Below, piece by piece: positions 1 to 64,000 of a stretch of 64,000 nucleotides of DNA; the stretch's first letter is position 1; the number at the start of each line of letters is the position of its first letter. The notes beneath the pieces are model-generated. The model was not told the DNA's origin and made no database searches. It saw only the letters and a list, made by a program, of their open reading frames with translations. The position numbers and the translations under genes are program-made. The stretch is from Melissococcus plutonius ATCC 35311 (GTDB taxonomy: Bacteria; Bacillota; Bacilli; Lactobacillales; Enterococcaceae): NCBI RefSeq assembly GCF_000270185.1, contig NC_015516.1:915001-979000 (forward strand), read 5' to 3'.

Positions 1-76
1 TCATTTACTTATGCACTTAAATTCATTTGGTGAGGCATATGGACGTCCAATTGATCAAATTATTGGTATTGTATAA
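1..76 (+). CDS. C-terminal end of an unidentified protein (partial)
   Basis: The last 24 codons of a protein enter from the left edge in the second frame and stop with TAA at 74-76. The visible tail contains SFGEAYGRPIDQIIGIV. I do not recognise the family from this piece. No obvious terminator hairpin follows before the strong promoter at 143-171, so this gene is probably a separate unit from mgtA. Confidence 0.5.
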   Translation, partial: HLLMHLNSFGEAYGRPIDQIIGIV

Positions 77-142
77 GCTAACAGAAGAAAATAAAGAAGC
101 CAAAATTTTTATTCTATTTACCTGAAAGTAATTTTTAGACAA

Positions 143-171
143 TTGACAAGAAAAATAAAGTATGCTACAAT
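143..171 (+). promoter_or_regulatory. Strong promoter of the M-box / mgtA transcript
   Basis: TTGACA (143-148) and TACAAT (166-171) are separated by 17 bp, with a TG one base before the -10 hexamer (extended -10). Transcription would begin near 178, immediately before the M-box aptamer. Confidence 0.8.
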
Positions 172-175
172 TTTC

Positions 176-312
176 TAGGTTGGAAAATTGAATAGATTTG
201 TTAGGCGAGACTCCTATACAAACATAGGCTACTGCCCAAAAACGTCGAGAGACACCAATGGGTAGAACAGAAATTGTCGATTTAAGGCTTTTTTTAAGGT
301 AGCTAAAAGTTT
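176..312 (+). promoter_or_regulatory. M-box (ykoK leader) Mg2+ riboswitch aptamer
   Basis: The conserved M-box core is readable in order: GTTAGGCGAGACTCCTATA at 200-218, then ATAGGCTACTGCCCAAAAACG, GAGAGACACCAATGGGT and ACAGAAATTGTCGA, closing near AAGGTAGCTA around 296-305. This class binds Mg2+ and turns off magnesium transporter genes when Mg2+ is plentiful. It fits the downstream mgtA ATPase exactly. The exact ends of the closing stem are estimated. Confidence 0.92.
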
Positions 313-404
313 AAACTTTTTACGTTGTATAGTGTCAAAACTCAACGATAGAATCGAAAATTGGTTTTTTCTATTTTTATTTATTATATTGTTTTGACTT
401 GTTT

Positions 405-440
405 AGTCTTTCGCTATTTTGTGAAAGACTTTTTTGTTTT
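405..440 (+). terminator. Intrinsic terminator of the M-box expression platform
   Basis: Stem AGTCTTTC (405-412) pairs with GAAAGACT (423-430), followed by TTTTTTGTTTT. It lies between the Mg2+ aptamer and mgtA, so it is the likely OFF-state terminator. Confidence 0.85.
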
Positions 441-605
441 ATCAATAACTGATAATTTTTTTGAAAAGATTAATGATTTTTTCAATCTTATTCTTATTAA
501 TGAATCAGAAAATTGAACCATGATAAATGGTAAAAAGCCTTTTACGGAATAGAAAACTAATAAATTTGATTAAAATCAAATAGCTTATAAAGGAGATGGA
601 AATAG

Positions 606-713
606 ATGGATGACAGTAGTCTGAAGAAGGGCTTGTTAATAAGAAATATAGTTATCAATAGGTTTGTGTTATTTGTTTATTTTCCAAGCAAATTCTCTAA
701 GTTATTTGATTGA
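606..713 (+). CDS. Possible 35-residue leader ORF upstream of mgtA
   Basis: ATG at 606 is preceded by AGGAG at 591-595 (10-nt spacing). It opens a 35-codon frame beginning MDDSSLKKGLLIRNIV and ending at TGA 711-713. It lies after the M-box terminator and 85 bp before mgtA. GGGCTTG (629-635), inside the ORF, can pair with CAAGCCC (732-738), so translation could influence RNA folding. I see no recognisable family. It could be a regulatory leader peptide, a tiny membrane protein (the middle is hydrophobic), or chance. Confidence 0.35.
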   Translation: MDDSSLKKGLLIRNIVINRFVLFVYFPSKFSKLFD

Positions 714-798
714 TCACTGTTTCTTTTCTCGCAAGCCCGTTATTCATAACATAGGTAAGGGGATTAAATAAATTCTTAGAAGAGAAGAGGGCAAGCAT

Positions 799-3459
799 TT
801 GGATAAAAATTTAGAATACAAACATATACCAAAAAGAGATTATCATTTTTTTGCGAAAAATCCACTAAATAAAATTTTAGAAACTTTCCAAATAACGACA
901 GATGGATTGAGCGACCAACAAATTGCAACTTCACGAGAAAAATATGGTGAGAATATTATTGAACATGGTGAAAAAACACCAATAATTATTCAAGCAATTA
1001 AAGCTTATATAACACCCTTTACGGTTATTTTAATGATTTTAGCAGTGATTTCTTTTGTCACTGGGTATGTTTTAGCTGCACCTGAGGATAAAGATCTAGT
1101 GGGTGTTATTATTATTTTAGTAATGATTGCTGTTAGTGGTACGATGACTTTTATTCAGTCCGTCCGCTCTACACAAGCAGCTGAAAAATTGAATAATATG
1201 GTAAAAGTAACTGCTGCTGTTCGTAGAGAAGGAAAATTTCAAGAGATTCCAATTGAAAAAATCGTATGTGGTGATATGGTTCATTTATCAGCGGGAGATA
1301 TGATTCCAGCAGATATTCGCTTAGTCCAAACCAAAGATTTATTTGTTTCACAAGCCGCTATGACAGGTGAAAGCTATCCAGTCGAAAAACGAACAGACTA
1401 TGAATTAAAAGAAGATGGTGTAGAAACCGATTATGAGAATATTGTTTTTATGGGTAGTAATGTTATCAGTGGAAGTGCCCAAGGTATCGTTATTTCGGTA
1501 GGAAATGATACTTTATTCGGCAAAATTTCTCAAGACGTCGGTGACAAATCTCCTCAAACTAGTTTTGAGATTGGTATTAGTAAAACAGTTTGGCTACTTA
1601 TTCGTTTTATGGCTGTTATGGTTACTATTGTTTTTATCATTAATGGCTTAACAAAGGGAGATTGGTTGCAAGCATTCTTGTTTAGTGTTTCGGTTGCAGT
1701 TGGATTAACACCAGAAATGTTGCCAATGATTGTTACAACAAGCTTAGTTAAAGGCGCTTCTGCTATGGCTAAAAAGGGCACCATTATCAAGAATTTGAAT
1801 GCCATTCAAAATTTTGGTGCAATTGATATTTTGTGTACAGATAAAACAGGAACTTTAACCCAGGATAAAGTTATTTTAGAATATCATCTGGATTGTAATG
1901 GAACGGAAGATGATCGTGTTTTACGACACGCCTTTTTCAATAGTTATTATCAAACAGGATTAAAAAATCTTTTAGACATTGCTATTATTGATGCAGCCAA
2001 AGACCATTTAACCATACAATCAGAAGATTATAAAAAGGTAGATGAAATTCCTTTTGATTTTCAACGTCGTCGTATGAGTGTTGTTATTGAAGACAAAAAT
2101 GGTAAAACACAAATGATCACTAAGGGTGCAGTTGAAGAAATGTTAGAAGTCTCTTCATTTGTTGATTATAAAGGTAGTGTGGCACCATTAACAGAGGAAT
2201 TAAAGAAAGAAATTTTAAGAACGGTAGAAACACTGAATGGTGATGGATTACGGGTACTTGCTGTCTCACAAAAAACTAATCCAGGTGTTGTAGGTGAATT
2301 CTCAATTTCAGATGAAAATGAAATGGTCTTAATTGGCTATCTTGCTTTTCTTGATCCGCCAAAAGAAACGACACAGGCAGCATTAAAAGCTTTGAAAAAG
2401 CATGGTGTTGGTGTTAAGGTATTAACTGGTGACAATGGACTCGTTACAAAAGCCGTTTGTAAACAGGTCGGCTTAGGAAATGAAACAGTGATTAGTGGTA
2501 ATGTATTAGCTAAGATGAACGAAACAGAATTAAGGGAAACAGTCGAAAAAAATAATATTTTTGTAAAATTGACTCCACAGCAAAAAACACAATTGGTTGA
2601 GATTTTAAGAGAAGCTGGTCATACCGTTGGCTTTATGGGAGATGGCATTAATGATGCACCCGCAATGAAGGCGGCTGACGTTGGAATCTCTGTGGATACA
2701 GCTGTTGATATTGCTAAGGAATCAGCAGATGTTATTCTTTTAGACAAAGACCTAATGATTTTAGAACGTGGAATTTTATCTGGAAGAAAAACATTTGGAA
2801 ATATTATGAAATATATTAAAATGACTGCTAGTTCCAATTTTGGAAATATGTTTTCTGTTGTCGTATCTAGCACTTTTTTGCCATTTATACCGATGTTGCC
2901 ACTTCAAGTGCTATTTTTAAATTTAATTTATGATATTTCTTGTACATCTATCCCTTGGGATAATGTTGATTCAGAATATCTTGAACAACCTAAAAAATGG
3001 GAAGCTAATACGATTGGTTCCTTTATTCGTTGGCTTGGTCCAACAAGCTCAATTTTTGATATTACTACCTATATCGCTATGTACTTTGTGATTTGTCCTC
3101 AAATAGCTGGAGGTAATTATCATGATTTAACTCCTAAGCAACAATTATTATTTATTGCTGTTTTTCATGCCGGCTGGTTTATTGAATCTCTATGGTCACA
3201 AACGCTAGTCATTCACGCACTAAGAACGCCTAAGATTCCATTTTTACAAAGCCATGCTTCATTAATGGTTACTAGTATTACTACAATAGGAATTGCGATT
3301 GGAACGATTTTACCGTTTACAATGTTTGGACAACGATTAGGATTAGCTGCCTTACCAATGAGTTATTTTGCTTTACTTATTGCAACGGTCATAGCTTACT
3401 TATTGTTAGTCATGTTTATCAAAAAAATTTATATCCATCACTTTGGTGATCTGCTATAA
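799..3459 (+). CDS. mgtA: Magnesium-translocating P-type ATPase (P3B type)
   Basis: An 886-residue membrane ATPase that imports Mg2+ using ATP. Visible landmarks are the TM4 motif GLTPEMLP, the phosphorylation site DKTGTLTQ with the acceptor Asp at residue 348, the hinge GDGINDAPAMK, and two N-terminal plus about six C-terminal membrane segments. The PEM motif and the overall length match bacterial MgtA/MgtB. The start is a TTG at 799 preceded by a purine-rich GAGAGGG; no better in-frame ATG is nearby. Control by the Mg2+ M-box upstream strongly supports the assignment. A hairpin terminator follows, so it is probably transcribed alone. Confidence 0.93.
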   Translation: MDKNLEYKHIPKRDYHFFAKNPLNKILETFQITTDGLSDQQIATSREKYGENIIEHGEKTPIIIQAIKAYITPFTVILMILAVISFVTGYVLAAPEDKDLVGVIIILVMIAVSGTMTFIQSVRSTQAAEKLNNMVKVTAAVRREGKFQEIPIEKIVCGDMVHLSAGDMIPADIRLVQTKDLFVSQAAMTGESYPVEKRTDYELKEDGVETDYENIVFMGSNVISGSAQGIVISVGNDTLFGKISQDVGDKSPQTSFEIGISKTVWLLIRFMAVMVTIVFIINGLTKGDWLQAFLFSVSVAVGLTPEMLPMIVTTSLVKGASAMAKKGTIIKNLNAIQNFGAIDILCTDKTGTLTQDKVILEYHLDCNGTEDDRVLRHAFFNSYYQTGLKNLLDIAIIDAAKDHLTIQSEDYKKVDEIPFDFQRRRMSVVIEDKNGKTQMITKGAVEEMLEVSSFVDYKGSVAPLTEELKKEILRTVETLNGDGLRVLAVSQKTNPGVVGEFSISDENEMVLIGYLAFLDPPKETTQAALKALKKHGVGVKVLTGDNGLVTKAVCKQVGLGNETVISGNVLAKMNETELRETVEKNNIFVKLTPQQKTQLVEILREAGHTVGFMGDGINDAPAMKAADVGISVDTAVDIAKESADVILLDKDLMILERGILSGRKTFGNIMKYIKMTASSNFGNMFSVVVSSTFLPFIPMLPLQVLFLNLIYDISCTSIPWDNVDSEYLEQPKKWEANTIGSFIRWLGPTSSIFDITTYIAMYFVICPQIAGGNYHDLTPKQQLLFIAVFHAGWFIESLWSQTLVIHALRTPKIPFLQSHASLMVTSITTIGIAIGTILPFTMFGQRLGLAALPMSYFALLIATVIAYLLLVMFIKKIYIHHFGDLL

Positions 3460-3486
3460 TCTAGGTAAAAAGAAAATGATAAAAAA

Positions 3487-3526
3487 TAGAAGTATAAATC
3501 AATCTGATTTATACTTCTATTTTTTA
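3487..3526 (+). terminator. Terminator of mgtA
   Basis: A perfect 14-bp stem, TAGAAGTATAAATC (3487-3500) with GATTTATACTTCTA (3506-3519), is followed by a T run. Confidence 0.85.
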
Positions 3527-3658
3527 TTCTGAACAGATGAAAAGATAAAAGTAATTTTTAAAGTTAGGTTAAAAGGATATAAAAATTTAAGTAGTTGATT
3601 TTATAAATATTCATCTTTTTATTTTTATTTATTCTTATAATAAATAATTCCAAAATAA

Positions 3659-3688
3659 TTTGACCTTTTTTGACTAATTAGCTATTAT
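3659..3688 (+). promoter_or_regulatory. clpB promoter with overlapping CtsR box
   Basis: TTTGACC-TTT-TTTGACT at 3659-3675 is, on the other strand, AGTCAAA-AAA-GGTCAAA. This is the CtsR heptad direct repeat with a 3-bp spacer. TTGACC (3660-3665) also serves as a -35 element, 17 bp before TATTAT (3683-3688). Repressor bound here would cover the -35 directly. CtsR control of clp genes is established in Firmicutes; control here is inferred from the exact match. Confidence 0.85.
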
Positions 3689-3772
3689 AGAAATAGTTTT
3701 AGAAGAATTAAAAATAAAACCATCTAGGTAGGAGTTTTTAACCTTTTTATTGAAAAAGTGGGAGGGAACTAA

Positions 3773-6379
3773 ATGAATATTGAAAAAATGACAACAGCAT
3801 TACAAGAATCATTTTCTGAAGCGCAACAAATTGCAAATGTCCGTCATCACCAAGAAATCGACATTGCACATTTGTGGAAAGTTTTTTTACAACCCAATCA
3901 TTTTGGGCGAAATTTCTATGTGGATAGTGGCATAGATATGGATGCCTTTGAACAAGAAGTTGACAAAGTTCTAAATACCTATTCGAGTGTTGAAGGTAAA
4001 AATATTCAATATGGTCAAGTAATAAGTCAAAATTTATTTCGTTTACTAAATGAAGCAAATCAGTTAGCGATTGCTTTTCAAGACGATTATCTATCAACTG
4101 AAATCATGCTGCTTGCATTAATGCATTTAAAAGAGTATTCATTAACGAAATATTTATTACATAGTGGTATTAATGAAAAAACAATCAAACAAACAATTGA
4201 ATCAATGAGAGGAGGAGAACGTGTGACTTCCCAAAATCAAGAAGAACAATATAAAGCTTTGGAAAAGTATGGAGTTGATTTAATCCAACAAATCAAAACT
4301 GGAAAACAAGATCCAATTATTGGTAGAGACGAAGAAATACGGGATACTATTCGGATTTTATCTCGTAAAACAAAAAACAATCCCGTTTTAATTGGCGAAC
4401 CGGGTGTTGGAAAAACAGCTATTGTTGAGGGATTGGCTCAACGAATTGTCCGAAAAGATGTTCCTGATAATTTAAAAGATAAAACGATTTTTTCTTTAGA
4501 TATGGGAGCATTGCTTGCTGGTGCTAAGTATCGAGGTGAATTTGAAGAACGTTTGAAGTCTGTTCTTAAAGAAGTTAAAAAAAGTGAAGGTCAAATTATT
4601 TTATTTATCGATGAAATTCATACGATTGTTGGTGCTGGAAAAACAGAGGGTAGTATGGATGCTGGAAATTTATTAAAACCGATGTTAGCACGGGGAGAGC
4701 TTCATTTAATTGGTGCAACAACCCTAGATGAGTATCGTCAATATATGGAAAAAGACAAAGCGTTAGAACGACGTTTCCAACGTGTATTGATCAAAGAACC
4801 TACAGTTGAGGATACAATTAGCATTTTACGTGGATTAAAAGAGCGGTTTGAAATTCATCATGGTGTAAATATTCATGATAATGCTTTGGTGGCTGCAGTT
4901 AGTTTATCAAATCGTTATATTACGGATCGTTTCTTGCCTGATAAAGCCATTGATTTAGTCGATGAAGCTTGTGCAACGATTCGAGTAGAGATGAATTCAA
5001 TGCCTACAGAATTGGATCAGATAACCAGACGTTTAATTCAATTAGAAATTGAAGAAGCAGCATTAAAGAAAGAGTCCGATTCTGCTAGTCAAAAACGTTT
5101 GGCTGTTTTACGGGCTGAATTAGCAGAACTACGTGAAGAGGCAAATACATTAAAAATGCAGTGGGAAACAGAGAAAGAAGAAATAAACAGTGTTAGTAGT
5201 AAACGAGCTGAAATTGAAAAAGCAAAGCACGCATTGGAAGAAGCAGAAAATAACTATGATTTAGAACAGGCAGCTGTTTTGCGCCATGGAACAATCCCTC
5301 AACTAGATAAAGAATTAAAAATACTTGAAGAAAAAAATCAAACGAATACTGCAAAATTGGTTCAGGAATCTGTCACAGAAAACGAAATTGCTCAGGTAAT
5401 TGGCCGATTAACTGGCATTCCAATCACCAAACTTGTTGAAGGAGAACGAGAAAAATTAATCAAATTAAATGAAACACTTCATCAAAGCGTTATGGGACAA
5501 AATGAAGCAGTCGATGCTTTAAGTGATGCCGTCATTCGTGCACGTGCTGGGTTACAAGATCCAAATCGTCCGCTAGGATCTTTCTTGTTCTTAGGACCGA
5601 CTGGTGTTGGAAAAACAGAATTAGCAAAAGCTTTAGCAGAAAACTTATTTGATTCTGAAGAACATATGGTACGAATTGACATGAGTGAATATATGGAAAA
5701 ACATCATGTGTCTCGTTTGGTAGGTGCTCCTCCTGGTTATGTAGGTTATGAAGAAGGAGGTCAATTGACAGAGGCAGTCAGACGTAATCCCTATACAATT
5801 ATCCTATTTGATGAAATAGAAAAAGCTCATTCAGATGTCTTTAATTTACTCCTACAGGTTCTTGATGATGGTCGCTTAACAGATTCAATGGGACGAATCG
5901 TTGATTTCAAGAATACTGTTTTGATCATGACAAGCAATATTGGCTCTCAATTCTTGCTTGAGGGAGTTACCTCTGATGGAAAGATTTCTGATCATGCAAA
6001 AGAACAAGTGTTAGCTCTATTGAAAGGTCAATTTAAGCCTGAATTTTTAAATAGAATTGATGATACCATTTTATTTACGCCTTTAAGTTTAGCAGATGTT
6101 AAACAAATTATTGATAAAATGATTGAACAACTAGCAAAAAGACTTGAACAACAAGAAATTTTCCTAGATATTTCTCTTGATGCTAAAACTTGGATTGCGG
6201 AGAAAGGCTATGATCCTATTTATGGTGCCCGACCATTACGACGATTCATTACAAAAGAGATAGAAACACCTTTAGCAAAAGAAATCATTTCAGGGAGTGT
6301 ATTACCAAAAACGAAAGTAACAATTGCTTTGTTAAACAATCAGTTGGTATTTCAAAATGTACCAATAAAAGAAGAATAA
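3773..6379 (+). CDS. clpB: ClpB disaggregase (Hsp100 AAA+ chaperone)
   Basis: An 868-residue Clp ATPase that, with the DnaK system, pulls proteins out of aggregates after heat stress. The order is an N-terminal Clp_N domain (about 1-145), a first AAA+ domain with Walker A GEPGVGKT at 208-215 and FIDEIHT, a long middle coiled-coil domain rich in Glu/Lys/Ala (about 405-525), and a second AAA+ domain with GPTGVGKT at 608-615, ending in the ClpB D2-small domain. Length and the M-domain separate it from ClpC and ClpE. The ATG at 3773 has GGGAGGGAAC just upstream. It is controlled by the CtsR box and closed by a terminator, so it looks monocistronic. Confidence 0.96.
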
Positions 6380-6497
6380 TAATTGATGGAGAAAAATTGA
6401 CTAATTGTAAATTTAGAAAAAAGAATATAAAATGCATGTAAAACGATTATGATCATTGTATTTTGACTATTTATTATTTTTTATAGATAGTTTAGAA

Positions 6498-6550
6498 AAA
6501 AGACACAAAAGAAAGTAAAATTAAATTTACCTTTCTTTTGTGTCTTTTTT
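6498..6550 (+). terminator. Terminator of clpB
   Basis: An 18-bp perfect stem (6498-6515 with 6531-6548) is followed by T residues. The inner loop can add GTAAA/TTTAC pairs. The next 247 bases (6551-6797) are AT-rich and show no gene I can support. Confidence 0.85.
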
Positions 6551-6797
6551 CATGCTTGATTGTAATTCATTTTTTAATAGTTAGTTTATGCCAAGCAATT
6601 AAAGATATTTTAGAAAAATTAAAAAATTATTTTATGTTTAAGTGCATCTTGTTTATTGATGGATAATCAGTTGAATCAAGAATACTATGAGCAAAATGTA
6701 CTTTTCAATTGATTTGGTTAAGAATAGAAATAATTTATGATTTTTGACTAAACTGTTTGTTATCTTAAACAAAAATTTTGAGGATAAATTATGGGAG

Positions 6798-7472
6798 TTA
6801 TTTTCTTTTATAAAATGCATAAGATTTAAAATAATTTGGTTTATGCCTTTGTGTAAAACTGTAGGTAGTTAATATGAGCGAACCAGCAGTGTTTGTTAGC
6901 AAGTCTTCCATGGTATCCATTAAGGCTGCACGACCCACATAGGGAATGCCTGATTCTGTCATATATCTTTGCAAATTTAAATCTATCAATCCATCCCAAA
7001 TAAATTCCCAAAATTCCCAAAAAACACCACAAATACCTGCAAAGGAAAAACCAATAAATAGAAATAACCAAGGATTAATTTTTTTCAAAGAAACATCCTT
7101 TAAAAAAAAGTTTGTCAATGAATAGCCAAGTGCAACTAGCAAAATCGGACTAAATAGATGTAAAATTTTATCCCAAAATGAAATATAAACAATTAAACGT
7201 AATCCAATACCTAAAAAGACAGAAATCAGAATAAAAAACCAATAATAAAGCCGAATAGTCTTTGGAAAAACCAATTGTGTTAGCATAGTAAACAAGAAAG
7301 GAACAAAAAGAGTGCCAATTCCTAGAAACATTTCTAAAGTTAAGAGCATATATTGATTAAAATCGTGTGAAGTAAAAGACCGAATAAAATTAACACCAAA
7401 AACAAATACACCGAAAATGATCAATGTGTAGAAAATTATTTTCTCATACTTATCATCAAATGTTAATTTCAT
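6798..7472 (-). CDS. Multi-pass membrane protein of unknown function
   Basis: A 224-residue hydrophobic protein with about six membrane segments. A conserved-looking region contains WDKILHLFSP (around 100-109), then GVFWEFWEFIWD and GRAALMDTMEDLL. The His/Trp/Glu/Asp pattern in and beside helices resembles the YjdF/DUF2238-type small membrane proteins, but I am not certain. The start ATG at 7472 has GAGGA about 9 bp upstream on the reverse strand. It is convergent with clpB and has no operon partner. A short second frame lies inside it and is only a shadow. Confidence 0.7.
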   Translation of the reverse strand: MKLTFDDKYEKIIFYTLIIFGVFVFGVNFIRSFTSHDFNQYMLLTLEMFLGIGTLFVPFLFTMLTQLVFPKTIRLYYWFFILISVFLGIGLRLIVYISFWDKILHLFSPILLVALGYSLTNFFLKDVSLKKINPWLFLFIGFSFAGICGVFWEFWEFIWDGLIDLNLQRYMTESGIPYVGRAALMDTMEDLLTNTAGSLILTTYSFTQRHKPNYFKSYAFYKRK

Positions 7473-7873
7473 TCAGATTCCTCATTTCATGAAAATTAGT
7501 TTATTCGTTTAATTGATCTATCAAGTTCTATGATTTGAATATGGGTTAAAAGGAAAATACTCAATCAATTAAAATAGATAAATTGAAATTGTAATTTAAT
7601 TTTAATTAATTAACTGGTAATCAATAATAATTAATTAAACATTTAATAAAAAATGAATTTGTTCAATCACTTATTGTTATATCATTTTTTAAAAAAATAG
7701 GCAACTTTGACCATTTAAAAACGAACACCATTCAAATTGATTTGCGTATTGATAAAAATAACGATGCAGTTTAAAAATAAGAGGAAAATAATTGAAATAT
7801 TTTTTTCGGACTTTTTTCTTTTAGAAAAATCAGTATAATAGAAGAAAAAGATATAAAATAAGTGAGGGATTCC
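7473..7873. other. Intergenic spacer between divergent genes
   Basis: About 400 bp, extremely AT-rich. It must hold the promoters of the reverse membrane gene and the forward YitT gene. TATAAT at 7834-7839 is the best -10 for the forward gene; its -35 is weak. I see no further gene or RNA. Confidence 0.5.
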
Positions 7874-8749
7874 ATGAAAAAGTTGCTTGATGATGTTCCA
7901 ATTCATGAATATACAACTAAGTTTTCTGTTTCAATTGTCTATGCAATTTTGGCATCAGTTGCCTTAAATTTCTTTTATCAACCTGGAAATATTTATTCTA
8001 GTGGAATTACAGGGTTAGCTCAAATTTTAACAACGTTATCTAAACGAATGATTGGCTTTGATATTCCAGTATCGGTAACATTATACGCTTTAAATTTTCC
8101 ACTTTTTTTTCTAGCTTGGAAAAAAATAGGGAAAAAATTTACAATTTTTACTTCTATTACTGTGACATTTACTTCCCTTTTTATCCATATTATTCCAGAA
8201 ACCATCTTATCCAGTGATCCTATTATATGTGCAATTTTTGGTGGAGCTATTATGGGAGCAGGTATTGGCTTTGCTTTAAAAAATGGATTATCATCCGTTG
8301 GACTAGATATTTTCAGTATTGTAATTCAAAAGAAAACCGGTCGTTCTGTTGGTTCTATTTCTATTTACTTTAATGTTTTGATTATTTTTGTTGCTGGTTA
8401 TTTATTTGGTTGGCAGTATATGTTTTATAGTGCCTTATCAATTTTTGTAAGTGGAAAAACAACAGATGTAGTGTTTACAAAACAAAAAAAGTTACAAGTA
8501 ATGATTGTTACAACATGTCCAAGTAAAGTAATTGAAGAAATTCAACAGACGATGCGTCGTGGCATTACAATTATCCATGAAGCAGGAGGTGCTTATGAGC
8601 ATGACAAACAAACTGTTTTACTAACAGTGATTACTCGATTTAAATTATCGGCTTTAGAATCAGCTATGAAGGAAGCTGATCCTTCTGCATTTGTAAGCAT
8701 TGTGGATACAGTAAAAGTTTTAGGACGTTTTTATGAAGAAAATTTATAA
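7874..8749 (+). CDS. YitT family membrane protein (DUF161/DUF2179)
   Basis: A 291-residue protein with five or six N-terminal membrane segments (about 18-200) and a soluble C-terminal ferredoxin-like DUF2179 domain (about 205-285; region HEAGGAYEHDKQTVL). Helix motifs such as NFFYQPGNIYSSGITGLAQ and SSVGLDIFS are typical of the family. Its biochemical role is unknown, although members are often suggested to be transporters. I chose ATG 7874 over the GTG 12 bp upstream because GAGGGA at 7864-7869 is a good ribosome site for the ATG and overlaps the GTG. Confidence 0.85.
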   Translation: MKKLLDDVPIHEYTTKFSVSIVYAILASVALNFFYQPGNIYSSGITGLAQILTTLSKRMIGFDIPVSVTLYALNFPLFFLAWKKIGKKFTIFTSITVTFTSLFIHIIPETILSSDPIICAIFGGAIMGAGIGFALKNGLSSVGLDIFSIVIQKKTGRSVGSISIYFNVLIIFVAGYLFGWQYMFYSALSIFVSGKTTDVVFTKQKKLQVMIVTTCPSKVIEEIQQTMRRGITIIHEAGGAYEHDKQTVLLTVITRFKLSALESAMKEADPSAFVSIVDTVKVLGRFYEENL

Positions 8750-8824
8750 TTCTTTTTGATTGAAATCAGACGGTTAAGTCAAAAAATAAACCTCAATTGT
8801 TTCGCAAAAAGTTCTAAGTTCTGC

Positions 8825-8853
8825 TTGAAAAAACAAACCAAAACTGCTACACT
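8825..8853 (+). promoter_or_regulatory. Promoter of the cggR-gap operon
   Basis: TTGAAA (8825-8830) and TACACT (8848-8853) are 17 bp apart, with an extended -10 TG at 8845-8846. It lies about 80 bp upstream of the CggR operator, an arrangement in which the repressor blocks elongation rather than polymerase binding. Confidence 0.75.
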
Positions 8854-8931
8854 ATTTATGTAAGATTGATTGAGATTTTTTAAGAATAAAAAGAAAAAAT
8901 GATATCAATTTTATTTTTTTTAAAGTTCGTA

Positions 8932-8965
8932 GGTCGTTTTTAGTCTTACTTGGACTTATTTTGTC
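8932..8965 (+). promoter_or_regulatory. Tandem CggR operator
   Basis: Two half-operators of the form GGNC-N6-NGTC are present: GGTC(8932)-N6-AGTC(8945) and GGAC(8952)-N6-TGTC(8965), separated by 6 bp. This is the same geometry as the Bacillus subtilis CggR operator (GGGAC-N6-TGTC repeated). The downstream half is the perfect one. It sits just before cggR, indicating autorepression of the glycolytic operon. Confidence 0.85.
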
Positions 8966-8986
8966 CATAAAAGGAGCGTACATAAA

Positions 8987-10024
8987 ATGTTAGAAGAATT
9001 TAAATTGATCGCCTCAATTGCTCCAGATATGCTTGACGTAGTACAAGAAAGATTTGATATTTTACGGAATATTTATTGGATGCAGCCGATTGGACGTAAA
9101 AGTCTATCAGACAGTATCGGAATGACCGAGCGCGTACTTAGAACAGAAACAGATTTTTTAAAAAGACTTCAGTTAATTGAAGCATCAAAAAGTGGCATGA
9201 CGCTTACAGACAAAGGATTAGACGTTTATCATAATCTTGAGCTGGCTATGGATCAATTATTAGGGATGCGTCAAACGGAAAAAAAGATTGCCCAATATTT
9301 CGGAATTAAACGTTGTATTGTCATTGCTGGAAATAGTGACTTACAAGATAAAGTTTTCTATCGATTTGGAGATATTTTAACCGATTCATTGAATGTTCTT
9401 TTGCCTAATGGTAATAATACAATTGCAGTTATGGGTGGAACAACTATGTCTATTGTAGCTAGGCACATGGGTGTGTTGAAAAAAAATGATCAACATAACT
9501 TATTCGTACCTGCAAGAGGTGGAATCGGTGAAGCAGTTACCGTTCAAGCAAATTCAATTAGTTCAGAAATGGCCGAAAAAACAGGTGGAGAGCATCGTGC
9601 TTTGTATGTCCCGGAGCAATTAAGTAAAGAGACATATGATTCTCTATTGCAAGAACCATCTATTCAAGAAGTATTAACTCTAATTAAACAAGCGAATTGC
9701 GTTGTTCATAGTATCGGACGAGCTTTGCATATGGCTGCTAGAAGAAAGATGTCTGATGAAGAATTAGTCATGTTAAAGCAAAAAAATGCTGTAGCAGAAT
9801 CCTTTGGTTATTTTTTTGATGAACAGGGCGAAGTTGTTTATAAGATTCCACGAATTGGATTACAACTAAAGAATCTTCAAGATATTCCTTATATTCTTGC
9901 TCTTGCTGGAGGATCTTCAAAAGCGAAAGCTATTGCAGCCTATATGAAAAATGCACCAAAACAAACATGGCTGATTACAGATGAAGCTGCAGCAAATGCG
10001 ATTTTAAAAGGGGCGACCCTTTAA
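8987..10024 (+). CDS. cggR: Central glycolytic genes regulator CggR
   Basis: A 345-residue SorC/DeoR-type repressor with an N-terminal winged helix-turn-helix (about 20-75; DSIGMTERVLRTETDFLKR) and a sugar-phosphate-binding domain (about 90-345; VMGGTTMSIVARHM, ARGGIGEAV). In Bacillus it senses fructose-1,6-bisphosphate and represses gap-pgk-tpiA-pgm-eno. The ATG follows AAGGAGCG. It is the first gene of the operon and gap follows 42 bp downstream. Confidence 0.93.
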   Translation: MLEEFKLIASIAPDMLDVVQERFDILRNIYWMQPIGRKSLSDSIGMTERVLRTETDFLKRLQLIEASKSGMTLTDKGLDVYHNLELAMDQLLGMRQTEKKIAQYFGIKRCIVIAGNSDLQDKVFYRFGDILTDSLNVLLPNGNNTIAVMGGTTMSIVARHMGVLKKNDQHNLFVPARGGIGEAVTVQANSISSEMAEKTGGEHRALYVPEQLSKETYDSLLQEPSIQEVLTLIKQANCVVHSIGRALHMAARRKMSDEELVMLKQKNAVAESFGYFFDEQGEVVYKIPRIGLQLKNLQDIPYILALAGGSSKAKAIAAYMKNAPKQTWLITDEAAANAILKGATL

Positions 10025-10066
10025 AATAAATTTATTTAGTTTTTTATCTATAAGGAGGAATTTTCA

Positions 10067-11068
10067 ATGACAGTAAAGGTAGGTATTAACGGATTTGGAC
10101 GTATTGGACGTTTAGCTTTTCGTCGTATCCAAGATGTAAAAGGATTAGAAGTAGTCGCAATTAATGATTTAACAGATGCTAATATGTTAGCACATTTATT
10201 AAAATATGATACAACACAAGGTCGTTTTAACGGAACTGTTGAAGTACATGACGGTTCATTTAATGTAAATGGAAAAGATGTAAAAATTCTTGCTAACCGT
10301 AATCCAGAAGAATTGCCTTGGGGTGAATTAGGTGTTGACATCGTTTTAGAATGTACAGGTTTCTTCACTTCTAAAACAGCTGCAGAAAAACATTTAACTG
10401 CTGGTGCAAAACGTGTCGTTATCTCTGCACCTGGTGGTAATGATGTACCAACAATCGTTTACAATGTAAACCATAAAACATTAACTGGAAAAGAAACAGT
10501 TATCTCTGGTGCTTCTTGCACAACAAACTGCCTAGCTCCAATGGCAAAAGCATTAAATGATAATTTCGGTATTGTTGAAGGATTAATGACAACAATTCAT
10601 GCTTATACAGGAGATCAAATGACATTAGATGGACCTCATCCAAAAGGAGACTTCCGTCGTGCTCGTGCAGCAGCTGAAAATATTGTACCTAATACAACAG
10701 GTGCAGCAAAAGCTATTGGTTTAGTTATTCCTGAATTAAATGGTAAATTAGACGGTGCTGCACAACGTGTTCCAGTTGCAACTGGTTCAATAACAGAACT
10801 TGTTACTGTACTTGAAAAAGATGTTACAGTAGATGAAATCAATGAAGCAATGAAAAAAGCTGCAAATGAATCTTATGGTTATAATATTGATCCAATTGTA
10901 TCTTCTGATATTGTTGGTATGACATTTGGATCATTGTTTGATGCTACTCAAACAAAAGTAATGACTGTTGCTGGTAAACAATTAGTTAAGACAGTTTCTT
11001 GGTATGACAATGAAATGTCTTATACTTCACAACTTATTCGTACATTAGAATACTTTGCTAATTTGTAA
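10067..11068 (+). CDS. gap: Glyceraldehyde-3-phosphate dehydrogenase (type I, glycolytic)
   Basis: A 333-residue enzyme converting glyceraldehyde-3-phosphate, NAD+ and phosphate to 1,3-bisphosphoglycerate. The NAD-binding start is [11 protein letters not shown]. The catalytic Cys is residue 151 in [12 protein letters not shown], and the basic/His region HAYTGDQ follows. A very strong TAAGGAGGAA ribosome site precedes the ATG. Codons are biased toward those of highly expressed genes. It lies in the CggR-controlled operon, followed by an intergenic hairpin before pgk. Confidence 0.98.
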
Positions 11069-11121
11069 GATAAATTTTTATGTTAGGCAAATAACTATGT
11101 AAAATAAAAAAATTGTGAAAT

Positions 11122-11161
11122 AATAAGCGGGGAAGCAACGCGCTTCTCTGCTTTATTTTTT
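11122..11161 (+). terminator. Intrinsic terminator between gap and pgk
   Basis: AAGCGGGGAAGC (11125-11136) pairs, with G-U pairs, to GCTTCTCTGCTT (11142-11153), followed by TATTTTTT. It would make the cggR-gap transcript largely end here, with read-through supplying pgk-tpiA. Confidence 0.75.
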
Positions 11162-11209
11162 GCAATCACTCTAATAAATAAGCATTTTTAAATACCTAGG
11201 AGGATCGTT

Positions 11210-12400
11210 ATGGCTAAAAAAACAGTAAAAGACGTAGATCTAAAAGACAAAAAAGTACTTGTACGTGTTGATTTTAATGTGCCAATAAAAAACGGTGTTA
11301 TTACCAATGATAATCGTATTGTTGCTGCATTGCCAACTATCAAATACGTTAGCGAGAACGGCGGAAAAGCGATTTTATTTTCACATTTGGGACGCGTAAA
11401 AACTGAAGAAGACAAAGCAGGCAAATCATTAAAACCTGTTGCTGAACGTTTAGGTGAATTATTAAATAAACCAGTGACCTTTATTCCTGAAACTCGTGGC
11501 AAAAAATTAGAAGATGCTATAAACAACATGGAAGATGGTGATGTATTAGTATTTGAAAATACACGTTTTGAAGACATAGATGGAAAAAAAGAAAGTGGCA
11601 ATGATCCAGAATTAGGCAAGTATTGGGCTTCTTTAGGTGATGTATTTGTTAATGATGCATTTGGAACAGCGCATCGTGCCCATGCATCTAATGTCGGAAT
11701 TGCATCAACCGGGATTCCAACAGTTGCTGGTTTCTTGATGGATAAAGAGATCAAGTTTATTGGTGAAGCAATCGAAACACCTAAACGTCCTTTTGTAGCT
11801 ATTTTGGGTGGTGCTAAGGTCTCAGATAAAATTGGTGTCATTGAAAATTTAATTGCTAAAGCAGATAAAATTTTGATTGGCGGCGGCATGACTTATACCT
11901 TCTATAAAGCAAAAGGAATGCAAATCGGTAAATCATTAGTTGAAGAAGATAAAGTAGAATTAGCAAAGAAATTAATTGAACAAGCAGGCGACAAACTTGT
12001 ATTGCCAATCGATTCAGTGACGGCAACTGAGTTTTCTAATGAAGTTCCAACAGAAGAACACACAGGCGATGTTCCTGAAAATCAGTTGGGATTGGATATT
12101 GGGCCAGAAACTATTGCTTTGTTTTCTCAAGAATTAGAAGGAGCAAAAACTGTTGTTTGGAATGGACCAATGGGTGTCTTTGAAATGAGTAATTTTGCTC
12201 GTGGCACAATTGGTATTTGTGAGGCAATTGCAAACTTAAAAGATGCGACAACCATTATTGGTGGTGGTGATTCTGCTGCTGCAGCTATTCAATTAGGTTT
12301 TGCAGATAAGTTCACACATATTTCAACTGGTGGTGGTGCAAGCTTAGAATTATTAGAAGGCAAAACATTACCAGGCTTAGCGGCTATCAATGATAAATAA
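11210..12400 (+). CDS. pgk: Phosphoglycerate kinase
   Basis: A 396-residue two-domain kinase transferring phosphate from 1,3-bisphosphoglycerate to ADP. Visible signatures are the start region [11 protein letters not shown], the substrate arginines in HLGR, the central [15 protein letters not shown], the hinge [10 protein letters not shown], and the C-terminal nucleotide loop IGGGDSAAA followed by [13 protein letters not shown]. An AGGAGG ribosome site lies 7 bp before ATG. tpiA follows 55 bp downstream with no terminator between. Confidence 0.98.
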
Positions 12401-12455
12401 TAAATTTGGATTTATTTTGAATAATAAAAATTAGAGAAAAAGGAGAGGATTTATT

Positions 12456-13211
12456 GTGCGTAAACCAATTATCGCTGGAAATTGGAAAATGAATAAAACG
12501 GCTGCTTCTGCAAAAGAATTTGTAGAAGACGTAAAAACAAAAATTCCTGCCAATAGCAAGGTAGATTCTGTTGTTGGTGCTCCTACCTTATTTTTACAAG
12601 AACTTGTAGAAGTAGCAAAAGGAACAGATTTGAAAATCTCTGCTCAAAATTGTTTCTGGGAAAATTCTGGAGCATATACTGGTGAAACATCACCAGCTGC
12701 ACTTAGTGATTTAGGTATCAATTATGTTATCATTGGTCACTCAGAACGTCGTGATTATTTCCATGAAACTGATGAAGAAATCAACAAAAAAGCAAAGATG
12801 ATTTTCTCTAATGGTATGATCCCAATTCTATGTTGTGGGGAATCCTTAGAAACCTATGAAGACGGTAGAACTGTAGAGTGGATTGAAAAACAAATCAAAG
12901 CTGATTTAAAGAGTTTAACAGCTGGTCAGGTCTCTTCATTAGTCATTGCTTACGAACCAATTTGGGCAATTGGAACTGGCAAATCGGCTAATCCGGAAAT
13001 TGCAGATAAGATTTGTGGTGTCATCCGTTCAACCGTTGAAAAATTATATGACAAAGAAACAGCAGAAAGTGTCCGTATCCAATATGGTGGTTCCGTGAAA
13101 CCAGAAAATATTGCAGATTACATGGAAAAAGAAAATATTGATGGTGCATTGGTTGGTGGAGCTAGTCTAGAAACTGACTCATTTTTGGCTCTACTCAATG
13201 CAATCAAATAA
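12456..13211 (+). CDS. tpiA: Triosephosphate isomerase
   Basis: A 251-residue TIM barrel interconverting dihydroxyacetone phosphate and glyceraldehyde-3-phosphate. The catalytic set is complete: Asn/Lys in GNWKMNK, His95 in IIGHSERR, Glu167 in [13 protein letters not shown], and the phosphate-binding YGGSVKPEN. The start is GTG with AAAGGAGAGG 6 bp upstream. It is cotranscribed with pgk. No strong terminator follows, but eno has its own promoter. Confidence 0.98.
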
Positions 13212-13289
13212 TCGAAATCAATTATAGGCCTATGTAAAAATTAATTATTCAGCCATGCGAAATAATTAACAATAAATTATAAAAAATGT

Positions 13290-13318
13290 TTGCAAGTTGT
13301 TCAATAATTCTCTAAAAT
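13290..13318 (+). promoter_or_regulatory. Promoter of eno
   Basis: TTGCAA (13290-13295) and TAAAAT (13313-13318) are separated by 17 bp, 58 bp before the eno ATG. This suggests eno is also transcribed on its own. Confidence 0.65.
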
Positions 13319-13372
13319 CTTATTATGGGAGTTATCCTAAGTAAAGTATATTAACTATCAAAGGGGAGATAA

Positions 13373-14674
<1,302 letters not shown>

Positions 14675-14740
14675 TCACTGTTTAAATAAAGCTTAAAGGA
14701 ACAGTTAATTGTTGATCAACTCTTCTGATACTCGGACGCA

Positions 14741-14772
14741 AAGTAGCAAGGAATAGCCTTGCTACTTTTTTT
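14741..14772 (+). terminator. Terminator of eno
   Basis: AAGTAGCAAGG (14741-14751) pairs perfectly with CCTTGCTACTT (14757-14767), followed by a T-rich run. Confidence 0.88.
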
Positions 14773-15527
14773 ATTTAAAAAATTAAGAAGAAATTATAAA
14801 TCTTAGCTATATTAAAAAGAAAAGTAGAGAAATAAAATTAAATTCCAATGATTTATTTTACTAATTTATTAAAGCCAGGAATGACTAAGGGAAATCAATA
14901 TTTAACTAGTACTATCATTCAATTATTTATTATTACTCAAATAAACAATAAGTAAAAAATAGGTTTTTGATTTTTACTTTTCTATTTAAATGAAAGGAAA
15001 TCTCTCTATTGTTATACATAAATGCTCTCTTTATTACTAGAATATGTAAATGAGACTAGAATAAAAAATGATACTACTTACAACCAATATAGAAAACGTT
15101 AAAATTTTTATATCCTGCATTGAATGTAGAGTATTTTTAGTAAAAATAAATTAATTATTGAAAGTAAACCAAGCATGGTTAGTTTGATTAAGCATAGAAT
15201 AATTTTATAATTAGAATAATAATGAAAATATAATAATAAAAAATTCAATAAAACAATGAAATAAAAACAATAATAATTATCATTGCTAAAAATGAACAAA
15301 TAAAAATTTATTCCTAGCTTATTCTTTGTAATTGTAATATAAAAATAAACAGTTTCCTTTTTTATTTTTGTTTATCTTAAGAATCCATTATAATTATTCT
15401 ATAAAATCAATAGCTGATCTTTGTTAAAGAATAAAAGACCAGTTATTTGAGCCATTCATTACTATTTGAACCAAAATAGTTATGTTCATTATATTTATTG
15501 ATTATTTATATATTAAAAATAAAAAAT
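14773..15527. other. Long AT-rich region without a supportable gene
   Basis: About 750 bp with very high AT and frequent stops in all frames. The one longer open frame (reverse strand, about 15108-15299) is low-complexity (Tyr/Leu/Asn/Phe) with no ribosome site, so I do not call it. The region is likely decayed sequence. Confidence 0.5.
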
Positions 15528-15644
15528 TTAATGTTGATCAATGATAACTAAATCTTCAGGAGAATTATTCAAGTCTTTAATAGTAATAACAATAATTTTG
15601 TTATTAGAAAATCTGCTATATTTTATAGCACAACTATATTGTTA
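15528..15644 (-). pseudogene. Possible C-terminal remnant of a decayed gene
   Basis: A reverse-strand frame ending at TAA (15528-15530) reads NKIIVITIKDLNNSPEDL and then VIIDQH. It has a protein-like composition, unlike the surrounding AT-rich noise. It has no start codon or ribosome site, and a stop lies just upstream near 15644. I cannot name a family. Confidence 0.2.
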
Positions 15645-15715
15645 TTATTATCTGGTTCACTGAATCTTGTAAAAAAACCATTATAGATTGAAATAAGAAA
15701 ATGGAGGATTATAGA

Positions 15716-15973
15716 ATGAATGAAAAAACATTAATAAAAAATGATTACAAAAAATATTATGGAAAAATGATTGATGTTTATTATAGTAAAGATATTTGTA
15801 AACATGTAGGTAATTGTATTAAAGGAGATCCTAATATATTCACAGTGAACCGTCGACCCTGGATCATTCCTGATAATGCAATGCCTGATAAGGTAGAAAG
15901 AGTGGTGAATACATGTCCAACTGGAGCTTTAAAATTTATTAGGAGAGAAGATGAAAATAAAAATGAAAATTGA
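15716..15973 (+). CDS. YjdI-like (4Fe-4S)-binding / divergent ferredoxin domain protein
   Basis: An 85-residue protein. The cysteines in YYSKDICKHVGNCIKG and the later NTCPTGALKF match the Fer4_19/YjdI pattern (C-x5-C and CPTGAL), suggesting an iron-sulfur cluster. Function is unproven in this family. ATG 15716 is chosen because GGAGG lies at 15703-15707; an in-frame start upstream would overlap that site. The next gene overlaps its 3' end, so the two are translationally coupled, as yjdI-yjdJ are neighbours in other bacteria. Confidence 0.75.
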   Translation: MNEKTLIKNDYKKYYGKMIDVYYSKDICKHVGNCIKGDPNIFTVNRRPWIIPDNAMPDKVERVVNTCPTGALKFIRREDENKNEN

Positions 15974-16241
15974 AGAAGAAAATTTACGTTTTGTACTATT
16001 AGATGGTGAAAAAGAAGCTGGAGAAATGTCGTGGTCAGAAGCAGGAGATGAATTGATGATCATCGACCATACTTTTGTTGATGATGCTTACAGGGGGAAA
16101 GGCTATGCTGAAGATTTAATTTATTGTGGCGTAAAAAAAGCTCGTGAGGAAAATAAGAAAATATTGCCACTTTGTCCTTTTGCTAGCAAGGAATTTCAAA
16201 ATAAATCTCAGTATTCAGACGTATTGGCAAAAATGGATTAA
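15951..16241 (+). CDS. GNAT-type N-acetyltransferase, YjdJ-like
   Basis: A 96-residue minimal acetyltransferase fold. It has VDDAYRGKGYAEDLI, the acetyl-CoA pyrophosphate loop with R-G-x-G-x-A, and then LCPFASKEF, the typical C-P-F motif of the YjdJ/yeast YhcR-like short GNAT group. AGGAG at 15941-15945 serves ATG 15951, overlapping the previous gene by 23 bp; ATG 15963 is an alternative. The substrate is unknown. Confidence 0.75.
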   Translation: MKIKMKIEEENLRFVLLDGEKEAGEMSWSEAGDELMIIDHTFVDDAYRGKGYAEDLIYCGVKKAREENKKILPLCPFASKEFQNKSQYSDVLAKMD

Positions 16242-16308
16242 ATTCATACTGGCTCTTTGGCTGTGATTATGATTTTGATAAGAGAGCAAGTTGAGATTAA
16301 GTTATGGA

Positions 16309-16338
16309 GTACTCAATTTTAATTGGGTACTTTTTTTA
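16309..16338 (+). terminator. Terminator of the yjdI-yjdJ pair
   Basis: GTACTCAATT pairs, with a G-U pair, to AATTGGGTAC, followed by TTTTTTTAT. Confidence 0.75.
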
Positions 16339-17026
16339 TAGTCCTGTATAGGGAATACTAAATGATACTCTGTTTCTGTTCAGTTTGATTAGAAGCATAA
16401 TATAAGCCTAGAAAAAAACCGATAAATTGTAGGTTCCCGTATAAGAAATTGATTTCTTATTGAATTATTTTATTTTTATCATTATCCATCTAGATAAAAT
16501 ATCGATAAATTTTTTGCTATTAACTATTATGAATAGTTGATATTCATAAAATTTTAATCAAATAGAAGTCTCATTTGTATAATGTGAACAATTGATTTAA
16601 AATTCATTATTTACATACAAATAAATGCTAAAAAATTAGACTACTTGCTATTCATGGTTATTTTTCATATACTATTGATCTGGGTTGAATATGGGAAATA
16701 TTTAATAAAAAGGGAAAAAATTATTCATGATCTGCTTTTCACTTTAATTTTTAAAACGAAAAATTAATGATAAAAATCAACGTAGGTTAGAATATTTAGA
16801 TGGTTATATGGAAAAATAGAATCTTGAAAATCTCTCTATAGGAAAGAATATGAAGGACGTACATTCGATGAATTTTTTGTAAAATGATAAAAAATGGTTG
16901 GCTTACAAATATTTAATATGTACCTTTTGAGAAAGGTTTATTGATCGTTCATCTGTGAAATCAACACAAATAAGCTGATTTTTAACTATAGTTCTATGAG
17001 AATTCTTATCGTATACTTTAATAGTA
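16339..17026. other. Gene-poor spacer, possibly decayed coding sequence
   Basis: Nearly 700 bp with no frame that has a ribosome site. Short protein-like fragments appear on the forward strand, such as NDKNQRRLEYLDGYMEK ending at TAG near 16816. They are interrupted by stops, so a former gene is possible but cannot be identified. A -10-like TATACT at 17012-17017 may serve the MFS gene; its -35 is weak. Confidence 0.35.
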
Positions 17027-17041
17027 TTGAAAGCGTGAACA
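17027..17041 (+). promoter_or_regulatory. Candidate CcpA cre site upstream of the MFS gene
   Basis: TTGAAAGCGTGAACA matches the cre pattern WTGNAANCGNWNNCW at all but one defined position. It lies just downstream of a TATACT -10 and 43 bp before the transporter, a position suited to carbon catabolite repression. This is inferred from the motif only. Confidence 0.4.
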
Positions 17042-17083
17042 GTTAGTGAGTTTAAATGTTACCATAAGAAAGGAAAATGAATT

Positions 17084-18284
17084 ATGAATTTAAAGAAAAT
17101 TCGTCTTGCTGTTGGAATTCTAAGTATGAATCTGTTATTGATGTCTGGTTCAACAGTCGGCGCGGCAATTGCAGCAATTGCAAAATCTTTTCCCAAAGAA
17201 TCAATTTCTAAGGTTCAAATGGTGAGTTCGATTTCTCAGTTGGGACAGTTAGTTGCAACTTTGTTGTTTACTTGGTTAACTCATAAATTAACTAGAAAGA
17301 ATATTGGAATATTAGCTGTACTTATTGTAGCAGCTAGTGGCTTATTGCCAGCCTTTTATCATAGCAGTTTAAATATTATTTTAGCTTGTATGGTTACCCT
17401 AGGTTTTGGAGTAGGATTGATTAGTAATGTCAGCCCAGTTCTTTTACAAGAACATTTTGAAGGTGAAGATCGTGCAGCTGTCATGGGATGGGCGGTTGGT
17501 TTTAATACAATCGGTATGATAGGAATCACATTGATTGGTGGTATCCTAGGAAGTGTTCACTGGGAAAATCTATTCTTTGTATACGTCATTGCTTTGCTTG
17601 TATTTTTGGCTTTCTTTTTTATGGTACCTCAAGATGTTCGTATAAAAAATACGGATGAAGAGAATAAAGCATCTACCAGCTTTTTGCAAACAATCAAAGG
17701 ATTAAGTAAATATGTTTATATTATGTTAGTTATTACTTTTATTACTTCGCTCGCTGTCATGATTTTCATGTCAAATCAATCGATATTATTGGCAAGTAAA
17801 GGATATGGAACAGCCTATACAGCATCTGTTACAGCTATTGGAAATATCGGTGGTATCTTGGCTGCTTTTGGTTTGAAATACATTCGAAAAATAACAAAAA
17901 CGAATACAATGGCTTGGGGATTCATCGCTTTTGTTCTATCTTATGTATGCATTGTTTTCTTTGCAAATTTCCCTATGCACATTCTTGGTAATATGTTCTC
18001 AGGAATTGGGATTGTAATGGTAAATGCAACTATTCCGTTTGAATTATCTATTTTAGCTGATAAAAAAATAATTTCCGCTAGCTATTGCAATGAATACATT
18101 TATGTCCTCTGTGGCAGGTATGATTGCACCAATGATTTTAGCAGCCATTAACATTGCTCCAGGTTCATCTTCTTATATAGCAGGTATTATTCTTTGCCTA
18201 GCAACGGCAGTTCTATTATTTATCAGTCGACTAGGATCAAGAATTGAAAAGCAACATCAAGCAGCAATGGCTCAAACAGAATAG
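17084..18284 (+). pseudogene. MFS transporter interrupted by a frameshift
   Basis: A 12-helix major facilitator superfamily permease with the N-terminal half GSTVGAAIAAIAKSFP and the loop HKLTRKN. The first frame covers about 333 meaningful residues up to ADKKIISAS, then runs off-frame to a stop at 18151. The rest continues in the next frame as MNTFMSSVAGMIAPM and ends with IEKQHQAAMAQTE at 18284. One extra base within GCTAGCT (18077-18083) explains it: removing it gives a continuous SA-x-IAMNTF. Unlike the other frameshifts in this window, it is not in an A-tract. AAGGAAAA precedes the ATG. The substrate is unknown. Confidence 0.8.
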
Positions 18285-18332
18285 AAGAAAAGTTATCTAC
18301 ATAGACAATAAACATTCATACATAAAAAAATG

Positions 18333-18376
18333 GTTTACCTGAAATACATGTTTACATTTCAGGTAAATCTTTTTTT
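18333..18376 (+). terminator. Terminator after the MFS gene
   Basis: GTTTACCTGAAAT pairs with ATTTCAGGTAAAT around a short loop, followed by CTTTTTTT. Confidence 0.85.
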
Positions 18377-18729
18377 ATGTATGTATAAAAGAATAAGATA
18401 ACGTAGTTTCATATTCATTGGTTATTTTATATTTTCACTAAATAAAACTATAAAAGGATTGCTCGTCATCGATAATTGATAATCAATTTAAAATAGTTTG
18501 TTTTTTTGTGATAAACTGGTGGTAGAGTATCATGAAAATAAAAATTTTGCGAACAAGAATTTAGTGTTCAATTTTTGCAGCCATAATAGTTATATTTTGT
18601 AAAATATGTTTTAAAACGAACGAAACAGAAAATAAAAACTTTTAGGAAAAAACGAATTATTTTTTGATAAAAAGATAAGATAAATATCTTCATTTTTAAA
18701 TTTAATGAAATGTTTTAGAGGAGAAAAGA
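18377..18729. other. Upstream region of gluconate kinase
   Basis: About 350 bp with no gene. TTCAAT (18567-18572) and TATATT (18591-18596), 18 bp apart, form a plausible promoter. I see no clear operator. Confidence 0.35.
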
Positions 18730-20268
18730 ATGAATTATATTATTGGAATAGATATTGGAACAACAAGTACTAAGGCTGTATTATATAACGAAAAAGGTAG
18801 GGTAATTGAATCCACGCATGTTGGTTATCCATTATATCAGGAAACAGAAGACATGGCAGAACAAGATGTGGAGGAAGTATTTGAAGCTGTAATTCACACG
18901 TTAAAACATATCATAAGACAATCTAAAATTGAAGTTTCAAAAATTTCTGGTGTTTCATTTTCTGCAGCAATGCATAGTCTTATTTTGGTAGATGAAAAGG
19001 TAAAACCATTGACTCGTTTAATTACTTGGGCTGACAATCGTGCAGCTAAATACAGTGAGCGGTTAAAAGAAAATAAACAAGGAAAAAAGTTATATGAAAA
19101 AACTGGAACACCCATTCATCCTATGACACCTCTTTCCAAATTGATCTGGTTACGTAATGAGGAAGCAGAGATTTTTAAACAAGCCAGTTATTTTATTGGT
19201 ATTAAGGAATATATTTTTTATCGATTATTTGGTGAGCTGAAGATAGATCAATCGATTGCCTCAGCAACTGGGTTATATAATATTTTTACTCATACATGGG
19301 AACCAGAAGCTTTAAAGCTTGCTGGAATTACTGTTGATCAATTGTCTGAGATAGTGTCAACAAGCTATCAATTTTGCGACTTAAATCAATCCTATGCTGA
19401 TATGATTGGTTTGCCTAAGGAAACTATTTTCATTATTGGTGCCAGCGATGGTGTTTTATCTAATTTAGGTGTTAATGCGATGGAAAAAGATGTTTTAGCT
19501 GTGACGATTGGAACAAGTGCAGCGGTTCGAACAGTGATAAAGGAACCAATTATTGATACTAAAAAACGATTATTCTGCTATGTTTTAGATGAGGAATATT
19601 ATGTGTTAGGTGGTCCAGTCAATAATGGTGGTATTATATTAGAATGGATTCGTGATCAATTATTCACTTCAGAAAAAGAAACCGCAAAACAACTGGGCAT
19701 TGACAGTTATGATTTATTGACACAAATTGCTGAAAGAATTCCTGCTGGATCTGATGGGTTACTATTTTTACCTTATCTAGGTGGTGAACGAGCACCTATT
19801 TGGGATGCTAATGCTCGAGGAACCTATTTTGGATTAAATCATTATCATACACGTGCACACATGTTACGTTCTGTGCTTGAAGGGATTATTTTTAATTTGT
19901 ATCTAGTCTTAATAGCTTTAGAAGAAGTCATTCCATCAGTAAAATCAATACAGGCAACGGGTGGATTTGCTCGTTCGGAATTATGGTGTCAAATGCTTGC
20001 TGATATTTTTGAGAAAAAAGTAAATATTCCTAAAAGTTTTGAGAGTTCATGTCTAGGTGCAGCAATCTTAGGTCTAAGATCTTTGAAAATTATTGATGAT
20101 TTAAAAGAGGTTGAAAAAATGATAGGTGTAACTCATGACTATTTACCCCAAAAAGATACATTTAATGCTTATCAATCTTTACTGCCTATTTTTATGCGAT
20201 TAACTCACCAATTACAGGAAGAATATAGAGAAATTGCTGAATATCAAAGAAATAGTCGTAATGAATAG
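18730..20268 (+). CDS. gntK: Gluconokinase (FGGY family)
   Basis: A 512-residue sugar kinase phosphorylating gluconate to 6-phosphogluconate. The N-terminal ATPase fold starts IGIDIGTTSTKAVLYNEKG. The FGGY domains show SFSAAMHSLI, TWADNRA, GASDGVLSNLG, GTSAAVRT and the C-terminal ATGGFARSELWCQMLADIF. Length and motifs match Bacillus GntK more than xylulokinase or glycerol kinase. A GAGGAGAAAAGA ribosome site precedes the ATG. It stands alone, with no gluconate permease or dehydrogenase beside it, and has its own terminator. Confidence 0.85.
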   Translation: MNYIIGIDIGTTSTKAVLYNEKGRVIESTHVGYPLYQETEDMAEQDVEEVFEAVIHTLKHIIRQSKIEVSKISGVSFSAAMHSLILVDEKVKPLTRLITWADNRAAKYSERLKENKQGKKLYEKTGTPIHPMTPLSKLIWLRNEEAEIFKQASYFIGIKEYIFYRLFGELKIDQSIASATGLYNIFTHTWEPEALKLAGITVDQLSEIVSTSYQFCDLNQSYADMIGLPKETIFIIGASDGVLSNLGVNAMEKDVLAVTIGTSAAVRTVIKEPIIDTKKRLFCYVLDEEYYVLGGPVNNGGIILEWIRDQLFTSEKETAKQLGIDSYDLLTQIAERIPAGSDGLLFLPYLGGERAPIWDANARGTYFGLNHYHTRAHMLRSVLEGIIFNLYLVLIALEEVIPSVKSIQATGGFARSELWCQMLADIFEKKVNIPKSFESSCLGAAILGLRSLKIIDDLKEVEKMIGVTHDYLPQKDTFNAYQSLLPIFMRLTHQLQEEYREIAEYQRNSRNE

Positions 20269-20372
20269 CTGATTTTTAAATTAATTTTTGAATTTAAGGG
20301 ATGAGAAAAAATAATATTTGCCATTGATAAATTAAAGATTAGCTAATAGATCAGTATAAATGTATGAACGTA

Positions 20373-20411
20373 GAGGCGTAGGAATTTAGCTCCTACGCCT
20401 CAGTTGTTTTG
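20373..20411 (+). terminator. Terminator of gntK
   Basis: GAGGCGTAGGA (20373-20383) pairs perfectly with TCCTACGCCTC (20391-20401), followed by a T/G-rich tail. It is GC-rich for this window. Confidence 0.8.
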
Positions 20412-20588
20412 TTAATCAATCTCAGGTTATTTTATCAAATGAATGAAACCCACCAAATAAAACGAATGAATTAAAGAGTTTGTTGATCATCAATAATAAT
20501 TGCTTGTTAGCTGATTAATGACTTGTTTCATCAGATAAGATACCTATTCGTTAACGCTATCTAATCATAATAAGAGAAATGGATTGAT

Positions 20589-20888
20589 TCAGTTATGTTT
20601 TGTAATTGAATTAGTATGGACCTTTTCTGTTTGAATTAATTTATCAATTGAAACAGTTTCAAGAGGTAATAAACGATTAAACTCATCATAAAAACTATGA
20701 AACAAATGAGAACAAGCATAATATTGTTGAATGACTTTCTTTTTATTCAATGTATCATCTGAAAAAGTGAAAAAATTATTTAGTAATTCTAAAGGTTCTT
20801 GCCAAGATTGTAATTGTTCTGAGTAATTTTTAATATTCAGAATTTCTTGATAAGGAACAGCTTTTAGATTTTGTGGCTCTTTTTTCAT
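20589..20888 (-). CDS. Hypothetical protein, 99 residues
   Basis: A soluble, mostly helical-looking protein beginning MKKEPQNLKAVPYQEILNI and containing QQYYACSHLFHSFYDEF. I do not recognise a family. AGGAAAGGA about 8-16 bp before the ATG supports translation. It is downstream, on the reverse strand, of two structured elements and their reverse-strand terminators at 21.0-21.6 kb, which might control it. Confidence 0.6.
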   Translation of the reverse strand: MKKEPQNLKAVPYQEILNIKNYSEQLQSWQEPLELLNNFFTFSDDTLNKKKVIQQYYACSHLFHSFYDEFNRLLPLETVSIDKLIQTEKVHTNSITKHN

Positions 20889-20992
20889 CTCTTACATTCC
20901 TTTCCTCATTATCTGTAAGCATCTTAAAATAGTTTAATGCAGTTCTATGTGTAAAATATATATTTCTTTATACATTTACTATAAAAACAGAA

Positions 20993-21037
20993 AAAATGAA
21001 AAACGAAATTGGTAGCGATAAGTCAGCCAATCTCGTT
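20993..21037 (-). terminator. Reverse-strand terminator-like hairpin upstream of the 99-residue gene
   Basis: On the reverse strand AACGAGATTGG pairs with CCAATTTCGTT (21027-21037 with 21002-21012), with one G-U pair, followed by TTTTCATTTTTTC. On the forward strand the same stem has an A-C mismatch and no T run, so the reverse direction is preferred. Confidence 0.6.
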
Positions 21038-21105
21038 CAAATGCCTAATAATGAAGTCAAGGTTCTCCCATATACGAAATAATTGTGTTTTTCTAATTGA
21101 GGGAC

Positions 21106-21134
21106 TAGAAATTTAGACAAAAATCTTGTACAAT
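21106..21134 (+). promoter_or_regulatory. Candidate forward promoter of RNA element copy 1
   Basis: TAGAAA (21106-21111) and TACAAT (21129-21134) have a 17-bp spacer. Transcription would begin near 21141, just before the first hairpin of the element. Confidence 0.45.
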
Positions 21135-21140
21135 GAAGAA

Positions 21141-21243
21141 GCTAGTACTTCTGTGCTAGTAGGCAACTTGTATAGATAGTGACTGCTGACTATACAGGGC
21201 TTCGTAGTCTGGTTGGCGCCAAATTACGGAGTGCCTTTTTTTA
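21141..21243 (+). ncRNA. Structured RNA element, copy 1 (family unknown)
   Basis: An about 100-nt three-way-junction fold. P1 is AGGCA (21161-21165) with TGCCT (21232-21236). P2 is TGTATAG (21169-21175) with CTATACA (21190-21196), with AGTGACTGCTG in its loop. P3 is 21203-21212 with 21219-21228 (one mismatch), with hexaloop TTGGCG. A T7 run directly follows P1. A small hairpin CTAGTAC/GTGCTAG precedes P1. It shares both loop sequences and the P1/P2/P3 layout with copy 2. The strand is not settled: a forward small RNA is suggested by the promoter and T7, a reverse-strand leader by the downstream reverse terminator. Confidence 0.55.
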
Positions 21244-21383
21244 TTGTCTATCCATTTACAAAAAATACTTGTCAAGTAGGTGAGATAAACATGTAAATGG
21301 AATAGTTGGTACGTTTTTCATACTGCTGTGATTTTTATGGTAATTAATCCTCCTTTCAGTTTGTTAAAAAAACCAACAGTAGG

Positions 21384-21422
21384 ATAGAAAAAAACGATAT
21401 CTGGCATGATACCGATATCGTT
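21384..21422 (-). terminator. Reverse-strand terminator between the two RNA elements
   Basis: AACGATATC (21393-21401) pairs perfectly with GATATCGTT (21414-21422). Read on the reverse strand it is followed by TTTTTTT and CTATCC. It ends a reverse transcript passing through copy 2. Confidence 0.7.
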
Positions 21423-21525
21423 AACAATAGGCTAATAAAAAGAGGATTCTGTTAACCTATTATCCTTTAAACGAAAAAATGAAGGAAAATTTCGTTAGAG
21501 AAATAGGATATTCTCAACTAGCACT

Positions 21526-21605
21526 ATTGGCAACTTGTATTATCAGTGACTGCTGTTTATACAATTCCTAATTGTCCGATTGGCGTCGGACAAACAGGTG
21601 CCAAT
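21526..21605 (+). ncRNA. Structured RNA element, copy 2 (family unknown)
   Basis: Same fold as copy 1. P1 is ATTGGCA (21526-21532) with TGCCAAT (21599-21605). P2 is TTGTAT (21535-21540) with ATACAA (21559-21564), with the same AGTGACTGCTG loop motif at 21545-21555. P3 is TTGTCCGA (21572-21579) with TCGGACAA (21586-21593), with the same hexaloop TTGGCG. P1 and P3 sequences differ from copy 1 yet remain paired. The forward T run is weak here and no good forward promoter is visible. Strand is uncertain. Confidence 0.5.
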
Positions 21606-21671
21606 TTATTTTATTGTAAAAATAGTAAAGAAGAGCCAAACTTTACTATTTTATTTCTACTCTACCTCCCT

Positions 21672-21700
21672 AGTATAAACAAAAGCCTATTTATTCGCAA
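21672..21700 (-). promoter_or_regulatory. Reverse-strand promoter upstream of RNA element copy 2
   Basis: On the reverse strand TTGCGA (21700-21695) and TATACT (21677-21672) are 17 bp apart. The transcript would run through copy 2 to the terminator at 21384-21422. A hairpin at about 21618-21652 with AAATAGTAAAG/CTTTACTATTT arms lies between. Confidence 0.5.
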
Positions 21701-21845
21701 TATAAAATTAAAAGAATTTTTTATTCGTTTAAAATAGATTTTTAGAACACGTTGTAATGATTCAAATCAATAACTATGTTTATCATTAATAAAAATTAAA
21801 ATAAGTTTATAATTTATACGGATATTTAATAAGAAATAAGTGAAA

Positions 21846-21891
21846 AAATAAAAAGGCATCTTTGTAATTTATTGATTACATAGATGCCTTT
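21846..21891 (-). terminator. Terminator of the 52-residue gene
   Basis: AAAGGCATCT/AGATGCCTTT with an inner TGTAAT/ATTACA extension (21852-21891), followed on the reverse strand by TATTTTTTC. Confidence 0.8.
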
Positions 21892-21933
21892 AACTAAAAT
21901 GGAAATAGCAGAGAAAATACATTAGGAAGTTTG

Positions 21934-22092
21934 TCACTCCTTGATGAGTTGTTTAAATTGGGCAATAGCTTGTTCAATCGTAGCACCAGTTGCTTTTTTA
22001 TGTTGATTTTTTGGATCAATTGCCATAAAAACATTATTTTTAGTGTCCAGTGCAATTTTATATTGAACATTATTTTTTTTGTTATAAGTCAT
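21934..22092 (-). CDS. Small protein, 52 residues, unknown function
   Basis: The reverse-strand frame has a strong AAAGGAGT ribosome site, ATG at 22092 and TGA at 21934-21936. The product starts MTYNKKNNVQYKIALDTK, continues NNVFMAIDPKNQ, and ends in a helix EQAIAQFKQLIKE. The composition is clearly protein-like, and a matching promoter (22160-22188) and terminator frame it. I do not recognise the family. Confidence 0.7.
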   Translation of the reverse strand: MTYNKKNNVQYKIALDTKNNVFMAIDPKNQHKKATGATIEQAIAQFKQLIKE

Positions 22093-22159
22093 AGTTATTT
22101 ACTCCTTTCTTTAAAGCATTGAAAGGCAACAATATAACGATATAAATAACGAAATTCCG

Positions 22160-22188
22160 TTTATAACTATACCATTAAAGGCAATCAA
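22160..22188 (-). promoter_or_regulatory. Promoter of the 52-residue gene
   Basis: On the reverse strand TTGATT (22188-22183) and TATAAA (22165-22160) have a 17-bp spacer, about 70 bp before the start codon. Confidence 0.6.
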
Positions 22189-22403
22189 GAGCAAATACAA
22201 CACATTTAATTAATAAAAAATTTAATTTTTACATGACATATTTCATAATATATCCTAAAAATAGAAATTATTTTTAAATTTTACTTTTACAAACAACTAC
22301 GATGAATAAACAAATTTTAAAAAATCAATTGCTTTACCAATTATAAACAGTCATCTCTAAATTGATAAAATTTTTAATTAACATTTTTTTAGGTATCTTC
22401 CTA

Positions 22404-22432
22404 TTGAAAGTGATATAGAAATTAGGTATAAT
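22404..22432 (+). promoter_or_regulatory. Promoter of the Mn2+ riboswitch / ATPase transcript
   Basis: TTGAAA (22404-22409) and TATAAT (22427-22432) have a 17-bp spacer, about 45 bp before the aptamer. Confidence 0.75.
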
Positions 22433-22477
22433 AGTAACAAATAATCAAGTTAATCATTTTCATAATCGATAATTTAC

Positions 22478-22608
22478 TTCATAGGGGAGTAATCGGCAGT
22501 TTAACACTGTGACAACATCACCATCACTGAAAGAAATTTCTGGTGTTGCCTTAAACGATGAGACTTATGGATGTACTGTTTAGGTGCATACATAGGTCTC
22601 TTTTTTTT
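22478..22608 (+). promoter_or_regulatory. yybP-ykoY (Mn2+) riboswitch with terminator
   Basis: The family landmarks are present: ATAGGGGAGTAAT at the 5' end, GACAACATCACC in the internal loop, GGTGTTGCCTTAAACGATGA at the 3' side, then a terminator. The terminator stem starts GAGACTTATGGATGTA (from 22560) and pairs with TGCATACATAGGTCTC, ending in TTTTTTTT (22601-22608). In this family Mn2+ binding favours antitermination of Mn exporters. It lies 61 bp before a P-type ATPase, as in Lactococcus yoaB. Confidence 0.9.
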
Positions 22609-22669
22609 CTTATTTATTTAATTATCGGTAAAATAAAGAAAAGGTTGGCAAGAGGGAGGAACAAGGAAC

Positions 22670-25375
22670 ATGAAGGATGGAATAAATCAGCAATCTGCAT
22701 TTTACTCTATGTCTGAAGAGAAAGTATTTGAAAAAATGCAGACAAATTTAGCAGGATTAACGAGGCATGAAGCCAGTGAACGACTTGAAAATTATGGAAA
22801 AAACAATTTGAAAAAAAAGAAAAAATCATCTATTTTAATGAAATTTATTGAACAATTCAAAGATTTTATGATTCTTATTTTATTAGTAGCAGCTATTATC
22901 TCAGCTTTTCTTTCAAATGATATCATTGCTTCAATCATTATTGTATGTGTTGTAATTGTTAATGCTATTTTTGGTGTTATTCAAGAAGCGAAAGCTGAAC
23001 AGGCAATTGAAGCGTTACAAGAAATGGCTACACCCAATGCCAATGTTCGTCGAGATGACCATATTATTACGATAAAAAGTGATGAATTGGTACCTGGAGA
23101 CATCGTTTTATTAGAAGCAGGGGATGTTGTACCTGCTGACTTGCGCTTAATAGAAGTAGCTGGTCTAAAAATTGAAGAATCATCATTAACGGGTGAATCT
23201 GTGCCAGTAGAAAAAAATTCCGATACGATGATTGAAAATACAGAAACGATTAGCCTGTGGGATCGTCATAATATGGCTTATGCTAATAGTAATGTAACTT
23301 ATGGAAGAGGAGTAGGTGTGGTTGTTGAAACAGGAATGAATACAGAAGTAGGAAAAATTGCTGGTATGTTAACAAATACTCAGGAAATAGAAACACCATT
23401 AAAACGCAATCTCAATCAACTTGGTAAGGTATTAACTGGGGCTATTTTAGTTATTGCTGTTTTAATGTTTGTGATTGGATTACTAAATGGTCGCTCATGG
23501 CTGGACATGCTATTGACTTCAATTTCTTTAGCGGTGGCAGCGATTCCAGAAGGACTCCCAGCAATAGTTACAGTTATTCTAGCTTTAGGTACACAAAAAA
23601 TGGCAAAGAAAAATGCAATTGTACGTAAATTACCAGCTGTTGAAACGTTAGGAAGTACAAATATTATTTGTTCAGATAAAACAGGTACCTTAACGTTAAA
23701 TCAAATGACGGTAGAACAGCTTTATACTTATAACAAACTACAACCTGCCAAAGAACCTATTTCATCGAATAGTATGCTTCTAACCATTATGATTTATAAT
23801 AATGATACAAAAATTTCTCAGGAAGGAACTTTAATCGGTGATCCAACCGAGACAGCTTTAATCCAGTTTGGCATTGATCATCAGATTTTAATTGAAGAAA
23901 AATTAATAGAAGCACCAAGAATTGCTGAAATCCCCTTTGATTCTGAAAGAAAGCTGATGACCACCATTCATGAAACAAAAAATAAAGGCTATCTAGTGAC
24001 AGTAAAAGGTGCTCCGGATGAATTACTAAAACGTTGTAAACAAACAGAAGAGAATGATCAATTTACCATTTTAGACCAAATAAAACAAGTAAATATCCTA
24101 GAAAGTAATAAAAAAATGGCAAAACAGGCATTACGTGTATTAGGAATGGCATATAAGTACGTAGAAACATTACCAACGGAACTTGTTTCAGAGTTAGTTG
24201 AGCAAGATTTAATTTTTGCAGGGTTAGTGGGTATGATTGATCCAGAACGCAAAGAAGCGGCTGAAGCAGTGGCCACAGCTAAAGCAGCTGGTATTCGGCC
24301 AATTATGATTACTGGTGATCATAAAGATACGGCTGAAGCTATTGCCATTCGTTTAGGAATCACACCAGATAATGATGAAAACCGGTCTGTGATTACAGGA
24401 AGTGAATTAGAAGCCTTACCCAATGAAGAATATGAAAAGAAAGTAGAGCAGTACTCCGTTTATGCCCGGGTTTCTCCAGAGCATAAAGTTAAAATAGTAC
24501 GAGCTTGGCAAAAAAAGGAAAAAGTGGTTGCTATGACTGGTGATGGTGTAAATGATGCACCGGCATTAAAAACAGCTGATATTGGTATTGGTATGGGTAT
24601 TACAGGAACCGAAGTTTCCAAAGGAGCTTCTGATATGATTTTAGCTGATGATAATTTTTCAACAATCATTTCAGCAATTAAAGAAGGTCGAAAAATTTTC
24701 GCAAATATTCAAAAAACCATTCAATATTTACTTTCTGCCAATTTGGGAGAAGTCCTTACTTTATTTATTGCTACTATGTTGAATTGGGATACGTTATTAC
24801 CTATTCACTTATTGTGGATAAATTTAGTCACAGATACTTTTCCAGCAATTGCTTTAGGAGTTGAACCAGTGGAAGAAGGAATAATGCAACATGCACCACG
24901 TGGAAAGAAATCTAGCTTTTTTTCAAATGGTGTCTTTTCAAGCGTCCTTTATCAAGGGATTATTCAAAGTATACTTACTTTGTTCGTTTATCAAATCGCT
25001 ATTTTATTACCAGCACATACGGCAGAGAATATGCCCAGCTTATCACACCATGCGTTATATCATTTGCAGCATGCTGATGCATTAACTATGACTTTTGCAA
25101 CCTTGGGGTTAATTCAATTATTCCATGCCTTTAACGTAAAATCGATTCATCAATCCTTATTTAGTGTAGGTTTATTTAGAAAAAAAACGTTTAATTGGGC
25201 TATCTTAATTTCATTTTTATTATTAGGTACAACGATTGTGATTCCTGGGTTTAATGATTTATTTAGTGTAACACAGTTGGATCTATATCAGTGGGGAATT
25301 GTATTAAGTACCTCTTTCGCAATTATTCCAATTGTTGAAATAACAAAGTTTTTCCAACGAAAGTTAAAGAAATAA
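22670..25375 (+). CDS. P2-type cation-exporting ATPase (Mn2+/Ca2+; YoaB-like)
   Basis: A 901-residue P-type ATPase with the Ca2+-ATPase layout. It has an N-terminal cation-ATPase domain, the TM4 motif AAIPEGLPAIVTV, the phosphorylation site DKTGTLTLNQM with Asp336, the hinge MTGDGVNDAPALKTADIG, and a C-terminal membrane domain with WINLVTDTFPAIALGVEP. PEGLP and NLVTD are the ion-site motifs of SERCA/SPCA-like pumps. The Mn2+ riboswitch upstream indicates export of excess Mn2+ (possibly Ca2+ as well). GGGAGG lies about 11 bp before the ATG. The specificity is inferred from the riboswitch. Confidence 0.9.
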   Translation: MKDGINQQSAFYSMSEEKVFEKMQTNLAGLTRHEASERLENYGKNNLKKKKKSSILMKFIEQFKDFMILILLVAAIISAFLSNDIIASIIIVCVVIVNAIFGVIQEAKAEQAIEALQEMATPNANVRRDDHIITIKSDELVPGDIVLLEAGDVVPADLRLIEVAGLKIEESSLTGESVPVEKNSDTMIENTETISLWDRHNMAYANSNVTYGRGVGVVVETGMNTEVGKIAGMLTNTQEIETPLKRNLNQLGKVLTGAILVIAVLMFVIGLLNGRSWLDMLLTSISLAVAAIPEGLPAIVTVILALGTQKMAKKNAIVRKLPAVETLGSTNIICSDKTGTLTLNQMTVEQLYTYNKLQPAKEPISSNSMLLTIMIYNNDTKISQEGTLIGDPTETALIQFGIDHQILIEEKLIEAPRIAEIPFDSERKLMTTIHETKNKGYLVTVKGAPDELLKRCKQTEENDQFTILDQIKQVNILESNKKMAKQALRVLGMAYKYVETLPTELVSELVEQDLIFAGLVGMIDPERKEAAEAVATAKAAGIRPIMITGDHKDTAEAIAIRLGITPDNDENRSVITGSELEALPNEEYEKKVEQYSVYARVSPEHKVKIVRAWQKKEKVVAMTGDGVNDAPALKTADIGIGMGITGTEVSKGASDMILADDNFSTIISAIKEGRKIFANIQKTIQYLLSANLGEVLTLFIATMLNWDTLLPIHLLWINLVTDTFPAIALGVEPVEEGIMQHAPRGKKSSFFSNGVFSSVLYQGIIQSILTLFVYQIAILLPAHTAENMPSLSHHALYHLQHADALTMTFATLGLIQLFHAFNVKSIHQSLFSVGLFRKKTFNWAILISFLLLGTTIVIPGFNDLFSVTQLDLYQWGIVLSTSFAIIPIVEITKFFQRKLKK

Positions 25376-25403
25376 AAAATTATAATTTCTTTTTAATTTC
25401 TTA

Positions 25404-25528
25404 TAGACAGAATTTAAGTTATAGTGTACTATAGGTATATACCAACAACAACCTTTTTATTTTTCAATTTACTCTGAATAGGGTAAATACTCCTTTTCCA
25501 CCGGTAATTGATACCGGTGGTTTTTTTG
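25404..25528 (+). ncRNA. Terminator of the ATPase gene and possible small RNA
   Basis: CCACCGGTA (25498-25506) pairs with TACCGGTGG (25512-25520), followed by TTTTTTT, a strong terminator. Between the ATPase stop and this hairpin lies a promoter-like TAGACA (25404-25409), 17 bp, TACTAT (25427-25432), which would make an about 90-nt RNA from near 25438. It could be a small RNA or only the 3' UTR of the ATPase mRNA. No ORF with a ribosome site is present. The next 290 bp show nothing else. Confidence 0.4.
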
Positions 25529-25817
25529 TTTTATGATAAAATTTCTTTTTGACATAGCAGGTTATTTTAAATAAAAAACAAAATATAAAAAATGAAAAAA
25601 ACGGCAAGAGTTATTTTCAATGAAAAGTAGTAATGACAATATTCAATTAAATATGTGATGGAAAAATAATAGATTATTGAACTACCTATTTTATTTGATA
25701 GTAATATTTTTATTTATATGATATAAAAAAGTAAGGAAAAATCAGCTAACTTGATCTAATTTTAATTAATGAACATACAATGAATTTATTTTTGTTCGTT
25801 TAGATTTTTTAAATATA

Positions 25818-25860
25818 AAATGCTCACTCAATTTTAAAATTTAAAATTGAATGAGCATTT
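25818..25860 (-). terminator. Terminator of the lactonase gene
   Basis: AAATGCTCA...TGAGCATTT arms extend to a near-perfect 20-bp stem. On the reverse strand the odd pair becomes G-U, and the stem is followed by TATATTTAAAAA, so reverse use is favoured. Confidence 0.7.
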
Positions 25861-25886
25861 GTCTCAAAGGAGATATAAATAATAGT

Positions 25887-26915
25887 TTATTTAAAATAGA
25901 CACAGACGCACTCAGGAACATAGACATCTTTTTGAATCATTTTTAGTAATCCTGTTTGAGTATCTCGCTCGTAAAGTGTCAGATTGTCTGAATTTTGGTT
26001 AGCAGCTACAATAAATTTTTCAGATGGATCAAGATTGAAATCACGGGGGAAATCTCCCTCAGTGCTTATTAATTGTTTACGTTTTAATCTTTTACCTTCT
26101 TGTGAAGTTTCAAAGATGGCAATCGTATTATGTCCACGATTTGAAGCATATACATATTGACCATCTGAAGATATACGGATGGCTGCACCACTATTAAATC
26201 CATCAAAATTTTCAGGAATAGTGCTTACTTTTGTCAAACGTTGAAACTCGCCATTTGTTTTATCGTAACTTAAAACAGAAATAGAACTGTCTAGTTCACC
26301 AATCAGATATGCAATTTGCTGGTTTGGATGAAAAACAATATGACGAGGACCACATCCGGGTTCAGCTAAGTATTGAGCAACCTCGATTAATTTACCTGTT
26401 CGGTCAACATCATAAGTATATACTCGATCTGTACCTAAATCACAAACTACCAAGCGGTTATCAGGTGTTAGATTAGTATAATGAACATGTGGTTTATCTT
26501 GATTTTTATGTGGACCTGTGGTTTCTTTATGTACAACTCGATCAGTACTTTTTAGCTGTCCATTTGGTAAAATTTGAAATACATAAACAATTCCTTCATG
26601 ATAACTGGCACTATAAATTAATTGTCTCTTTTCATCTACAGAAACATAGCAAGGTGGTGCACCAATTTCAGTTACCTTGTTTAAAAGGTCATACTGATCA
26701 TCAATCGATTTATAGGCTGCTACGCCACCTTCTTCTCCAACAAGAGTAACCGTATAAAGTTCTCCCTTTTTATCTAGGGTCAGGTAGGTAGGACTACTTT
26801 CATTGATAATTAAAGAAGTACTTGCTAATGCCTTCTTTTCTGTATCTAAAACGGTTTGATAAATTCCTTTACTTTCACGCCTTGTATAAGTTCCCAATAA
26901 TAATTGTTCTAGCAT
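25887..26915 (-). CDS. pgl: 6-phosphogluconolactonase, beta-propeller type
   Basis: A 342-residue lactonase of the seven-bladed propeller family (YbhE/YkgB type) that hydrolyses 6-phosphogluconolactone in the oxidative pentose phosphate pathway. Motifs are GTYTRRESKGIYQ at the start, PPCYVSVDE, HVHYTNLTPDNRLVVCDLGTD, GCGPRHIVFHP, YVYASNRGHNTIAIF and FPRDFNLDPSEKF, the repeated blade pattern of the family. A GAGGGAGG ribosome site precedes the ATG. On the reverse strand TG-G-TATACT near 26980 is a likely extended -10. It is transcribed alone and convergent with the ATPase gene. Confidence 0.85.
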   Translation of the reverse strand: MLEQLLLGTYTRRESKGIYQTVLDTEKKALASTSLIINESSPTYLTLDKKGELYTVTLVGEEGGVAAYKSIDDQYDLLNKVTEIGAPPCYVSVDEKRQLIYSASYHEGIVYVFQILPNGQLKSTDRVVHKETTGPHKNQDKPHVHYTNLTPDNRLVVCDLGTDRVYTYDVDRTGKLIEVAQYLAEPGCGPRHIVFHPNQQIAYLIGELDSSISVLSYDKTNGEFQRLTKVSTIPENFDGFNSGAAIRISSDGQYVYASNRGHNTIAIFETSQEGKRLKRKQLISTEGDFPRDFNLDPSEKFIVAANQNSDNLTLYERDTQTGLLKMIQKDVYVPECVCVYFK

Positions 26916-27023
26916 AATTTGCCTCCCTCTCTTTCTTTATTGCTATCCATTGTTTCATTTATTTTTCTATATAGTAGTATACCATAGCTTGTTTTTAATG
27001 AATAAAATTTTACACATAGAAAG

Positions 27024-27053
27024 TTCGCATTTTTAATTGATTTATGCTATTAT
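27024..27053 (+). promoter_or_regulatory. Promoter of clpX
   Basis: TTCGCA (27024-27029) and TATTAT (27048-27053) have an 18-bp spacer and an extended -10 TG at 27045-27046. No CtsR or CIRCE element is visible here. Confidence 0.55.
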
Positions 27054-27102
27054 AAAGGAAGGCTGTCGATGCAGTTATTTTCGTTTTAAAGGGGTGGCGT
27101 AC

Positions 27103-28353
27103 ATGTATGAGAACACAAATAATGGTGGAACAGTCAACTGCTCTTTTTGTGGCAAGACACAAGAAGAGGTAAAAAAAATTGTTGCCGGTCCAGGCGTCTA
27201 TATTTGTAATGAATGCATAGATTTATGTAAAGAGATAATCAATGAAGAATTTTATGATGAAGCTGTGCGTGAATTGACAGATATTCCTAAACCCCAAGAA
27301 ATCTTGGATGCTTTAAATGAATATGTTATTAGTCAGGACAGCGCAAAGAAAACTTTATCTGTGGCTGTATATAATCATTATAAACGAGTAAACCATATAG
27401 AAGAAGATAGTGCAGAAAATGTTGAATTACAAAAAAGTAATATTTGTTTAATTGGTCCTACCGGATCAGGAAAAACATTTTTAGCTCAAACACTTGCTAA
27501 AACACTGAATGTACCATTTGCTATCGCTGATGCAACTAGTTTAACAGAAGCTGGTTATGTTGGTGAAGATGTTGAAAATATTTTATTAAAATTATTACAA
27601 GCAGCTGATTTTAACGTTGAACGTGCAGAAAAGGGAATCATTTATATTGATGAAATTGATAAAATTGCTCGTAAAAGTGAAAATGTTTCGATTACTCGTG
27701 ATGTTTCAGGTGAAGGTGTACAACAAGCCTTGCTTAAAATTTTAGAAGGAACTGTTGCTAGTGTTCCCCCTCAAGGTGGACGTAAACATCCCCATCAAGA
27801 ATTCATTCAAATAGATACAACAAATATTTTGTTTATTGTTGGTGGTGCATTTGATGGCATCGATACAATTGTCAAGAATCGTTTGGGAGAAAAAACAATT
27901 GGTTTTGGCCAAAATAGTGTTGTCTTTAATGAAGAAAAAAGTGTCATGCAGCATATTATACCAGAAGATCTTTTAAAATTTGGTCTTATTCCTGAATTTA
28001 TTGGTCGTTTACCTGTCATGGCTGCATTAGAAAAATTAACAACAGAAGATCTAGTTCGTATTTTAACTGTGCCGAAAAATGCATTAGTTAAACAATATCA
28101 AAAACTGTTGTCTTTAGATGATACAGAATTAGAATTTGAACCGGAAGCATTAAGGGTCATTGCGAATAAGGCCATTGAACGAAATACTGGTGCACGTGGA
28201 TTACGTTCAATTATTGAAGATATCATGATGGATGTTATGTTTGAAATACCTTCAAATGAAACAATTAAAAAAGTGGTCATTACAAAAGCGGCAGCTGAAG
28301 CAACAGATAAACCTGTGATTAGTTACAATAAGAAAGATCAAAAAGCAGGTTAA
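27103..28353 (+). CDS. clpX: ClpX, ATP-dependent unfoldase of ClpXP
   Basis: A 416-residue AAA+ unfoldase that feeds substrates to ClpP. The N-terminal zinc-binding domain has Cys13, Cys16, Cys35 and Cys38 (CSFCGKTQ ... YICNEC). Walker A GPTGSGKT is at 118-125, Walker B is [10 protein letters not shown], and the ClpP-contact IGF loop is seen as KTIGFGQN. I use ATG 27103, which has AAGGGGTGG 7 bp upstream and gives the standard MYENTNN start. A longer in-frame extension upstream lacks such a site. ysxC follows, the usual neighbour in Firmicutes. Confidence 0.96.
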
Positions 28354-28499
28354 TAAATTAATAGATTTTTAATCATAAAAAGACTAGTTAGGTTTAGCTA
28401 TCGTAATAGCTATTTAATCAGGAAGACACTTTGATTGGATACTATTATCCAACTTAGCTAGTTTTGATTTTTACAAATCTAGTAAGTGAGGAAGTCAAA

Positions 28500-29081
28500 A
28501 TGAAAGTACATAATGCTGAAATTGTGATTAGTGCTGTATCTCCTCTTCAATATCCAGAAAGAGAATTGCCTGAAATTGCATTGGCTGGACGTTCAAATGT
28601 TGGGAAATCATCATTTATTAATACATTGATTAATCGTAAAAACTTAGCACGCACTTCTGGCAAACCTGGAAAAACACAAACATTAAATTTTTATTTAATT
28701 GAAGATTCACTTTACTTTGTTGATGTACCAGGATATGGATATGCGAAGGTTTCAAAAACAGAACGAGCAAAATGGGGAAAAATGATTGAAACTTATATCA
28801 CTTCAAGAAATCAACTTGAGGCAGTAGTTTCATTGGTAGATTTTAGACATCCGCCAACAGTAGAAGACAAACAAATGTATGATTTTTTAAAATATTATGA
28901 AATTCCAGTAATTTTGGTGGCAACAAAAGTAGATAAGATTCCTTCCAGTAAATGGAATAAACATGAAAATATAATCAAAAAAACGTTAAATTTTGATTCT
29001 CAAGATAAATTTATTTTATTTTCATCGGTTACTAAAAAAGGTAAGGAAGAGGCCTGGCAAGCGATTGAAACCTTTCTTTAA
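28500..29081 (+). CDS. ysxC: Ribosome-biogenesis GTPase YsxC/EngB
   Basis: A 193-residue TrmE-Era-like GTPase required for 50S subunit assembly. The P-loop GRSNVGKS is at residues 30-37, the switch region [14 protein letters not shown] follows, the G3 box is in [13 protein letters not shown], and the G4 box is in ATKVDKIP. The start is ATG 28500 with GTGAGGAAG upstream; this gives the family start [13 protein letters not shown]. Transcription is probably shared with clpX (147-bp gap, no terminator seen). Confidence 0.95.
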
Positions 29082-29273
29082 ACATTAAAATAGACTATCT
29101 AAATATAGAGTTAACAGTTAGATCATTAATTTTTATGATTCATTTTCTTTAATAAGATAGGCAGTTGTAAAGAAGACAAAATTTTAACATACAAAATTGA
29201 ATCCTTCTATCCATTTTTATTGATATCATTGAAATGGATATTTTGAAAAATTGCTCAGTAGTTAAATAAGAGC

Positions 29274-29311
29274 AAATAAAAAAGACTGAGCCAGTTATTT
29301 TGTCTCAGTCT
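29274..29311 (-). terminator. Terminator overlapping the end of the 47-residue gene
   Basis: AGACTGAG (29283-29290) and CTCAGTCT (29304-29311) form the stem. On the reverse strand TTTTTTATTT follows. The stop codon of the small gene (29295-29297) lies in the loop. Confidence 0.75.
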
Positions 29312-29438
29312 CTTTCTTTTCTTTTTGATTTTTCTTATTCTTTTCCTTCTCTTTTTCTGCTTTTGATTCTTCAGGTAAAACAGATAAAGAATCAAAAAGT
29401 TTCTCTAAACTATCTGAACGTTCAAATTTTAATCCCAT
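29295..29438 (-). CDS. Small highly charged protein, SPJ_0845-like, 47 residues
   Basis: The reverse-strand frame has a GGAGGCG ribosome site, ATG at 29438 and TAA at 29295. It reads MGLKFERSDSLEKLFDSL, then SVLPEESKAEKEKEKNKK, then a Lys/Glu tail ending ETETK. The MGLKF(E/K)R start followed by a short helix and a charged tail matches the small streptococcal SPJ_0845-type proteins, of unknown function. It is shorter than usual gene-calling limits but well supported by its ribosome site and terminator. Confidence 0.7.
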   Translation of the reverse strand: MGLKFERSDSLEKLFDSLSVLPEESKAEKEKEKNKKNQKEKKETETK

Positions 29439-29604
29439 AAATTATTTTCGCCTCCATTTTTTAACAAGTGTATCATGGAATAATTTTTTTGTATAGGCAG
29501 TGACCAAATTTTAAATTTGCTATATTAAATTGTGCATTGAAACAATCGTGTCACCCATTTATTTTTTAATCAGTTAAACATCAAATAATCAAGAGGGAGT
29601 TGCC

Positions 29605-29877
29605 ATGAAAAAGTTATTAATTCATTTGATCCATTTTTATCAACGATATATCTCACCAGGAATTCCTCCTAGATGTCGTTATTATCCCACCTGTTCTCAA
29701 TATATGATTGATGCAATTAATATTCATGGCTGGATTAAAGGAACAATTATGGGAGTTGCCAGAATTTTTTGTTGTCATCCATTTGTAAAAGGTGGGATTG
29801 ATTATGTGCCAAAAAAATTTACTATTAGAAGAAATATTGATGAAGGAAGAAATGAATCGTATAATAAAAGTAAATGA
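29605..29877 (+). CDS. yidD: Membrane protein insertion efficiency factor YidD
   Basis: A 90-residue protein with the YidD core: [31 protein letters not shown] and [14 protein letters not shown]. The conserved cysteines and the RYYPTCS motif are present. It acts at the inner face of the membrane, assisting YidC-dependent insertion. AGAGGGAG precedes the ATG. The Lys/Arg/Asn-rich tail is variable in the family. Confidence 0.92.
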
Positions 29878-29908
29878 TGAAAAATTGTTTTGAATGGGGG
29901 AAATAGAT

Positions 29909-30784
29909 ATGGCAATTTTAGCATTTGATTTCGGTGGATCTTCAGTAAAATATGGACTATGGAATGGTAGAGAAATCTTAAATCAAGGAAAATTTGAAAC
30001 ACCTGATAATTGGGAAACCATGAAAGCAAAACTTTTCGAGGTTTTTGAACAACATTCAGAGGGAATAGAAGGAATTGCGTTTAGTGTACCTGGAATAGTG
30101 GAAAATAAAGAACGAAAGATATTAGGTATATCTGCTATTCCCTATATTCATCAAGTAAATTTCTTTGATGATTTGGAAACGCTTTTTAAATTGCCAATTA
30201 GTGTGGAAAATGATGCGAATTGTGCTGGAATTGCTGAGTTATCTAAAGGTGTAGCAGTTGGAAAAAGTGAAGTAGTATTTGTGGTTATTGGGACTGGTAT
30301 TGGTGGAGCTGTTTTTCATAATGGACAACTATATAGAGGAGCTCATCATTATTGTGGTGAATTTGGGTTGAACTATCTTGATGGTGAAAAGACATTTAGT
30401 GAAATAGGAACGGTTGTAAATATGGTTCAACGATATTGCCAAAAAAAGGGATTAAGGGGACAAGCATTATCTGGTGAAGAAGTGTTTTTATTAGCAGAAC
30501 AAGGGGATGTATTAGCCCAAGAAGAAGTAGAAAATTTTTATAACTATCTATCAAAGGGATTATGTTCTATTCAATTTACCTTAGATCCAGAACTTATCGT
30601 TCTAGGTGGAGGTGTCTCGATAAAAGAGGGATTAATAGAGGAGATTAATCAGCGCATTATGAAAAAAATGGGTCAGTCAAACTTAGACATCTTTATGCCA
30701 GAAATTGTAGCTTCAAAATTTGGAAATAATGCAAATTTGATTGGTGCTGTTTCAAATTTTTTAATGAAAGTTAATCGTGAATAA
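29909..30784 (+). CDS. ROK family sugar kinase (zinc motif absent)
   Basis: A 291-residue protein with the ROK ATP-binding start AFDFGGSSVKYGLW, the substrate region VENDANCAGIAE, the phosphate loop VIGTGIGGAVFHNG, and a His/Glu pair in YCGEFGLN. The Cys-rich zinc motif (C-x-C-G-x-x-G-C) of typical ROK glucokinases is missing, as in beta-glucoside kinase-like members. Without neighbours I cannot name the sugar. I choose ATG 29909 with GGGG at 29897-29900 rather than an upstream in-frame start. Confidence 0.8.
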   Translation: MAILAFDFGGSSVKYGLWNGREILNQGKFETPDNWETMKAKLFEVFEQHSEGIEGIAFSVPGIVENKERKILGISAIPYIHQVNFFDDLETLFKLPISVENDANCAGIAELSKGVAVGKSEVVFVVIGTGIGGAVFHNGQLYRGAHHYCGEFGLNYLDGEKTFSEIGTVVNMVQRYCQKKGLRGQALSGEEVFLLAEQGDVLAQEEVENFYNYLSKGLCSIQFTLDPELIVLGGGVSIKEGLIEEINQRIMKKMGQSNLDIFMPEIVASKFGNNANLIGAVSNFLMKVNRE

Positions 30785-30807
30785 TCAATAAGACTATCTG
30801 ATAAGTT

Positions 30808-30854
30808 AAAACTCCTTGACCATTGAAATCATTCAATGATCAAGGAGTTTTTAT
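30808..30854 (+). terminator. Terminator of the ROK gene
   Basis: AAACTCCTTGA with CATTGAA pairs with TTCAATG and TCAAGGAGTTT, with one internal mismatch, followed by TTTTT. Convergent with nifS; it may also work in reverse. Confidence 0.85.
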
Positions 30855-30903
30855 AGTAACTTAATAAATTTATTAAGAAAAACCAAGAAAAAAATTTAGA
30901 TGA

Positions 30904-31991
30904 TTAATTGGTTTCGATTTTTTTTAAAGTAGAAAGAAATATTTCAATTTCTGATAGAGTTGTTTTTTTACCAAAAGAAATCCGAATAAAACGTTGTGCT
31001 TTTTCTGTTGTAAAGTTTAAAGCGATTAAAGCTGGATCGATCATCCCACCTGTGTGACAAGAAGAGCTCGTTGAGATATAAATTCCTTGTTCAGATAACT
31101 CTTCCATAATAGAATCACCAAATTTTTTTGGAGAAAATAAACCTATAATACCAAAATAAGTCGTATAGGTAGAAAAATTTTCCCAATTAGGTAATTTTTT
31201 AAAATAAATTGGTTTAGTTCATCTACCTGTCTAGCAAAGGCAGCTTGATGTTGTATTGCTTCATATGTTGCAGTAGTAAAACTTGCAATACTTGGTAGGT
31301 CAATTGTTCCTGCGCGGAATCCTTGTTCATGCACTGTTCCTTTAATAATAGGTGTAAAGGAAATTTCTGGATTTAAATATAATAAACCACAGCCTTTGGG
31401 TCCACCGATTTTATGAGAAGCACTACTCCAAGAAGTAACATTTTTTGGTAAAGGGAATTTTCCAAAACTTTGCACACAATCACAATGAAATAACCCACCT
31501 TTTTCACGAACATAAGAAGAAAGTTCCTCAATATTTTGAATAATGCCAGTAATAGAATTTATTTGTTGGACCACAACTAATCCCGTTCGTTCAGTCCATG
31601 AAGAAGCCAAACTTTTAATCGTTACTTGACCATTTTCTAGTGGAAGTATTGTTAGTTCAATCTCTGGCTGACTGGCAAAAAAGTTTAGAATGCTAGAATG
31701 TTCTAATGGACTAACTAGAACCTGTTTTTTATCAGCAGGTAAATAATTTAAACTAAGTTGTAAAGCTAAATGATTACTTTCTGTTCCGCCTGAAGTGAAT
31801 AGCAAACTTGTAGCTGGTAAAGCCAATAGTTGACTTAGTTGCCCTCTGCAATAATCTAGCAAACTTTGTGCTTTTTGTCCGGCAATATGGCCGCTGTTTG
31901 CATTGCCAAAATACTCTGTTGCAGTCTCAATGTAGACCTTTTTTGCTTCATCGGTCATAGGAACGGTAGCTGCATAATCCAAATAGATCAT
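30904..31991 (-). pseudogene. nifS: NifS-like cysteine desulfurase, frameshifted
   Basis: A PLP enzyme releasing sulfur from cysteine, here presumably for the NadA Fe-S cluster. The intact N-terminal part (282 codons) shows IYLDYAATVPM, FTSGGTESNHLAL and the PLP lysine in SSASHKIGGPKGCG. The frame fails at an A6 run (T6 on the forward strand, 31195-31200). One more A restores ILKKLPNWENF, leading into FSPKKFGDSIMEELSEQG and the active-site Cys in SSSCHTGG, ending at 30904. The size then matches the family (about 360 residues). It is divergent from nadBCA, the Bacillus arrangement. Confidence 0.88.
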
Positions 31992-32008
31992 ATAGAAAAA
32001 TCTCCTTT

Positions 32009-32060
32009 ATGTGTCTTGCTATATATGGTAGAATAAACTGTAATTGGTGTCAAGACACAT
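32009..32060. promoter_or_regulatory. Divergent nifS/nadB promoter region with likely NiaR operator
   Basis: ATGTGTCTTG (32009-32018) and CAAGACACAT (32051-32060) are perfect inverted 10-bp arms with centres 42 bp apart. Forward TTGCTA (32017-32022), 17 bp, TGTAAT (32040-32045), and reverse TTGACA (32053-32048), 17 bp, TACCAT, overlap the arms. TGTCTTGACA-like halves are typical of NiaR (YrxA), the niacin-responsive NAD repressor of Firmicutes. The regulator gene is not in the window. Confidence 0.65.
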
Positions 32061-32085
32061 TGGATAGTGAGGGATCTCCTTTTAT

Positions 32086-33537
32086 ATGAATAAGGTCATT
32101 ATTATTGGTTCGGGTTTAGCGGCCTGTCAGACAGCTAGATTATTACAAAATTCTGTGGATGTTAGTATCTACACTAAGGGAACACGAGATGAATGTAACT
32201 CCATGTTAGCACAGGGAGGAATTGCTACTGCATTGTCAAAAGAAGACACATGGCAATCACATTATCAGGATACATTGAATGCAGGTGTACAACATAACAA
32301 TCAAACAGCTACAAAAATTCTAGTTAAAGAAGGAATCAAGGAAATAAATGAATTATTAGCAGAAGGTATGATTTTCGATCATGATTCACAGGGAAATTTG
32401 TGCTTTGGGTTAGAGGGTGCACATACTTTACCACGTATTTTGCATTGCCATGGCGACCAAACAGGAAAATACTTAACATCATTTGTACAAAAACAATTGA
32501 ATCAAGTAGACTGGCAAGAAAATTGTATGGTTGTTGATCTTTTAACCGATCAATTTGGTTGTTATGGCATTCGTTATATAGATAAAAATAATCAATTAAA
32601 TGAAGCACTTGCAGATTTTGTTGTGCTTGCAACAGGAGGAGTAGGTGGTTTATATCCACTTTCAAGCAATAACCATACTATTACAAGTGATGGGTTAGCA
32701 ATGGCTACCCGTGCACAGGCAAAATTATCAGACATGGAATTTATTCAATTTCATCCAACTTTACTAACTAAAAATGGTAGATGTTATGGATTAGTTTCAG
32801 AAGCTGTGCGTGGGGCAGGTGCTATATTAGTGGATGAAAAAGGACATCATTTGTTAACTGATTATCCCTTAAAAGACTTGTCGCCTCGTGATATTGTTGC
32901 AAGAGAATTGACAAAGGCTTATGAAGAAGGACATCAAGTATATCTAGATATTTCGATGATTGATTCCTTTGAATTAAAATTTCCACAAATTACAAAAAAT
33001 TTAATTCAACAAAATATTCCCTTTACAAAAACTAAAAAAATTCCTGTTAGACCAGGTGTTCATTTTATAATGGGTGGCGTTCAAACAAATTATTTTGGAG
33101 AAACTACTGTGAATCATCTTTATGCAGTTGGCGAAATAGCTTGTACAGGCGTTCATGGTGCGAATCGTTTAGCAAGCAATTCCTTATTAGAATGTTTGGT
33201 TTTTGGTCGACGTGTGGCTTCTCAAATTCTTATGGAAAAAGGCGTGATAGATAAGAATAAAAAAAGCAATCTCCAAACAGAAAGAATAAATGAATTTTCA
33301 ATACCAGAAAGGCAAAAATTACAACAAGAGGCCTGGAAATGGATTGGAGTTGAGCGTACAAAGGTGGGTATGCAACATCTATTGAATTGGTTAGAACAAT
33401 ATAACTATCATGTTTTACCGAGGGATCTTACATGTGAACAAATAGAAACAGCAAATCTCTGCTTAACGGCTGAAATCATCACTAAAGCAGCATTAAATCG
33501 AACAATTAGTTTAGGTGCACATGCTAGAAAGGATTAA
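32086..33537 (+). CDS. nadB: L-aspartate oxidase
   Basis: A 483-residue flavoenzyme that oxidises aspartate to iminoaspartate, the first step of de novo NAD synthesis. The FAD dinucleotide fold starts VIIGSGLAACQTA. Other landmarks are MLAQGGIATAL, FIQFHPT, GLVSEAVRGAGA, VHFIMGGVQT and VHGANRLASNSLLECLVFG. It is shorter at the C-terminus than the roughly 530-residue Bacillus enzyme, ending just after the conserved LGAHARKD. It is followed at 9 bp by nadC. It could also function as a fumarate-dependent oxidase under anaerobic conditions. Confidence 0.93.
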   Translation: MNKVIIIGSGLAACQTARLLQNSVDVSIYTKGTRDECNSMLAQGGIATALSKEDTWQSHYQDTLNAGVQHNNQTATKILVKEGIKEINELLAEGMIFDHDSQGNLCFGLEGAHTLPRILHCHGDQTGKYLTSFVQKQLNQVDWQENCMVVDLLTDQFGCYGIRYIDKNNQLNEALADFVVLATGGVGGLYPLSSNNHTITSDGLAMATRAQAKLSDMEFIQFHPTLLTKNGRCYGLVSEAVRGAGAILVDEKGHHLLTDYPLKDLSPRDIVARELTKAYEEGHQVYLDISMIDSFELKFPQITKNLIQQNIPFTKTKKIPVRPGVHFIMGGVQTNYFGETTVNHLYAVGEIACTGVHGANRLASNSLLECLVFGRRVASQILMEKGVIDKNKKSNLQTERINEFSIPERQKLQQEAWKWIGVERTKVGMQHLLNWLEQYNYHVLPRDLTCEQIETANLCLTAEIITKAALNRTISLGAHARKD

Positions 33538-33546
33538 AAATTAGAA

Positions 33547-34412
33547 ATGAATTATTTACAATTAAAAAAAGCATTGAGCGATTTTCTGAATGAGGATATT
33601 GGTCGAGGAGACCAAAGTGTTGCAACTATTTTTTCTCAAACAGATATTAGTGAAGGAGAATTTCTACTTAAAGAAGATGGTGTAATTTGTGGTTTATTTT
33701 TAGCTCCTATGATCTATCATTTATTAGGAGAAGAGGGAGCTGTTCATTTTGAAGTATTGGTTTCAGAGGGAAGCTTTCAAAAAAAGGAACGATTATTGCC
33801 CGAGTCTGTGGACCTACTCAAATTTTATTAACTGCTGAACGCTTAATTTTAAATTTATGGCAACGGATGGGTGGAATTGCTCAAGCAACGAGACAGGCAA
33901 TAGAAACATTGGATGATAAAACAATTCGAATCTGTGATACTCGTAAAACAGCTCCTGGACTAAGACAATTTGACAAGTATGCAGTCAAACAGGGTGGAGG
34001 ATTTAACCATCGAATGGGACTGGATGACTGTATTATGCTAAAAGACAATCATATTGCCTTTTCAGGCGGAATTACTAAAGCAATAGAGAAAGTACGTAAA
34101 AATTGTGAACATACTATAAAAATCGAAGTAGAAATTGAAACTCTGGATCAATTTAAAGAGGCAGTTGCTGCCCGGGCAGATATTATTATGCTTGATAATC
34201 GGACCCCTGAAGAAGTTTGTGAATATTTGAATTATAATCAAGGAATAATGACAGAGGTTTCTGGAGGTATTCAATTAGATAATTTAGCAGCTTATAGAGG
34301 ATATGGTGCTGATTACCTTTCTTTAGGCTATTTAACCCATTCTGTGAAAGCTTTAGATATTAGTTTTAATAGTTTGGAAGGAAAAAAGTATGAATATTTT
34401 AAATACATTTAA
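33547..34412 (+). pseudogene. nadC: Quinolinate phosphoribosyltransferase, frameshifted
   Basis: Converts quinolinate and PRPP to nicotinate mononucleotide. The first frame starts NYLQLKKALSDFLNEDIGRGD and runs to an A7 tract at 33779-33785, after which it goes off-frame and stops at 33831. Adding one A gives GSFQKKGTIIARVCGPTQ, then LLTAERLILNLWQRMGGIA, and continues in the second frame with TRKTAPGLR, the PRPP/substrate region GGGFNHRMGLDD and EVSGG, to 34412. The repaired length (about 288 residues) is normal. The end overlaps nadA by 23 bp. Confidence 0.88.
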
Positions 34413-35484
34413 GCAGCAACAAATCCCATCTAGTTATTTAGAAGAAAATGATGAAACATTAAAAAAATTAATTTTGTCAGCAAAAAAACAGCTAGGTGAT
34501 CAACTGTTAATTCTTGCCCACCATTATCAAAAAGATGAGGTGGTTGATCTAGCAGACGAAATAGGAGATTCTTTACAACTCGCACAAATAGCCAATAAAA
34601 ATCAGTCGGCTAAGTATATTGTTTTTTGTGGGGTTCATTTTATGGCTGAAACAGCAGATATGTTGACTCGAAAAAGTCAAAAAGTAATTTTGCCAGACTT
34701 AAATGCAGGTTGTTCAATGGCAGATATGGCCAACCCTTATCAATTACAGAGGGCCTGGGAAGCTTTACAACAGAAATATCCAGATGAAATTCTTCCCATT
34801 ACTTATATTAATTCGAGTGCAGCAATTAAGGCTTTTGTTGGTAAAAATGGAGGTTTAATTGTTACTTCAAGTAATGCAGAAAAAATCATTAGCTGGGCTT
34901 TTACACAGAAAAAAAGAATTTTCTTTTTGCCAGATCAACACTTAGGTAGAAATACTGCTTTTCATATGGGCATTCCACTTTCAGACATGGCGCTTTGGGA
35001 TCCAGTAACCAATCAACTAAAAGGCGATCTAAAAAGAGATATACAGGTTATTTTATGGAACGGTTGGTGTTCTGTTCATCAACAATTTACCTTGGAGCAA
35101 ATCAATGCATTACGAGAAAAAGATTCAACAATCAAAATTGTTGTTCATCCAGAATGTTCACATGAAATTGTTGAGGCAGAAGATGCCTATGGGTCAACCA
35201 ATAAAATTTTACAAATCGTTCAAAGTTCACCTGTTGATACTCATTGGGCTATTGGAACAGATAATAATTTAGTGAGTAGAATGAAAAAAGCATTACCACA
35301 AAAAATTTCTTTTCTTAATCCTAATTCATGTCCTTGTATGACAATGAATCGAATAAAATTACCAAATTTGGCTTGGTGTGTCAATGAATTAGCACAGAAG
35401 AAAGAAAATAATATTATTTGTGTTGATGAAGAAACAACGAATGCTTCTTTGGCCGCTTTAGATAAAATGTTTTCTTGTCATTAA
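34390..35484 (+). CDS. nadA: Quinolinate synthase A (4Fe-4S)
   Basis: A 364-residue enzyme that condenses iminoaspartate with dihydroxyacetone phosphate to quinolinate. Motifs are ILAHHYQKDEVVDLAD, FCGVHFMAETADML with Cys80, YINSSAAIKA, FLPDQHLGRN, HPECSHEIVE and the final NSCPCMTMN. The cysteines in the last two motifs and one N-terminal cysteine hold the cluster. The start overlaps the nadC end, implying translational coupling. The upstream nifS desulfurase would supply its sulfur. Confidence 0.95.
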   Translation: MNILNTFKQQQIPSSYLEENDETLKKLILSAKKQLGDQLLILAHHYQKDEVVDLADEIGDSLQLAQIANKNQSAKYIVFCGVHFMAETADMLTRKSQKVILPDLNAGCSMADMANPYQLQRAWEALQQKYPDEILPITYINSSAAIKAFVGKNGGLIVTSSNAEKIISWAFTQKKRIFFLPDQHLGRNTAFHMGIPLSDMALWDPVTNQLKGDLKRDIQVILWNGWCSVHQQFTLEQINALREKDSTIKIVVHPECSHEIVEAEDAYGSTNKILQIVQSSPVDTHWAIGTDNNLVSRMKKALPQKISFLNPNSCPCMTMNRIKLPNLAWCVNELAQKKENNIICVDEETTNASLAALDKMFSCH

Positions 35485-35758
35485 ATAGATATTTATGAAA
35501 CATAATAATGAAATATTAAAATTGAAAATAGTAACTATTCATTATTTTAGATATATTTTTGTTGATTACTGTTTTTATAGCATGGTTAGCGTAGATGATT
35601 AAATCATTGTATCGACTTAGGTAAATGCGTCTTTTTTATACTAGAAAAATCTAGATATCTATAAATTCAAATATAGAACGAATAACAATAACACTAGCGT
35701 ATAATTTTGTTGTTGAATCTATCTATTCATGCTATCATAATTTTTCGGAGGGAAGAAT

Positions 35759-35991
35759 ATGTCAAAAAAAATAAAGATATTGAAATTCGGATAGAAGAAG
35801 GAAAAATCATACGCAATAATCAACAATACCCAGTGAATAAATTGTTTATTGGAAAAAAAGAAATTGGGCAAACGGTTCAACTGACACCAAATAAAATAGC
35901 AGTAGAATTAGATGGAAAACAAGAATTAATGACAAAAACAATCAATGAAGCATTCGAATATATTATCCGTCAATGGAACCTTAATAATTAA
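35759..35991 (+). pseudogene. DUF2969 small protein gene with a frameshift at codon 5
   Basis: CGGAGGGA lies 6 bp before ATG 35759. That start reads MSKKIKILKFG and stops after 11 codons. With one extra A in the A8 run at 35764-35771 it reads MSKKNKDIEIRIEEGKI and continues to the real open frame: NKLFIGKKEIGQTVQL, NEAFEYIIRQWNLNN, stop at 35991. The FIGKKEIG block and the C-terminal helix ending RQWNLN resemble the Lactobacillales DUF2969 family (about 77 residues). No alternative start codon exists in the good frame near the ribosome site. Confidence 0.65.
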
Positions 35992-36016
35992 AATTGCTAA
36001 TTTTTAAATTTTATGC

Positions 36017-36045
36017 TTGCATTTTTTTGTAAAATTGTGTATATT
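36017..36045 (+). promoter_or_regulatory. Promoter of the tRNA pair
   Basis: TTGCAT (36017-36022) and TATATT (36040-36045) have a 17-bp spacer, ending 28 bp before tRNA-Tyr. Confidence 0.65.
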
Positions 36046-36073
36046 AATTAAGTCAGGTTGTTAGTTAACTGAT

Positions 36074-36154
36074 GGAGGAGTAGCGAAGTGGCTAAACGCG
36101 GTGGACTGTAAATCCATTCCTTTTGGTTCAGTGGTTCGAATCCACTCTCCTCCA
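36074..36154 (+). tRNA. tRNA-Tyr (anticodon GUA)
   Basis: A type II tRNA of 81 nt. The acceptor GGAGGAG pairs with CTCCTCC, discriminator A. Anticodon GTA is at 36108-36110. A long variable arm and GGTTCGAATCC in the T-arm are present. CCA is not encoded. Confidence 0.96.
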
Positions 36155-36162
36155 TTTAATTA

Positions 36163-36234
36163 TGGGGTATAGCCAAGCGGTAAGGCAACGGACTTTGACT
36201 CCGTCATGCGTTGGTTCGAATCCAGCTACCCCAG
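36163..36234 (+). tRNA. tRNA-Gln (anticodon UUG)
   Basis: The acceptor TGGGGTA pairs with TACCCCA, discriminator G. The anticodon loop is CTTTGAC with TTG at 36195-36197. The T-arm is GGTTCGAATCC. It lies 8 nt after tRNA-Tyr, in one transcript. CCA is not encoded. Confidence 0.95.
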
Positions 36235-36247
36235 TCTTTTCGAAAGT

Positions 36248-36287
36248 AATAGGATTACTATTTTAAAAAATAGTAATCCTATTTTTT
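36248..36287 (+). terminator. Terminator of the tRNA pair
   Basis: AATAGGATTACTATT pairs perfectly with AATAGTAATCCTATT, followed by TTTT. Confidence 0.88.
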
Positions 36288-36332
36288 ATATTACATCCAA
36301 CTATTTTTAAATTTTTGTTATATCTTTAACAA

Positions 36333-36362
36333 TTGACAAATATATTACTAACCAGTTATGAT
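36333..36362 (+). promoter_or_regulatory. Promoter of the 60-residue gene
   Basis: Consensus TTGACA (36333-36338) and TATGAT (36357-36362) have an 18-bp spacer. Confidence 0.65.
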
Positions 36363-36398
36363 AAAATGAAAAAAAAATAGAAAAAGAGGCGAAGAACA

Positions 36399-36581
36399 AT
36401 GAGCTTAAAAGAAAAAATTACTGATACAACAGAAAGATTGTATGATTTAGCAAATAATGGCAGGTATCATGTAGAAGTAAATATGTTTCCAAGAAAAAAA
36501 GACACCAATAAGAAAATTGGAATTCATGCTGTTTCTACTAGAAATACTTCTCATAATAAAAAATGGCGCGCAAAGAATTAA
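36399..36581 (+). CDS. Small basic protein, 60 residues, unknown
   Basis: Begins MSLKEKITDTTERLYDLANN and ends in a basic tail with NTSHNKKWRAKN. GAGGCG lies 9 bp before ATG and a consensus promoter precedes it. I do not recognise a family. It is followed by a long terminator-like structure shared with the convergent TetR gene. Confidence 0.6.
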   Translation: MSLKEKITDTTERLYDLANNGRYHVEVNMFPRKKDTNKKIGIHAVSTRNTSHNKKWRAKN

Positions 36582-36604
36582 ATAAATAGTATCAAATAAA
36601 AATC

Positions 36605-36694
36605 AAAGATTGGCCCATTCGTTTAAAGAAGTTGCTTTTCATTCTATAAAGCTTTATTTTTTAAAATTCTTTAACTAGTATAGCCAATCTTTTT
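36605..36694 (+). terminator. Long-armed terminator between convergent genes
   Basis: AGATTGGC (36607-36614) pairs with GCCAATCT (36683-36690), followed by TTTTTTT. An internal TTAAAGAA/TTCTTTAA pairing shortens the loop. It abuts the TetR stop codon and probably serves both directions. Confidence 0.55.
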
Positions 36695-37303
36695 TTATTG
36701 TTCAATTTTAATACCTAGAACGGTTAAATGACTATTTGAAACTAGTTTAATAACTAGTTGTGCTAAATGATTCGCTGTCATATCTGTGTTACTAGTAATC
36801 CACCAATGCAGTGTACCAATAAAGATAGAAGTGATATATTCAATAATAAAATCAATAGGAACTTCGATATCATTTTCTGTAATTTTTAATTTAGCAAAAA
36901 TATTGGAATACTTCTCAGAAAGAATTTTTGCTAGACGCTTACGTAGTAATTCATTTGTGTTGCTCTCCATAACAGTTAAAAAGAATTGTTTGTTTTCATA
37001 AATATCAATATAGCCACGTGTCAGTAGAGATTCTATGTATTTTATTCTAATACAATTATCTTGAACAAAATTATCTGAATCTAAAACAGAAATACACACA
37101 TTAACAGCAAAATCAAAAACATATTCAAATAGATTTTGTTTATCTTTGAAATGAGCATAAAAAGTTGTTCTATTAATCATCGCTTCATTAGCAATGTCTT
37201 GAACAGTCACTGCATGATATCCTTTTTCATTAACCAATTTAAAAAATGCATCAATAATCATTTTTTGTGTTCGTCTAACACGCAAATCTTTTTTCTTTTC
37301 CAA
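36695..37303 (-). CDS. TetR/AcrR family regulator
   Basis: A 202-residue repressor-type protein. The N-terminal helix-turn-helix has VRRTQKMIIDAFFKLVNEKGYHAV and then VQDIANEAMINRTTFYAHFKDK, followed by an all-helical ligand domain. The start is TTG at 37303, preceded by GGAAGGA on the reverse strand. It is divergent from the giant activase-type gene, and inverted repeats lie between them, so that gene is its probable target. The ligand is unknown. Confidence 0.85.
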   Translation of the reverse strand: MEKKKDLRVRRTQKMIIDAFFKLVNEKGYHAVTVQDIANEAMINRTTFYAHFKDKQNLFEYVFDFAVNVCISVLDSDNFVQDNCIRIKYIESLLTRGYIDIYENKQFFLTVMESNTNELLRKRLAKILSEKYSNIFAKLKITENDIEVPIDFIIEYITSIFIGTLHWWITSNTDMTANHLAQLVIKLVSNSHLTVLGIKIEQ

Positions 37304-37429
37304 GTGAATTTTCCTTCCCCATTAAACAACATAATTAAAAAAATTGTTGTTTATCTTACGAATTCAACAATTTTGCTTATTGCTTTTTGTTTATAATCTT
37401 TCTAAAATATACGTATGTATTATAGCAGA

Positions 37430-37455
37430 CAACCTGTTTATTAATCAACAGATTG
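37430..37455. promoter_or_regulatory. Inverted repeat, candidate TetR operator
   Basis: CAACCTGTT (37430-37438) and AACAGATTG (37447-37455) are inverted arms with one mismatch and 8 bp between. They lie between a TATTAT -10 (37418-37423) and the activase start. A second imperfect repeat, AACAAC...GTTGTT, lies around 37325-37351, near the TetR gene's own start. Confidence 0.45.
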
Positions 37456-37488
37456 TTTGTTAAATGGGTTTTGAAGGGAGTTAGACTG

Positions 37489-40400
37489 GTGCTAAAAGTT
37501 GGAATAGATGTTGGTTCAACAACAGTCAAGATGGTCATTTTAAATGAAAAAAATACATTAATTTTTTCTAATTATGAACGTCATTATTCAGATATAAAAG
37601 AAGCAACAAAGAAAGTATTGCAACAAGGTATGACATACATTGGCAAAAAGGTTCCGATTAAAATAGCTATTACTGGTTCAGGTGGTATAGGTTTGGCAGA
37701 TGTTTTACATATTCCTTTTGTTCAGGAAGTAATTGCTTGTACGAAAACAATTGAAGAATTAATTTCTGAGACTGACGTTGCCATCGAATTAGGTGGTGAG
37801 GATGCAAAAATTACCTTTTTTGATGGAGCTTTAGACCAACGAATGAATGGTAGTTGTGCCGGTGGAACGGGTGCGTTTATAGATCAAATGGCAACTTTAT
37901 TAAAAACAGATGCTCATGGATTGAATGAACTGGCTAAAGATTATCAAACAATTTATCCAATTGCTTCAAGATGTGGTGTATTTGCTAAAACAGATGTACA
38001 GCCATTACTTAATGAAGGCGCTGAAAAAGCAGATATTGCTGCTAGTATTTTACAAGCAGTTGTGAATCAAACAATTACTGGTTTAGCATCTGGTAGAAAG
38101 ATTCATGGCAAAATTGCCTTTCTTGGTGGACCACTATCTTTTATGTCCGAACTTAGAAAAAGATTTATAGAAACTTTAGCTATTCAGCCATATAATATAA
38201 TTTTTCCCGATAATTCACAATTATTTGTGGCTATAGGTGCTGCTATGTATGCAGATGAAGAAGTTGAAGAAACATTTTTAGAAAAAATGATGGCTATTCT
38301 GATGCAGGATAATTTAACGCAATTAAAAGCTAGTGAAACCCTAGCTCCTTTATTTAACGATCAAGAAGAATTAGAGGCATTTAGAAAGCGACATAATCAA
38401 GCAATAATCAATCATAAATGTTTTTCTGATCATCATGTTGTAACATTTTTGGGGATTGATGCTGGTTCAACAACTATGAAAGTTACGCTCATTGATGAAG
38501 AAGGAAATCTTTTATTCACATTTTACGGAAACAATGATGGACAACCATTAGAAAAAGCAAGGACAGTATTGGAAGATCTATATAAACAGATGCCCCAGGA
38601 TGTTTTTATTGGTAAGGCAGCTATTACTGGTTATGGAGAAGGATTAATCAAAAATGCATTAAAAGTTGATATTGGCGAAGTAGAAACTGTTGCTCATTAT
38701 AAAGCAGCAGATTATTTTCAACCAGGCGTTGATTTTATTCTTGATATTGGTGGTCAGGATATGAAAGCCATGACGATTAAGAATGGTATCTTGTCTTCTA
38801 TCCAGTTAAATGAAGCCTGTTCTTCAGGATGTGGTTCCTTTATAGAAACATTTGCCGAATCCTTAAATTATAATGTTAAAGATTTTGCATTGAAAGCTTT
38901 AACTTCTAAGGCACCTGCTGATCTTGGTTCACGTTGTACGGTCTTTATGAATTCTAAGGTCAAGCAAGTACAAAAAGAAGGAGCAAAAGTGGCCGACATT
39001 TCTGCCGGTCTTTCCTACTCAGTCATAAAAAATGCGATGTATAAAGTTATAAAGGTTAGGAATGCGAAAGATTTAGGAACAAAAATTGTTTGTCAGGGTG
39101 GAACATTTTACAATGAATCTGTGTTACGAGCTTTTGAATTAATTAGTGGTAGAGAAGTAATCAGACCACCTATTGCAGGTTTAATGGGTGCATATGGAGC
39201 TGCCTTGATTGCGCTTGAAGAATATGAATTGGGGGATGTAACAACCCTATTGCCACTTGATCAGTTGCAGGCTTTTAAAACTAAAAAGGAATTTACCCAT
39301 TGTGGGCTTTGTGAAAATAATTGTTTATTAACTATGACTATTTTCTCTGATGGACGTCAATTTATTACAAGAAATCGATGTGAACGTGGTGCAAAAATCA
39401 AGATAAAAAAGACAGATCGTCGAATAAATTTAGTTGATTATAAATATCGTAAACTTTTTAACTATCATCCTCTAAAAGAACAGGAGGCTACTCGGGGAAA
39501 AATTGGGCTTCCACGTGCTTTAAATCTATTTGAAAATTATCCGTTATGGTTTACTTTTTTTACAGAATTGGGCTTTAGAGTAGAACTATCACAACGTTCT
39601 TCTAAGGAATTATATGAAAATGGAATAGAAACGATTCCAAGTGATACGATATGTTATCCGGCTAAAATTACTCATGGACATATTCAGGATCTAATTCATT
39701 CAGGAATAAATCGAATTTTTTATCCAGGTGTGATTTTTGAACGTGAAGAAGGAAAAACAGATAACCATTATAATTGTCCAATTGTTCAAAGTTATCCAGA
39801 TGTCATTAAAAACAACATAGATGAAATTCGTTTTGGCCAGGTAGATTATTATGACCCATATATCAATTTAGGAAATGAAGAATCAGTTGTTAAGGTTTTG
39901 ACAGAAACATTTAAAGATTTAGGAATCACTCAAGCTGAAATTGCTACAGCTTTACATCATGGTTATGAAGAATTAGAAAGTTTCAAAGCAGATATTCGTA
40001 AAAAAGGTGAAGATACACTATTAAAAATGAACCAAAATGGAGAAAAAGGTATTGTTCTTGCTGGTAGACCTTATCATTTAGATCCTGAAATTAATCATGG
40101 AATTGCTGAGATGATTATACAGGAAGGATTCCATGTTTTAACTGAAGATAGTATTGCTCATTTAGGTGACGTAGAGAAGTTGAGAGTAGTAAATCAATGG
40201 ATTTACCATTCTCGTCTATATGCAGCAGCAAATGTAGTAGCAAAAATGAAAAATCTTGAACTTGTTCAACTAAACTCATTTGGATGTGGAATTGATGCTG
40301 TAACAACAGATCAAGTAGAAGAAATAATGGCAAAACAGGGTAAAATCTATACTGTTTTAAAGATTGATGAAGGTTCAAATTTAGGAGCAATTCGCATTCG

Positions 40401-41796
40401 ATTACGTTCATTAAAAGCTTCTATCAAGGAACGCGAAAAATATCACATTGAACCAGTTATTGAAGAGAAAAATCAACCGAATAGAATTATTTTTACAAAA
40501 AAGATGAAGAATAATTACACACTACTTATGCCTATGTTGAGTCCAATTCATCAATCAGGATTGGTTGATTTGGCACTCAATGTATCCGGATATAATGTAA
40601 TTTGTTTACCTGCTGAAAATAAAAATAGTGTTAATGTGGGGTTTCAATATGTTAATAATGATGCTTGTTATCCAGCAATCATCTCGATTGGTCAGATCAT
40701 TGAGGCACTAAAAAGTGGCGATTATGATTTAAATTACATAGGTGTTATGATGACTCAAACAGGCGGCGGTTGTCGGGCAACAAATTATATTCCTTTACTT
40801 CGAAAAGCTTTAAATGATGCTGGTTTTTCACAAGTACCAATTATTTCTATTTCAATGGGAAATAAGGGTGTTGAAAAAAATGCTGGTTTTAAATTTACGC
40901 TTCCACTAATAAAACGGGTAGCTATTGCATTTTTATATGGGGACTTATTTGAACGAATGGTTTACCGAACACGACCTTATGAGGCAATTAAAGGATCTGT
41001 TGATGCATTGCATCAAACTTGGTTAAAAAAAGTTGAAAAAAACGTTCGGAACGGTTCATTAACACAATTTAATAGAAATGCACAAAACATTATTAATGAC
41101 TTTGATAAAATTGAACTAAGGAATATTCAAAAACCACGTGTTGGTATTGTTGGTGAAATTCTTGTTAAATATTCACCAATTGCGAATAATAATATTGTTA
41201 GATTGCTAGAAAAAGAGGGAGCAGAAGTAATTGTTCCAGATATCATTGGTTTTATGAATTATTCTCTTTATAATCAAATATTTAAATACCAAAACCTAGG
41301 TATGACAAAAAAAAGTAAAAATATCGCTCAATTAATGCTTCGGATCATTCATTTAATTGAAAAACCAATGGATAAAGCATTACGAGCTTCTAAACGCTTT
41401 GAAGGAATTCATTCAATTAATGAATTGGAAGAAGATGCTAGTAAAATAGTATCGATTGGGAATCATACAGGTGAAGGCTGGTTTTTAACAGGTGAAATGA
41501 TTGAATTGTTAAAGATGGATATTACCAATATTATTTGTTTGCAGCCATTTGGTTGTTTGCCAAATCATATCGTTGGTAAAGGAGTTCTGAAAGAATTGAA
41601 ACGACAATATCCTAAAGCGAATGTTACTGCAATTGATTACGATCCAGGAACTTCAATAGTTAATCAGTTGAATCGAATTCGCTTAATGATGGCAACAGCA
41701 AATAAAATGATGAAGAAAAAAGAAACATCAGAAATATCAATGAAAGAATTAAATGCCAATACAAGTACTTATGAATTAGAAAATGAAATCAAGTAA
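37489..41796 (+). CDS. Giant acyl-CoA dehydratase activase-type ATPase with DUF2229 region
   Basis: About 1,435 residues. Two BadF/BadG/BcrA/BcrD (HgdC-like) ATPase domains lie in tandem: VGIDVGSTTVKMVIL with Cys123 in SCAGGTGAF, then LGIDAGSTTMKVTLI with Cys444 and Cys448 in ACSSGCGSF. A Cys-rich stretch CGLCENNCLL follows (about 615), then a DUF2229 segment (GLPRALNLFENYP) and a C-terminal HgdB-like part (QTGGGCRATNYIP). HgdC activates 2-hydroxyacyl-CoA dehydratase by ATP-driven electron transfer from a 4Fe-4S cluster. The fused form is common in Firmicutes without a known reaction. GTG 37489 has GGGAG 8 bp upstream. Confidence 0.88.
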   Translation: MLKVGIDVGSTTVKMVILNEKNTLIFSNYERHYSDIKEATKKVLQQGMTYIGKKVPIKIAITGSGGIGLADVLHIPFVQEVIACTKTIEELISETDVAIELGGEDAKITFFDGALDQRMNGSCAGGTGAFIDQMATLLKTDAHGLNELAKDYQTIYPIASRCGVFAKTDVQPLLNEGAEKADIAASILQAVVNQTITGLASGRKIHGKIAFLGGPLSFMSELRKRFIETLAIQPYNIIFPDNSQLFVAIGAAMYADEEVEETFLEKMMAILMQDNLTQLKASETLAPLFNDQEELEAFRKRHNQAIINHKCFSDHHVVTFLGIDAGSTTMKVTLIDEEGNLLFTFYGNNDGQPLEKARTVLEDLYKQMPQDVFIGKAAITGYGEGLIKNALKVDIGEVETVAHYKAADYFQPGVDFILDIGGQDMKAMTIKNGILSSIQLNEACSSGCGSFIETFAESLNYNVKDFALKALTSKAPADLGSRCTVFMNSKVKQVQKEGAKVADISAGLSYSVIKNAMYKVIKVRNAKDLGTKIVCQGGTFYNESVLRAFELISGREVIRPPIAGLMGAYGAALIALEEYELGDVTTLLPLDQLQAFKTKKEFTHCGLCENNCLLTMTIFSDGRQFITRNRCERGAKIKIKKTDRRINLVDYKYRKLFNYHPLKEQEATRGKIGLPRALNLFENYPLWFTFFTELGFRVELSQRSSKELYENGIETIPSDTICYPAKITHGHIQDLIHSGINRIFYPGVIFEREEGKTDNHYNCPIVQSYPDVIKNNIDEIRFGQVDYYDPYINLGNEESVVKVLTETFKDLGITQAEIATALHHGYEELESFKADIRKKGEDTLLKMNQNGEKGIVLAGRPYHLDPEINHGIAEMIIQEGFHVLTEDSIAHLGDVEKLRVVNQWIYHSRLYAAANVVAKMKNLELVQLNSFGCGIDAVTTDQVEEIMAKQGKIYTVLKIDEGSNLGAIRIRLRSLKASIKEREKYHIEPVIEEKNQPNRIIFTKKMKNNYTLLMPMLSPIHQSGLVDLALNVSGYNVICLPAENKNSVNVGFQYVNNDACYPAIISIGQIIEALKSGDYDLNYIGVMMTQTGGGCRATNYIPLLRKALNDAGFSQVPIISISMGNKGVEKNAGFKFTLPLIKRVAIAFLYGDLFERMVYRTRPYEAIKGSVDALHQTWLKKVEKNVRNGSLTQFNRNAQNIINDFDKIELRNIQKPRVGIVGEILVKYSPIANNNIVRLLEKEGAEVIVPDIIGFMNYSLYNQIFKYQNLGMTKKSKNIAQLMLRIIHLIEKPMDKALRASKRFEGIHSINELEEDASKIVSIGNHTGEGWFLTGEMIELLKMDITNIICLQPFGCLPNHIVGKGVLKELKRQYPKANVTAIDYDPGTSIVNQLNRIRLMMATANKMMKKKETSEISMKELNANTSTYELENEIK

Positions 41797-41807
41797 TAAA
41801 TGAGATA

Positions 41808-41847
41808 AAAAATGCTAGAGAGTTTGAAAACTCTCTAGCATTTTTTT
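41808..41847 (+). terminator. Terminator of the activase gene
   Basis: AATGCTAGAGAGTTT and AAACTCTCTAGCATT arms around a short loop, followed by TTTTT. Confidence 0.88.
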
Positions 41848-42071
41848 GATTGTTATATCATCTCTAATAAAAATAAAAAAATGCTTTTAGTGAAATGAAA
41901 ATCATTAAAATTCATTCAAATGAATGGTAGTTCAAACGAATGATTGTTCAGCTAGCTATTTTGTCATCAAAAATAAATTGGAATAATGTAACTAGCAATT
42001 CATAAATTTTATTCGTTGCCTAGTTATTTTGTAATATTAATATAAAAGAAGAAATAATGTACCATTTGCTG

Positions 42072-42100
42072 TTGTTCTGTTGGTGTATACCAGTTATAAT
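42072..42100 (+). promoter_or_regulatory. GntR gene promoter with NagR/DasR-type operator
   Basis: TTGTTC (42072-42077) and TATAAT (42095-42100) have a 17-bp spacer. Inside the spacer TGGTGTATACCA (42081-42092) resembles the TGGTNTANACCA operator of HutC/NagR-type GntR regulators, so autorepression is likely. Confidence 0.6.
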
Positions 42101-42131
42101 AAAAAGGAAAGATAAAAAGGGAGGTTATCAA

Positions 42132-42839
42132 ATGTCTTTAAATGTACCAATTTATATTCAAATACATGATAAAATCAAGGAAGATATTGAAAAAGGTGTT
42201 TGGTCAATTGGAGATCGTCTTCCTTCGGAGCGAAAGCTAGCTCTATCATTTAACGTTAGTCGTATGACATTAAGACAGGCTATTCAAACGTTATCTGATG
42301 AAGGAATTTTAGAGAGAAAAATCGGATCAGGTACCTATATAGCTAGAAAAAAAGTGCAGGAAAAGATGACTGGCACAACAAGCTTTACAGACATTATGTT
42401 GGAACAGAACCGAATTCCATCCAGTAAAACCATTTCCTACTTTGTTACTAATCCCAGCTCTAGCGAGTTAGAAAAATTAAATTTAAATGAAGAGACCTCC
42501 ATTTTAAGAATGGAACGAATTCGATATGCTGATGAAATTCCTATTTGTTTTGAGGTCGCTAGTATTCCTTATTTTTTGGTAGAAGGATACAGTAAATCAG
42601 AAATTACTCAATCATTGTATAAAACACTTGAAGAAAAAGGGAAAAATAAAATTGGGCATGCAAATCAAACGATTTCGGCCATGCTGGCATCTGAACAGAT
42701 TGCTGATTATTTAGAAATTAAACGTGGTGAGGCTGTCTTACGACTCCGTCAGATCTCTTACTTTGAAAATGGCAAACCATTTGAATACGTAAGAACACAG
42801 TACGTAGGTAATCGATTTGAATTTTATTTAGAAAAATAA
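42132..42839 (+). CDS. GntR/HutC family transcriptional regulator
   Basis: A 235-residue regulator. The N-terminal winged helix has NVPIYIQIHDKIKEDIEKG, GDRLPSERKLALSFNVSRM and TLRQAIQTLSDEG. A UTRA effector domain (about 90-232) has FEVASIPYFL and EYVRTQYVGNRFEFYLEK at the end. This C-terminus is typical of NagR/YvoA-like sensors of amino-sugar or other sugar phosphates. ATG 42132 has GGGAGG 7 bp upstream. No transport or catabolic gene adjoins it, so its targets lie elsewhere apart from its own promoter. Confidence 0.88.
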   Translation: MSLNVPIYIQIHDKIKEDIEKGVWSIGDRLPSERKLALSFNVSRMTLRQAIQTLSDEGILERKIGSGTYIARKKVQEKMTGTTSFTDIMLEQNRIPSSKTISYFVTNPSSSELEKLNLNEETSILRMERIRYADEIPICFEVASIPYFLVEGYSKSEITQSLYKTLEEKGKNKIGHANQTISAMLASEQIADYLEIKRGEAVLRLRQISYFENGKPFEYVRTQYVGNRFEFYLEK

Positions 42840-42952
42840 CTAGTGACTAACCTGTATATTAAGAATTAATAGAAAGCAATCATTTGTTAATTTTCTTATA
42901 GCTATTTAACCAAAATGAAATAATCATCTATTATTTTAAGTATTGTTTAATA

Positions 42953-43015
42953 AAAAATAGTAAAATGAAAAATAGGTTTTTAAGAAAGAAAATTATTTTT
43001 CATTTTACTATTTTT
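42953..43015 (+). terminator. Very long AT-only terminator hairpin
   Basis: A perfect 22-bp stem (42953-42974 with 42994-43015), then TATTTT. It ends the GntR transcript. Confidence 0.75.
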
Positions 43016-43136
43016 ATTTTAATAATTTAATTCTATTAATGAAAAATAAAATGATAGTTTTAACGGTTATAGAAGATAATTTTTTAACTAATGATGAACA
43101 GAATTTCAGAAACAGATAGAAAACAGAAAATGTAAA

Positions 43137-43247
43137 TTACTTGTGATTGTTAACAAAATAGGCTAACAAATCAGCAATAGTAACTCGTTTTATCTTAATA
43201 ATTGCTTGTTTTTTATTATGAATTAAGAAAGAATTAATGCGAGAAAA
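43137..43247 (-). pseudogene. Possible gene remnant
   Basis: A reverse-strand frame ending at TAA 43137-43139 reads INSFLIHNKKQAIIKIKR and then VTIADLLAYFVNNHK. It is protein-like but has no start codon or ribosome site and meets a stop near 43248. The surroundings (43016-43430) are otherwise empty. I cannot assign a family. Confidence 0.22.
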
Positions 43248-43430
43248 CTAGAAATAATTTTGATTGTATAATCGATTGAATCAAAAAACTGACTCTTTTA
43301 TAAAATTATCTATCTTAAAATAAGCTAATTTAATCGCAAACAAGGTAAATAACCAATGAATTTGAACAATTCTATTTAATTTTAAATGAATCATGGTACT
43401 TTTTTTGACTTTATTAATAGCTACATGGCG

Positions 43431-44195
43431 TTATTTTTCCATCCATCCACCATCAATAGGCAAAATTGAACCATGAATGTAATCAGCATGGTGACTGGCA
43501 AGAAATAAGGTTAGATCAGCTACCTCAGAAGGTTGTGCCCAACGTCCAGCTGGCGTTTCGTTTGCTACCCATTCGGCTATTTTTCCATCGCCAGCAAAAT
43601 CTGCTGCGTTCATAGGTGTTTTAATTGCGCCAGGTGCAATACCATTCACACGTATACCTTTAGAACAATAATCATAATCAAGTTGTTTTGTATAACCGAC
43701 AATTGCATGCTTTGAAGCTGTATAGGCAGCACCTCCACCACCTGCTAAAAAACCTGCTATAGAAGTCATATTAATAATGACACCATGATTATTTTTAAGC
43801 ATACCTGGCAAAATAGCGTTTGTCGTTAGAAATACACCACCCAAATTGACGGCTAAAATATTTTTCCATTCTTTTTCTGTTACTTCTAATGTTGGTTTGT
43901 AAGCATCGAGTAACCCAGCAGTATTTAAAAGAATATCAATTGATCCGAGTTCTTGTTTTACCTGCATGACTGCTGCTAGAACATCAGCTTTTTTCGAAAC
44001 ATCTCCAACAGCATAACTGAATTGGCCTGGTTTATCACAGCATTTTTTAGCTGTTTCGATTAATCCAGCTTGATTTTTATCAAATCCAAAAACATATGCA
44101 CCTTGTTGAATAAAAGCAGTTGCTTGTGCTTGCCCAATACCAGAAGCAGCTCCGGTAATAAAAACACCTTTTTTGTTAAATTCTTTAAAAATCAC
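43431..44195 (-). CDS. Short-chain dehydrogenase/reductase
   Basis: A 254-residue classical SDR. It has the NAD(P) motif ITGAASGIGQ, NTAG in the third strand, the catalytic Ser within MTSIAG, Tyr and Lys in YTASK, and the C-terminal GSILPIDGGWM. A cofactor-site Asp/Lys pair (FGFDKNQ) after the second strand suggests NAD preference. The substrate is not determined; acetoin, a sugar alcohol or a 3-oxoacyl group are all possible. The start is GTG at 44195 with AAAGGAGA upstream on the reverse strand. Confidence 0.85.
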   Translation of the reverse strand: MIFKEFNKKGVFITGAASGIGQAQATAFIQQGAYVFGFDKNQAGLIETAKKCCDKPGQFSYAVGDVSKKADVLAAVMQVKQELGSIDILLNTAGLLDAYKPTLEVTEKEWKNILAVNLGGVFLTTNAILPGMLKNNHGVIINMTSIAGFLAGGGGAAYTASKHAIVGYTKQLDYDYCSKGIRVNGIAPGAIKTPMNAADFAGDGKIAEWVANETPAGRWAQPSEVADLTLFLASHHADYIHGSILPIDGGWMEK

Positions 44196-44299
44196 AAGAT
44201 ATTCTCCTTTGTTGAATAGATATAAAACATAAAGTTACAAAAATATCGAACAAAACAAAATCAAATTATTTAATTTAAACAAGTAAAGCAAGAATCAAG

Positions 44300-44533
44300 T
44301 TAGTCATTCACAAGTAACCAATCTTCGGCCAATACATCACACGGAGTTGGCGAAAACATACTATATCCTTCATCAGAAGTTTTGATTAGGAAATAAGGTG
44401 TACTGGGTAGAGGATTGCCGTAATGATTATAAAGTTCCTTTCTTAATTCAATAAATAATTCTGAACCATCCCATCCACTTCGAACTGCTTTTTTGCCTTT
44501 TTTTATTGCTGGTAATATTTCTTCAAAAGTCAT
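44300..44533 (-). CDS. DUF2829 domain protein (Tad2-like fold family)
   Basis: A 77-residue protein: MTFEEILPAIKKGKKAVRSG at the start, WDGSELFIEL, PYFLIKTSDEG, and the terminal DVLAEDWLLV. The start and the (L)LAEDW ending are the hallmarks of DUF2829, the family that includes anti-Thoeris Tad2 proteins, although many bacterial members have no known role. I start at ATG 44533 with TAGGAGTGA upstream, not at a longer frame that overlaps yigZ. It lies 11 bp downstream of yigZ, so the two are probably cotranscribed. Confidence 0.75.
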   Translation of the reverse strand: MTFEEILPAIKKGKKAVRSGWDGSELFIELRKELYNHYGNPLPSTPYFLIKTSDEGYSMFSPTPCDVLAEDWLLVND

Positions 44534-44544
44534 AAAAATCACTC

Positions 44545-45192
44545 CTATTTTTTTATTAATGGAATTTCTCGATAAGAGCACCCATTTTGTTCAATTGTCA
44601 ATTGACCATTCAAAAGTTCTGTAATTGCTTGGATAAAAATTTCTTTTTTATCTTCTTCAACTGAACAAATTAATTGAACATCTTCTTGATAACGTTTTTC
44701 TATTAAATAATAAGAAAGATGACTATCAAAGAAGGCTTGTACTTTGCCTAGTTGGGCATAATGAATCGTTAAAACAATGGTTTGTTGTAGTCTTCCTTCT
44801 ACCAATCCGACCTCATCTAGTGTTTGGGTAACTGCTTGTGTGTATGCTCGAATTAATCCACCTGTGCCAAGTTTAATTCCGCCAAAATAACGGGTTACTA
44901 CAGCAACAAGATTTTCTAGTTGATTTTTTCTTAATACCTCTAACATAGGCATCCCTGCTGTTCCGCTAGGTTCACCATCATCACTACTATGTTGCAGCAT
45001 GCTTTTTTCCAAATTAATAATAAACGCATGACAATGATGATTCGCTTTATATTCTTCTTTTTTTCTTTGATCAATAAAATTTTTTGCTTCTTCTTCTGAG
45101 GAAACACTTTTTAATGAACAAATAAAACGTGACTTTTTAATCATCAGCTCACTTTCACCATCTTGTAAGATCGTAATATAATTTTTCTGCAT
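44545..45192 (-). CDS. yigZ: YigZ/IMPACT family protein (UPF0029)
   Basis: A 215-residue protein with an N-terminal UPF0029 domain (KKSRFICSLKSV, HHCHAFII, SSDDGEPSGTAGMPMLEVL, AVVTRYFGGIKLGTGGLIRAY) and a C-terminal DUF1949 ferredoxin-like domain. The family relates to eukaryotic IMPACT and may bind RNA or ribosomes; its bacterial role is unclear. AAAGGA precedes the ATG on the reverse strand. It is divergent from comFA, a common neighbourhood in Lactobacillales. Confidence 0.92.
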   Translation of the reverse strand: MQKNYITILQDGESELMIKKSRFICSLKSVSSEEEAKNFIDQRKKEEYKANHHCHAFIINLEKSMLQHSSDDGEPSGTAGMPMLEVLRKNQLENLVAVVTRYFGGIKLGTGGLIRAYTQAVTQTLDEVGLVEGRLQQTIVLTIHYAQLGKVQAFFDSHLSYYLIEKRYQEDVQLICSVEEDKKEIFIQAITELLNGQLTIEQNGCSYREIPLIKK

Positions 45193-45520
45193 CGCTGTAT
45201 CCTTTCATTATCATCAAAATAACAATTCAAATCAAATTTAGTATAGAAAAAATAAGTAAAAAATGCAATTCTTAGTAGCAATAATTTTTATCATTATCCA
45301 ATCAAAATATGATTTTTTTATATAATTAACACAAATAAAATATAAGATTTTTTATCTACCTGAAACTACATGAGTTAAAGTTAATTAAAATCTAAATAGT
45401 CAATTTTATAGAAAAAAAGCCAACTATTAATCAAAAAATTCGGCTATTCTGGATTTATTTTTAAAACCTAGCATTTATAATAAATTATTTTCTGCGTATA
45501 TTTAATATGAGGTGAAAATA
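45193..45520. other. Divergent spacer between yigZ and comFA
   Basis: About 330 bp, AT-rich. TATAAT near 45476 could be the comFA -10. I find no clear competence (cin-box) sequence and no additional gene. Confidence 0.35.
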
Positions 45521-46843
45521 ATGGAAGAATTATGGGGAAGGAAGGTGTTATTAACCGAACTTTCAAAAGAAGCTAATTTAGAAACAGCGATAGAATTACC
45601 TACAATGAAATCACTCAATGCTCTTTTCATTCAATGCTTACGTTGTGGAACAGTTCTAAAAAAGACAGAGACATATTTAACAGAAGGCTATTATTGTTTT
45701 GCATGTATTCAATTAGGAAGAGTAGATACCATGAAGAAATTTTACCACCTACCAGAACCAGAAAAACAAGTCAGAAATATCCAATTTATCTGGAAGGGAA
45801 CACTGACAGCAGGACAACAAGAGGTATCCATCTACCTAAATGAAAACGTTAGAAGTAAGCAAGAGCAACTACTTTGGGCTGTGACAGGTGCAGGCAAGAC
45901 AGAGATGTTATTTAATACGATCTACGATTGTTTAAAAAATGGCGAGCGAATAGGACTTGCTTCACCGCGTGTAGATGTCTGTATAGAACTATATCCAAGA
46001 CTGCAAGCAGTATTTCCAAAAGAGCGGATTACCTTATTGCATGGCAAAATGGACGAACCTTATTACTATACTAAATTTGTTATTTGTACAACACATCAAC
46101 TTTTACGTTTTTACCAAGCTTTTGATTTATTAATTATTGATGAAGTAGATGCTTTTCCATTTGTCAATAATGCCATGTTAGAATATGCTGTCAATCAAGC
46201 ATTAAAACCAATGGGTAGCCTCGTTTATTTAACAGCAACACCTACAAAAACATTAATAAAAAAAATCCAACAAAGGCAGCTTGCTGTCAAAGTTTTACCG
46301 GCTAGATATCATCGTAGAAAGCTGCCAGTTCCACAATTAAAATGGTGGAATCACTGGCAGCAAAAGTTAGTTGAAGGAAAAGAATTCTTTAAAATTTGTC
46401 AACTTATTACCTCTTTATTACAAGAAAATAATGTATTAATTTTTTGTCCAACGATTCAATTGGTTCAATTATTTAAAAATCATTTAGTGAAACAATTCCC
46501 TGGTGTTTCTATTGAAAGTATCCATGCTAAAGATGAAAGGCGTTTAGAAAAAGTACAAAAAATGCGTAATCAACAAATACGTATATTGATTACTTCAACA
46601 ATCTTAGAAAGAGGAGTAACATTTGATCAAGTTTCAGTGATTATTTTAGGGGCAAATCATAAAATATTTTCAACAGCTGCCTTGGTTCAAATTGCAGGTA
46701 GGGTTGATCGTAAAAATGTATATACAAGAGGAGAAGTTTGGTTTGTACATGATGGTAAAACAAGCGAAATGGTTCAGGCCATGAAACAAATTAAGCACAT
46801 GAATAGTCAAGCTAAAAGGAGAAAACTAATAGATGAGATGTAA
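45521..46843 (+). CDS. comFA: ComFA, competence DNA helicase/translocase
   Basis: A 440-residue superfamily 2 ATPase driving uptake of single-stranded DNA. It has a four-cysteine zinc motif (CLRCGTVL ... YYCFACIQ) near residues 40-70, Walker A in VTGAGKTEM (about 121-129), the DEAD-like box LIIDEVDAFP, motif III TATPT, and motif VI AGRVDRK. ATG 45521 has GAGGTG 6 bp upstream; the GTG 9 bp earlier overlaps that site. comFC overlaps its end by 11 bp. Natural transformation genes are intact here. Confidence 0.93.
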   Translation: MEELWGRKVLLTELSKEANLETAIELPTMKSLNALFIQCLRCGTVLKKTETYLTEGYYCFACIQLGRVDTMKKFYHLPEPEKQVRNIQFIWKGTLTAGQQEVSIYLNENVRSKQEQLLWAVTGAGKTEMLFNTIYDCLKNGERIGLASPRVDVCIELYPRLQAVFPKERITLLHGKMDEPYYYTKFVICTTHQLLRFYQAFDLLIIDEVDAFPFVNNAMLEYAVNQALKPMGSLVYLTATPTKTLIKKIQQRQLAVKVLPARYHRRKLPVPQLKWWNHWQQKLVEGKEFFKICQLITSLLQENNVLIFCPTIQLVQLFKNHLVKQFPGVSIESIHAKDERRLEKVQKMRNQQIRILITSTILERGVTFDQVSVIILGANHKIFSTAALVQIAGRVDRKNVYTRGEVWFVHDGKTSEMVQAMKQIKHMNSQAKRRKLIDEM

Positions 46844-47519
46844 TTATTGTCAACAGTTATTTACAGAATTACCTTCTTTAAAACTGCTTTTTTCTTTTCA
46901 AAGTATTTCAGAGCATTCCCTATGTCCTGTTTGTCTTTCCAGGTTCCATTATTTACCTAAGAAAAATGTTTGTTATGGTTGTCACCGAGTTACAAATCGT
47001 AGATATTGTAGTGATTGTTTAACATGGAAAAGTCTTTATCCTCAGTATAATTTTCATCATGAAGCATTATTTGTTTATAATAAAGCAATGCAGGAATGGT
47101 TTAAAGCTTATAAGTTTTCGGGTGATTATCGTTTACGATTTTGTTTTTCAACTATTCTAAAACATCATTTTAAATCAAAGAAGAGAAAAATGATTATTCC
47201 ATTACCTGTTTCAAAACAACGGAAGAAGATACAAAGATTTAATCAGGTAGAAGGACTACTTTCTGCCGCTAACATTGATTATCATGCCTATTTAGCTAGA
47301 ATATCTGAAGATAAACCTCAATCCAAGAAAAAGAAAGATGAGAGAATGAATCAGCCACAACCCTTTATTGTCATAGAAAAGAAACAAGAAATATTGAGAG
47401 GAAAAGAAGTCGTTTTGGTTGATGATATCTATACAACAGGACGAACCTTATTTCATGCAGCAGAAGTAATCCTAGAATGCAATCCTGCAAAATTGGAGAC
47501 GTTTACTCTTGCTCGATAG
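46833..47519 (+). CDS. comFC: ComFC/GntX-type phosphoribosyltransferase-fold competence protein
   Basis: A 228-residue protein with paired N-terminal cysteines (CNYCQQLF, LCPVCLSRF, CYGCHR, YCSDC) that form a zinc site, and a C-terminal phosphoribosyltransferase domain with the PRPP loop VVLVDDIYTTGRTL. It is needed for transformation together with ComFA in Firmicutes. The start overlaps comFA by 11 bp, indicating coupling. hpf follows with its own promoter. Confidence 0.92.
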   Translation: MRCNYCQQLFTELPSLKLLFSFQSISEHSLCPVCLSRFHYLPKKNVCYGCHRVTNRRYCSDCLTWKSLYPQYNFHHEALFVYNKAMQEWFKAYKFSGDYRLRFCFSTILKHHFKSKKRKMIIPLPVSKQRKKIQRFNQVEGLLSAANIDYHAYLARISEDKPQSKKKKDERMNQPQPFIVIEKKQEILRGKEVVLVDDIYTTGRTLFHAAEVILECNPAKLETFTLAR

Positions 47520-47544
47520 GAAGAAAGAAAAATTTCCAATTTTG

Positions 47545-47573
47545 TTGGCAAAAAATAGATTTTTAGATATAAT
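47545..47573 (+). promoter_or_regulatory. Promoter of hpf
   Basis: TTGGCA (47545-47550) and TATAAT (47568-47573) have a 17-bp spacer. Confidence 0.75.
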
Positions 47574-47647
47574 GGTAGTAAGAAGAGAGAATAAAAGAAA
47601 AAGGTTTCTAATTCTTTCTTTAGTAGTAGAGGAAAGGGTAAATGTTT

Positions 47648-48196
47648 ATGTTTAGATATAATGTACGTGGTGAAAATATTGAAGTTACGGAAGCAATACG
47701 TAACTATATAGAAAAAAAAGTTGGCAAATTAGAAAGATATTTCAATGATTCGCCTGTAGCGACTGTACATGCAAACTTAAAAGTTTATACTGAAAAAACA
47801 GCAAAAGTAGAGGTGACAATCCCTCTTCCTTACTTGGTTCTACGTGCTGAAGAAACATCACCAGATTTATATGCAAGTATTGATTTGGTCGTGGATAAAT
47901 TAGAAAGACAAATTCGTAAATTTAAAACAAGAATTAATAGAAAATCTAGAGAAACGGGGATCGACACTGCAAAGGCATCTGTATTTTTAAATGATGAAGG
48001 TACAGAAGATCCAACCGATCTTGATATTGTTCGTACAAAACGTTTATCATTAAAACCGATGGATAGTGAAGAAGCTGTTTTGCAGATGAACATGCTTGGA
48101 CATAATTTCTTCATTTTTGAAGATTCGGAAACCAATGGTACAAGTATTGTTTATCGTCGTAAAGATGGTAAATATGGATTAATTGAGACAAATTAA
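47648..48196 (+). CDS. hpf: Long-form ribosome hibernation promoting factor
   Basis: A 182-residue protein that dimerises 70S ribosomes into 100S particles in stationary phase. The N-terminal RaiA/HPF domain is [20 protein letters not shown] (about 1-105). After a linker, the C-terminal dimerisation domain has [31 protein letters not shown] and [18 protein letters not shown]. The second ATG (47648) gives the better spacing to GAGGAAAGGG and the usual start. An in-frame A8 tract within codons 22-25 is intact, unlike the A-tracts in the broken genes. Confidence 0.93.
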
Positions 48197-48264
48197 TGGT
48201 AGAATAAACAAATCTTATTATTAAAGAGGATGGAAAGTATTTTATAAAGTATATATCTTCTGAG

Positions 48265-48328
48265 GTAGTATTTTGTATTTATAGATAATTTTAGTAATCT
48301 GAAGTTATCTATAAATACAAAATACTAC
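48265..48328 (+). terminator. 24-bp perfect hairpin between hpf and secA
   Basis: Arms 48265-48288 and 48305-48328 are perfectly complementary with a 16-nt loop, followed by TTTAATTTATT. This is the probable terminator of hpf. The rest of the 335-bp gap holds the secA promoter, which I cannot place precisely. Confidence 0.7.
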
Positions 48329-48531
48329 TTTAATTTATTCTTAGTTTTTTAATCAAATTAGATAAAAATAGTTTTTATTATACATTTTATTTTTTTATTA
48401 TAAAAATAAGTAGAATATATAATAAAATTAGCACAAGCTGTTTTATTTATTAAAGACTAATGATAGAATAAAGAAGTGAATACAATTCTATAGAAAATAA
48501 AAAGGGTTGATTGAAAGGAACACATACTCAA

Positions 48532-51060
48532 ATGGTAAATTTTTTAAAAAAAATGATTGAAAATGATAAAAAAGAATTGAAACGCTTATCTGGAATTGCG
48601 GATAAGGTGGAAAGCCATGCTTCAGAAATGGCCCAATTAACTGATGAACAGTTAACAAGTAAAACAGAAGAATTTAAAGAACGTTATCAAAAAGGTGAGA
48701 CACTAGATGAACTTTTACCTGAAGCTTTTGCAGTTGTTCGAGAAGGAGCAAAGCGGGTTTTAGGCCTTTACCCTTACTATGTACAACTTTTAGGAGGCAT
48801 TGTTCTTCATGATGGAAATATTCCAGAAATGAAAACAGGGGAAGGAAAGACTTTAACTGCAACAATGCCCGTTTATTTGAATGCTTTGACAGGTGAAGGT
48901 GTCCATGTTGTAACTGTTAATGAATATTTAGCAACACGGGATTCAAATGAAATGGGAGAACTCTATAACTTTTTAGGATTAAGTGTTGGCCTCAATATTA
49001 ACTCTAAGTCTCCGGAAGAAAAACGAATCGCTTATCAATGTGATATTACATATAGTACAAATAATGAATTAGGATTTGACTATTTACGTGATAATATGGT
49101 TGTTTACAAAAGTGAGATGGTTCAACGGCCATTAAATTATGCTATTGTGGATGAAGTAGATTCAATTTTGATTGATGAAGCTAGAACACCATTGATTATT
49201 TCTGGTCAGGCAGAAAAATCAACAGCATTATATACACGAACAGATAATTTCGTTAAAAGATTAAAAAATGAAGATGATTATAAGATTGATATTCAATCTA
49301 AAACAATCGGCTTAACTGAAACAGGTATTGAAAAAGCAGAACAAACATTTGGATTGGAAAATCTTTATGATATTGAGAATACAGCTTTAACTCATCATAT
49401 GGATCAAGCATTGCGCGCAAATTATATTATGATCCGGGATATTGATTATGTTGTTCAAGAAGGAAAAGTTTTAATTGTTGACCAGTTTACTGGACGTATT
49501 ATGGACGGTCGTCGTTATTCTGATGGATTGCATCAAGCAATTGAAGCTAAAGAAGGCGTTGAAATTGAAGATGAAACAAAAACGATGGCAACCATTACCT
49601 TCCAAAATTATTTCCGAATGTATAAAAAATTAGCTGGGATGACTGGAACAGCTAAAACTGAAGAAGAAGAATTTCGTGAAATCTATAATATGCAAGTTAT
49701 CCAAATTCCAACAAATAAACCAATTGTGCGTCAAGATAAATCTGACTTGCTTTATCCAACACTGAAAAGTAAATTCTTAGCTGTGGCAGAGGATATAGCA
49801 GATCGCTATCATAAAGGACAGCCTGTACTTGTAGGGACGGTTGCAGTAGAAACCTCTGAATTACTTTCTAACATGTTGAACCAAGCTAAAATTCCACATG
49901 AAGTGTTAAATGCTAAAAATCACTTTAAAGAAGCGGAAATTATTATGAATGCTGGACAAAAAGGTGCAGTAACGATTGCAACAAATATGGCTGGTCGCGG
50001 AACCGATATTAAATTGGGTCCTGAAGTTGTTGAATTAGGTGGATTAGCCGTTATTGGAACAGAACGTCACGAATCTCGCCGGATTGATAATCAGCTTCGT
50101 GGTCGTTCAGGACGTCAAGGAGATCCAGGTAGTACACAATTTTATCTTTCATTAGAAGATGATTTAATGAAGCGGTTTGGATCTGAAAGGATCAAGGCTT
50201 TCTTAGAAAGAATGAAGATTGAAGAAGAAGACGCGGTTATCCAAAGTAAAATGCTAACCAGACAAGTAGAATCAGCACAAAAACGTGTAGAAGGTAACAA
50301 TTATGATACACGTAAGAATGTTTTACAATACGATGATGTTATGCGGGAACAACGTGAAGTTATCTATGCACAGCGTAAAAAAGTTATTATGGAAGAAGAT
50401 AATTTAACCGAAGTATTAATGAGCATGGTAAAACGTACAATTGAAAGAATTGTAGATAGCCATACGCAGGCAGAAAAGGTCGATTGGAATTTCGATGGGA
50501 TCATAGATTTTGCTGGTTCTGTCTTAGTTCATGAAGATTCTATTTCCATTCATGATATTGAAAATAAAACACAGGATGAAATCAAGGCTTATTTAATCCA
50601 ACGTGCCCAAGAAGTATTTGATACAAAAGCAAGTCAACTGAATGGCACAGAACAAATGCTTGAATTTCAAAAAGTTGTTATTTTACGTGTTGTAGATACA
50701 AAATGGACAGATCACATTGATGCAATGGACCAATTACGTCAATCAGTTGGATTGCGTGCTTATGGACAAAATAACCCATTGGTTGAATATCAAACTGAAG
50801 GATATCGCATGTTTGAGGAAATGATTGGTGCAATTGAATATGATGTTACTAGATTATTTATGAAATCTGAAATTCGCCAAAACGTTCAAAGAGAACAGGT
50901 TGTACAGGGTGAAGCAAACAAGGTTGGAGAAGAAGATGAAGTACAAAGTAATACCAATGCTAAAAAACAACCAGTTCGAGTAAACAAAGTAGGACGTAAT
51001 GATCCTTGCCCATGTGGCAGTGGTAAAAAATTTAAGAATTGCCATGGTAAAAATGCTTAA
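48532..51060 (+). CDS. secA: SecA, preprotein translocase ATPase
   Basis: An 842-residue motor that drives preproteins through SecYEG. The order is: N-terminal [17 protein letters not shown], Walker A in MKTGEGKTL, Walker [21 protein letters not shown] (preprotein-crosslinking region follows), NMAGRGTDI and [10 protein letters not shown] of the second motor domain, and a C-terminal zinc motif [15 protein letters not shown] use ATG 48532, giving the family start MVNFLKK; AAAGGA is 12 bp upstream. An in-frame A8 tract early in the gene is intact. Confidence 0.96.
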
Positions 51061-51138
51061 TAAGACTTAATAAGATACAAAGACTATTAAGAATTTAACA
51101 ATTTACAGATGCCTTCTTATTTTGATAAAAAGAAAATG

Positions 51139-51166
51139 GCGTGGGATTTACTTTTCTCACGCTTTT
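51139..51166 (+). terminator. Weak terminator after secA
   Basis: GCGTGGGA pairs, with a G-U pair, to TCTCACGC, followed by TTTT. It may allow read-through into prfB. Confidence 0.5.
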
Positions 51167-51192
51167 GTACATAACAACGAAGGGAGTTAATT

Positions 51193-52297
51193 ATGGAAAA
51201 TATAGAAATTCGTAATTTATTAGATGAAATTGATCAATCAATGAATAGCTTTAGGAGGTCTCTTTGACTTAGAAACATTAGAGATGAATATTGCAGAAGC
51301 AGAAAATCAAATGGCAGATGTAAACTTTTGGAATAATGCCAAGCAAGCACAACAAATTATTAATGAAACAAATAGAGAAAAAGAAAAATACCAGCAATTT
51401 AATCAATTGGCAGATGAATTAGAAGAATTAGAAATTATGTATGAATTGCAGCAAGTCGATTTTGATGAAGCAATCCAAACAGAACTGATACAACGGATTA
51501 AGCAGCTTGAAAAGCAATTAAAAACTTATGAATTGGCTTTGTTACTAAATGGTCCGTATGATAAAAACAATGCCATTGTTGAATTTCATCCAGGTGCAGG
51601 TGGTACAGAATCACAGGATTGGGGAAGTATGCTGCTTAGAATGTATATGCGTTGGGCAGAAAGTCGAAATTTTCAGATAGAAGTATTAGATTATCAAGCT
51701 GGCGATGAAGCTGGAATTAAGAGTGTTACTCTATTAATCAAAGGGTATAATGCCTATGGTTATTTGAAATCTGAAAAGGGTGTTCACCGTTTAGTTCGCA
51801 TCTCACCATTTGATTCAGCCAAACGTAGACATACATCTTTTTGTTCTGTTGATATCATGCCGGAATTGGATGAAACAATTGAAATTGACATTAATCCAGA
51901 TGATTTAAAAGTAGACACCTATCGTGCAAGTGGTGCAGGTGGGCAGCATATTAATAAAACAGAATCTGCTGTTAGAATTACCCATATACCAACGTCTACT
52001 GTGGTTTCAAGTCAGGCACAACGTTCCCAATTAAAAAATAGGGAACAAGCAATGAAGACACTTAAGTCAAAACTATATCAGTTAGAAATGGAAAAGAAAG
52101 CACAAGAGTCTGCTGAGCTTAGAGGCGAGCAACTAGAGATCGGCTGGGGCTCGCAAATTCGTTCTTATGTATTTCATCCTTATTCTATGGTAAAAGATCA
52201 TCGGACAAATATGGAAACAGGTAATGTCCAAGCAGTGATGGACGGTGAAATTGATAATTTTATTGATGCTTATTTAAAATGGCAACTAGATGATTAA
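51193..52297 (+). CDS. prfB: Peptide chain release factor 2 with programmed +1 frameshift
   Basis: A 367-residue factor that releases peptides at UGA and UAA. The first 24 codons end at an in-frame TGA (51265-51267) within TTTAGGAGGTCTCTTTGAC. The internal Shine-Dalgarno AGGAGG and the slippery CTT-TGA-C are the classical autoregulatory site. The frame resumes at GAC 51266, reading [13 protein letters not shown]. The codon-recognition motif SPF is in [10 protein letters not shown] and the catalytic GGQ is at residues 249-251. The coding sequence is 51193-51264 joined to 51266-52297. This is a functional frameshift, not damage. AAGGGAG precedes the ATG. Confidence 0.96.
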
Positions 52298-52397
52298 TTT
52301 TTGCAAATGAAATAGAAACGTAAACTATTGAAAAAAGCCTGCAATATTTTCGTGTTATAATAAGTTGTATTTAAGAAAAAGGATGGAGAGAAATGTC

Positions 52398-53084
52398 ATG
52401 ATTGAAATGAAGGATGTAACAAAGAAATATTCAAATGGCACTACAGCCGTACGAAATATTTCTATAAAAATTGGCCAAGGCGAATTTGTTTATATTGTTG
52501 GTCCATCTGGTGCAGGAAAATCAACATTTATTAAATTACTATATCGTGAAGAAAAAGCATCTAAGGGCAATTTAATCGTTGCAGATCATGACTTAATTAA
52601 AATTAAAAATAGTGAAGTTCCCTATTTACGAAGAGAAATAGGTATTGTCTTTCAAGATTATAAATTACTGCCAAGAAAAACGGTGTATGAAAATGTTGCT
52701 TATGCCATGCAGGTTATTGGAAGAAAACAAAGAGAAATAAAGAAACGTGTCATGGAAGTTTTAGATCTAGTCGGTTTAAAACATAAAGTTCGAGTATTTC
52801 CAAGCGAACTTTCTGGCGGAGAGCAACAACGTGTTTCAATTGCACGAGCAATTGTCAATACACCTAAAGTGTTGATTGCAGATGAACCAACAGGAAATCT
52901 TGATCCAGAAAATTCCTGGGAAATTATGAAATTACTCGATCGTATTAATGCACAGGGAACAACTATTTTAATGGCTACACATAATAGTACAATTGTAAAT
53001 ACAATTCGTCATAGGGTAGTGGCGATTGAAAATGGTCGAATTATTCGTGATCAAGTGGAAGGAGAATACGGATACGATGATTAA
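52398..53084 (+). CDS. ftsE: Cell division ATP-binding protein FtsE
   Basis: A 228-residue ABC ATPase. Walker A GPSGAGKS is at 35-42, then Q-loop VFQDYKLLP, signature LSGGEQQRVSIARA, Walker B VLIADEPTGNLDP and the switch His in MATHN. With FtsX it activates peptidoglycan hydrolases (such as PcsB/CwlO types). ATG 52398 has GGAGAG 7 bp upstream; in-frame codons further up do not. ftsX begins within its last codons. Confidence 0.95.
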   Translation: MIEMKDVTKKYSNGTTAVRNISIKIGQGEFVYIVGPSGAGKSTFIKLLYREEKASKGNLIVADHDLIKIKNSEVPYLRREIGIVFQDYKLLPRKTVYENVAYAMQVIGRKQREIKKRVMEVLDLVGLKHKVRVFPSELSGGEQQRVSIARAIVNTPKVLIADEPTGNLDPENSWEIMKLLDRINAQGTTILMATHNSTIVNTIRHRVVAIENGRIIRDQVEGEYGYDD

Positions 53085-53961
53085 AACCTTCTTTTCACAT
53101 ATTTTTGAAAGTATAAAAAGTTTAAAAAGAAATGGTTGGATGACAATTGCTTCAGCTAGTGCTGTAACAATTACGCTAATATTAGTTGGTATTTTTATGT
53201 CTATTATTTTTAATGCAACGAAACTAGCCAGAGATGTAGAAGGAAATGTTACGGTTTCGGTATTTATAGATATTGGTACTTCAAAACAAGACATACATAA
53301 TTTAAAAACAAAATTAAGTAATCTTCCTAATGTTGAATCTATTTCTTATTCAAACAAAGATCAACAATTGAAGAGAATTCAAAAGCAAATGGGAAGTGCT
53401 TGGAATTTATTTGAGGGAGATAGTAATCCATTGTATGATGTGTATTGTATACAGGCCAAAGAGCCAACAGATACAAAGGGAATAGCCAAACAAGCAGAAA
53501 AAATGCCAAATGTTTTTAAAGCTAACTATGGCGGTGTATCTTCCGATAAAATTTTTAGAATAGCAGCAACGGTTAGAACATGGGGATTAGCTGCGGCCAT
53601 ATTATTATTATTTGTTGCGGTATTCTTAATTTCAAACACTATCCGTATCACAATTTTATCTCGTAAAAGAGAGATTCATATTATGCGATTGGTTGGTGCC
53701 AAAAATGGTTTTATTCGCTGGCCATTCTTTTTAGAAGGAGCTTGGATTGGATTATTTGGTGCCATTATACCTGTTGTTATTTTAACGATTGGTTATCAAC
53801 AATTCTATAATATATTTAACCCACAACTTTTACGATCCAATTATTCACTATTAAAACCAGAAAACTTTGTAATGAAAATTGATGTATTGATGGTATTCAT
53901 TGGTATGCTTATAGGTTCTTTAGGATCGGTCATCTCAATGAGAAGATTTTTGAAAATGTAG
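53077..53961 (+). CDS. ftsX: Cell division membrane protein FtsX
   Basis: A 294-residue four-helix permease-like protein. It has an N-terminal cytoplasmic segment, a first helix (ASAVTITLILVGIFMSIIF), a large extracellular loop (about 50-165) that contacts the hydrolase, and three more helices ending MLIGSLGSVISMRRFLKM. The ATG overlaps the ftsE stop in ATGATTAA (8 bp), so the two are translationally coupled. GGAAGGAGAA precedes the start. Confidence 0.94.
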   Translation: MIKTFFSHIFESIKSLKRNGWMTIASASAVTITLILVGIFMSIIFNATKLARDVEGNVTVSVFIDIGTSKQDIHNLKTKLSNLPNVESISYSNKDQQLKRIQKQMGSAWNLFEGDSNPLYDVYCIQAKEPTDTKGIAKQAEKMPNVFKANYGGVSSDKIFRIAATVRTWGLAAAILLLFVAVFLISNTIRITILSRKREIHIMRLVGAKNGFIRWPFFLEGAWIGLFGAIIPVVILTIGYQQFYNIFNPQLLRSNYSLLKPENFVMKIDVLMVFIGMLIGSLGSVISMRRFLKM

Positions 53962-53972
53962 ATAAAAATAGT

Positions 53973-54016
53973 AAGTAAAGAAAAAGCAGACAAATTTGTC
54001 TGCTTTTTCTTTACTT
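53973..54016 (+). terminator. Terminator of ftsEX
   Basis: A 44-bp perfect palindrome centred on CAAATTTG, with a T-rich 3' arm. It can act in both directions. Confidence 0.8.
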
Positions 54017-54071
54017 ATACTTTAAACTTAGTTATCCTAAAAGATAATGGGATTATGAGGTGTAAAGTGAA

Positions 54072-55517
54072 ATGAGTATCATAAATAATTTATTTTCTGT
54101 TATTTTTTTTATAAATATTTTATTATCTTTAATCATTGTTTTTCGAGAGAGAAAACAGACTGCACAAACATGGGCTTGGTTATTAGTTCTTTTATTTATA
54201 CCAATCTTAGGTTTTGTTCTCTATATATTTTTAGGAAAGGGAATTTCTAAAGAACGAATTTTCGATATGAAAATGCAGGCAAAAATTGGGATGAATGCCG
54301 AAATTGAAAAAGAAAAGCAGACCCTTATCCAAGGCATGTTTCCACACCCAGCTACAGGATTAGCAGATTCTAAACAGTTGATTTATATGCTAACTGTGTT
54401 TGAAGGTGCATTATACACAACCGATAATGAAATTGAGCTTTATACAGATGGCTACGAAAAATTTGATGCACTTTTAGCTGATATTGATCGAGCAACAGAT
54501 CATATTCATATGGAATATTATATTTATCGAAATGATCGATTGGGAAAAGAAGTACGTGAAGCATTAACTCGGGCAGCAAAACGGGGTGTTCGTGTTCGTC
54601 TTCTTCTGGACGCATGGGGTTCAACACATGTAAATATGCATTTTTTTGAAAAATTAAAAGCAGCAGGTGGAGAAATTTCTTTCTTTTTTCCTTTATTTGT
54701 TCCTTATTTAAATCCAAGAATTAATTATAGAAATCATCGAAAAATTGTAGTCATTGATGGTTATATCGGGTATACGGGAGGATTTAATGTTGGCATTGAA
54801 TATCTTGGTGAAGTAGAAAAATTTGGCTATTGGCGTGACAATCATTTACGTATTCATGGATCAGCTGTATATAGTTTGCAGAATCGTTTTTTAATGGACT
54901 GGAATTCACAACATACAAAAGAAATTGGCTATGAAAAATCCCTATTTCCAAAAATTCATTCTAATGGGCAAAAAGCGGTTCAAATTGTTACCAGTGGACC
55001 TGATTCTGAACATGAACAAATTAAAATGACTTATTTGAAAATGATTTCATCTGCAAAGAAAGAAATTTTAATTCAGACTCCTTATTATATTCCAAATGCT
55101 TCGATTCATGAAGCCTTAAAGCTTGCTTTATTATCAGGTGTTAAAGTCCGTATGCAGATTCCTAATAAACCTGATCATTTACTTGTATATTGGGCGACTT
55201 ATTCTTTCGCTGCTGAGTTGTTAGAATATGGCGCAATTATTGAAACCTATGAAAATGGATTTATTCATGCCAAAACGATGATTATTGATGGCGGAATAGT
55301 ATCTGTTGGTTCGGCGAATATTGATGTTCGTTCGTTTAGGTTAGATTTTGAAGTAAATACGATTATTTATGATCAATTGTTCTCAGAGAAAGTTCGTCAA
55401 GCCTTCTTTGAAGATGTTAAGGTATCTGAGCTCTTAACGATTGAAAAATATCAGCAACGTGGCAAAATTATTAGGCTGAAAGAAGGATTGGCTCGACTAA
55501 TTTCACCATTGTTATAA
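54072..55517 (+). CDS. cls: Cardiolipin synthase (PLD superfamily)
   Basis: A 481-residue membrane enzyme joining two phosphatidylglycerols into cardiolipin. Two N-terminal membrane helices (about 5-25 and 36-56) are followed by two phospholipase D domains with NYRNHRKIVVIDG and GFIHAKTMIIDGG (HxK...D motifs). GGFNVGIEYLG and SVGSANIDVRSFRLDFEVN follow each motif. GAGGTG lies upstream of ATG 54072. It is transcribed between the ftsEX terminator and the pst locus. Confidence 0.95.
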   Translation: MSIINNLFSVIFFINILLSLIIVFRERKQTAQTWAWLLVLLFIPILGFVLYIFLGKGISKERIFDMKMQAKIGMNAEIEKEKQTLIQGMFPHPATGLADSKQLIYMLTVFEGALYTTDNEIELYTDGYEKFDALLADIDRATDHIHMEYYIYRNDRLGKEVREALTRAAKRGVRVRLLLDAWGSTHVNMHFFEKLKAAGGEISFFFPLFVPYLNPRINYRNHRKIVVIDGYIGYTGGFNVGIEYLGEVEKFGYWRDNHLRIHGSAVYSLQNRFLMDWNSQHTKEIGYEKSLFPKIHSNGQKAVQIVTSGPDSEHEQIKMTYLKMISSAKKEILIQTPYYIPNASIHEALKLALLSGVKVRMQIPNKPDHLLVYWATYSFAAELLEYGAIIETYENGFIHAKTMIIDGGIVSVGSANIDVRSFRLDFEVNTIIYDQLFSEKVRQAFFEDVKVSELLTIEKYQQRGKIIRLKEGLARLISPLL

Positions 55518-55583
55518 AAATATTTAGGATTGAATGAATGTAATTCTGTTTATGAAAATGAAAGGTAGTTTTTTCAGTTTGTT

Positions 55584-55633
55584 TTCATCTTTTTTAAATT
55601 TATCTTTATCTTTCCTTTTATCTTTAGTAAAAT
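55584..55633 (+). promoter_or_regulatory. pst promoter with repeated TATCTTT (possible Pho box)
   Basis: ATCTTT occurs at 55588, 55602, 55608 and 55621, in a T-rich stretch just before a TAAAAT -10 (55628-55633). Repeated T-rich words upstream of pstS suggest a PhoP-type response-regulator site. The match to a known consensus is loose. Confidence 0.4.
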
Positions 55634-55702
55634 AAAGTTGTTCCATGAAAAATAAATACTAAAATAGATTGATTGAAAGAAAGTTGGAGGAATAGTAAAT
55701 TC

Positions 55703-56565
55703 ATGAAAAAAGGGTTGCTCTTGTTTTTTAGTTTAATCAGCATGGTTATGTTTTCTGGATGTACAAAATGGATTGATCGAGGCGATTCTATTACAGCGGT
55801 GGGTTCCTCAGCACTACAACCATTAGTTGAAACCGCAAGTGAAGAATACCAAGCACACCACCCAGGAAAGCTTATCAACGTTCAAGGTGGTGGCAGTGGC
55901 ACAGGTCTTAGTCAAGTACAATCCAAGGCAGTTGAAATTGGTAATTCTGATTTATTTGCTGAAGAAAAGCAGGGAATTAAGGCTAATCAACTAAAAGATC
56001 ATAAAGTAGCAGTTGTAGGTATTACGCCAATAGTGAATCGGCGTGTTGGTATTAAGAATATCTCTTTATCAAATTTAAAAAAATATTTTTAGGTGAAATT
56101 ACCAATTGGAAAGAAATAGGAGGAAACGATCAGACGATTGTTATCATAAATAGGGCAACTGGTAGTGGCACACGAGCTACCTTTGAAAAATGGGTATTAA
56201 ATGGCAAAACAGCTATTAGTGCTCAAGAACAAGATTCAAGTGGTATGGTAAGTTCAATTGTTGCAGATACGCCAGGTGCAATTAGTTATACGGCTTTTTC
56301 CTATGTAACAAAAAATGTTCAAACATTAAATATTGATGGAGTTAAACCAACGGATAGTAATGTCATGATAAATAAATGGACTATCTGGTCATATGAGCAT
56401 ATGTACACCTACGGAGAACCTAAAAAATTAACAAGGAATTTCATTCAATTTATTTTATCCGATGATGTTCAAAATAAATTGGTCAAACAACTTGGTTATA
56501 TCTCTATTTCGAAAATGAAGGTTGAAAGAGATTGGCAAGGTAATTTAATAACTATGTCTAAGTAA
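55703..56565 (+). pseudogene. pstS: Phosphate-binding lipoprotein PstS, frameshifted
   Basis: An extracellular phosphate receptor of the Pst transporter. The signal peptide is [20 protein letters not shown], with the lipobox Cys at the end. [24 protein letters not shown] and IGNSDLF are the phosphate-binding loops. The frame runs off at an A7 tract (56077-56083), stopping at 56092. One more A gives [18 protein letters not shown], and the frame continues with RATGSGTRATFEKWV to 56565. The repaired length (about 287) is normal. ATG 55703 has GGAGG 12 bp upstream. The break is the same type as in pstB. Confidence 0.9.
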
Positions 56566-56664
56566 TAATAATTATAATTAAAATAAAAAATTTATTTATA
56601 TAGAGATTTAATGGGCTTTCTTATCATAATAAACAATATCCAAGGTGTTTGAGGAGGAATTTTC

Positions 56665-57582
56665 TTGGAAGATATCCAAAAGAAATTATTGACAAAGTCA
56701 AAACGAGCAAAGATGGAAACACGGGGTAAGTTTTTAAGTTTTTTATGTATTGCTCTAATTGTCGTAGTAGTATTGTCTATTTTTTATTTTGTTGCAAGTA
56801 AAGGGCTAGCTACTTTTTTTAAGGATAAAGTGAATGTATTTGATTTTTTATTTGGTACAGATTGGAATCCAGGTGCAAAGGTTAATGGCAAACCATTGGT
56901 AGGCGCATTACCAATGATTGTGGGTTCGTTTATTGTTACATTATTATCTGCACTGTTTGCTACACCCTTTGCAATTGGCGCAGCTGTATTTATGACGGAA
57001 ATTTCTCCTAAACGAGGTGCAAAAATTTTACAACCAGTCATTGAATTATTAGTGGGAATTCCCTCTGTTGTTTATGGATTTATTGGATTATCTGTTGTTG
57101 TTCCCTTGGTAAGATCTGTTTTTGGGGGAACTGGATTTGGTATCTTGGCAGGAACTTTTGTTTTGTTTGTTATGATTTTGCCAACGGTCACAACTATGAC
57201 GGTGGATGCTTTAAAGTCGGTACCTCGTCATTATAGAGAGGCGTCTTTAGCACTTGGTGCAACGAGATGGCAAACAATTTATAAAATTGTTTTACGCGCA
57301 GCAATTCCAGGGGTATTGACTGCGATTATTTTTGGTATGGCTCGTGCATTTGGTGAAGCTTTAGCTATTCAAATGGTTATTGGGAATGCTGCCGATATGC
57401 CAACCAGTTTAACTGTACCTGCTTCAACACTGACAAGTATCTTAACAATGGGAATTGGAAATACGATTATGGGCACATTAAGCAATAATGTACTATGGTC
57501 ATTAGCGCTTATTTTATTATTAATGTCACTTGTTTTTAATATTATTATTCGTATTATTGGCAAAAAGGGGTCATTGAGATAA
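56665..57582 (+). CDS. pstC: Phosphate ABC transporter permease PstC
   Basis: A 305-residue permease with six membrane helices and a cytoplasmic EAA loop (YREASLALGATRWQTIYKIV). GVGIPSVVYGFIGL-type helix sequences and GMARAFGEALAIQMVIGN are family hallmarks. The start is TTG at 56665 with GAGGAGGAA upstream. Its stop overlaps the pstA start by one base (TAATG). Confidence 0.94.
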   Translation: MEDIQKKLLTKSKRAKMETRGKFLSFLCIALIVVVVLSIFYFVASKGLATFFKDKVNVFDFLFGTDWNPGAKVNGKPLVGALPMIVGSFIVTLLSALFATPFAIGAAVFMTEISPKRGAKILQPVIELLVGIPSVVYGFIGLSVVVPLVRSVFGGTGFGILAGTFVLFVMILPTVTTMTVDALKSVPRHYREASLALGATRWQTIYKIVLRAAIPGVLTAIIFGMARAFGEALAIQMVIGNAADMPTSLTVPASTLTSILTMGIGNTIMGTLSNNVLWSLALILLLMSLVFNIIIRIIGKKGSLR

Positions 57583-58466
57583 TGAATGCAAAAAAAATGG
57601 ATAAATTGGCAACAGGTATCTTATATAGTGTTGCTGGTATTATTATATTAATTTTATCAGCATTATTGTTATATATATTGGTTCGAGGCTTGCCACATGT
57701 TTCTTGGCATTTTTTGACTAGACATTCTAAAGCTTACCAATCTGGTGGTGGTATCGGAATTCAATTATTTAATTCTCTTTATTTATTGATTATTACTATG
57801 CTGATTAGTTTTCCAATTTCTTTGGGTGCTGGTATCTATCTTTCTGAATATGCTGAAAAAAATTGGTTAACAGATATTGTTCGTTCATCGATTGAAATAT
57901 TAAGTTCATTGCCATCTGTTGTTGTTGGGTTGTTCGGTTTTTTGATTTTTGTTATTCAAATTGGTTATGGATTTTCTATCATCTCTGGTGCATTAGCCTT
58001 AACTTTTTTTAATCTTCCTTTACTAACACGAAACGTAGAAGAATCATTAAAAGCCGTGCACTATACTCAGCGCGAAGCAGGTCTGTCACTGGGATTATCA
58101 AAATGGGAGACAGTAATTAGGGTTGTCGTTCCGGAAGCCTTGCCAGGAATTATTACAGGCGTTATTTTAAGTTCTGGCCGTATCTTTGGTGAAGCTGCTG
58201 CACTGATTTATACGGCTGGTCAAAGCGCACCACCCTTGGATTTTAGTAATTGGAATCCTTTAAGTGTGTCTAGTCCAATCAGTATTTTTCGTCAGGCAGA
58301 AACGTTGGCTGTTCATATTTGGAAGGTTAATACAGAAGGAACCATGCCTGATAGCGTACAAGTTTCTGCAGGTGCTTCTGCTGTTTTAATCTTAGTTGTC
58401 CTGTTATTTAATCTTGGTGCTCGCTTCATTGGTAACAAATTATATAAAAAGATTACATCTGCCTAA
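57582..58466 (+). CDS. pstA: Phosphate ABC transporter permease PstA
   Basis: A 294-residue permease with six helices, ending in LFNLGARFIGNKLYKKITSA. EILSSLPSVVVGLFGF, the EAA loop TQREAGLSLGLSKWETVIRVV and GRIFGEAAALIYTAG are typical. It is coupled to pstC by a 1-bp overlap. An A8 tract in its first codons is in frame, so A-tracts here are not always broken. Confidence 0.94.
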   Translation: MNAKKMDKLATGILYSVAGIIILILSALLLYILVRGLPHVSWHFLTRHSKAYQSGGGIGIQLFNSLYLLIITMLISFPISLGAGIYLSEYAEKNWLTDIVRSSIEILSSLPSVVVGLFGFLIFVIQIGYGFSIISGALALTFFNLPLLTRNVEESLKAVHYTQREAGLSLGLSKWETVIRVVVPEALPGIITGVILSSGRIFGEAAALIYTAGQSAPPLDFSNWNPLSVSSPISIFRQAETLAVHIWKVNTEGTMPDSVQVSAGASAVLILVVLLFNLGARFIGNKLYKKITSA

Positions 58467-58481
58467 GTTAGGGGAATTAAT

Positions 58482-59290
58482 ATGAAAGAATATAATTGGA
58501 ACGACCGATATATTATGGAATTTAATACTGAACAGGTTCCTATCGCTACATATACAGAAGATTTACATGTTTGGTATGGAGATAACGAGGCAATCAAGGG
58601 AGTAGACTTACAATTTGAAAAAAACAAAATTACTGCATTAATCGGTCCATCTGGTTGTGGAAAATCGACTTATCTTCGTTCAATTAATCGTATGAATGAT
58701 GGTATTGCAAATACTAAAGTAACTGGCAAAATTATGTATGAGGGGATAAATCTAAACAGTAAAAAAGTTGATGTTTATGAAATGCGAAAATATATTGGCA
58801 TGGTATTTCAACAGCCAAATCCATTCAGTAAATCAATTTATGAAAATATTACTTTTGCTTTAAAAAGACATGGAGAAAAAGATAAACGAAAATTGGATGA
58901 AATTGTTGAAACAAGTCTAAAGCAGGCAGCTTTATGGGATCAAGTAAAAGATAAGTTAAATAAAAGTGCATTAGCACTTTCAGGTGGGCAACAGCAGCGT
59001 CTTTGTATTGCCAGATCCATTGCTATGCAACCAGATATATTGTTATTAGATGAACCAGCTAGCGCTTTAGATCCAATTTCAACAGGGATAGTTGAAGAAA
59101 CATTGGTAAATTTAAAAAAGATTATACGATTATTATAGTTACACATAACATGCAACAAGCTGCTCGTATTAGTGATTATACTGCTTTTTTCTATTTAGGT
59201 AAGGTCATTGAATACAATCAAACAAGAAGAATTTTTACACGACCAAAGATCCAAGCAACTGAAGATTATGTTTCTGGACATTTCGGTTAG
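58482..59290 (+). pseudogene. pstB: First phosphate ABC ATPase PstB, frameshifted
   Basis: The ATPase of the Pst importer. Walker [23 protein letters not shown], signature [14 protein letters not shown] and Walker [13 protein letters not shown] are intact. The frame then breaks at an A6 tract (59114-59119) and stops at 59138. One more A restores [20 protein letters not shown] and [12 protein letters not shown], ending EDYVSGHFG at 59290. The lost part carries the switch His, so the truncated protein should be inactive. The next gene is a second, intact PstB copy. Confidence 0.9.
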
Positions 59291-59300
59291 GAGGAGTAGA

Positions 59301-60059
59301 ATGACAACAGAAATCATCTCATCACAAGATTTACATCTATATTATAGTAATAAAGAAGCATTAAAAGGAATCACTCTTTCTGTTCAACAAGGCGAAATTA
59401 CTGCAATGATTGGGCCATCTGGCTGTGGAAAATCGACATACTTACGTTGTCTTAACCGTATGAATGATTTAATTCCTGATGTGACAATAACAGGGAGTGT
59501 CATGTACAAAGGAAAAGATATTTATGGACCAAAGACAGATACCGTGGATTTAAGAAAAGAAATTGGTATGGTGTTTCAACAACCCAATCCCTTTCCATTT
59601 TCTATTTATGAAAACATTATTTATGGCTTACGTTTAAAAGGTGAAAAAAAGAAACAAGTACTTGATGAAGCTGTAGAAAATAGTTTAAAAGCTGCAAATA
59701 TTTGGGAAGATGTCAAAGACAAATTGCATGATAATGCGTTATCTCTTTCTGGTGGACAGCAACAAAGAATATGTATTGCTAGAGTTTTAGCTGTTGCTCC
59801 AGATATTATTTTATTAGATGAACCAACAAGTGCTTTAGATCCTATTTCGACTGGAAAAATCGAAAGTATGTTATTGACATTAAAGGATAAATATACCATG
59901 ATTATGGTTACGCATAATCTATCACAAGCTTCACGTATTTCTGATAAGACGGCTTTCTTTTTACAAGGAGAATTAATAGAATTCAATAACACAAAGAAAA
60001 TTTTCTTAAATCCTAAAAAACAAGAAACAGAAGATTATATCTCTGGTAAATTTGGTTAA
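59301..60059 (+). CDS. pstB: Second phosphate ABC ATPase PstB
   Basis: A 252-residue ATPase. Walker [24 protein letters not shown], signature [14 protein letters not shown], Walker [14 protein letters not shown], switch TMIMVTHN, and the standard tail [13 protein letters not shown] 59301 has GGAGGAG 4-10 bp upstream; the longer open frame before it is only a shadow of the previous gene. Paired pstB genes are usual in Firmicutes. This copy alone could power the transporter. Confidence 0.95.
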
Positions 60060-60077
60060 TTAGAGGGGGAAGAGTCG

Positions 60078-60749
60078 ATGTTACGTACACAGTTTGAAGA
60101 AGAATTGTTAAGTTTGCATAATCAATTTTACGAAATGGGTACAACGGTGGGAAGTGCTGTCCATAAGTCTGTTCGTGCCTACATTAATCATGATAAACAG
60201 CTTGCTCAAGAAGTGATTGAGAATGATATTAATATTAACAATATGGAAGTAAAACTTGAAAAGAAGAGTTTTGAAATGATTGCTTTACAACAACCTGTTA
60301 CAACAGATCTGCGTATGATTATTACTGTAATGAAAGCCAGTTCAGATTTAGAGCGAATGGGCGATCATGCAGTTTCTATTGCAAAATCTACGATTCGTTT
60401 AAAAGGTGAAACGCGTATTTTAGAAATTGAACAAGAAATTTCTGATATGTCCGATTATGTAAAAAAAATGGTAGATAATGTCTTAATTGCCTATGTAAAA
60501 ACAGATGAGAAAGACGCTCGCTTGATTGCTAGTATGGATGAACAAGTAAACGAATATTTTAATAATGTATACAATCATTCCATTGAAAGTATGCAAGAAA
60601 ATCCTGAAACAGTTATAAGTGGAACAGATTATCTGCATGTAGCCACCTATTTAGAAAGAATTGGCGATTATGTTACCAATATCTGTGAATGGATTGTCTA
60701 TTTAGTTACTGGGAAAATTACTGAATTAAGTACAAATCATACTATTTAA
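60078..60749 (+). CDS. phoU: Phosphate transport regulator PhoU
   Basis: A 223-residue all-helical protein with two PhoU repeats (about 10-100 and 115-205). The metal-binding E/D clusters are DLRMIITVMKASSDLERMGDHAVSIA and, in the second repeat, ATYLERIGDYVTNICEW. It is the negative modulator of Pst activity and phosphate signalling, and the last gene of the locus. GAGGGGGAAGAG precedes ATG. Confidence 0.94.
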   Translation: MLRTQFEEELLSLHNQFYEMGTTVGSAVHKSVRAYINHDKQLAQEVIENDININNMEVKLEKKSFEMIALQQPVTTDLRMIITVMKASSDLERMGDHAVSIAKSTIRLKGETRILEIEQEISDMSDYVKKMVDNVLIAYVKTDEKDARLIASMDEQVNEYFNNVYNHSIESMQENPETVISGTDYLHVATYLERIGDYVTNICEWIVYLVTGKITELSTNHTI

Positions 60750-60850
60750 TCCTATAATTTTTATTAAAGATGGCATTATTATATCTATTTGTAGAGAGTT
60801 TTTCTTTTTTCAATGTTTATGTTATAATATATTTATAAATATACATTTAA

Positions 60851-60905
60851 CTAACAAGTCAAAAATTATAAAAGCTACTTTTATAATTTTTGACTTGTTA
60901 GTTTT
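60851..60905 (+). terminator. 24-bp perfect terminator after the pst-phoU locus
   Basis: Arms 60851-60874 and 60878-60901 are fully complementary with a 3-nt loop, followed by TTTT. The next 226 bp up to 61131 hold no gene I can support. Confidence 0.82.
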
Positions 60906-61131
60906 AACATAATGAAGTATATTTACAGAGAACAAACAAATATCTATGCATCATTGTTTTATTAATTAGAACTATATTTATATTTTTTAATAAAAAACTA
61001 TACGAACTTTGTTTAAAAATTAATTTTTAAATAATAAATACATAATCATAAAAAATAAATCCTTATTCTGAATAAAAAAGAAATAGAATATACTTACTTT
61101 AGATTAATGGTTAAGTGGGAGATGAGAATAT

Positions 61132-61425
61132 ATGGAAAAGAAATTAACAAAGTCATCAAATAATATTGTTTTAACAGGGACTCTAGCGGGAATTGCTGAA
61201 TGGATAGGAATCGACCCATTCATTTTACGAGTTATTTATGTAATAATTAGTTTCCTATTTGTAGGTTTCTCGATTATATTATATATCTTATTAGCAATTT
61301 TGATTCCTAAAAAATCATATATGAATCGAGATCAGCATACTTATTATGGTCAAAATTATTCGACCAATAAAAGACAAAGAAAACAAGCTGAGAAGATTGA
61401 TGAAAAGGATGGGGGAGATTGTTAG
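61132..61425 (+). CDS. PspC domain envelope-stress protein
   Basis: A 97-residue protein with the PspC domain (KLTKSSNNIVLTGTLAGIAEW, DPFILRVIYVIIS) and one or two membrane segments (about 35-62), plus a charged tail. Family members act in membrane-stress responses (PspC/LiaY type). GGGAGATGAG precedes the ATG. The next gene starts within its stop codon, so the two are coupled. Confidence 0.85.
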   Translation: MEKKLTKSSNNIVLTGTLAGIAEWIGIDPFILRVIYVIISFLFVGFSIILYILLAILIPKKSYMNRDQHTYYGQNYSTNKRQRKQAEKIDEKDGGDC

Positions 61426-61781
61426 TGACAAATTATTTCCAACGGTTGATTGTTAATACATTGACTTTTATATCCATGTCGGTTATCTTTCCAAATTTAC
61501 TATATGTGAGAACATTCGGAATAGCAATCGTTGCTGCATTCGTTTTATCCATATTAAATATGTTGGTTAAGCCAATCTTGACTTTGCTATCTTTACCGCT
61601 TACTTTATTAACATTTGGTCTGTTTAGTTTTGTGGTGAATGCTGCTATATTAAAATTGACATCATTTTTTGTTGGTGAATTTAACTTTCAATTTTCAACT
61701 TTTTGGGGTGCGATTGTAACTTCTATTGTTCTCTCTATTGTTAATGCTATTGTTAGTGAACATAATTTAAATCGTTATTAA
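61425..61781 (+). CDS. YvlD-like membrane protein (phage holin 4_2 family)
   Basis: A 118-residue protein with four membrane helices: AFVLSILNMLVKPILTLLSLPLTLLTFG, VNAAILKLTSFFVG and a final helix ending VLSIVNAIVSEHN. Despite the family name, chromosomal members are not holins and are found with PspC/LiaF-type stress genes. GTG 61425 overlaps the previous stop (TAGTG) with GGGGGAG upstream; the frame could extend to TTG 61419 but that fits less well. Confidence 0.8.
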   Translation: MTNYFQRLIVNTLTFISMSVIFPNLLYVRTFGIAIVAAFVLSILNMLVKPILTLLSLPLTLLTFGLFSFVVNAAILKLTSFFVGEFNFQFSTFWGAIVTSIVLSIVNAIVSEHNLNRY

Positions 61782-61919
61782 TCTAAAATAGGTCAAATTG
61801 CTGTCATTCAAAAAGATTTTAATAGTTAAAGAGATATAAAGTATTAAAATACAATATTTGCCTACTATGAGAATAGATACTGATGAATATTACATGATAA
61901 ATAAAGATAAATCGTTCAT

Positions 61920-61978
61920 AAATAGCAATAAAAAATGACATGTTGATAGCAACATGCCATTTTTTATTGCTATTTATT
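61920..61978 (+). terminator. Terminator before hprK
   Basis: AAATAGCAATAAAAAATG and a 3' arm CATTTTTTATTGCTATTT form an 18-bp stem with a second pairing (CATGTTG/CAACATG) inside. In the remaining spacer TG-A-TAAAAT (62095-62103) is the likely extended -10 of hprK. Confidence 0.75.
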
Positions 61979-62135
61979 CGTTTATTTTGTACATGACTTG
62001 GTGAAGAGTTGAAATTCGTTTATTTCTATTTATTTCATACAGGTGTCCTACTTTTATGACAATTAAATAATAACTAGCAACTTTTTTCATGAAATGATAA
62101 AATAAGACAGAGAGCGGAAAGGATTGAATGTTAAT

Positions 62136-63071
62136 ATGAAAGAAGTTGTAAAGATTTATGAACTAGTCAACAAGCTTTCATTAGAAGTTGTCTATGGAAA
62201 CAAAGAAAGTTTGAATAGGGAAATTACAACTAGTGACATTTCACGACCTGGATTAGAATTAACGGGTTATTTTAATTATTATTCTCATGATCGTTTACAA
62301 TTATTTGGTAGTAAGGAAATTACATTTGCTGAGCGAATGATTCCAGAAGAACGTTTACTAGTGATGCGTCGTTTATGTGAAGAAGACACGCCTGCTTTTA
62401 TTATCTCTAGAGGATTAACTGTTCCTAAGGAAATGATTCAAGCAGCTAAAGAAAAAGAAATAACGATTCTACGTTCACCAATCTCAACTTCAAGACTTTC
62501 TGGTGCAATTTCTAACTATTTAGATGGTCGTTTAGCAGTAAGAACCAGTGTACATGGCGTTTTAGTCGATGTTTATGGGTTAGGTGTACTCATTCAGGGA
62601 GATAGCGGCATTGGTAAAAGTGAAACTGCATTAGAATTAATTAAACGAGGCCATCGTTTAATTGCAGATGATCGGGTCGATGTTTACCAAAAAGATGAAT
62701 TGACTATTATTGGTGAACCACCAAAAATTTTACAACATTTAATTGAAATCAGAGGTGTTGGAATTATTGATGTAATGAATCTTTTTGGCGCAAGTGCTGT
62801 TCGTGGATCAATGCAAATTCAATTAGTAATGAATTTAGAAAGTTGGGAAAAAGATAAAAAATATGATCGTTTAGGAACAGATGATGAAGTAGTAGAAATC
62901 GCTAAAGTGAATGTTCCACAAATAAAAATTCCTGTGAAAACTGGCCGTAATGTGGCAATCATTATCGAAGTAGCTGCAATGAATTTTCGTGCGAAAACAA
63001 TTGGATATGATGCAACAAAAGTTTTTGAAGATAGATTGACAAAACTAATTGAAGAAAACTCAACCTTATAG
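62136..63071 (+). CDS. hprK: HPr kinase/phosphorylase
   Basis: A 311-residue bifunctional enzyme that phosphorylates HPr on Ser46, the signal for CcpA catabolite repression. Walker A GDSGIGKS is at 155-162, close to the position in known Hpr[22 protein letters not shown] and the HPrK signature region [20 protein letters not shown] follow, with [17 protein letters not shown] near the end. I start at ATG 62136 ([12 protein letters not shown]); GAAAGGA is 12 bp upstream. Confidence 0.95.
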
Positions 63072-63091
63072 AAAAGAAAGGAGTTTGTTCA

Positions 63092-63913
63092 ATGATTTTA
63101 CAATTAAATCCTGTGGCTTTTCGTTTATTTGGTATTTCTATTTACTGGTATGCAGTGATCATTGTTTCAGGAATTTTTATTGGGGTCTGGTTAAGTAGTA
63201 GGGAAGCGGTTCGTGTCGGTTTAAAATCGGATGATGTTATTGATTTTATGCTTTGGGGACTTCCAAGTGCCATTATTGGTGCTAGACTTTATTACGTTGC
63301 TTTTAAGTGGCAGGATTACATAAACAATCCACTTGAAATATTTCTAACAAGAAATGGTGGATTAGCGATCTATGGAGGATTAATTGGTGGTGGAATTGCT
63401 TTATTAATTTTTACTTATCAGCGATTTATTTCTCCATGGACATTTTTAGATATTGCTGCACCAAGTGTTTTGCTAGCACAAGCGATTGGACGTTGGGGAA
63501 ATTTTATGAACCATGAAGCCTATGGACCGAAAACAACTCATGCTTTTTTAAGTAATCTTCATTTACCTAATTTTATCATCACGAATATGAAAATGGATGG
63601 TTTCTACCGTCAACCAACTTTCTTATATGAATCATGCTGGAGTTTGTTAGGTTTTTGTCTACTCATCTTACTAAGGAGAAAAAAACATTTTTTTAAGCAG
63701 GGAGAAGTCTTTTTAAGTTATATTGGGTGGTATGCATTTGGTCGCTTTTTCATTGAGGGGATGCGAACAGATAGCCTTTACCTATTTAATAATATAAGAA
63801 TCTCACAAGTTTTATCGTTTATTATATTTATTAGTGTGCTCATCATCATTTACGTACGGAGAAAGACAAAAAACTTAAATGATTATGAAAGAATACAAAA
63901 TAATATTGTGTGA
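63092..63913 (+). CDS. lgt: Prolipoprotein diacylglyceryl transferase
   Basis: A 273-residue seven-helix membrane enzyme adding diacylglycerol to lipoprotein cysteines (PstS here is a substrate type). The motifs are complete: GARLYYVAFKW, GGLAIYGGLIGG, GRWGNFMNHEAYG (the Lgt signature), RQPTFLYESCW and GRFFIEGMRTDSLY. AAAGGAG lies 11 bp before the ATG. It directly follows hprK, the conserved Firmicute order. Confidence 0.95.
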   Translation: MILQLNPVAFRLFGISIYWYAVIIVSGIFIGVWLSSREAVRVGLKSDDVIDFMLWGLPSAIIGARLYYVAFKWQDYINNPLEIFLTRNGGLAIYGGLIGGGIALLIFTYQRFISPWTFLDIAAPSVLLAQAIGRWGNFMNHEAYGPKTTHAFLSNLHLPNFIITNMKMDGFYRQPTFLYESCWSLLGFCLLILLRRKKHFFKQGEVFLSYIGWYAFGRFFIEGMRTDSLYLFNNIRISQVLSFIIFISVLIIIYVRRKTKNLNDYERIQNNIV

Positions 63914-63927
63914 ATTGAATTATTTTT

Positions 63928-63955
63928 TTGTTAAAAATAGAAGATATGATAAAAT
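63928..63955 (+). promoter_or_regulatory. Promoter for the next gene beyond the window
   Basis: TTGTTA (63928-63933) and an extended TG-A-TAAAAT (63947-63955) have 16 bp between the hexamers. AAAGGGAG at the right edge is the ribosome site of a gene that starts outside the window. Confidence 0.5.
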
Positions 63956-64000
63956 AAGAAAGACTATTTTTACTTTTACATAGCGAAAGGGAGTTTTTTA

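Follow-up and report, generated by a model that had tools for sequence, protein, structure and literature searches.

A tandemly duplicated three-way-junction RNA in Melissococcus plutonius is probably a chromosomal antisense attenuator

What do two diverged copies of one three-way-junction element do side by side in the chromosome of Melissococcus plutonius ATCC 35311? We analyzed the window, a stretch of 64,000 nucleotides (RefSeq assembly GCF_000270185.1, contig NC_015516.1, forward-strand positions 915,001 to 979,000; coordinates below are those of the window), in which a first-pass annotation had placed the copies at 21161-21236 and 21526-21605. Both copies were present there with their stems P1, P2, and P3, and AGTGACTGCTG in P2 and TTGGCG in P3 were common to the two; the start coordinate that had been given for the element, 21002, is the edge of a terminator described below (terminator 1). 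Folded alone, each copy formed the three-way junction as described, at -32.1 kcal/mol (z = -4.65) for 21161-21236 and -28.8 kcal/mol (z = -4.66) for 21526-21605, and none of 200 shuffles of either was equally stable. The two copies are far from chance.

Twenty-seven homologous copies served as the source of a covariance model, which recovered both window copies (103 and 78.3 bits). In a MAFFT alignment of these homologues, 92.5% of the cells in stems were paired, compared with 81.1% after shuffling and 32 to 46% when partners were slid by 1 to 3 columns. Both sides had changed in 23 of the 33 base pairs, and the covariation score was reached by none of 500 shuffles. The claim of a selected, structured RNA was thus borne out by folding z-scores, compensatory changes, and covariation. 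The accompanying claim of conserved loops has to be revised: the P2 hexaloop is matched within the pair, yet it is hypervariable from locus to locus.

The covariance-model search of related genomes that had been proposed as a check found covarying homologues in 61 of the 105 genomes of the window's family (Enterococcaceae) and, across 16 genera, in 69 of the 395 genomes of its order (Lactobacillales); because the copies share kinship, counts across the family are not independent. Copies numbered 7 to 30 per genome in one genus, and 32, 29, and 30 in three genomes that were re-searched at a looser cutoff. Members of the high-copy genus, as seen in an open reading frame (ORF) search, include Enterococcus moraviensis, E. 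caccae, E. ureilyticus, and E. quebecensis, among others. BLASTN against 40 relatives returned multicopy homologues whose similarity begins 5' of the junction, where a TACAAT resembling a promoter element and a 5' hairpin lie. As in the first-pass annotation, no known riboswitch or small RNA (sRNA) family was matched: Rfam 15, with riboswitches, the T-box, and known sRNAs included, had no family above the gathering threshold for the window's locus or for 18 homologous loci, and relaxed thresholds gave no related family even at E = 5. The main text of an enterococcal RNA-map paper lists antisense sRNAs and offers no means of linking them to this family. There was no DNA match among 72,556 plasmid records, nor any match in a phage collection. 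The copies belong to a large and apparently undescribed small-RNA family that occurs in enterococci, Listeria-like bacteria, and their relatives. The names E. faecium and Listeria for carrier genera are our assumption, made partly from gene content.

The locus had been left as either a tandem small RNA on the forward strand or a tandem leader on the reverse strand. Each of these halves stands, and they hold together; only the choice between them falls away. The best explanation, to which we give a probability of about two in three, is a tandemly duplicated, chromosomal antisense-RNA transcription attenuator, as predicted from sequence. Each RNA would lie antisense to the beginning of a gene's mRNA and would probably silence that gene by means of a private loop code that the pair shares. 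The forward-strand features are as follows.

21106-21134, forward strand: predicted sRNA promoter of copy 1 (-35 TAGAAA at 21106-21111, 17-nt spacer, -10 TACAAT at 21129-21134)
21141-21242, forward strand: sRNA copy 1, about 100 nt (5' hairpin 21141-21160, junction 21161-21236, T-run 21236-21242), with covariation
21180-21185, forward strand: P2 hexaloop TGACTG of copy 1, the variable code position
21213-21218, forward strand: P3 hexaloop TTGGCG of copy 1
21500-21614, forward strand: copy 2 (junction 21526-21605), with the P2 and P3 loops of copy 1 and its own -10 and 5' hairpin decayed
21547-21552, forward strand: P2 hexaloop TGACTG of copy 2
21580-21585, forward strand: P3 hexaloop TTGGCG of copy 2

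The -10 TACAAT was perfect in 54 of 59 first copies, and a T-run followed 3' of the junction. The promoter of copy 2 is often lost across loci, the window included, where copy 2 is probably kept as a target sequence within the reverse-strand leader. The predicted RNA thus has its own promoter and lies opposite an mRNA leader, as expected of an antisense attenuator. On the reverse strand, a promoter past copy 2 is followed by antisense copy 2, a terminator, antisense copy 1, a second terminator, and an ORF.

21672-21700, reverse strand: predicted leader promoter (TTGCGA, 17-nt spacer, TATACT; predicted start near 21665), at an equivalent place in other loci
21653-21665, reverse strand: leader 5' end GUAGAGUAGAAAU, complementary to 21379-21390 just past terminator 2 (duplex -10.8 kcal/mol)
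21386-21422, reverse strand: terminator 2 (21393-21422), AACGATATCGGTATCATGCCAGATATCGTT and then a T-run, between the two antisense copies
20990-21037, reverse strand: terminator 1 (21002-21037), AACGAGATTGGCTGACTTATCGCTACCAATTTCGTT and then T-rich sequence, 5' of the ORF
20589-20888, reverse strand: helical 99-aa ORF behind the leader (Shine-Dalgarno [SD] sequence at about 20889-20907), linked to the tandem pair in homologues

The reverse-strand arrangement recurred across the family. In 169 of 211 copies, against 11 of 211 mononucleotide shuffles, the antisense copy had an intrinsic terminator no more than 300 nt away, whose T-run fell in a tight interval of 113 to 127 nt (quartiles); a recognized reverse terminator was absent in about 20% of the 211 copies examined. 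The leader terminator stands between the antisense target and the gene, as in the antisense attenuator class. A sigma-70-like reverse promoter was found just past the T-run of the first copy met on the reverse strand, scoring at least 10 in 50 of 137 such copies, compared with 7 of 211 shuffled controls and 1 of 74 copies inside the leader. The distance from T-run to ATG, SD included, was 53 to 62 nt in ten loci with no clear promoter between, so transcription of those ORFs probably relies on read-through. The gap in the window is 115 nt from terminator 1 to the ATG and includes a weak site resembling a promoter (9 of 12 matches). In three loci (L026, L027, and L028), the stretch from terminator 1 to the ORF contains a third antisense copy, partial and degenerate, that is AGTTGCCTAAGTCAATGCG-like.

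The ORF belongs to a family of helical proteins of 82 to 105 aa with many charged residues. When the ORF alone was searched for in named genomes, 48 of 51 loci had both RNA copies upstream on the opposite strand. Searches of Pfam, NCBIfam, and PADLOC gave no assignment, their matches being at chance level, and a sequence search against the PDB gave no informative match. An AlphaFold model has three helices (pLDDT, 77), and structure searches with it returned generic helical bundles, with nothing at E <= 0.001.

An antisense RNA beside a small ORF, many copies per genome, apparently tight control, and, in ten loci, a gap with insufficient room for an ORF promoter of its own could also describe a type I toxin-antitoxin system, in which the forward RNA prevents a toxin mRNA from being translated or causes its breakdown and the terminators are secondary. 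We consider this unlikely. Type I toxins of that class would be hydrophobic and under about 60 aa, whereas the ORF encodes a longer helical protein of 90 to 100 aa, rich in charged residues; the start of the ORF is not covered by the sRNA; and other members, in the E. faecium-like genus and elsewhere, precede PTS EIIA, MarR, LOG-type, RarD, or KdgT-like genes (read from the sequence by eye). The enterococcal type I loci par/Fst and RatA/TxpA, which we take to share with this locus an antisense RNA directed against a small gene, differ from it in that the ORF here is larger and more polar, the leader has terminators, and Rfam noted no homology.

In the tandem pairs, the P2 hexaloop was identical within 48 of 59 (mean of 2.6 and maximum of 11 in 2,000 shuffles), and the P3 loop was identical within 50 of 59 (9.1 expected). 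Identity in the P2 loop was 94.5% within pairs and 56.5% between noncognate copies, whereas the stems were nearly as alike in noncognate as in cognate copies; within one locus type, the P2 loop was about 50% identical and the remainder 90 to 93%. Since gene conversion would have homogenized the stems too, the matched loops are better explained by selection. We had also considered the small ORF as the reader of the P2 loop and ruled it out, as near-identical ORFs accompany many P2 codes.

Exposed hypervariable loops, identical in two gene copies and carried by an RNA with its own promoter and terminator, might instead be seeds with which a trans-acting sRNA pairs with distant mRNAs, the reverse-strand features being incidental. 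This seems distinctly unlikely: the promoter of copy 2 is often lost while its loops and junction are retained, the reverse promoter and terminator recur at fixed spacing, and reverse-complement hexamers of the P2 loop, sought as cis targets in about 3.4 kb around the locus, were not enriched (91 versus 101 expected).

Both strands of such a locus could fold, and the stems indicate which RNA has been under selection. On the model-fitted alignment, stem cells held 602 G-U and 54 A-C combinations. Copy 1 had a ratio of 296:10 and copy 2 one of 199:35, and a MAFFT alignment not fitted to the model gave 121:14; the structures used for both alignments were derived from the forward strand. With G-U far above A-C, the forward RNA is indicated as the selected structure; an A-C excess would be predicted if the reverse RNA alone were folded. 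The same figures speak against a ligand-sensing tandem riboswitch on the reverse strand with a silent forward strand. Aptamer-like junctions in series, each followed by a terminator, would suit it, and tandem riboswitches and tandem T-boxes likewise place two similar RNA modules serially before one gene. We regard it as very improbable, given the G-U excess, the conserved forward -10 and T-run, the lack of an Rfam riboswitch match, a hypervariable loop not expected of a ligand pocket, and a partner that is apparently the opposite-strand RNA. A dispersed repeat serving just as a bidirectional terminator or a site of recombination between toxin cassettes would fit the many copies, some of them between orphan toxin/immunity cassettes (L196, L213, L218, and L228), and is nearly negligible in view of the compensatory changes, the pair-matched loops, and the linkage to one ORF family.

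As an antisense attenuator, the locus would work as follows. The nascent reverse-strand leader would fold into a mirror-image junction. The copy 1 sRNA would contact this junction by its P2 and P3 loops, both complementary to loops of the leader, and transcription would then be halted at the terminators, so that the ORF stays silent. The loss of the promoter of copy 2, with its loops kept, suggests that the RNA of copy 1 would act on both leader modules; with one sRNA serving both, the modules would have to retain identical loops. A loop can change with its partner retained, since one sequence provides the sRNA from one strand and the target from the other. Different loops at different loci of one cell would then make cross-talk unexpected. 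The genes that follow the leaders (those for small helical proteins, LXG-associated toxin/immunity cassettes, and some metabolic genes) probably encode products that need a tight off-state.

An attenuator of this class would have an antiterminator fold, exclusive of the terminator, whose formation the antisense RNA prevents. As a first candidate, pairing between the antisense P1 strand and the pre-terminator sequence showed only a weak advantage in cognate loci (P = 0.033). When the leader in the window was folded at equilibrium, the terminator formed at about 0.95 with the sRNA site either blocked or free, so any switch would have to be kinetic, unless the terminator works independently of the sRNA. 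A second candidate antiterminator is the leader 5' end, complementary to the stretch past terminator 2. Perfect complementarity of at least 9 nt between the two was present in 28 of 57 tandem loci, compared with 1 of 57 shuffled.

Antisense transcription attenuators are textbook plasmid copy-control devices. In pIP501, RNAIII brings about attenuation of repR (PMC4981023), and simultaneous contact at two loop pairs is required (Heidrich and Brantl 2007, as relayed in PMC4981023). The locus, on its predicted side, resembles the Inc18 RNAIII/repR leader (pIP501 and pAMbeta1) in having a cis-antisense RNA against a leader that ends in an intrinsic terminator, recognition by two loop pairs, and facing promoters (PMC4981023). 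It differs in its RNA, a three-way junction of about 100 nt against the 136 nt of RNAIII, and in its setting, which is chromosomal, with genes other than rep and without a match in the plasmid collection. The family also has two serial modules with matched loops and many loop-coded paralogues per genome. The locus lies on a 1.89-Mb contig, and the genes behind its leaders are not replication initiators; given this location and the lack of a controlled replication gene, it is not a member of the pIP501/pT181 plasmid family. In the pT181 attenuator and its engineered orthogonal derivatives, an antisense RNA attenuates transcription and loop identity sets specificity (PMC3753616), as we predict here. 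Loop changes in pT181 gave independent pairs, and the same paper refers to an "apparent dearth" of naturally occurring attenuators on which synthetic biology could draw (PMC3753616). The loop-code set of the present family differs from the pT181 derivatives in being natural and large.

Units within genomes were compared in their P2 loops. No loop was shared in 179 pairs of units from 16 genomes, where 5.5 were expected (P = 0.002); with locus types considered, a between-type rate of 1.6% lowers the expectation to about 2.8 collisions, so that orthogonality is suggested, not proven. The comparison suggests that loop-coded units do not cross-talk. Tentatively, and at somewhat less than even odds, the up to about two dozen paralogous antisense attenuators per chromosome in this order may constitute a natural orthogonal address system, in which each unit has its own two-loop code, codes diversify fast under selection against cross-talk, and one sRNA gates code-sharing tandem modules or toxin/immunity cassettes. 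If true, tens of loop-coded members in a single genome would make this chromosomal family a natural collection of independent RNA switches and would let the evolution of orthogonality be observed. It would also point to genes under an antisense lock in enterococci and their relatives, apparently including Listeria. These genes would include those of LXG-type toxin/immunity cassettes and the gene for a new small helical protein.

Leaders elsewhere are followed by different small ORFs. Among neighboring ORFs, PT-TG domains occurred in 7 of 120 and LXG domains in 4 of 120. In L196 (2300-12800), as well as in L213, L218, and L228, arrays of orphan toxin/immunity cassettes lie behind an LXG operon, with one RNA copy on the opposite strand between successive cassettes; adjacent cassettes in L196 and L218 can have an identical loop code. 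Solitary leaders in L063, L121, and L128 are followed by short ORFs that by eye resemble the RNA-binding (CAT) domain of BglG/LicT antiterminators and adjoin PTS EIIA-like or RarD-like genes. In one genome, a Cas3-HD-like ORF of 809 aa (also identified by eye) adjoins a tandem pair (L029, 1670-4099). Elsewhere in the window, Rfam matched Ref84, an enterococcal sRNA, at 25440-25528, just past a 901-aa P-type ATPase-like ORF, and an M-box (ykoK leader) magnesium riboswitch lies at 190-360. An MFS-like transporter gene at 17084-18284 is apparently split into overlapping frames of 355 and 64 aa, possibly by a frameshift.
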